This document shows positions 1 to 33,475 of a stretch of DNA of 33,475 nt, piece after piece. Location: assembly GCA_018716565.1 (NCBI GenBank), contig DVJT01000076.1:1-33475 (forward strand), read 5' to 3'. Under the pieces are notes generated by a model. That model did not search any database. It was not told the DNA's origin and saw only the letters and a program-made list of their open reading frames with translations. Made by a program: the position numbers and the translations under genes. Every line of letters begins with the position of its first letter. Position 1 is the stretch's first letter. The DNA comes from Candidatus Avigastranaerophilus faecigallinarum (GTDB lineage Bacteria; Cyanobacteriota; Vampirovibrionia; Gastranaerophilales; Gastranaerophilaceae).

Positions 1-99
1 GGTCAAGAACAATTTAACAAATTAAAAATATATGCAGGTAGTGAACATCCGCATGCGGCTCAAAAGCCTGTTTTATACACAGAAACGGAGGCTAAATAA
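1..99 (+). CDS. rplM: 50S ribosomal protein L13, C-terminal part (truncated by window start)
   Basis: Frame 1 reads [32 protein letters not shown], matching the conserved L13 C-terminus ([16 protein letters not shown]); directly upstream of rpsI as in many bacteria. Confidence 0.9.
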
Positions 100-494
100 T
101 GGCAGATAAAGAAATTATGGCAACCGGAAGAAGAAAAACCGCTATTGCAGTTGTTAAACTTGTAAAAGGTAAAGGTTGAGTTTTTGTTAACGGTAAAACT
201 TTTTCTGAGTACTTTTGTAACAGAGCTGCTTTAGAAATGATGGTTTATAGACCTTTAGCATTAACTGATAACCAAGAAAACTATGATGTTAAAGTAAAAG
301 CTGTTGGCGGTGGTGTTTCTGCTCAAGCCGGAGCTATTAAGCATGGTATTTCAAGAGCTTTATTAAAAATCAATGAAGAATATAAATCTGTATTAAAATC
401 AGAAGGTTTATTAACAAGAGATGCTCGTGTTAAAGAACGTAAAAAATACGGTCGTAAAAGAGCTAGAAAAAGATTCCAATTCTCTAAACGTTAA
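99..494 (+). CDS. rpsI: 30S ribosomal protein S9 with an in-frame TGA at codon 27 (177-179)
   Basis: ATG at 99 overlaps the rplM stop (TAATG). Translation [26 protein letters not shown][TGA]VFVNGKTFSEYFCNRAALEMMVYRP...KKYGRKRARKRFQFSKR* has both conserved S9 ends in the same frame. The ORF track shows only the 85-aa tail from 237. Confidence 0.9.
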
Positions 495-513
495 TATTCA
501 AAAGTCCAAAATG

Positions 514-545
514 AAAAGAGTCCCGATTATGGGGCTCTTTTTTTA
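514..545 (+). terminator. Rho-independent terminator after rpsI
   Basis: gaaaagagtcccgattatggggctctttttttt: stem agagtcc(c)/ggggctct followed by a T tract. Confidence 0.75.
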
Positions 546-591
546 TATGTTTTTTATAAATTATTATACTTATTGTTAGTTCTAAAATCTT

Positions 592-620
592 TTTACAAAT
601 TTTTTTTATAATTGTATAAT
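592..620 (+). promoter_or_regulatory. Sigma70-like promoter for atpD-atpC
   Basis: TTTACA (592-597), 17-nt spacer, TATAAT (615-620); atpD ATG at 653. Confidence 0.6.
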
Positions 621-649
621 AATATTATTGGTAAATAGGGAACAGGTGA

Positions 650-2059
<1,410 letters not shown>

Positions 2060-2067
2060 GTATTATT

Positions 2068-2475
2068 ATGGCAGAAAAAACTATTCATTTTAAAATAATA
2101 ACTCCTGAAAAAATTGTGTATGAAGATGATGTTGATGCCATTTATGCACAAGGGCAAGAGGGCGGATTTGGTGTTTTACCAAATCATGTTCCTTTTATGT
2201 CTTCTTTAGCTATCGATACTGCCAAAATTGAAAAAGACGGTGAAGTAAAATATTTTTCTATTATTGGCGGAGCTTTTCAGTTTAAAGATAATGAAGCTAT
2301 TATTTTAACAGAAATTGCAGAATGCGGTAATGATATTGATACTACAAGAGCTCAGCTTGCAAAAGAAAGGGCTGAAGCAAAAATTGCTTCTGCTGAAACT
2401 CAAAGAGATATTAAAATTGCAAATACTGCTTTGGCAAGAGCTATGGCTCGTTTAAAAGCTGCTTCAAAACAATAG
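2068..2475 (+). CDS. atpC: F0F1 ATP synthase subunit epsilon
   Basis: Follows atpD; FKIITPEKIVYEDDVDAIYAQGQEGGFGVLPNHVPF is typical of AtpC. Confidence 0.95.
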   Translation: MAEKTIHFKIITPEKIVYEDDVDAIYAQGQEGGFGVLPNHVPFMSSLAIDTAKIEKDGEVKYFSIIGGAFQFKDNEAIILTEIAECGNDIDTTRAQLAKERAEAKIASAETQRDIKIANTALARAMARLKAASKQ

Positions 2476-2477
2476 CT

Positions 2478-3119
2478 TTAAACATATTTTTTTGTAATTA
2501 CGTCAATACAAAAATCGGCTATTTGTTTTTCAAATGCCTTACCTTGTGGACTGTTATAATATTCTTCTTTCCACCAATTGTTTTTGTATTGTTCATTTGG
2601 CATTTTCAATTTTAATATATATACATTTTTCAGATTGATTTCTTTTGTAATATATTCTGTATCAATTACTGCTAATTTGAATGGTTTATTCTTTGTGATG
2701 TTCTTTAGTGCAATGTATTGATTTTCTATATCTTCACTGTCGCCAAGTATTTGAAAGAAAAGAAAATTATCCTTTTCTTCAATGGTTTTTCTAAAGTTAT
2801 TGATTCGTTTTTTATAAAGGTTTATAAGTTTTTGTTTATCTTTTTCTTTGTATCTTTTATCGTGGGAGAAATAAATACAATTTGGGGCTTTAATCCAATA
2901 ATCTGTTTTATATTCTAAATCATTGAAAAATTCGTTAAAGTCAGTTTTTAAAATTTTTGTAATTTCAGGTATTCCGAAAACAGCAAAATCGAAGGGGTAT
3001 GTTAATTCGCCAAAAAATTTTCTTTTTTTTATACCCCATCTTGTTAATATTGTTCGTGGCATGCAATTTTGCCCGAGAGGAATTATTATTGGTTTAATAT
3101 TTTCCATATTATAAATCAT
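2478..3119 (-). CDS. DUF1796-like putative cysteine peptidase
   Basis: N-terminal PLGQNCMPRTILTRWGIKKRKFFGELTYPFDF resembles the DUF1796 signature (LG.NC...PFDW). The ORF track extends to a TTG at 3143; an ATG at 3119 or 3107 is more likely. Confidence 0.6.
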   Translation of the reverse strand: MIYNMENIKPIIIPLGQNCMPRTILTRWGIKKRKFFGELTYPFDFAVFGIPEITKILKTDFNEFFNDLEYKTDYWIKAPNCIYFSHDKRYKEKDKQKLINLYKKRINNFRKTIEEKDNFLFFQILGDSEDIENQYIALKNITKNKPFKLAVIDTEYITKEINLKNVYILKLKMPNEQYKNNWWKEEYYNSPQGKAFEKQIADFCIDVITKKYV

Positions 3120-3176
3120 AATAAATTTTAAATCTGAAAGCAATTTTATTGTATAATTTTTTATAAGAGGTAATAT

Positions 3177-4028
3177 ATGAAAACTTATTTAAAAGATTAT
3201 TTCTTTTTAACAATCGGGGCATTAATATATGCATTTGCAATTGAAGGGTTTTTAATCCCGAGTAAAATCATAGATGGTGGTGTAACAGGTATTTCAATGA
3301 TATTGAGTACTATTACAAGTCAACCGCTAGGAATTTTTATTGTGTGTATTAACTTACCTTTTATAATACTTGCACTTCAAAAACTAGGTAAACGATTTGT
3401 ATTCTCAACATTTTACTCAATTCTAATATTTGCGGCAGGTGTTACATTTTTTGGAAAGATGTTTCATGGACATTGTATAATTGATAATTTGGAATTATTC
3501 TTGGTTGCTATATTTGGCGGATTAATTCTTGGTGCAGGGGTCGGCTTAATTATAAGAAACGGGGCTTCTGTTGACGGTACTGAAATTTTAGCTATATATT
3601 CAACAAAGAAAATACCTTTCTCTGTCGGTGAAATAATCATGTTTATAAATCTTTTTATATTCACTGTTGCAGGATTTATATATGATTGGCAGCATGCTTT
3701 ATATTCTATAGTTACATATTTTGTTGCTTATAAGACTATGGATATTGTTATTGAAGGTTTGAATGAATCAAAATCTGTTTTTGTTATTACTGATTATTCA
3801 ACAGAAATAGGCAAAGACATTATGGAAAAAATGGACGTAAGTGTTACATATATTGATGCAGAAGGTGGTTATTCCGGTATAAAGAAAAGAATTGTTTATT
3901 GTGTAATATCACGTCTTCAAGTTCAAAAAATAAAGGAAATAGCCAAAAACATTGACCCAAGGGCCTTTATCGCAATAGAAAATGTATATGAAGTTGAAGG
4001 TGTAAGAGTAAAAAAGAGAAAAATATAA
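3177..4028 (+). CDS. YitT family membrane protein (DUF161/DUF2179)
   Basis: Multi-TM N-terminus with IPSKIIDGGVTGISMIL and RNGASVDGTEILA, and a C-terminal DUF2179-like domain (KSVFVITDYSTEIGKDIMEKMDVSVTYIDAEGGYSG). Confidence 0.9.
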   Translation: MKTYLKDYFFLTIGALIYAFAIEGFLIPSKIIDGGVTGISMILSTITSQPLGIFIVCINLPFIILALQKLGKRFVFSTFYSILIFAAGVTFFGKMFHGHCIIDNLELFLVAIFGGLILGAGVGLIIRNGASVDGTEILAIYSTKKIPFSVGEIIMFINLFIFTVAGFIYDWQHALYSIVTYFVAYKTMDIVIEGLNESKSVFVITDYSTEIGKDIMEKMDVSVTYIDAEGGYSGIKKRIVYCVISRLQVQKIKEIAKNIDPRAFIAIENVYEVEGVRVKKRKI

Positions 4029-4099
4029 AAAACTTTGAAAATAAAGTATTTTTGAGTTAAATTTATAAGTAATTATAAGTGAGTAGACAGGAATTTATT

Positions 4100-5878
4100 A
4101 TGATAACAACGACATCAATGAAAACGCATGGATGCGGTGAAATAACAAAAAATGAAGTAGGTAAACAAGTTACAATAGCAGGTTGGGTTTCTGCTGTTAG
4201 GGATTTAGGTGGAATTATCTTTGTTGAAGTCAGAGATAAATCAGGATTTTTTCAATTAGTTTCAGACCCTCAAAAAAATCCTGAAGTTTATGAAACATTT
4301 CAAAAGTTAAGAGATGAATTTGTAATAAAAGCAACAGGTGTTGTTTCTGTCAGACCTGAAGAAACATATAATCCGAAACTTCCTACAGGTGAAATTGAAG
4401 TTTATCCTACTTCTTTAGAAATATTGTCTACTGCGGCTGTATTACCATTCCCGTTAAATTCAGATGATGTTAATGAAGATATCAGACTAAAATATCGTTA
4501 TTTGGATTTAAGACAAGAAAAGGTTTTAAATTGTCTTAAATTAAGACATGAAATTGTTAAAACAATGCGTAATTATTTAAATAATCAAAACTTTATTGAG
4601 GTTGAAACTCCTATTTTGATTAAAACTACGCCGGAAGGAGCCAGAGATTATTTGGTTCCGAGCCGTGTTCAGCCGGGTAAATTTTATGCTTTACCGCAAT
4701 CACCTCAAATTTTTAAACAATTATTGATGGTTGGTGGTATTGAAAGATATTATCAAATAGCAAGATGCTTCCGTGACGAAGACTTAAGGGCTGACAGACA
4801 GCCAGAATTTACACAGGTTGATATGGAAATGTCTTTTGTTGAACAACAAGATATTATGAATATGGTTGAGGGACTTTTAAAAGAAGTATTCAGACTTGTT
4901 GGTTATGAAACACCTGATAAGCTTCCTGTTATTACTTACAAAGAAGCTATGGATAAATATGGCAGTGACAGACCTGATTTAAGATTCGGATTAGAATTAT
5001 TTGATATCGGTGATATCATAATGGAATCTAATTTTGAAATAATTAAAGATACTTTGAAAAAAGGCGGTATCGTTAGAGCTATTAAAATTCCTGGTATTGC
5101 TTCATATTCAAGAAAAGAAATGGATGATTTAACAAAATTAGCGGTTTCATTTGGTGCAAAAGCCTTAGCTAATATTATGTATTTAGAAGATGGAACAGCT
5201 AAATCTCCTGTTCTTAAATTCTTAACAGAAGAACAAGCAGAACAAATAAAACAAAGAGGAGATGCAAAACCTGGTGATGTTATTTTCTTTGTAGCTGATA
5301 AACCAAAAGTTACATATGATGTAATGGGCAGATTCAGATTATACTTTGGTGAAAAATTAGGTTTAATTGATCCTAATGCTCATGCTCTTTTATGGGTTGT
5401 TGATTTCCCAATGTTTGAATATTCTGAAGAAGATAACAGATATGTATCAGTTCACCATCCGTTCACAATGCCAAATCTTGAAGATATAGACAAAATGGAA
5501 ACAGATCCTGCTAATTGCCGTTCAATTGCTTATGATATAGTTTATAACGGTAATGAACTTGGAGGCGGTAGTGTAAGAATACATGATGGTGAAATCCAAA
5601 AGAGAGTATTTAAAGCATTAGGCTTATCTGAAGAAGAAACTCAAGAAAAATTTGGATTTATGATTAATGCATTTAGATATGGTACACCTCCGCATGCCGG
5701 TCTTGCTTTAGGTTTGGATCGTGTTGTTGCATTATTGGCTAAAACAAATTCAATAAGAGATGTAATTGCATTTCCTAAGAATTCAGCTGCTAAATGTTTG
5801 ATGACAGATGCACCTGCTTTAGCTTCTGAAGATCAGCTTAGAGAATTGCATTTAAGACTTACAACTAAAGTTAACTAG
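4100..5878 (+). CDS. aspS: Aspartate--tRNA ligase
   Basis: Bacterial AspRS motifs: SPQIFKQLLMVGGIERYYQIARCFRDEDLRADRQPEFTQ, GLALGLDRVVALL. The track start at 4079 is GTG; an ATG at 4100 with an upstream AGGA is likelier. Confidence 0.97.
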   Translation: MITTTSMKTHGCGEITKNEVGKQVTIAGWVSAVRDLGGIIFVEVRDKSGFFQLVSDPQKNPEVYETFQKLRDEFVIKATGVVSVRPEETYNPKLPTGEIEVYPTSLEILSTAAVLPFPLNSDDVNEDIRLKYRYLDLRQEKVLNCLKLRHEIVKTMRNYLNNQNFIEVETPILIKTTPEGARDYLVPSRVQPGKFYALPQSPQIFKQLLMVGGIERYYQIARCFRDEDLRADRQPEFTQVDMEMSFVEQQDIMNMVEGLLKEVFRLVGYETPDKLPVITYKEAMDKYGSDRPDLRFGLELFDIGDIIMESNFEIIKDTLKKGGIVRAIKIPGIASYSRKEMDDLTKLAVSFGAKALANIMYLEDGTAKSPVLKFLTEEQAEQIKQRGDAKPGDVIFFVADKPKVTYDVMGRFRLYFGEKLGLIDPNAHALLWVVDFPMFEYSEEDNRYVSVHHPFTMPNLEDIDKMETDPANCRSIAYDIVYNGNELGGGSVRIHDGEIQKRVFKALGLSEEETQEKFGFMINAFRYGTPPHAGLALGLDRVVALLAKTNSIRDVIAFPKNSAAKCLMTDAPALASEDQLRELHLRLTTKVN

Positions 5879-5896
5879 ATATGAGAGTTTAAGAAT

Positions 5897-5935
5897 AAAA
5901 GGCTAATCCTGTATAATATACATCTTTAGCCTTTT
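5897..5935 (+). terminator. Rho-independent terminator of aspS; a -10-like box lies in the loop
   Basis: AAAAGGCTAA ... TTAGCCTTTT stem with a T-rich end; the loop contains TGTATAATATACAT. Confidence 0.65.
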
Positions 5936-5965
5936 ATATACTCAAAATTACGCTTAGGATGGGAA

Positions 5966-7378
5966 ATGGAAGACGAATTAATTAAGCAAATATGGAATGA
6001 CGCACTTGTTATATTAAAAGATACCGTCATTACAACTACTTATGAAACTTGGATATTACCTTTAGTTCCGCATTCATTGGAAGACAACTGTTTTTGTGCT
6101 TTAACGGGACAAAATTTGGCGGTACAAATTTTACAAAAAAATCAGAAAGAAATTTCAAAAGCTCTTTCTGAGGTTTGTGGTAAAGAGGTTTATTTTAAGG
6201 TTATTTATGATGATAATCTCCATAAACAATTAGAGAAAGAAAAGCAAAAAGCAAAGAAAGACGAAGAAAAAGAGTTTATTCAAAATTTGGAGAAACGTAT
6301 TGCTTCATCAAAGTATGATGGGTTAAAGCAAATGCGTTCTGATTGTAATTTAAACTTGAAATACAAATTTGATAATTTTGTAGTCGGAGCTAATAATAAA
6401 TTTGCTCATGCAGTTGCGCTTGCGGTTGCTAAGGATCCTGGCAAACAATATAATCCGTTATTTATATATGGTGGTTCAGGATTGGGTAAAACTCACTTGT
6501 TGCAAGCAATTGGGCACGATGTATTGTTTCATAAACCAAAATTAAAAGTAAAATATGTAAAAGCTGAAGAATTTATTAATGACCTTGTCAACTCGCTTGT
6601 AAAAGGTATGGATAAAGCAGGCGATAAGAATAAAAAAATGAATGATTTCCGCAATAAATACAGAAATGTTGATGTCCTTTTAGTTGATGATATTCAGTTA
6701 ATTGAAGGTAAAGCAAGAACCGAAGAAGAAATGTTTAATACATTTGAAAGTCTTCATAATTCAGGTAAACAGATTGTTTTTACTTCAGACAGATCGCCTG
6801 ATAAATTTGAAAATACACCTGACAGATTAAAAACTCGTTTCCAAATGGGGCTTCTTGCTGATATTCAAGTGCCTGATATAGAAACCAGAATGGCCATACT
6901 GACAAAGTTGGCAAATGATAATAATATAAAAATGCCGATAGATGTAATAGAATTCTTGGCAACAGTTTATAATAAAAATGTTCGAGAACTTGAGGGTGCG
7001 TTTAATACAGTTAGTGCATATACTTCAATAAATGAAATACCTATAACTGTTGAGATAGTTAAAAAAGTAATCGGTTATAGTGAAAAAAGAAAAACGGTTA
7101 CTGTTGAAGGAATAATTGATATAGTTGCAGGTTTTTACAATGTTTCGGTAGATGATATAAAAAGTACAAATAGAGCTGCTAAAACAGCATATGCTCGTCA
7201 AGTTGCAATATATCTGGCGAAGGAACTCACAGGAGAAAGCTTCCCATATATTGGTGATTGTTTTAACAGAAAACATACAACAATAATGTATTCTCACCAA
7301 AAAGTTAAGAGTGATATTGCTATAGATAGGCATTTAGCTCAAGACATAACAGAACTTACTTCAAAAATTAATGAATAA
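5966..7378 (+). CDS. dnaA: Chromosomal replication initiator protein DnaA
   Basis: YNPLFIYGGSGLGKTHLLQAIG, VDVLLVDDIQLIEGK, and domain IV RQVAIYLAKELTGESFPYIGDCFN-RKHTTIMYSHQKV. Confidence 0.97.
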   Translation: MEDELIKQIWNDALVILKDTVITTTYETWILPLVPHSLEDNCFCALTGQNLAVQILQKNQKEISKALSEVCGKEVYFKVIYDDNLHKQLEKEKQKAKKDEEKEFIQNLEKRIASSKYDGLKQMRSDCNLNLKYKFDNFVVGANNKFAHAVALAVAKDPGKQYNPLFIYGGSGLGKTHLLQAIGHDVLFHKPKLKVKYVKAEEFINDLVNSLVKGMDKAGDKNKKMNDFRNKYRNVDVLLVDDIQLIEGKARTEEEMFNTFESLHNSGKQIVFTSDRSPDKFENTPDRLKTRFQMGLLADIQVPDIETRMAILTKLANDNNIKMPIDVIEFLATVYNKNVRELEGAFNTVSAYTSINEIPITVEIVKKVIGYSEKRKTVTVEGIIDIVAGFYNVSVDDIKSTNRAAKTAYARQVAIYLAKELTGESFPYIGDCFNRKHTTIMYSHQKVKSDIAIDRHLAQDITELTSKINE

Positions 7379-7411
7379 AAAAGAGGGCTTTATTATATAG
7401 CCCTCTTTTAT
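7379..7411. terminator. Bidirectional terminator between dnaA and the convergent small ORF
   Basis: aaaaaagagggctttattatatagccctctttta: symmetrical stem AAAGAGGGCT/AGCCCTCTTT. Confidence 0.8.
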
Positions 7412-7424
7412 TATTTATAGTAAT

Positions 7425-7793
7425 TTATGCCATATAAGACATTGTAGAATCCTGATTAATTCTTGCATTTGGGTTAAAAGTGAAACCACCATTTAGGTTT
7501 ATTTTATTTGTATTTTCTACATCGTATTGCTGACCGTCAACAACTACAACTTGTTTAGTTTTATCACAAGCTAGATTATCAGAAATTTCTTTAACGTCAT
7601 ATTGTTTGCCATCTATTACAACAACTTCTTTATAACATGGCATTAAAGACATTCCTTTGCTGTTGTCTTGAACTTTTTTTACAGGATATTGTTGTCCATT
7701 AATAGTTACATATTTCTTTTCAACAGGTGCAATAGAATTTGTTAATCCATTATTTGCAGGAATTGATGTTGTAAAATTTGCTGCATTAACCAT
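7425..7793 (-). CDS. Hypothetical protein with three internal (V/I)DG(Q/K)QYxV repeats
   Basis: Contains VTINGQQYPVKKVQDN, VVVIDGKQYDVKEISDN and VVVVDGQQYDVENTNK; good RBS (GAAGGTAGG) upstream of the ATG. Confidence 0.7.
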   Translation of the reverse strand: MVNAANFTTSIPANNGLTNSIAPVEKKYVTINGQQYPVKKVQDNSKGMSLMPCYKEVVVIDGKQYDVKEISDNLACDKTKQVVVVDGQQYDVENTNKINLNGGFTFNPNARINQDSTMSYMA

Positions 7794-7890
7794 AAAAGAA
7801 CCTACCTTCCAAAAAATAAACTTACCTACCTTGTTTTTATATAAAAAATTTTTATTAATAAAAATTGCCCTATTTGTTAATAATCTTAAT

Positions 7891-8556
7891 CTAATTCCAA
7901 ATGTCAGGGGTTGAAAGTGTAAGTGCTGTTAGTTTTTTGTATCCGTTCTTTTTTAAAAGTTTTATTATTTCTTCTAATGTTATTCCTGTTGATGTTATAT
8001 CATCAATAATTAAAAGATTTTCATTTGTATCTATAGTTTCATTTTTGTTAATTTCAAATGCATTTTTTATATTTTGGAGTCTTTGCGTTTTATTTAAATT
8101 AAATTGCTTTTTTGTGTCCCTTATTCTTAAAAGAAATTTTTTATTATTTTTAAATCCAGTTAATTTACTCAATTCATCTGCTACTAAATCCATATGATTA
8201 TATTTTCTTTCTTTTCTCCTGTTTGAATGTATAGGGACAGGTAAAATAAGAAAAGTCTCTTTTTTATGTAAATCAAGCCAGTATTCGTACATTATTTTTG
8301 CTTGAAGTGACGCTAAAATTCTTTTATTATGATATTTTAAGTCTTTTATTAATTTTTTTGTAATTTCATCATATAACGTGCAGGCATATATTTTACAATT
8401 ATTTTGTTCCTTAAATACAGAAGGCGGCATAAAATGGATTCTGTTATAACATTTTTTGCATATAATACTGTCTTCTTTTTTTGAATGACAGAAGTAGCAA
8501 GGTTGGATATATATTAAGTTTAGTAGTTTTTCGATTAACTTTATCATATAATACAA
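7891..8556 (-). CDS. ComF family phosphoribosyltransferase-like protein
   Basis: N-terminal Cys4 (CYFCHSKKEDSIICKKC) and C-terminal PRTase motif LLIIDDITSTGITLEEI. Confidence 0.9.
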   Translation of the reverse strand: MYYMIKLIEKLLNLIYIQPCYFCHSKKEDSIICKKCYNRIHFMPPSVFKEQNNCKIYACTLYDEITKKLIKDLKYHNKRILASLQAKIMYEYWLDLHKKETFLILPVPIHSNRRKERKYNHMDLVADELSKLTGFKNNKKFLLRIRDTKKQFNLNKTQRLQNIKNAFEINKNETIDTNENLLIIDDITSTGITLEEIIKLLKKNGYKKLTALTLSTPDIWN

Positions 8557-8584
8557 ATTATATTAGATAAAAGAGAAGATTAAA

Positions 8585-9973
8585 ATGGGATTTTTAAATA
8601 TGTTTTCAAGTGCAATAATCATGATTTTGTTAATCAGTTTATTGATTTTAGTACATGAATTGGGACATTTTTGTGCTGCGAAGTTAGTAGGAATAAGAGT
8701 TGATAAATTTGGGTTTGGTTTACCAATCGGACCGACTTTATTTTCTAAAAAATTTGGTGAAACAGAAATTTTAATCCATGCATTTTTACTTGGTGGTTAT
8801 GTTTCATTTCCTGACGATGAAGAAGATTGTGATTTGCCAAAAGATTCCACTTTAAGGTTTTCTAATAAATCAGTAGGACAAAGGGCACTTGTTATATCTG
8901 CAGGTGTAATATGTAATGTTATTTTAGCTTATTTCCTAATATTTTTTACAGGACTTTTGTGGAAACATTTACCTGATAATAAATTTGTTATTAAGTTTGA
9001 AAAATTTGCACCAAGTGCCGTTCAATCTATAATTGATTCAGGTATTCAAAAAGGTGATATTTTATATACTGTTAACGGTTTAAAGGTTGATTATCCTATA
9101 ACCTTAACAAGACATCTTGATTTATCAAAGGAATTTGATGGTTTCGCTTCTCAAAAGTTAATTGAAAGTAAATTGGCAGAGTTAAAATCTTTAAATCCTC
9201 AATTATCCGATAATGAAATTATAAAAGCAGGTACAATTGTAAAACTTCCTAAATTTACAGATGAAGAAAGTGTTAAGTTATCTGTTGATAATATTTTAGG
9301 TTTGGAGAAATATAAATCAAAAGAAACTCAGCTTTCTGATTTTCAAAAAGATTTAAGAGATAAGATTAATTACAGCAGCGAATATAAACTTGAAAGTGAT
9401 GCTTTACCAATTGATATAGCTGCAGCGATTTCTGATACCAAAAAACCGGTTTCAATAGTTGTTTTAAGAAATAATCAAGAAGTACAATTAAAACCTGTCT
9501 ATGCAGGTAAAGATGGAAAGCTTGGTATTGAACAATCATATAGTGAGAAATATACTGAAACCAAAAACCTAAAGGAATTAATTCCTGCAACGATTCATTA
9601 TGTTAACTATAATATAGGATTTATGGTATATACTCTTGGAAAACTATTTACAGGTAAAATTCCAATGAGTGAAATGAACGGAATTATTGCTATTACAAAA
9701 ATAGGAACTGAAATAATTGCATATAAAGGTATATTCCAAGGTTTATTGTTGACAGCTATGATATCTTTAAACTTGGCATTAATTAATATATTGCCTATTC
9801 CGGCTTTAGACGGAGGACATTTATTATTCCTTATTATCGAGAAGATAACAGGAAAACCTGTAAGTAAGAAATTTGTTGAAATATTAAGTAATTTCTTCTT
9901 CTATTTATTAATAGCCTTGATGGTATTGATTTTATATAATGATATCCATGCTTGGATAATAGGTAAAATTTAG
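8585..9973 (+). CDS. rseP: RIP metalloprotease RseP-like (site-2 protease, M50) with PDZ domain
   Basis: VHELGHFCAAKLVGIRVDKFGFG active site; C-terminal NLALINILPIPALDGGHLLFL; central PDZ-like segment. Confidence 0.92.
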   Translation: MGFLNMFSSAIIMILLISLLILVHELGHFCAAKLVGIRVDKFGFGLPIGPTLFSKKFGETEILIHAFLLGGYVSFPDDEEDCDLPKDSTLRFSNKSVGQRALVISAGVICNVILAYFLIFFTGLLWKHLPDNKFVIKFEKFAPSAVQSIIDSGIQKGDILYTVNGLKVDYPITLTRHLDLSKEFDGFASQKLIESKLAELKSLNPQLSDNEIIKAGTIVKLPKFTDEESVKLSVDNILGLEKYKSKETQLSDFQKDLRDKINYSSEYKLESDALPIDIAAAISDTKKPVSIVVLRNNQEVQLKPVYAGKDGKLGIEQSYSEKYTETKNLKELIPATIHYVNYNIGFMVYTLGKLFTGKIPMSEMNGIIAITKIGTEIIAYKGIFQGLLLTAMISLNLALINILPIPALDGGHLLFLIIEKITGKPVSKKFVEILSNFFFYLLIALMVLILYNDIHAWIIGKI

Positions 9974-10046
9974 TAAAAATAAAATATGATTTTCTTTTTA
10001 TATTTATTCAGGTATAATCTATAAAAATTGTATAAAAAGGGAATTT

Positions 10047-10598
10047 ATGAAAGGTCATTTATATATAGTTGCGGGATGCTCCGGAGTTGGAAAAGGCACT
10101 TTATTAAAGCTTTTCTTAAAGGAAAATCCTGAAATTAAGTTATCAATATCTGCTACAACAAGAAAGCCAAGACAAGGTGAAGAAGATGGTGTAAGCTATT
10201 TTTTTGTATCTAAAGAAGATTTTCAAAAATCTATTGATAATGATGAATTCTTAGAATGGGCAGAATTTAGCGGTAATTTCTATGGAACTAAAAAGAGTTT
10301 TGTAGAAAAAACATTGGCCAAAGGAATAGATTTGATTTTAGAAATTGAAGTTCAAGGTGCAAAACAAGTAAAGGAAAAAATGCCTGAAGCTACTTCAATT
10401 TTTATTATGCCTCCATCTTTAGAAGATTTAGAAAAGCGTTTAAGAGGCAGACATACTGAAAGTGAAGAAGCTATACAACGAAGGCTTAGTGTTGCTGCAA
10501 GAGAAATAGAAGCCGGTAAAAACTTTGATTATCAAATTATTAATGATAACATAGAAGAAGCATTGGCTAATATGCAGAAAATCTTTAATTATAGGTAA
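10047..10598 (+). CDS. gmk: Guanylate kinase
   Basis: AGCSGVGKGTLLKLFL P-loop, SISATTRKPRQGEEDGVSYFFV, ILEIEVQGAKQVKEKMPEATSIFIMPPS. Confidence 0.96.
   Translation: MKGHLYIVAGCSGVGKGTLLKLFLKENPEIKLSISATTRKPRQGEEDGVSYFFVSKEDFQKSIDNDEFLEWAEFSGNFYGTKKSFVEKTLAKGIDLILEIEVQGAKQVKEKMPEATSIFIMPPSLEDLEKRLRGRHTESEEAIQRRLSVAAREIEAGKNFDYQIINDNIEEALANMQKIFNYR
10543..10589 (+). repeat. Copy 1 of duplicated gmk 3' end
   Basis: atgataacatagaagaagcAttggctaatatgcaGaaaatctttaat; matches 11278-11324 at 45/47 positions. Confidence 0.9.
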
Positions 10599-10602
10599 TA
10601 AT

Positions 10603-11148
10603 CTATTGCATATGTATAGATTCTGTTTGTAGTAATTTTGAAACTTCTTCTGAAGTTAGATTTTCTTTCGTTACAGGAATCAATTCTCCTGTAATTGCAT
10701 CTCTATGTACATAATTAATATTATATGTACCATCATCATTTTGTTTTAGTGTTCCAGAACATAGAGATTTATCTGCCATAATTTCTACTTCGGTCATTGT
10801 TTTATATTTTGCTTTTGCACCATAAACAGTTGGTTGTTTTTTTACAGTGTATGTTCCGTCTTCATTTCTTGTAATTAAACTACTAGAACCACAAATTGTT
10901 GGTTTTAGTATAGCACTTCCGTCTGAAAATTTAGTTGCGTTTTTAAATTGTGTATCAAAATTTTTATTATTTGTTATTATGTTTGGATAATAACCCATAA
11001 TTTGAGATGCATTTACAGTTTTTTTATCTTCAATAGGTAAATCTAATTGTTCTTCTTTTGTTTGGTTTGATGTTCCGGTTGTATTACATTCAGTTTTTTG
11101 ATTTATATTATTGTATGTGATTGCTTGTTTAATTTCTCCAATGTTCAT
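10603..11148 (-). CDS. Hypothetical protein
   Basis: 181-aa ORF opposite to flanking genes, with two DGTY(T/N) motifs; ends 5 bp from the gmk stop; no family recognised. Confidence 0.6.
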   Translation of the reverse strand: MNIGEIKQAITYNNINQKTECNTTGTSNQTKEEQLDLPIEDKKTVNASQIMGYYPNIITNNKNFDTQFKNATKFSDGSAILKPTICGSSSLITRNEDGTYTVKKQPTVYGAKAKYKTMTEVEIMADKSLCSGTLKQNDDGTYNINYVHRDAITGELIPVTKENLTSEEVSKLLQTESIHMQ

Positions 11149-11277
11149 TTTTTAATGTCCTTTATTTTATTCTGCTGTATATATAATTAAAGTAAATTTC
11201 TTAAAAAAAATGCTAAGAATAATAAAAAATTATTTTAAACTTAATATCTCTTATAATTTTTAATATATAATTGTTTG

Positions 11278-11324
11278 ATGATAACATAGAAGAAGCGTTG
11301 GCTAATATGCAAAAAATCTTTAAT
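11278..11324 (+). repeat. Copy 2 of duplicated gmk 3' end (just upstream of coaBC)
   Basis: atgataacatagaagaagcGttggctaatatgcaAaaaatctttaat; reads in the Gmk frame ...DDNIEEALANMQKIFNNKG* and is followed by the coaBC ATG. Confidence 0.9.
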
Positions 11325-11339
11325 AATAAAGGGTAAAAA

Positions 11340-12524
11340 ATGCTTAGCGGAAAAAACGTCTTAGTTGGTATAACAGGAGCTATTGCAGCTTATAAAGTTT
11401 GTGAATTGATTCGTTTGTTTAAAAAAAATCATGCAAATGTAAAAGTTGTTGTTACTCCTAATGCATTGAATTTTGTTACTAAGACTACATTAGAATCATT
11501 AAGTCAAAATGCTGTTGATATTGAGCAATTTAATATCAAAGAATATAAGCCTGAACATATAGCTTTGACTGATGAAGCGGATATCTTTGTTATTGCACCT
11601 GCGAGCGCAAATACAATTGCAAAAATGGCTTTAGGAATTTGTGATAATTTATTAACATCAACATTCTGTGCTTTTAAAAAGCCTGTTGTAATAGCACCTT
11701 GTATGAACACAAATATGTGGGAAAATCCCGCTGTAGAAAAAAATATTGAAATTCTAAAGAATAGAGGAATAAAAGTAATTGAACCTGATACTGGCTTTTT
11801 AGCCTGCGGAACTAACGGTAAAGGCAGACTTGCTGATATAAATTTAATTTATGATACTGTTAAAGATATTTTATTGCCTGAACAAATATTAAAAGGTAAA
11901 AAGGTTGTAATAACAGCTGGTGGTACGAAGGAAAATATTGATGCAGTAAGATATATCGGAAATTATTCTTCAGGCAAAATGGGCATTGCATTAGCTGATA
12001 GTGCATATAAACTCGGAGCTGATGTTGTTCTTATTTCTACAGTTGATGTTGATAAAAAATATAAAGTGATAAATGTTCAAACAGCTCAAGAAATGTATGA
12101 TAAAGTAAACGAAGAGTTTAAAGATGCTTATACATTAATTATGGCTGCTGCTGTAAGTGATTATCGGGTAAGAAATAAATCTGAACAAAAAATAAAAAAG
12201 GATGGAAATCCTCTAATAATTGAACTTGTTGAGAATCCTGACATTTTAAAAGAAATGTCTAAAATTAAGCGAAATGACCAAATTGTTGTGGGATTTTGTG
12301 CTGAAAGTCAAAATTTAATGGAATTTGCAAAACAAAAGATTTCAAAGAAAAAATGTGATTATATATGTGCAAATGATATTTCTAAAAAAGACATCGGCTT
12401 CTCGTCAAATGATAATGAATTGTATATAATAGATAAAGAAATGAATGTTTGTCATTTTGAAAAAGCTGATAAACAAATTATAGCTATGAAGATTTTGGAA
12501 AAAATTTATGGAAAAAGTAAGTAA
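11340..12524 (+). CDS. coaBC: Bifunctional phosphopantothenoylcysteine decarboxylase/phosphopantothenate--cysteine ligase
   Basis: GKNVLVGITGAIAAYKVCELIR, APCMNTNMWENPA, ITAGGTKENIDAVRYIGNYSSGKMG. Confidence 0.96.
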   Translation: MLSGKNVLVGITGAIAAYKVCELIRLFKKNHANVKVVVTPNALNFVTKTTLESLSQNAVDIEQFNIKEYKPEHIALTDEADIFVIAPASANTIAKMALGICDNLLTSTFCAFKKPVVIAPCMNTNMWENPAVEKNIEILKNRGIKVIEPDTGFLACGTNGKGRLADINLIYDTVKDILLPEQILKGKKVVITAGGTKENIDAVRYIGNYSSGKMGIALADSAYKLGADVVLISTVDVDKKYKVINVQTAQEMYDKVNEEFKDAYTLIMAAAVSDYRVRNKSEQKIKKDGNPLIIELVENPDILKEMSKIKRNDQIVVGFCAESQNLMEFAKQKISKKKCDYICANDISKKDIGFSSNDNELYIIDKEMNVCHFEKADKQIIAMKILEKIYGKSK

Positions 12525-13242
12525 AATTATAAAAAGAATAGAAGAGTTTGCACCGTTAAACACAATGCAGAAATGGGATAATTCAGGCTGGCAGATAAAT
12601 TTAGGTATCGAAGATACAAATAGAATTCTATTAGCACTTGATGTCACTCCATCTACTGTTGATGAGGCTATTAATAAAAAATGTGACTTGATTATATCAC
12701 ATCATCCAATATTTTTTAATTCAATAAAAACAATAGAATCCCCATTTATAATTAAGGCAATTCAAAATAATATACAAGTATACTCAGCTCATACTAACTT
12801 AGATATAGCACAAGGCGGTGTAAGTGAATATCTTGCAGAAAAATGCGGATTTACAGATTTAGATACTGCTTTTGAATTTATTAAATATAAACAGTTTGAT
12901 GAAGAAAAAAACTTTTCAAAACTGATTTCAACTCTGAAAACAATTTTTAGCTTGCCAAGTGTAAGAGTTGTAAATAGTCAAAGAAAAACATATAAATCTA
13001 TAGCATTTTGTTCAGGCAGTGGTGCAGAGTATATTCAAGAACTTGAAAAAATTGGTATAGACGTATTTATAACTGGTGATTTAAAACATCATCAGGCACT
13101 GAATGCTACAAATATGACCATTGTTGATTTGGGCCATTTTCATAGTGAAAGATTTGTTGTTGAAATTTTTGAAAATATATTGAAAAATGAAGATGTAGAA
13201 GTTATAGCAGCTGTTGAAAAACCTGCTTGGGAGTTAATTTAA
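12508..13242 (+). CDS. Nif3-like dinuclear metal center hexameric protein
   Basis: AINKKCDLIISHHPIFF, VYSAHTNLDIAQGGVSEYLAEKCG, DVFITGDLKHHQAL; overlaps the coaBC end by 17 bp. Confidence 0.93.
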   Translation: MEKVSKIIKRIEEFAPLNTMQKWDNSGWQINLGIEDTNRILLALDVTPSTVDEAINKKCDLIISHHPIFFNSIKTIESPFIIKAIQNNIQVYSAHTNLDIAQGGVSEYLAEKCGFTDLDTAFEFIKYKQFDEEKNFSKLISTLKTIFSLPSVRVVNSQRKTYKSIAFCSGSGAEYIQELEKIGIDVFITGDLKHHQALNATNMTIVDLGHFHSERFVVEIFENILKNEDVEVIAAVEKPAWELI

Positions 13243-13772
13243 TGAAAAAGATTTTTATATCAATATTAAGTGTTTTATTATTGCAGAGTTTTGTTATGGC
13301 AAAAGATACGTTGCAATTTGATTTCCCGAATGAAGGATGGCATAAAGTTTCAAGTCCTGATGGAATTGAAAGCAAAAAATGTTATGTACCATATAATCAA
13401 AGTTCGGATAATTACACAGAAATGCTTATTTTTTCGGAACGTGTTTTAAAGAATCAAGGCTTATCTCCAATGGTGATGCTCCATAAACAATTAGGTAAGG
13501 ATAGAAATAATTATCCTGATATTGTTCCTGAATATATAGTAAGTGATTTTGATAATGCTATGGTTACTTGGTGTAGTAAAATGAAAAATACTTGCGCCGT
13601 TGAAAGGGCTTTTCAAGGTAAAGAGGGAATTATTTTTGCTATATATCAAAATAAAGCTCCTCATTATTCACAAAATATGTTTGGTCAATGGTCAAATATA
13701 TTGAGTAAAGTTAAAGTTTATGAATCTGAAGTTGATGGTGCTTCTGCAAAAAATCTAATAGAGCTTGATTAA
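13242..13772 (+). CDS. Secreted hypothetical protein (signal peptide)
   Basis: MKKIFISILSVLLLQSFVMA signal-like N-terminus. The track start at 13227 is TTG; the ATG at 13242 overlaps the previous stop (TAATG). Confidence 0.75.
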   Translation: MKKIFISILSVLLLQSFVMAKDTLQFDFPNEGWHKVSSPDGIESKKCYVPYNQSSDNYTEMLIFSERVLKNQGLSPMVMLHKQLGKDRNNYPDIVPEYIVSDFDNAMVTWCSKMKNTCAVERAFQGKEGIIFAIYQNKAPHYSQNMFGQWSNILSKVKVYESEVDGASAKNLIELD

Positions 13773-14302
13773 TGAATATTACAGGCGGTAAATATAATTC
13801 AAGAAAAATAAAAACGGCAGAATATGAAAATATAAAGCCCACATTATCAAAAACTCGCCAGGGTATTTTTAATACTTTGTCTGCAATGATTGATTTTGAA
13901 GGGAAGTTATTTATTGACCTATTCTCAGGTAGCGGTATAATGGGGCTTGAAGCTATATCAAGAGGCTTTAGAGTTATTTCTTTTGAAAAAGATAAAAAAA
14001 CGGCCTTATCAATTAAGGAAAGTTATAAAAGTCTTGGGCTCATTCCTGAATTATATTTTGGTGATGCTTTAAAAAATATCTTAAAGATTAATTTAAAAGC
14101 AGATGTTATTTTTCTTGATCCGCCATATGATTCTGATTTATATGAAAAATCTTTAAAGATTATAAAAGATAATAATATATTGGATGATGAAGGTATTATT
14201 ATCTTGGAACATCCTATTGATAAGAATATAAATATTCAAGATTTTGAAATTATTAAAATTAAAACATATGGTGATAAACAGATTACTTATTTAAAATTAT
14301 AG
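13773..14302 (+). CDS. rsmD: 16S rRNA (guanine(966)-N(2))-methyltransferase RsmD
   Basis: GGKYNSRKIKTAE...KPTLSKTRQGIFNTLS, FIDLFSGSGIMGLEAISRG, DVIFLDPPYDSDLYE. The ATG begins at 13772 or 13773, overlapping the upstream TAA. Confidence 0.94.
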
Positions 14303-14330
14303 ATATTTCTGTTTAAAAATAATTTAACCT

Positions 14331-14376
14331 GTTTCAATAAACAAAATAACGAAACTACATATACAGTTGTACTTTT
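14331..14376 (+). repeat. 46-bp direct repeat, copy 1
   Basis: gtttcaataaacaaaataacgaaactacatatacagttgtactttt; 44/46 identical to 14581-14626, exactly 250 bp away. Confidence 0.92.
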
Positions 14377-14454
14377 TTCTTTTTTTATTCAAGTTTTGTT
14401 TAAAATTTACTTCCTAAATTTTGGTTTTTAAATGAACATAATGTAATCTATTAC

Positions 14455-14480
14455 GTACTTTTCTCATTGCAGAAAAGTAC
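14455..14480. other. Perfect 10-bp inverted repeat hairpin
   Basis: GTACTTTTCT-cattgc-AGAAAAGTAC. Confidence 0.85.
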
Positions 14481-14531
14481 CAAAAGGCTAGCAACTTGAT
14501 ATTTCGTTTCTATTTTGTTAATTTCAACCTG

Positions 14532-14573
14532 AAGCTTTGTAACTCGGACTTCGTCCTCAAACAGACAAAGCTT
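14532..14573. other. Nested hairpin
   Basis: Outer stem AAGCTTTGT (14532-14540)/ACAAAGCTT (14565-14573); inner GGAC-ttc-GTCC (14546-14556). Confidence 0.8.
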
Positions 14574-14580
14574 TGATATC

Positions 14581-14626
14581 GTTTCAATAAACAAAATAAC
14601 GAAACTACATATATAGTTGCACTTTT
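14581..14626 (+). repeat. 46-bp direct repeat, copy 2
   Basis: gtttcaataaacaaaataacgaaactacatatatagttgcactttt; see copy 1. Confidence 0.92.
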
Positions 14627-14640
14627 AATAAAAATAAAAC

Positions 14641-14675
14641 AAAAAAAGACCGATTATTAAATCGGTCTTTTTTAA
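14641..14675. terminator. Bidirectional terminator-like hairpin
   Basis: aaaaaaagaccgattattaaatcggtcttttttt: AAAAGACCGATT/AATCGGTCTTTT. Confidence 0.8.
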
Positions 14676-14690
14676 ACTCTTTCTAATCAA

Positions 14691-14984
14691 CTAGGCTGCA
14701 ACACCTTTAATTTCAGTAATTAAATAATTTGCAATCCATTCAAAATCGCTATTTGATTCTGCTGCTTTTTGAAGATAGTCAATAGATGATTCTCCAATTC
14801 TAATTAAAATCATAGCAACAATTCCTCTTGTTCTGCCTTTTAAAACTTGAAGAGAATCTACAAGAGAAGGAACTGCTTCTTTACCGATATTAACAAGTTC
14901 ATTTTCTATTTCATTTTTTACGTTATTATCAGCGTTTTCTAATTTATTTAAATATTCGTTTATTGGTAATAATATTGTATTCAT
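14691..14984 (-). CDS. Small HEAT-repeat-like protein
   Basis: VKNEIENELVNIGKEAVPSLVDSLQVLKGRTRGIVAMILIRIGESSIDYLQKA has the HEAT-like helix pattern. Confidence 0.65.
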   Translation of the reverse strand: MNTILLPINEYLNKLENADNNVKNEIENELVNIGKEAVPSLVDSLQVLKGRTRGIVAMILIRIGESSIDYLQKAAESNSDFEWIANYLITEIKGVAA

Positions 14985-15295
14985 CTATTTGCCTCTTCTT
15001 ATATTTCAAAACTTCCGATTTTATTATAAGGCAAAAAATTCAAAATCCTGTTTTTTTAATATATTCTTTATATCGACCCTGAAAATCAATAAAATCAAAT
15101 ATTTTACATTGATTTAGATTATAATTTTTATTGTTATTCATTTAAAAATAGCCCGAATATATAAGATTGATATTACCTTTTGGTGTATTTTTTTCTTCTT
15201 TGAATATGTTTAAACTGTAAATATCCTGAAACTAAATGGAATTTTTCAGGATTTGGGAGTGTGTTCAATAAAAGTCATTGCGGGGTATAGAAAAA

Positions 15296-15604
15296 ATGCT
15301 AGTTGAAAAATACATTAATGGATTAAATCAAAGAAGCCAAATAGAATTCAAGAATATATCTAAAGATATAATTCCTTGGTTAGAGCAAACGGCTTTAGAA
15401 AATAATTGTTTGATAGATAAAAAAGAGTGGAAAAGTAAGTATAACAGTTATGTTATTTATGATTATGAGCCATTTTGTTCTGATGGATTTGAAATAAATG
15501 TTACTGTGTCTTCTCACGATATTAATTATTTGTATTTTTTGAAATTTCTATATGATAACAAATTGGATACTATTGAATATTTGAATAATTGTATAGGTGA
15601 CTAG
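15296..15604 (+). CDS. Hypothetical protein
   Basis: ORF with TTG at 15278; the ATG at 15296 (MLVEKYINGLNQRSQ...) is likelier. No family recognised. Confidence 0.5.
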   Translation: MLVEKYINGLNQRSQIEFKNISKDIIPWLEQTALENNCLIDKKEWKSKYNSYVIYDYEPFCSDGFEINVTVSSHDINYLYFLKFLYDNKLDTIEYLNNCIGD

Positions 15605-15672
15605 TACACTTTGTTATTGTAAATCAGTAAAACAAAATATATAATTTAATTGCAAAAAAGAAAGGAAGCAAT

Positions 15673-16284
15673 ATGGAAGAAAATAACACAAATAATCAAA
15701 ATGAAGGTATGAAAGAAACAGATAAACATGTCTGTTTTGAAAATCATTGTTGGAAAAAATGTTTAGCAATGATATGTGCAGCATTTATTGGAGGATTTCT
15801 TGCTTTTTATTTTGTTGCAGATCAAATGATGCATAAATACTATAGACCTCATTTTAATCCTTATAAATTTGAGAAAAGAATGTTTGATGATATTGACAGA
15901 ATGTATAAGCAAGATATGAAAGCTTTTGAAGATGCTTTTAATATGAAAGACAGATTCCATAAGATGAAAAAAATGCATGAAGCTGATTTTGGCATGCCAA
16001 TATTTATGATGGACTCAGTAAAAATTAAAACAGAATTTGATGATAATAAATTCAATATTATTGTAGGTCTAAAACCTTTTCAAAATGATGAAAATAAGAT
16101 TAACTACAACGTAGAAGGAAGAAAATTGACTGTTTTCGGAAATTCGCAAGTGCAAGATAAAGAATATGAACAAGATGTTGCTTTTTCTCAAGATTTTATA
16201 CTTCCTGAAAATGCAGACACTGCAAATATTTCTAAATATAAAGAAGGACACAAACTCATAATTTCTGTTCCTATAAAGGAATAG
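15673..16284 (+). CDS. Membrane-anchored Hsp20/alpha-crystallin-domain-like protein
   Basis: N-terminal TM CLAMICAAFIGGFLAFYFVA; C-terminal VKIKTEFDDNKFNIIVGLKPFQNDENKINYNVEGRKLTVFG...DFILPENADTANISKYKEGHKLIISVPI resembles an ACD. AGGAAG RBS. Confidence 0.65.
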   Translation: MEENNTNNQNEGMKETDKHVCFENHCWKKCLAMICAAFIGGFLAFYFVADQMMHKYYRPHFNPYKFEKRMFDDIDRMYKQDMKAFEDAFNMKDRFHKMKKMHEADFGMPIFMMDSVKIKTEFDDNKFNIIVGLKPFQNDENKINYNVEGRKLTVFGNSQVQDKEYEQDVAFSQDFILPENADTANISKYKEGHKLIISVPIKE

Positions 16285-16298
16285 AATCTGTATAAAAT

Positions 16299-16332
16299 AA
16301 AAACAGGGCTAAAATACTTTAGCCCTGTTTTT
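16299..16332. terminator. Bidirectional terminator
   Basis: aaaaacagggctaaaatactttagccctgttttt. Confidence 0.85.
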
Positions 16333-16561
16333 ATGCTTCAATAAATAATCTTCTGCCTACAATATTGGGTTTACCATTATAATACCCTGCAAAATAACCA
16401 CCTTTTACCGGACGATTAATTGCATAGTTGTTTCTGTTTTGTGGCTGTACAAAAGGATTTTCAAAAGGATTGTATCCTGTATTTGTTGAATTAATATTTT
16501 GAGTAGATACACTTGGAGTGTAGAAAACTTGTGCTACCATATTTTTTAGGTTGTTAATCAT
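16331..16561 (-). CDS. Small hypothetical protein
   Basis: 76-aa ORF with Asn/Pro-rich middle; convergent with the previous gene at a shared terminator. Confidence 0.5.
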   Translation of the reverse strand: MINNLKNMVAQVFYTPSVSTQNINSTNTGYNPFENPFVQPQNRNNYAINRPVKGGYFAGYYNGKPNIVGRRLFIEA

Positions 16562-17074
16562 TTACTTTTCCTTTGTACTTTACACATGTAATTATTAATG
16601 ATAAAACTTACTTTGTCATTATTATACAATTTTTTATTAGAAAAAATTGTAATTTATTATAAAAAATACATCTTTTGTTGTATTCGTTAAAGATAGTTTA
16701 AATTCATGTTTAAAAGCTTCTTTCATGTGGAATAGTCAACTTATAAGTCGCAAAAGAAAACAAAATAAGATATACAAAAATAAATGAATATATTGATATA
16801 ACTTGTATTACCAATTAATATGGGCCGTGTCGTTATACACCGGATTTAATAAAAGTAAGGTATACTGGTTCTATTTGTTTATATTTGTTTTAATTTATCT
16901 TTAATTTTGAATTTGTGATTGAAATAATAAAATAATAATAAAAATAATAGAAACAAAAAGACAACGAATGCCAAATTAAAAAGTAGCAAAAGTTAATAAA
17001 AATTGTTTATAGCCTAGTATTCTATAATGAAATACTGTTGTGCTTTATAGACATTTGTTAAATTTTGTTAATAC

Positions 17075-17103
17075 TTGACGAATTGTTAAAAAAAGTATAC
17101 AAT
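17075..17103 (+). promoter_or_regulatory. Sigma70-like promoter of the first pilin-like gene
   Basis: TTGACG (17075-17080), 17-nt spacer, TACAAT (17098-17103). Confidence 0.7.
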
Positions 17104-17149
17104 TTACTGGTATTTGGAAAAAGTTTTGAAAAAACGAAAGGTAAAAATT

Positions 17150-17761
17150 ATGAAAAAATTAGGTTTCACCCTTGCCGAAGTTTTAATTACTTTGGTTATC
17201 ATCGGTGTAATCGCTGCTATGACAGTTCCTACATTGATGAACAATACTAATGCTCAAGAATATCGTTCAGCATTAAAGAAAGCTATTGCAGGTTTAAACC
17301 AAGCATTAACATTGAACTATGCTTTAGAAGGTTTATCTGCTCAAGATTATTCAACTGGTACAGCATTAGTTACTGATGTATTTAAGAGAAGAATGAGTGT
17401 AATTGAAGGTGATACATCATTCACTAGTACAGGTTGTGCTGGTTCAGATGTATTTACAACAGCAGATGGTATGATGTTCTGTGTAACAGGTTTCTCTTCT
17501 GCGCAAAATGATGCTCAAGGTTCTATTTGTGACTCATACAATACAACAGGTTGTGTATCTGGTGCTACTGAAGCAAACCCAGCTCCAAGTGCAAATATTT
17601 GGATAGACGTAAACGGTGTTAAAAAACCAAACCAACCAACTACAAATTCTTCAAGACCAAGAGATATTTACCAAGCTACAATTTATGCTCAAAAAGTTGT
17701 TCCTTATGGTGCTCCAACTCAAGGTGTAATGTATGAAAAAGGAACAGATGGTGCTAACTAA
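17150..17761 (+). CDS. Type IV pilin-like / type II secretion major pseudopilin-like protein
   Basis: MKKLGFTLAEVLITLVIIGVIAAMTVPTLMNN prepilin N-terminus. The track start at 17114 is TTG; ATG at 17150 with upstream GAAAGG. Confidence 0.92.
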   Translation: MKKLGFTLAEVLITLVIIGVIAAMTVPTLMNNTNAQEYRSALKKAIAGLNQALTLNYALEGLSAQDYSTGTALVTDVFKRRMSVIEGDTSFTSTGCAGSDVFTTADGMMFCVTGFSSAQNDAQGSICDSYNTTGCVSGATEANPAPSANIWIDVNGVKKPNQPTTNSSRPRDIYQATIYAQKVVPYGAPTQGVMYEKGTDGAN

Positions 17762-17795
17762 TAATTAGCGTTGTTAATTAGACTAAAAGGTTAGG

Positions 17796-17827
17796 CAAGA
17801 GGTGATTCATTCACCTCTTGTTTTTTA
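17796..17827 (+). terminator. Rho-independent terminator of the first pilin-like gene
   Basis: caagaggtgattcattcacctcttgttttttat. Confidence 0.85.
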
Positions 17828-17936
17828 TATAGAATAAATATACATACTGTAATAAAAAACTCATATTTCTTGACTTATAAATATTTATTCAGATATCATG
17901 TGACTATTAAAGGGAAAGGATTGGGGTATATAATTT

Positions 17937-18530
17937 ATGAGAAATTCATCAATGTATAGATCAAACTTATCAGATGAAAAAATAGCTTTTTTATCTGAAT
18001 TAAAAAGTCAAAGGGAATATAGCCAAAATCAACAGGACGATTATACCCCTAAAGCATATAAAAGACCTAGTAAACAAAAGGAACTGGATCTTTTATGGCA
18101 GAATTTTAAGATTAATCCAAAAGAAGAAAAATCTCCGGGAGTATATTTGTTAACCGGATTTATAGCCGGAGCTTTATGCATGTTTATTATGAATGCAATT
18201 TTAAGTATTAGTTCGAATCTACCTGCTGATACATCTTCTGCATCTTTGGGACAACCAAAGTTTGAAAAGAAAATAATGAGAAAAAGTAAACTGCCACAAA
18301 TTACATCTAGTATTTCAGTAGTCCCTGCAACATCTGAAGCTGTTGATGAGGTGGTTATTCCTACTGTTGAAACATATACAGTAAAAGAGGGTGACTCTAT
18401 GAGCTCTATTGTTTTCAGGTTTTATGGTAAATATGATCCTGCAAAAGTAGAAAAAATAAGACAAGTGAATAAATTGACTAATGCTCATAAACTTTCTATT
18501 GGACAAAAGTTAATAATTCCGCTTGATTAA
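17937..18530 (+). CDS. LysM-domain membrane protein
   Basis: TM GVYLLTGFIAGALCMFIMNAIL; C-terminal LysM TYTVKEGDSMSSIVFRFYGKYDPAKVEKIRQVNKLTNAHKLSIGQKLIIP. Confidence 0.88.
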   Translation: MRNSSMYRSNLSDEKIAFLSELKSQREYSQNQQDDYTPKAYKRPSKQKELDLLWQNFKINPKEEKSPGVYLLTGFIAGALCMFIMNAILSISSNLPADTSSASLGQPKFEKKIMRKSKLPQITSSISVVPATSEAVDEVVIPTVETYTVKEGDSMSSIVFRFYGKYDPAKVEKIRQVNKLTNAHKLSIGQKLIIPLD

Positions 18531-18545
18531 AAATTCTGAACATAA

Positions 18546-18575
18546 GTAAGCCCTCTCGATATGAGAGGGCTTACT
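18546..18575 (+). terminator. Terminator-like hairpin after the LysM gene
   Basis: GTAAGCCCTCTC-gatat-GAGAGGGCTTAC; only a weak T tract. Confidence 0.6.
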
Positions 18576-18610
18576 GTTTATATTTGAAATACATCAGGTT
18601 TGTTTAGAAT

Positions 18611-18643
18611 AAAAAAAGAACAGAATTTATAATGATTCTGTTC
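18611..18643 (-). terminator. Rho-independent terminator of gatB
   Basis: aaaaaaagaacagaatttataatgattctgttca: on the minus strand, GAACAGAAT/ATTCTGTTC followed by a T tract. Confidence 0.7.
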
Positions 18644-18672
18644 ATAAAAATATATTTTGCTTTCTGTTAAAT

Positions 18673-20133
18673 TTAATTATTTAATGCTTCCTTTAATAAT
18701 TTATTTAATAATTGGGGATTTGCTCTGCCTTGAGTTTCTTTCATTACTTGTCCAACGAAGAAGCCGAATAACTTATCTCTTCCGTTTCTGTATAATTCAA
18801 CTTGAGACGGATTAGCATCAACAACTTTTTTACAGATTTCTTTTAGTGCTCCTTCATCAGATATTACGCTTAGACCTTGTTTTTCAACAATTTCCTTAGC
18901 GCTTCCACCTTCTTTTAACAATGTAATTACTATTTGCTTACCTATGTTGTTTGAGATAGCGCCTGATGTAACCATATTAATTAATTCTGCAAACGATTCA
19001 GCTGTTAATTTTGTTTCTTCAATTGTAACTTTTTCTTCTTTTAAGAAAGCAGCAATTTCTTTCATTAAGAAGTTGTTTGCAACTTTGGCATCAGCACCTA
19101 AAGCTACAACTTTATCATAAAATAGTGCTATATCTTGTTGTTCAACTAACACATTAGCATCATATGGAGTTAATCCGTATGAAACATAACGTTCTCTTCT
19201 TTTTTGAGGAAGCTCAGGCATTTTTGCAGCTATTTCATTTACCCATTCTCTTGAGATTTCTAATGGCATCAAATCAGGTTCCGGGAAATATCTGTAATCA
19301 TGAGCATCTTCTTTTCCTCTCATAGATTTTGTAACGCCTTGATTATCATCCCATAATCTTGTTTCTTGAACCACTTCTTCACCTGCTTCTACAAGGTCAA
19401 TTTGTCTGTCTATTTCATATTCAATAGCTCTTTGAAGTGCTCTAAAACTATTTACGTTTTTAATTTCTGCTCTTGTACCGAATTTTTTTTGACCATAAGG
19501 TCTTATAGAAATATTCGCATCACATCTCATTGAACCTTCTTCTAAGTTTCCGTCGCATACGCCTATATATCTTAGAGTAGTTCTTAATTCTTCCATATAT
19601 GCTCTTGCTTCATCGGATGAACGCATATCAGGTTCTGACACGATTTCTAATAATGGTGTTCCTGCTCTGTTTAAGTCAACTAAAGAATAACTTGAGCCTG
19701 CAATTCCTGATGAACCCATATGAACGAGTTTACCGGCATCTTCTTCTAAGTGAGCTCTTGTTATACCTATTCTTTTTCCTTCTATATCAATATAACCATT
19801 TACACAAATTGGTTGGTCATATTGTGAAATTTGGTAACCTTTTGGAAGATCAGGATAAAAATATTGCTTTCTGTCAAATTTACAGTATTGAGGAATTGTA
19901 CAGTTTAAAGCCAAACCTGTTAATATGGCCATATTAACTGCCTCTTTATTTAGAACCGGTAATACGCCAGGCATGCCAAGGGTAATAGGGCTTATTTGAG
20001 TATTTTGTTCATTACCGAATTCTGTAGAGTCACATGCAAAAATTTTAGATTTTGTTTTCAATTGAGCATGTACTTCTAAACCTATTACAACTTCATATTT
20101 TTTTCTTAATTCTTCCATTGTCCCAGTTGTCAT
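18673..20133 (-). CDS. gatB: Aspartyl/glutamyl-tRNA(Asn/Gln) amidotransferase subunit B
   Basis: YEVVIGLEVHAQLKTKSKIFACDS, KFDRKQYFYPDLPKGYQISQYDQPIC, EEGSMRCDANISIRPYGQKKFGTRAEIKNVNSF. Confidence 0.97.
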   Translation of the reverse strand: MTTGTMEELRKKYEVVIGLEVHAQLKTKSKIFACDSTEFGNEQNTQISPITLGMPGVLPVLNKEAVNMAILTGLALNCTIPQYCKFDRKQYFYPDLPKGYQISQYDQPICVNGYIDIEGKRIGITRAHLEEDAGKLVHMGSSGIAGSSYSLVDLNRAGTPLLEIVSEPDMRSSDEARAYMEELRTTLRYIGVCDGNLEEGSMRCDANISIRPYGQKKFGTRAEIKNVNSFRALQRAIEYEIDRQIDLVEAGEEVVQETRLWDDNQGVTKSMRGKEDAHDYRYFPEPDLMPLEISREWVNEIAAKMPELPQKRRERYVSYGLTPYDANVLVEQQDIALFYDKVVALGADAKVANNFLMKEIAAFLKEEKVTIEETKLTAESFAELINMVTSGAISNNIGKQIVITLLKEGGSAKEIVEKQGLSVISDEGALKEICKKVVDANPSQVELYRNGRDKLFGFFVGQVMKETQGRANPQLLNKLLKEALNN

Positions 20134-20260
20134 TTTAAAACCCTCTGTTTGTTTAATTTTCAGTAAAAATCATATCATGAATATACTTGTATAACAAAAA
20201 AATTATAGATTTTGAAATCTATTTTAAATGTAGTAAAATGTCAAATAGATTGGTGGATAT

Positions 20261-21394
20261 ATGAAAAAGAAAATAATTGCAATATTTATATTATTAGGAA
20301 TATCTTTCTCGGATGGTTTATTAATGGTACAGGCACAAGAACCGTTCAAAGGATATATTGAAGAGACCGATTTAAAAAATAAAGAGAATGATAAAATATT
20401 TACTAAAGAAAAAGAAAAACTGGAAGGTAATAAAGTTGTTGAATTAACGGTATCTCAGGTTTTAGCCGGTACAACATCTGTTGAAGGAGATGAATTTTTT
20501 GCTGAGGTTTCAGAAGATGTTTTAGCCGGAAGCGGTGTACTTTTACCTAAAGGTACTGTAGCGCACGGTATCATAAGAAATATAGTAGATCCTAAAAGAA
20601 TGGGCCGAGATGGATATATAGAACTTTCTTTTGATTATTTAATTACTCCGGATGGAAGAGAAATACCAATTCAAGGTGAAATGACTTCTAAATTACATCC
20701 TGCTAAATCAGTAGCTAAAGTTGCGGGAGAAAATATTGCTTATACAGCAGTAGGCGGTGTAACAGGTGCAATGGCTGCTCTAGAAATAGCAGGTATACCG
20801 GGTGCAGTTGCAAGCCAAGGTTATACCTTAGCTGGTGGTGCTGCAATCGGTGGACTTATTGCACTCGGTATGAGCTTCTTCAGAAAAGGAAGTGATGTTC
20901 TAATTTCTCCCGGTGATGAAATTAAAGTTAAAATAGTTAGTTCTGAACCTATTCAAGTTATGACACATGAAGCAGTAAGACAAGATGAACTTGAATATGA
21001 AGGTCTTGAGGTAGATATATCTGATGTTTTCTTGGAAAAAGATCCATTTGACCATTTAAATACAATTTCTTTGGATTTAATAATAAAAAATAATTCAAAA
21101 TCCGATTTTTCAAGTTTTGATATTGAACTGGTTAATGATTTGCATAATTCATATCATCCTTCAATTTTCTCTGATTACAAAAATTCACTGGCTATGAAAA
21201 CAATAAAAAAAGGTGAAAATGTCTCGGGTATTTTGTCTTTTTCCGTAGATAATCCAAACAGACAGCATTGGTTGGTTTTTTATGACAGAAGAACACATAA
21301 ACCGCTTGCTAAAATTTCTATAGATAATGCTATAAAAGATTTGAAAATTACTGATTTAACGGAAAAAAGAAAAAAGAGAAAGAAAGTATTTTAG
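20261..21394 (+). CDS. Secreted hypothetical protein with glycine-rich hydrophobic segment (VirB10/TrbI-like fold suspected)
   Basis: Signal-like N-terminus MKKKIIAIFILLGISFSDGLLMVQA; VLAGSGVLLPKGTVAHGIIRN and GGVTGAMAALEIAGIPGAVASQGYTLAGGAAIGGLIALG. Confidence 0.6.
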   Translation: MKKKIIAIFILLGISFSDGLLMVQAQEPFKGYIEETDLKNKENDKIFTKEKEKLEGNKVVELTVSQVLAGTTSVEGDEFFAEVSEDVLAGSGVLLPKGTVAHGIIRNIVDPKRMGRDGYIELSFDYLITPDGREIPIQGEMTSKLHPAKSVAKVAGENIAYTAVGGVTGAMAALEIAGIPGAVASQGYTLAGGAAIGGLIALGMSFFRKGSDVLISPGDEIKVKIVSSEPIQVMTHEAVRQDELEYEGLEVDISDVFLEKDPFDHLNTISLDLIIKNNSKSDFSSFDIELVNDLHNSYHPSIFSDYKNSLAMKTIKKGENVSGILSFSVDNPNRQHWLVFYDRRTHKPLAKISIDNAIKDLKITDLTEKRKKRKKVF

Positions 21395-21395
21395 A

Positions 21396-22031
21396 ATGCT
21401 TGATGTAGATTTGTTTGAGAAAATTAGTAATGACGGAGTTCTTGAACTTTTAAAGTGTATTGGTATAAAAACCAAAGTTTTCCGCAAAAATGCTTATATA
21501 TTAAAAACTTCAGCCAAAATTAATTATTTGGGAGTAATTTTAGGTGGCAGTGCAGTTATTCAAAAAACTGATACACTTGGGAATATAACTATAGTTGAAA
21601 GATTAAAAATTAATGATATTTTTGGTCATAACATAGTATGTTGCGGTTTAGATAAAAGTCCTGTTGATATTATTGCCGAAAATGAGTGTGAGGTTTTATT
21701 TTTACCTTTTGAGAAAGTTATTACCCCTTGTGAAAAACTTTGCCATTATCATTTGCAATTAATAAAAAATGTAATGAAGATGATTTCAAAAAGAAATTCT
21801 CTTTTAAATGATAAAATTGATATTATTGCTCAAAAAACCACTCGTGATAAGATTTTGGCATTATTAGAAACATTTAGGAATGGAGAAAGGGTTTTTTCAA
21901 TTCCATATTCACGAGAAGAAATGGCAAAATTTCTATGTGTTGATAGAAGCGCAATGTCAAGAGAATTGTGCAAAATGCGAGATGAAGGAATATTAAGGTT
22001 TAATAAAAATCATTTCGAACTGATTAAATAA
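21396..22031 (+). CDS. Crp/Fnr family transcriptional regulator
   Basis: cNMP-binding-like N-terminus and C-terminal HTH YSREEMAKFLCVDRSAMSRELCKMRDEGILRF. Confidence 0.88.
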   Translation: MLDVDLFEKISNDGVLELLKCIGIKTKVFRKNAYILKTSAKINYLGVILGGSAVIQKTDTLGNITIVERLKINDIFGHNIVCCGLDKSPVDIIAENECEVLFLPFEKVITPCEKLCHYHLQLIKNVMKMISKRNSLLNDKIDIIAQKTTRDKILALLETFRNGERVFSIPYSREEMAKFLCVDRSAMSRELCKMRDEGILRFNKNHFELIK

Positions 22032-22039
22032 AAAATTAT

Positions 22040-23308
22040 TTATCAATATAAATAATCAAATTCTAAATGTCCGATTTTAACAATGTCACCTTCTTGAACG
22101 CCTGCTTCTTTTAATGCATCAAAAACACCCATTGCTTTTAATATATTTTGGAATCTGTATAATTGTTCAGTATTTCTTCCGTCTGTAACATTTGCAAGTC
22201 TGAAAATTTTTCCGCCTTCAACTACAAATGTATGTTTATCAACTTTATAAACGCTGTATGAGCTGTCATCATTATCCATAGCACCGTCATCTTCTTCAAC
22301 ATCGACAACAATAACGGGTTTGGGTATTTCATCAACTTTTTTTGATACAAAGTGCATAAATTCTGTTAAATTTTCTCTTGTTGCTGCTGAAATTAAAAAT
22401 ACGTCGTCAGATAATTTTTTAAATTCTTGCATATAGTGTTGTCTTGTTTCTTCATCAACAGAATCAATCTTATTTAAAGCTACTATTTGATAAACAGATG
22501 CTAATTGTTCAGAGTGCTTTTTTAATTCTTCGTTGATAATTTTATAATTTTTTATAGGATCTTCTTCTGTTAAATCGACTAAATGTATTAAGAAACGGCA
22601 TCTTTCAACATGTCTTAAAAATTCGTGACCCAAACCTATACCTTCAGAAGCACCTTCTATAAGACCTGGGATATCCGCAATAACATAACCGTCTCCGCTG
22701 TCTTTTTTAACTACGCCCAAGTGTGGAACTAATGTTGTGAAGGGATAATCTGCGATTTTAGGTTTAGCACTGCTGACAGAGCTTATTAATGTTGATTTTC
22801 CTGCATTTGGCATTCCTAATAAGCCTACATCAGCTAATAACTTAAGTTCAAGTTCTAAAGTTCTTTCAATTCCGTTTTCTCCGGGTTCACAAAATTGTGG
22901 TGCTCTTTTTTGTGCGGTTGCAAAACAAGCATTGCCTCTTCCGCCGCGACCGCCTTGTGCTATCATTATTGTTTGTTCATTTGTATTTAGGTCTGCTATT
23001 ATTTTCCCAGTTGATACATCTTTAACAACTGTACCTACTGGAACTTTTATATATAAATCTTTACCGCATTTACCGTGTTGAGTTTTTATATATCCGTTTT
23101 CACCGTTTTCTGCTTTAAAAACAGATTGAAATTGGAAGTCCATTAATGTAGACATATCTTCCGTTGCAATAAGATATATGTCTCCGCCTTTGCCTCCGTT
23201 ACCGCCCGCGGGACCTCCTTTATCTACATATTTTTCCCTTCTCCAGGCAACTATACCATTGCCTCCTTTTCCTGAAAGGATTTTTATTCTTGTTTTATCT
23301 ATAAACAT
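22040..23308 (-). CDS. obg: GTPase Obg; TGA at 22043-22045 immediately followed by in-frame TAA at 22040-22042
   Basis: Obg fold (RIKILSGKGGNGIVAWRREKYVDKGGPAGGNGGKGGD), G1 LLGMPNAGKSTLI, C-terminal OCT domain ending GDIVKIGHLEFDYLY. Confidence 0.96.
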
Positions 23309-23429
23309 ACCATTTCTTTCTTCAAGTACGTTTTATTATAAAACAAACAAAATGATTTTATATTGCTAAACCGTAAGTTCGTAAATTGATTTAACATATA
23401 TTATTTTATTCAATCTATCTTTTGGTATA

Positions 23430-23837
23430 TTATGCGTTTACAAGGTTTTCTTTTAATAGTTCTTCTAAAAGAATACTGCAATCTTCTACCATACTGCAGC
23501 AATGTTCACGCCTTTCAGGTGAAGAAAACTCATACCCTGCAGATAAAACTTTACAGCAGTTAACTTTGTATTTTTCTGCAAATTTTTCATTAAATTGTTT
23601 TGCTAATGCTCTTGCTTTTTTTCCATCGCGTTCTTCATTCTTCCCAAACATTGAACCAATTATAATCTGTGAACCTGCTACGGCTCCGCATAAACATCTT
23701 ACTCCCATTCCGCCTGAAAATGGTGTTGCTACGCTTAAAAGTTCCTTTGGTGCATAGCCTTTATCAATAGCTGCTTGAACAACAGATTCAGAGCAAGAAT
23801 ATCCTTCTTTAAAATGTTTTATTGCTTTATCTTTCAT
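23430..23837 (-). CDS. C_GCAxxG_C_C family redox-type protein
   Basis: GYSCSESVVQAA, GGMGVRCLCGAVAGSQIIIG, NCCKVLS, REHCCSMVEDC. Confidence 0.9.
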   Translation of the reverse strand: MKDKAIKHFKEGYSCSESVVQAAIDKGYAPKELLSVATPFSGGMGVRCLCGAVAGSQIIIGSMFGKNEERDGKKARALAKQFNEKFAEKYKVNCCKVLSAGYEFSSPERREHCCSMVEDCSILLEELLKENLVNA

Positions 23838-23901
23838 TTTAAAATCCTCCGACTTTTATATTAATTATACTCTTTTTTCTTAATAAAGTCGTTATTTGCA
23901 C

Positions 23902-23930
23902 TTGAAAAAAACATGAAAATATGTTACAAT
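23902..23930 (+). promoter_or_regulatory. Sigma70-like promoter for the phosphodiester glycosidase gene
   Basis: TTGAAA (23902-23907), 17-nt spacer, TACAAT (23925-23930). Confidence 0.6.
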
Positions 23931-23952
23931 TGTAGTATAAGGAACATTAATC

Positions 23953-25197
23953 ATGTACGCAGAAGCACTGGCAGAAAGAAGAATATTTTGTTCCGAGAAA
24001 ATGGTCTTGAAGCTTGGTTTGGTAATAATGGCATTAGCTGTTTTCTCCGGATATAATATGCCGCTTGATGCGTATGAGGCGAGAACAATTTTAAGAGGAT
24101 ATATTCAAGAGAATACTATGTATAAAGAGCAATCTGATGATGCTCTTTTTTTATTGCAAAAAAAGTGGGATGAAGATTTAAAAGAAAAATATCTTAATCA
24201 AAAAATTACTAAGGTGGATGACGGTGTTGTTTATGTTCCGATTGTTAAATATATAAATTCCAGAAGAATAAAAATTAATGTTGCGGAGATAAACAGGAAT
24301 ATAAATAAAAATTTAGAAATAATTCCGCAGATGTGTTCAGAAAAAATGCACTCCAGAGCCAGAATAAATAATATTGCAATGTTAAATGGAGCTATATTGG
24401 CAGTAAATGGTACTTATTTTAAGCAAGATACCGGAACGCCATTAGGTGCATTAGTTATAAATAATGAGATAATTTCAGGACCGATATATGAAAGAGTTGG
24501 ATTAGGAATTGGAGAAGATTCATTTGAAACATCCAGAATATCTTTTAAAGGTGAAATAAAGACAAAAGGTAAAACAATAAAAATTGATAATATAAATCAA
24601 CCGAGAATGTTAGCTTCAAATGTACTTATATATACATCTAAATGGGGAGAGAAGTCTCCTAAGACAAAAACTCTATCAATACATATTGCAATAAAGGATG
24701 ATAAAGTTATTACAAAATCAACTAATCCGATTTTTATACCTATAGACGGATATGTTATTTCTGCACCTAAAGATATTTTAGCTGATATTAATGCAGGAGA
24801 TAAAGTTAAAATAGATTATTCACTTTCGCCAAGATGGAATAATATTGAACATTTAATAAGTGGTGGTCCATATTTAATGAAAGATGGAGAAATTTTTCTT
24901 GATGTATCAAGCGAAAAGTTAAATACAATAGCAGGAAGAAATCCAAGAACTGCTATAGGATATACTAAGGATAATGTACTTATAATGGTTACTGTAGAAG
25001 GACGAAAAGAAGGAAGTACAGGAGTTACTTTAAAAGAACTTGCGAAATTAATGAAACAACTCGGTTGCTATGAGGCTATTAATTTAGATGGTGGTAGTTC
25101 TACTGTTATGTATGTTGACGGAAAAATATATACCGGAAGTAATATTAAAACATCTGTAGCTATAAATAATGCTTTAGTTGTTAGGAAAAAAGTATAA
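23953..25197 (+). CDS. Phosphodiester glycosidase family protein (NAGPA/DUF2233-like), membrane-anchored
   Basis: LNGAILAVNGTYFKQDTGTPLGALVINNEI, HLISGGPYLMKDGEI, AGRNPRTAIGYTKDNVLIMVTVEGR, GCYEAINLDGGSSTVMYVDGK. Confidence 0.92.
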   Translation: MYAEALAERRIFCSEKMVLKLGLVIMALAVFSGYNMPLDAYEARTILRGYIQENTMYKEQSDDALFLLQKKWDEDLKEKYLNQKITKVDDGVVYVPIVKYINSRRIKINVAEINRNINKNLEIIPQMCSEKMHSRARINNIAMLNGAILAVNGTYFKQDTGTPLGALVINNEIISGPIYERVGLGIGEDSFETSRISFKGEIKTKGKTIKIDNINQPRMLASNVLIYTSKWGEKSPKTKTLSIHIAIKDDKVITKSTNPIFIPIDGYVISAPKDILADINAGDKVKIDYSLSPRWNNIEHLISGGPYLMKDGEIFLDVSSEKLNTIAGRNPRTAIGYTKDNVLIMVTVEGRKEGSTGVTLKELAKLMKQLGCYEAINLDGGSSTVMYVDGKIYTGSNIKTSVAINNALVVRKKV

Positions 25198-25395
25198 AAA
25201 GAAATATAAAGTTAAGTTAAATACTTTAAAGTTACATTTCTTAACTTTAAGCAAGTTGATTATACGTCGCAAGATACTTAAAACAAAGGAAAGTCTGTAA
25301 AAATTTTGTCTGAGATATAGGATTTATAAATATTTTTTGCCAAAATCGTTTTATAAATGTTACTATTGATAAGTGTATATTAATGAGAATATAAA

Positions 25396-25983
25396 ATGAA
25401 AAAATTTGCTTTTACATTGTCTGAAGTTCTAATAACATTAGTAATAATAGGTGTAGTAGCAGCTATGACAATTCCGGCGTTTTTAAATAATTCTAATCAA
25501 CAAGAATATAAAAGTGCAATAAAGAAAGCTATTTCTGCTGCTAATCAAGCCTTGATGCAAAATTATGCATTAGAAGGTTTATCTGCTCAAGATTATTCAT
25601 CTGCTGAACTTTTAATATCTGAAGTTTTTTCTAGACGAATGAATGTTATAGATGGTGAATCTACTTTTACTTCATCAGCTTGTAATGGTCCTGTTTTTAC
25701 AACTGAGGATGGAATGATTTATTGTATTACAAATTATTCATCAGCGAACTCAGATGAAGAAGGATTCCCTTGCGATTTTAATAATAAAACACCTTGTATT
25801 GCGTCTGAAGGACCTAATTTATGGATTGATGTAAACGGTGTTAGAAAGCCAAATACTGCAACAACATCATATAAAAGACCCAAAGATATTTATCAAGCAC
25901 AGATATATTCACAAAGAGTTCTTCCTTATGGTGAACCGACTCAGCAAGTTATGTATGAAAAAAATGTTTATGTATCAAATTAG
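25396..25983 (+). CDS. Type IV pilin-like protein, paralog of 17150-17761
   Basis: MKKFAFTLSEVLITLVIIGVVAAMTIPAFLNNSNQQEYKSAIKKAI; collinear similarity along the whole length with the first copy (NYALEGLSAQDYS, LWIDVNGVRKPN, RPKDIYQA, VMYEK). Confidence 0.92.
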   Translation: MKKFAFTLSEVLITLVIIGVVAAMTIPAFLNNSNQQEYKSAIKKAISAANQALMQNYALEGLSAQDYSSAELLISEVFSRRMNVIDGESTFTSSACNGPVFTTEDGMIYCITNYSSANSDEEGFPCDFNNKTPCIASEGPNLWIDVNGVRKPNTATTSYKRPKDIYQAQIYSQRVLPYGEPTQQVMYEKNVYVSN

Positions 25984-26001
25984 TTTATTATATAGAATAA
26001 G

Positions 26002-26493
26002 TTAGTAGAAATTGGCTTCTTTATATTTTCTATATTCAGATATGCTTGCATAGAAATCAGGCCACCAAAGACGGATTAGTCCATCTATTATTCCTACATC
26101 ATCATAATAAGTTCCTTCGCCTCTGGGATTTATATATTTTGAATTGAAGCTTGAATCCATCATCGGTGTCATAGGTGTTCCTCTTAAAGCTACTCTTGAA
26201 CTTTCAAGTTTAAGGGAATTTATTCTTTGGGTTGGCGTTCCTTTTTGTATTTCATTGAATAAGTCCAGTTCAAGTCTTTCTATCCTGTCTATCGTATTTT
26301 CACTGCTAAAACAATTACTGTAGATTCTTTTTTCAATAGTATCCAGCGCACGAAATTGTTGAGGAGTTAGATTAACTAATCGTGGGTTATCGGCTGTATT
26401 TTCGTATTCGAAAGCGAATGTAGTGTTAACTGCAAAAAATGAAATAATAATCCAGATAAAAATAATAGGCAGAAATTTCGGCTGTTTGCCCAT
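26002..26493 (-). CDS. Secreted hypothetical protein
   Basis: MGKQPKFLPIIFIWIIISFFAVNTTFA signal-like N-terminus; ATG at 26493 preceded by GGGAAG (track start 26523). Confidence 0.65.
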   Translation of the reverse strand: MGKQPKFLPIIFIWIIISFFAVNTTFAFEYENTADNPRLVNLTPQQFRALDTIEKRIYSNCFSSENTIDRIERLELDLFNEIQKGTPTQRINSLKLESSRVALRGTPMTPMMDSSFNSKYINPRGEGTYYDDVGIIDGLIRLWWPDFYASISEYRKYKEANFY

Positions 26494-26622
26494 AACACAC
26501 TTCCCGTAAACTGTAGAACACATTCATATGTATTTTTATTAGTTTACGGTTTTTTTTGAGATAAAAAATTATACAATTGTTTAAACTAAACAGCTATTTC
26601 TGATTAATTTATAAAAAAGATA

Positions 26623-27111
26623 TTATTCTTGAATTGTGATTGAATTTTTACCACCTTCTCTAACTTCAATAACCACTTCACCTGTTTCACTATCTTGAGA
26701 AGCGACTATTGCTATTGCAGAGAAAAAACCTTTATCTTGATAATATCTCATAATATCTTTTCTTATTGAAGAAATATTTTCAGCAGACATTGGCATATTA
26801 ATTTTGTCAGCAACAACATTCAATAATTCATTTGAAGGAATAGAAGCATTGTTGACAAAAGTAATTGTTTTTATATCTGCATTTATAATTTTATCTCTTT
26901 GCTCTTGCATTTCTCTTTGTTGTAAAGGAGTATTTTTCTTTGTTGTTATAATTGCACTTTTATTCTTTGATCTAGTAATTGCTTCATGCGTTCTTAGATC
27001 TCGCATATATTGGCTGTTTACAGCGCCTGCATCATAGCCGCCAAAAGCTGATGCTAAAGAAATATTTGTTGATAAGGAAAATAAAGTTAGTAGAATAAAC
27101 GCTTTTTTCAT
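26623..27111 (-). CDS. Stand-alone POTRA (ShlB/FhaC-type)-like periplasmic protein
   Basis: MKKAFILLTLFSLSTNISLASA signal; IKTITFVNNASIPSNELLNVVADKINMPMSAENISSIRKDIMRYYQDKGFFSAIAIVASQDSETGEVVIEVREG. AGAAGGAG before the ATG at 27111. Confidence 0.78.
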   Translation of the reverse strand: MKKAFILLTLFSLSTNISLASAFGGYDAGAVNSQYMRDLRTHEAITRSKNKSAIITTKKNTPLQQREMQEQRDKIINADIKTITFVNNASIPSNELLNVVADKINMPMSAENISSIRKDIMRYYQDKGFFSAIAIVASQDSETGEVVIEVREGGKNSITIQE

Positions 27112-27313
27112 AGATACTCCTTCTGTACATTTGTATATTTTATTATACCACATATGTATATATACACGTGGGCTATTTTTTTCAGGACTCCTCTAAATCG
27201 TCTATTTAACTTGAAAGAAATATATTTATGTTATAATCTATCATAGTTAGATGGTTATTACGTCTATAAAGGGCATGTGTAGAATTAATGTAGAATAGAA
27301 AAGGTGATATAAG

Positions 27314-28612
27314 ATGACAGTAACAATTGAAAAGTTAGAAAACAATGAAGTTAAGTTAAATATTGAAGTTGAACCAGCGGTTGCTTCTTTTGAATATGAT
27401 AAAGCTTGTAAAAAACTTGCAAAAAGAGTTAATGTTCCAGGTTTTAGACAAGGAAAAGCACCTAAGAATATTTTAGAAAAATATGTGGGAATTGCAGCAA
27501 TCGAAAGAGAAGTTTTGGATAGTGTTCTTCCAACGATATTTGAAAATACTATTGAAGAAAATAAATTTGATTTAGTATCAGCTCCAAGTATTGAGTCTTT
27601 TGAATTTGCTGATGATAAAACTTTAAAGGTTGTTGCTAAATTTGAATTAAAACCGGAAGTTAAATTAGACGAATATAAAGGAATGTCTGTTGAAGTTGAA
27701 GAATATAAGAATGCGGAAGATGCAATTGATAAGGAACTTGAACGTTTAGCTGACAGATTTTCTACATTGAATGAAATTACAGACAGAAAAACAAAATCTA
27801 CAGACCTAGTAAATATTGATTTTGACGGTTATGTTGATGGGGAAGAAATCAAAGGCGGATCTGCTAAAAATTATGTTTTAGATTTGGGTCATTCTAATTT
27901 TATTGCAGGTTTTGCTGAACAATTGGTTGATCATTCAATAGGTGATGAATTCAAAATTAATGTTACATTCCCATCTGAATATCATGATGAAAAATTAAAA
28001 GGTAAACCTGCTGAATTTAATATCAAAATAAATTCAATAAAGGAAAAGGTTCTTCATGAAATAAATGATGAATTGGCTAAAAAAGTAAATCCTAAGTTTG
28101 AAACATTAGATGCTTTAAAAGAAGATATCCAAAAATATCTTGATAATAGCGTAAAAGTTGAAAATAAAAAGAGAGTTGCTAATAAAATATTTGATACTTT
28201 ATTAGAAAACACTAATATTGATATTCAAGAAACAATGATTAACCGTGAAATTCAAGCTTTAATGGGTGAATTTAAGCAAAGAATTAATATGCAAGGCGGT
28301 AATTTTGATGAAATGCTTGAAAAAGAAGGACATCAAAAGATATATGAACAAATGAAAGAAGAAGCTGTTAAAAGAATCAAAACATCATTAATTGTTGGAA
28401 AAATTGCTCAAGAAGAAAAAATAACAGTAACTTCAGAAGATATTCAAAAGAAAATTGGAGATTTGGCAAATATTTATCGTACAACTACAGAAAATATTGT
28501 TGCTGAAATTCAAAAGAATGTTAATTTATTGCACTCAATAAATCAACAAATAATAACAGAAAAAGTTACTCAGTTGTTGATTGAAAATGCAAAAGTTAAT
28601 TATAAAAAATAA
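27314..28612 (+). CDS. tig: Trigger factor
   Basis: VPGFRQGKAPKNILEKYVG, PPIase-type domain, upstream of clpP-clpX. Confidence 0.96.
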   Translation: MTVTIEKLENNEVKLNIEVEPAVASFEYDKACKKLAKRVNVPGFRQGKAPKNILEKYVGIAAIEREVLDSVLPTIFENTIEENKFDLVSAPSIESFEFADDKTLKVVAKFELKPEVKLDEYKGMSVEVEEYKNAEDAIDKELERLADRFSTLNEITDRKTKSTDLVNIDFDGYVDGEEIKGGSAKNYVLDLGHSNFIAGFAEQLVDHSIGDEFKINVTFPSEYHDEKLKGKPAEFNIKINSIKEKVLHEINDELAKKVNPKFETLDALKEDIQKYLDNSVKVENKKRVANKIFDTLLENTNIDIQETMINREIQALMGEFKQRINMQGGNFDEMLEKEGHQKIYEQMKEEAVKRIKTSLIVGKIAQEEKITVTSEDIQKKIGDLANIYRTTTENIVAEIQKNVNLLHSINQQIITEKVTQLLIENAKVNYKK

Positions 28613-28639
28613 TAATAATCAGGTTAGAAAGGGAAAAAT

Positions 28640-29248
28640 ATGAGTTTTGTACCCGTAGTAATAGAACAATCAAGCAGAGGAGAAAGATCATTTGATATTT
28701 TCTCAAGGTTGTTGAGAGAAAGAATAATCTTTCTTGGTACTCCTATTGATGATATGGTAGCAAACTTAATAGTTGCACAGTTGCTATTGTTAGATAGCGA
28801 AAATCCGGAAAAGGATATTATGTTATACATTAACTCTCCGGGTGGTAGTGTAACAGCAGGTTTTGCAATATATGATACAATGCAGCATATTAGAGCAGAT
28901 GTATCCACAATTTGTTTGGGACAAGCTGCATCAATGGGTGCATTCTTATTATCATCAGGTACTCCCGGAAAAAGAATGGCTTTACCGCATTCAAGAGTAT
29001 TAATTCACCAACCTTTAGGCGGTGCTCAAGGTCAAGCTACGGATATTGAAATTCAGGCAGCTGAAATTATCAGAATTAAGAAATCATTAAATGAAATTTT
29101 AGCTAAAAATACAGGTCAATCTATTAAGAAGATTGAAAAAGATACAGACAGAGACTATATCATGACTCCTGAAGAAGCATTAGAATACGGAATGATTGAT
29201 AAAGTTGTAACTGTAAACACACAACCAAAACCAAAGCAGGAGATATAA
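28640..29248 (+). CDS. clpP: ATP-dependent Clp protease proteolytic subunit
   Basis: [67 protein letters not shown]. Confidence 0.98.
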
Positions 29249-29251
29249 TTA

Positions 29252-30601
29252 ATGGCAGTTCATGATGACAGTCGTTTAAAATGTTCATTTTGCGGTAAAA
29301 CGCAAGAACAGGTAAAGAAACTTATTGCAGGTCCTGATGTATATATCTGTGATGAGTGTGTTGAACTGTGTAATGAAATTTTAGACGAAGAGTTTCTTGA
29401 AAATAAAGAAAAGCCTGAAGAAACAGAAACAAAAGAAACTGATTTAAAAAAAGTGCCAAAACCACATGAAATAAAACAGTATCTTGATGAATTCATTATA
29501 GGTCAAGATGATGCTAAAAAGGCATTATCGGTTGCAGTATATAATCATTATAAAAGACTTGCACATAATGCTTCTGAGGCAGGTAATGAGCAAAAAGTTG
29601 AAATTCAAAAGAGTAATATTTTACTTGTAGGTCCTACAGGAAGTGGTAAAACATTACTAGCACAGACTCTTGCTAAGATGCTTGATGTGCCATTTGCAAT
29701 TGCAGATGCTACAACTTTAACTGAAGCAGGTTATGTTGGTGATGATGTTGAGAATATTCTTCTAAGACTTTATCAAAATGCTGATTTTGATGCTCAAAAA
29801 GCAGAAAAGGGTATTATATATATCGATGAAATTGATAAAATATCAAGAAAATCAGAAAATACAAGCATAACAAGAGATGTTTCAGGTGAAGGTGTTCAAC
29901 AAGCATTATTAAAGATGATTGAAGGTACTGTTGCAAATGTTCCTCCTCAAGGAGGAAGAAAACATCCTCATCAAGAGTTTATTCAAATAAATACTGCGAA
30001 CATCTTGTTTATTGTTGGTGGTGCATTTGTTGGACTTGATAAAATTGTTGAAAGAAGAGCAGGTGAATCTACTACAATAGGTTTTGGGGCAGATAGAGCA
30101 AAAACTCAAGCAGAAAAAGAACTTGAAGCTGCAAAATTATTGAAGAAACTTCAACCTGAAGATTTGCTCAAATTTGGATTAATACCTGAGTTTATAGGAA
30201 GAATTCCCGTATATGCTGTTCTAGATCCGTTAGATGAAGCGACATTAAAGAATATTTTAACTCAACCAAAGAATGCTTTATTAAAACAATATCAATGTTT
30301 ATTGGGTATGGATGGTGTTGAGTTGAAATTTGAGCCTGAAGCTATTGATTTAATTGCATCTGAAGCAATTAAACGTAAAACAGGTGCTAGAGCTCTTCGT
30401 TCTATTGTTGAAGAAATAATGATGGATATAATGTATGCGATTCCTGCGCAGGAAGATGTTAAGGAATTTACGGTAACAGCAGATATGGTTAAAAAGAAAA
30501 ATGAAGGTGTAGCTGAATTAATAAAACTTCCTACAAAAAAAGATGAAAAAAATGAAGGTGTTATTAATCCTCAATTAAAACAAAACGAAGAAATAGCATA
30601 A
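29252..30601 (+). CDS. clpX: ATP-dependent Clp protease ATP-binding subunit ClpX
   Basis: N-terminal zinc finger [65 protein letters not shown]. Confidence 0.98.
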
Positions 30602-30623
30602 AAAATAAATAATTATAAAATAA

Positions 30624-30653
30624 AGGCCTCTAAATTTAATTAGAGGCTTTTTA
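30624..30653 (+). terminator. Rho-independent terminator of tig-clpP-clpX
   Basis: AAGGCCTCTAA-attta-TTAGAGGCTTTTT (approximate). Confidence 0.75.
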
Positions 30654-30680
30654 GCAAAAAAAATTTTGAAGTGTTTTTTT

Positions 30681-31259
30681 ATGAATGTTATGCAAATATC
30701 GTTTAGTGGTCTAAAAGAAAATATTTTATATGGAAATAAAGCAATAAGTGCTGTTAAAAGAGATTTTCCAAACGGGATAAAATCAAATACTTATTATGAT
30801 ACTTTTGAAAAAGAACAAGATATACAAAAAAAACTAGAGTTGGAAGACGGAATAGAACGAACGCGAGATCGTATCGATGATATGGTAAGGTATGGTTATC
30901 CCGAAAAAGATGCTGTAGAAATGGTCGTTAAAGAAACAGGTTTTGCAAATTGTGGAGAACAAGCAATATTAGTAAGTAAAAAACTAGATGCTGAAGGAAT
31001 TGAAAATAAGATTATTCAAATGTATATATGTCAAAATGGCAGTTGGCATTATGTTACAGGTGGTCACGCTTTTTGTCTTATAGGTACTTCTGATAATATG
31101 GCAGTTCAAGATCCTGAAACTTGGGGAGATGAAGCTGTAGTTGTTGATATGTGGTCAGGTATTGTCCAAAAAGCTTCTGAAGCATTAAAATTCTTTTCTG
31201 GGTTTGTTGTTCCCAAAAAAGATGAGCACATAGAATTTTTCAATAAAATTTATTATTAG
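30681..31259 (+). CDS. Hypothetical protein with papain/transglutaminase-like catalytic arrangement
   Basis: TGFANCGEQAILVSKKL (Cys), GSWHYVTGGHAFCLIG (His), AVQDPETWGDEAVVVDMWSG (Asp). Track start 30666 is TTG. Confidence 0.55.
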   Translation: MNVMQISFSGLKENILYGNKAISAVKRDFPNGIKSNTYYDTFEKEQDIQKKLELEDGIERTRDRIDDMVRYGYPEKDAVEMVVKETGFANCGEQAILVSKKLDAEGIENKIIQMYICQNGSWHYVTGGHAFCLIGTSDNMAVQDPETWGDEAVVVDMWSGIVQKASEALKFFSGFVVPKKDEHIEFFNKIYY

Positions 31260-31313
31260 GAAAATTTATTGTGAAATATTGGCAAAAGAGTTTTTCTATA
31301 ATAAACTAATTGT

Positions 31314-33116
31314 ATGAAATATATTGAGAATGTAAGAAATTTTTGTATCATCGCTCATATTGATCATGGGAAGTCGACATTAGCTGATAGGTTACTAGAG
31401 AAAACAGGTACTATAGCTCAGCGTGATATGCAGGATCAATTGCTTGATACTATGGATATTGAGAGAGAACGCGGTATTACCATTAAGTTGAATGCTGCAA
31501 GGATGAATTATAAAGCCAAAAATGGGAAAGATTATGTTCTTAATTTGATTGATACGCCAGGGCATGTGGATTTTTCATATGAAGTTTCGCGTTCTTTAGC
31601 CGCTTGTGAAGGTGCTTTATTAATTGTTGATGCGACTCAAGGAGTTGAAGCACAGACTTTATCAAATGTATATCTTGCTATTGAGCAGAATTTAGAAATT
31701 ATTCCTGTTATTAATAAAATAGATTTACCGTCGGCAGATGTTGAAAGAGTTAAAGAAGAAATAGAAGAAGTATTAGGCATTGATGCATCTATGGCAATAC
31801 CTGTAAGTGCTAAAGAAGGTATTGGAATAGAGGATGTTTTGGAAGCGGTTGTTGAATTTGTGCCGCCGCCTGAGGATACTTCTGACAAACCTTTAAGAGC
31901 TTTAGTTTTTGATAGTGCCTATGACCAGTATCTTGGAACTTTATGTTTCTTTAAGGTTATAGATGGTAACATTAAACTCGGTGATAAAATTAAATTTATG
32001 GCATCGGGTAAGGAATATGAAATTACTGAACTGGGTTATTTGAATCCGCATAGAGTTCCTCTAAAAGAATTAAAAACAGGTGATGTTGGGTATATGGGTT
32101 GTTCTATAAAGGAGATTACAAGATTTGTAGGTGATACAATAACTCATGTCGAAAACGGTGCAAAAGAACCTTTGGCAGGGTATAAAGAAGCACTTCCGAT
32201 GGTATTTTCAGGATTGTATCCCGTTGATAACGATCAATACCAAGATTTAAAAGAAGCTTTAGAAAAATTAAAATTAAATGATTCAAGTATTACTTTTGAA
32301 CCGGAAACATCATCTGCTTTAGGGTTTGGTTTCAGGTGCGGTTTCTTGGGTATGCTTCATATGGAGATTGCTCAAGAAAGATTAGAAAGAGAATATAATC
32401 TTACTCTTGTTACAACGGCACCAAGTGTTATTTATAGAGTCCATAAAACAAATGGTGAAGTTGTTGAAATTGATAACCCTGCAAATTTACCGGATGCTCA
32501 ATACCGTGATTATATAGAAGAACCTTATGTAAAGACGACAATTATTACTCCGAATGATTATGTCGGATTATTAATGGAACTTGCTCAATCAAAACGCGGT
32601 ATTTTCCAAAATATGACGTATTTGGATAAAGTCAGAGTTTCACTTCACTATGAAATTCCGTTGAGTGAAATTATTACAGATTTTTATGATCAATTAAAAT
32701 CACGTTCAAAAGGATATGCAAGTTTAGATTATGAATTTAGCGATTATAAACGATCAGACTTAGTTAAATTGGATATTCTTTTGGCAGGTGAAATAGTTGA
32801 TGCTTTAAGTGCAATTGTTCACAAAGATAGTGCTTTTTATGTTGGTCAAAAGTTAACCTCAAAATTAAAAGATATTATTCCAAGGCAAATGTTTGAAGTT
32901 GCAATTCAAGCTGCAATCGGCGGAAGAATTATCGCAAGGACAAATATAAAAGCTTTAAGAAAAAGTGTATTAGATAAATGTTACGGCGGAGACATATCTC
33001 GTAAAAGAAAATTGCTCGAAAAGCAGAAACGTGGTAAAAAACGTATGAAGGCTGTAGGTAGAGTAGAAGTTCCGCAAGAGGCGTTTATGGCCGTTTTAAG
33101 TTTAGATGATAACTAA
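31314..33116 (+). CDS. lepA: Translation elongation factor 4
   Basis: [59 protein letters not shown]-terminal [22 protein letters not shown]. Confidence 0.98.
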
Positions 33117-33128
33117 AGGAGAAACATC

Positions 33129-33475
33129 TTGGCATTAGATACATCACTTGTAATGATTCTTGCAGGCGGAGAAGGAAAAAGGCTTTTCCCTTTGACAAGG
33201 GATAGGGCTAAACCTGCGGTTCCGTTTGGAGGTAGATACAGAATTATTGATTTTGTAATTAATAATTTCATTAATTCAGGTTTCTATAAATTAAAAATTT
33301 TAACTCAATATAAATCAGATTCTTTAAATCAACATATAGCAAGAAGCTGGCCTGTATCTCCAATTTTAGGACAATATATAGATTTAGTTCCTGCTCAAAT
33401 GAGAATAGACGGAAATTGGTATAAAGGTACAGCTGATGCTGTTTATCAGAATTTGACACATATATATGATGAAAA
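33129..33475 (+). CDS. glgC: Glucose-1-phosphate adenylyltransferase, N-terminal part (window truncated), probable TTG start
   Basis: AAAGGAG RBS 6 nt upstream of [77 protein letters not shown]. Absent from the ORF track because it lacks a stop in the window. Confidence 0.93.

Follow-up and report, generated by a model that had tools for sequence, protein, structure and literature searches.

A one-gene insertion flanked by copies of the gmk 3′ end separates gmk from coaBC in a genome of Candidatus Avigastranaerophilus faecigallinarum

The insertion between gmk and coaBC in the window (the whole 33,475-nt stretch of DNA that was analysed) looks like a real, clean event of an ordinary kind and not like a new mobile element. 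A single gene of a genus-restricted family has entered a tight housekeeping operon, probably drawn from the gene pool of the genus through RecA-assisted or template-switch (illegitimate) recombination without a dedicated integrase. The event is polarized, as the site is empty in every informative congener, and it left both neighbouring genes intact. The features of the junction are as follows.

10047–10598, plus strand: gmk (guanylate kinase), intact (Pfam PF00625, E 2.6e-52), with its last codons and stop from the insert by comparison with congener ends
10543–10589, plus strand: copy A, the functional gmk 3′ end, 45/47 identical to copy B
10590–11277: inserted DNA between the homologous blocks, single copy in the genome (one own-genome DNA match) and absent from all congener junctions
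10603–11148, minus strand: 181-aa open reading frame (ORF), convergent with gmk, of a genus-restricted family with function unassigned (homologues, alignment, family HMM)
11149–11277: AT-rich upstream region of the ORF, 13% G+C, ending at copy B
11278–11324, plus strand: copy B, what is left of the native gmk 3′ end, 45/47 identical to copy A
11325–11339, plus strand: native gmk end, AATAAAGGGTAA followed by AAA, containing the AAAGGG ribosome-binding site of coaBC; the same in the four nearest relatives
11340–12524, plus strand: coaBC, intact (Pfam PF02441 and PF04127)

The recurrence of the gmk 3′ end upstream of coaBC, reported in a preliminary description of this DNA, is borne out, with the Gmk frame kept in the second copy. 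The identity of 45 of 47 positions is far beyond chance, as 20 random sequences generated from this 2.6-kb region with a first-order model gave 32/47 as their best 47-nt match. The starts of the two copies are 735 nt apart, their longest common exact run is 19 nt, and the two mismatches, GCA/GCG and CAG/CAA, were correctly described as synonymous third-position changes. Translation of copy B in the Gmk frame gives DDNIEEALANMQKIFNNKG and a stop at 11334–11336, with 3 nt between it and the coaBC start codon at 11340; the 6 nt given earlier holds when the three bases of the stop are included in the count. Outside the block similarity is that of chance, as 22% of randomly chosen window positions equal the edge-extension score of the 3′ edge and 44% that of the 5′ edge, and an extension of the repeat from 11278 in the 5′ direction to 11255, suggested by BLAST, was rejected as chance-level similarity in A+T-rich DNA. 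With up to three mismatches allowed, the 45-nt core of the repeat occurs twice in the window genome and once in each of the four nearest congeners, and was not found elsewhere in the genus.

The polarity of the event rests on a sample of 40 congeneric genomes (G001–G040), 37 of which contain both gmk and coaBC; the assemblies of G006, G023 and G028 have neither gene, are uninformative and were left out. In all 37 congeners coaBC starts 4–20 nt from the aligned gmk end and the site is empty, as counted at 29 loci and at eight more by coordinates. Where coaBC adjoins gmk in Gastranaerophilales loci of the public genome set, the gap is at most 11 nt. The insert has so far been seen in the window genome only, and with one occupied and 37 empty sites the insertion is therefore derived. 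Both of its flanks are collinear with G020, G017, G036 and G001 over thousands of bases. These results support the earlier proposal that an ancestral gmk-coaBC pair was split by a one-gene insert that supplied a new gmk end, and the one-copy empty sites that would be expected in relatives are indeed present in all 37. Two further suggestions found no such counterpart: no other cargo ORF occupies the gmk-coaBC site in the 37 congeners, and the flanked cargo has no second site, nor the core a further copy, in the genome or the genus.

The ends of the flanking genes indicate which copy is native. The window Gmk ends in KIFNYR, its stop closing at 10598, while the proteins of close relatives end in IFNNKG (KIFNNKG) or IFDNKG; as the window protein has NYR in place of the NNKG of its relatives, the last gmk codons and the stop come from the insert. 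It is the copy B side that holds the native gmk end with its stop, together with the AAAGGG ribosome-binding site and the start codon of coaBC. In particular, the ribosome-binding site of coaBC sits within the last codons of gmk and overlaps the gmk stop in AAAGGGTAAAAAATG. The insert yielded no terminator-like site, and its promoter-like sites do not exceed the frequency expected by chance.

The insert between the blocks measures ~690 nt and the whole insertion 735 bp. The minus-strand 181-aa ORF that had been placed between the copies is confirmed at its position; it ends 4 nt past the gmk stop and has an upstream region of 129 nt. We regard this ORF as a real gene because 18 congeneric genomes contain homologues of it (23–43% identity, the closest being 43% identical) and a family HMM recognizes it, the ORF itself being one of the ten model rows. 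A weak match also occurs in one genome of another genus. In codon usage the gene is typical of the window. The HMM finds matches in 1 of 41 genera sampled within the taxonomic family, and searches of the family libraries at curated cut-offs gave the ORF no match and no function. In the tree the window cargo forms a long branch to which no other member is close, and the structure modelled from the single sequence (mean pLDDT 50.8) is too poor for use. In several congeners, as well as for the second family member of the window genome (L032), the homologue adjoins a radical-SAM gene that we presume to be hemW-like, a name read from the sequence with no database match behind it. This place is apparently the ancestral position of the family, and the cargo at gmk is therefore an additional, divergent member.

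Other homologues of the cargo gene are also associated with repeats or with changed surroundings. A 647-bp unit carrying a homologue is 93% identical between L045 of G015 (1303–1949) and L047 of G004 (342–987), where it stands in different flanking DNA. The repeats around the L045 homologue were considered as gene-end duplications and rejected, being 75-bp palindrome-like intergenic repeats. At L047 the 5′ end of the homologue and the region upstream of it are duplicated in a perfect repeat of 84 bp. The cargo family may move as single genes.

The allelic state of the repeat bears on how the two copies arose. Copy A matches the allele of G020 across the 45-nt core, and both bases that distinguish copy B are found in congeners, GCG in G001 and G036 and CAA in G017 and G036. 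Because these bases occur at the same sites in congeners, the comparison, which concerns two sites only, favours two natural gmk alleles over one decaying duplicate. The gmk gene is 97.8% identical to those of G020 and G001 and 92.9–93.5% identical to those of G036 and G017, and coaBC is 95.4–96.5% identical to all four. Such shifts in identity among relatives run throughout the region and are not specific to the gmk-coaBC junction, which suggests much recombination within the genus. Both the copy B bases and this mosaic identity are in keeping with the proposed recombination with a divergent gmk, and the claim that the copies diverged while coding stands as one possible reading, as two pre-existing alleles explain the synonymous changes equally well.

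The reading that we consider probable is a lineage-specific insertion by recombination, and it is supported by the derived state, by the two alleles that the repeats represent at two sites, by the absence of genes for mobility and by flanking genes whose ends are intact. Incoming DNA, for example from natural transformation, would on one side pair with gmk or coaBC and on the other be joined within the gmk 3′ end; alternatively, replication would switch template out of gmk and then back about 47 nt upstream. Either route would yield a complete gmk, the new gene, the gmk end remnant and coaBC, in that order. The duplicated overlap would give gmk a stop and keep for coaBC its ribosome-binding site, so that the insertion could survive. 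Because of the overlap between the stop of gmk and the ribosome-binding site of coaBC, an insertion would spare both genes only if the shared stretch were duplicated; selection would therefore leave just such events visible, and the duplication thus needs no special mechanism. The confinement of the cargo family to one genus of 41 points to a congeneric donor. No donor carrying gmk or coaBC beside the cargo ORF was found, and a search of gmk loci with the family HMM gave none in which the cargo family adjoins gmk; with no donor and a closest homologue of 43% identity, the joining event is beyond reconstruction.

Comparable outcomes are known from other bacteria. Displaced gene ends in Vibrio T6SS effector/immunity arrays and the orphan 3′ ends of Rhs loci have been ascribed to homology-facilitated illegitimate recombination (PMC5361080). 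As in those loci, new gene material without an integrase here separates a complete gene from a leftover copy of its 3′ end, but the Vibrio and Rhs loci are recurrent, with many cargos that are the variable end of the gene itself (PMC5361080), whereas the cargo at gmk is one unrelated gene set into a housekeeping operon. Small variable segments flanked by direct repeats are common in bacteria and have been ascribed to illegitimate recombination (PMC2884548); the gmk insert resembles them in being short, strain-specific and flanked by a direct repeat, although their repeats are mostly <30 bp and the repeat described here is 47 bp long and comprises a gene end beside the ribosome-binding site of the next gene.

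Among the points against the recombination reading, a 47-bp repeat sparing a gene end looks equally like the att site of an integrase, and although similarity is lost sharply outside the blocks, no donor was found. The att sites of tyrosine recombinases span 8–60 bp, a range that includes the 47-bp imperfect repeat, and the 3′ ends of housekeeping genes are their usual targets, which one of the repeats spares, while CIMEs are elements of this kind without an integrase (PMC5704250). The junction resembles a CIME or a decayed ICE or IME (PMC5704250) in its att-size direct repeats at both insert ends (45/47), in the restored and intact gmk and in the absence of a remaining integrase. The insert could accordingly be a CIME-like remnant or passenger, either left by a tyrosine recombinase that integrated at the gmk 3′ end or moved by an integrase acting in trans on a minimal unit; in the version that invokes deletion, only attL, one cargo gene and attR would be left. 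The tyrosine recombinase family PF00589 is matched nine times in the window genome, which also has ComEC and DprA family matches, and both general routes are therefore open to it. The halves of the ComEC competence domain are found on separate contigs (G000:C21:34–465 and G000:C179:12304–12642); ComEC is also present in E. coli, and its presence is no proof of competence. However, the ~690-nt insert contains no recombinase or integrase or remnant of one and consists of one gene of a chromosomal, genus-specific family, no descent from an ICE or IME and no larger relative was found, and no recognizable integrative element stands at gmk in any relative. Reuse of the site is likewise not seen, as none of 71 other gmk loci has a gene-end duplication (chance 15-mers only) and all 37 congeners are empty. 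No further core copy exists in the genome, the genus or viral contigs, the insert itself matches nothing among viral contigs, phages and plasmids, and no second copy was recovered in the own-genome DNA search. A literature search for gmk as attB or integration site gave no case, and in one promising paper gmk served as a PCR control. The earlier analogy with integrases that restore their target gene is thus unsupported, the insert having no recombinase, the other gmk loci no duplication and the genome no attP-like copy. A CIME-like origin is judged unlikely, if worth weighing, and a minimal one-gene unit without a recombinase, moved in trans by a host tyrosine recombinase that targets and restores the gmk 3′ end, has a small chance of being correct. 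The insert also differs from insertion sequences and MITEs, as no terminal inverted repeat pairs its two ends and the duplication of 47 bp is not short.

The remaining accounts dispense with foreign homology or with the insertion itself. A purely local event, by a staggered break or replication slippage, would have produced a 47-bp duplication that was identical at first and drifted later; it is simple, needs no donor with gmk homology, and its two substitutions in 47 bp fit the 2–4% divergence from G020. Both changes, however, are synonymous, in third position and to bases found in congeners, which would be unlikely for non-coding drift, two sites being a weak test, and a local origin is accordingly thought improbable. 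Joining of the sequences of two strains in a metagenome-assembled genome has to be considered because the relatives are metagenome assemblies and the window assembly is fragmented, with an estimated contamination of 3.17%. At 19 nt the longest exact shared run is nevertheless too short to make a de Bruijn misjoin likely, the flanks keep their collinearity with relatives over thousands of bases, the ends of both genes are intact and the cargo ORF belongs to a family of the same genus, all of which makes an artefact very improbable.

With many empty sites and one occupied, insertion by recombination at gmk offers a clean polarized case of a foreign gene entering a tight housekeeping operon with its neighbours unbroken, spared by duplication of the overlap between the end of one gene and the ribosome-binding site of the next. 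It also shows that a restored gene end and a direct repeat need not imply an integrase, a caution for the automatic calling of att sites.

No other arrangement of a gene end, a single ORF and a non-coding remnant repeat was found in the 613 kb of the window genome that were scanned. At L164 (G000:C17) a 118-bp repeat with 91% identity (15282–15399 and 16539–16655) places a remnant of a gene 3′ end and of the region downstream of it ahead of the intact 372-aa gene; the remnant is probably a displaced or decayed paralogue, and the same layout as at gmk was rejected, as the remnant stands upstream of its gene. Elsewhere in the window, at 14331–14626, two 46-nt intergenic repeats beginning GTTTCAATAAACAAAATAACGAAAC (96% identical, spacing 250) enclose ~204 nt. 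G017 carries a single copy at this site and lacks the DNA in between, and both copies are present in G020 and G036; on this comparison the window is taken to hold, besides the gmk insert, another insertion/deletion polymorphism bounded by repeats. The genes at 17114–17761 and 25396–25983 encode two proteins whose N-termini have methylation motifs like those of type IV pilins, and they share a 294-nt stretch that is 71% identical.
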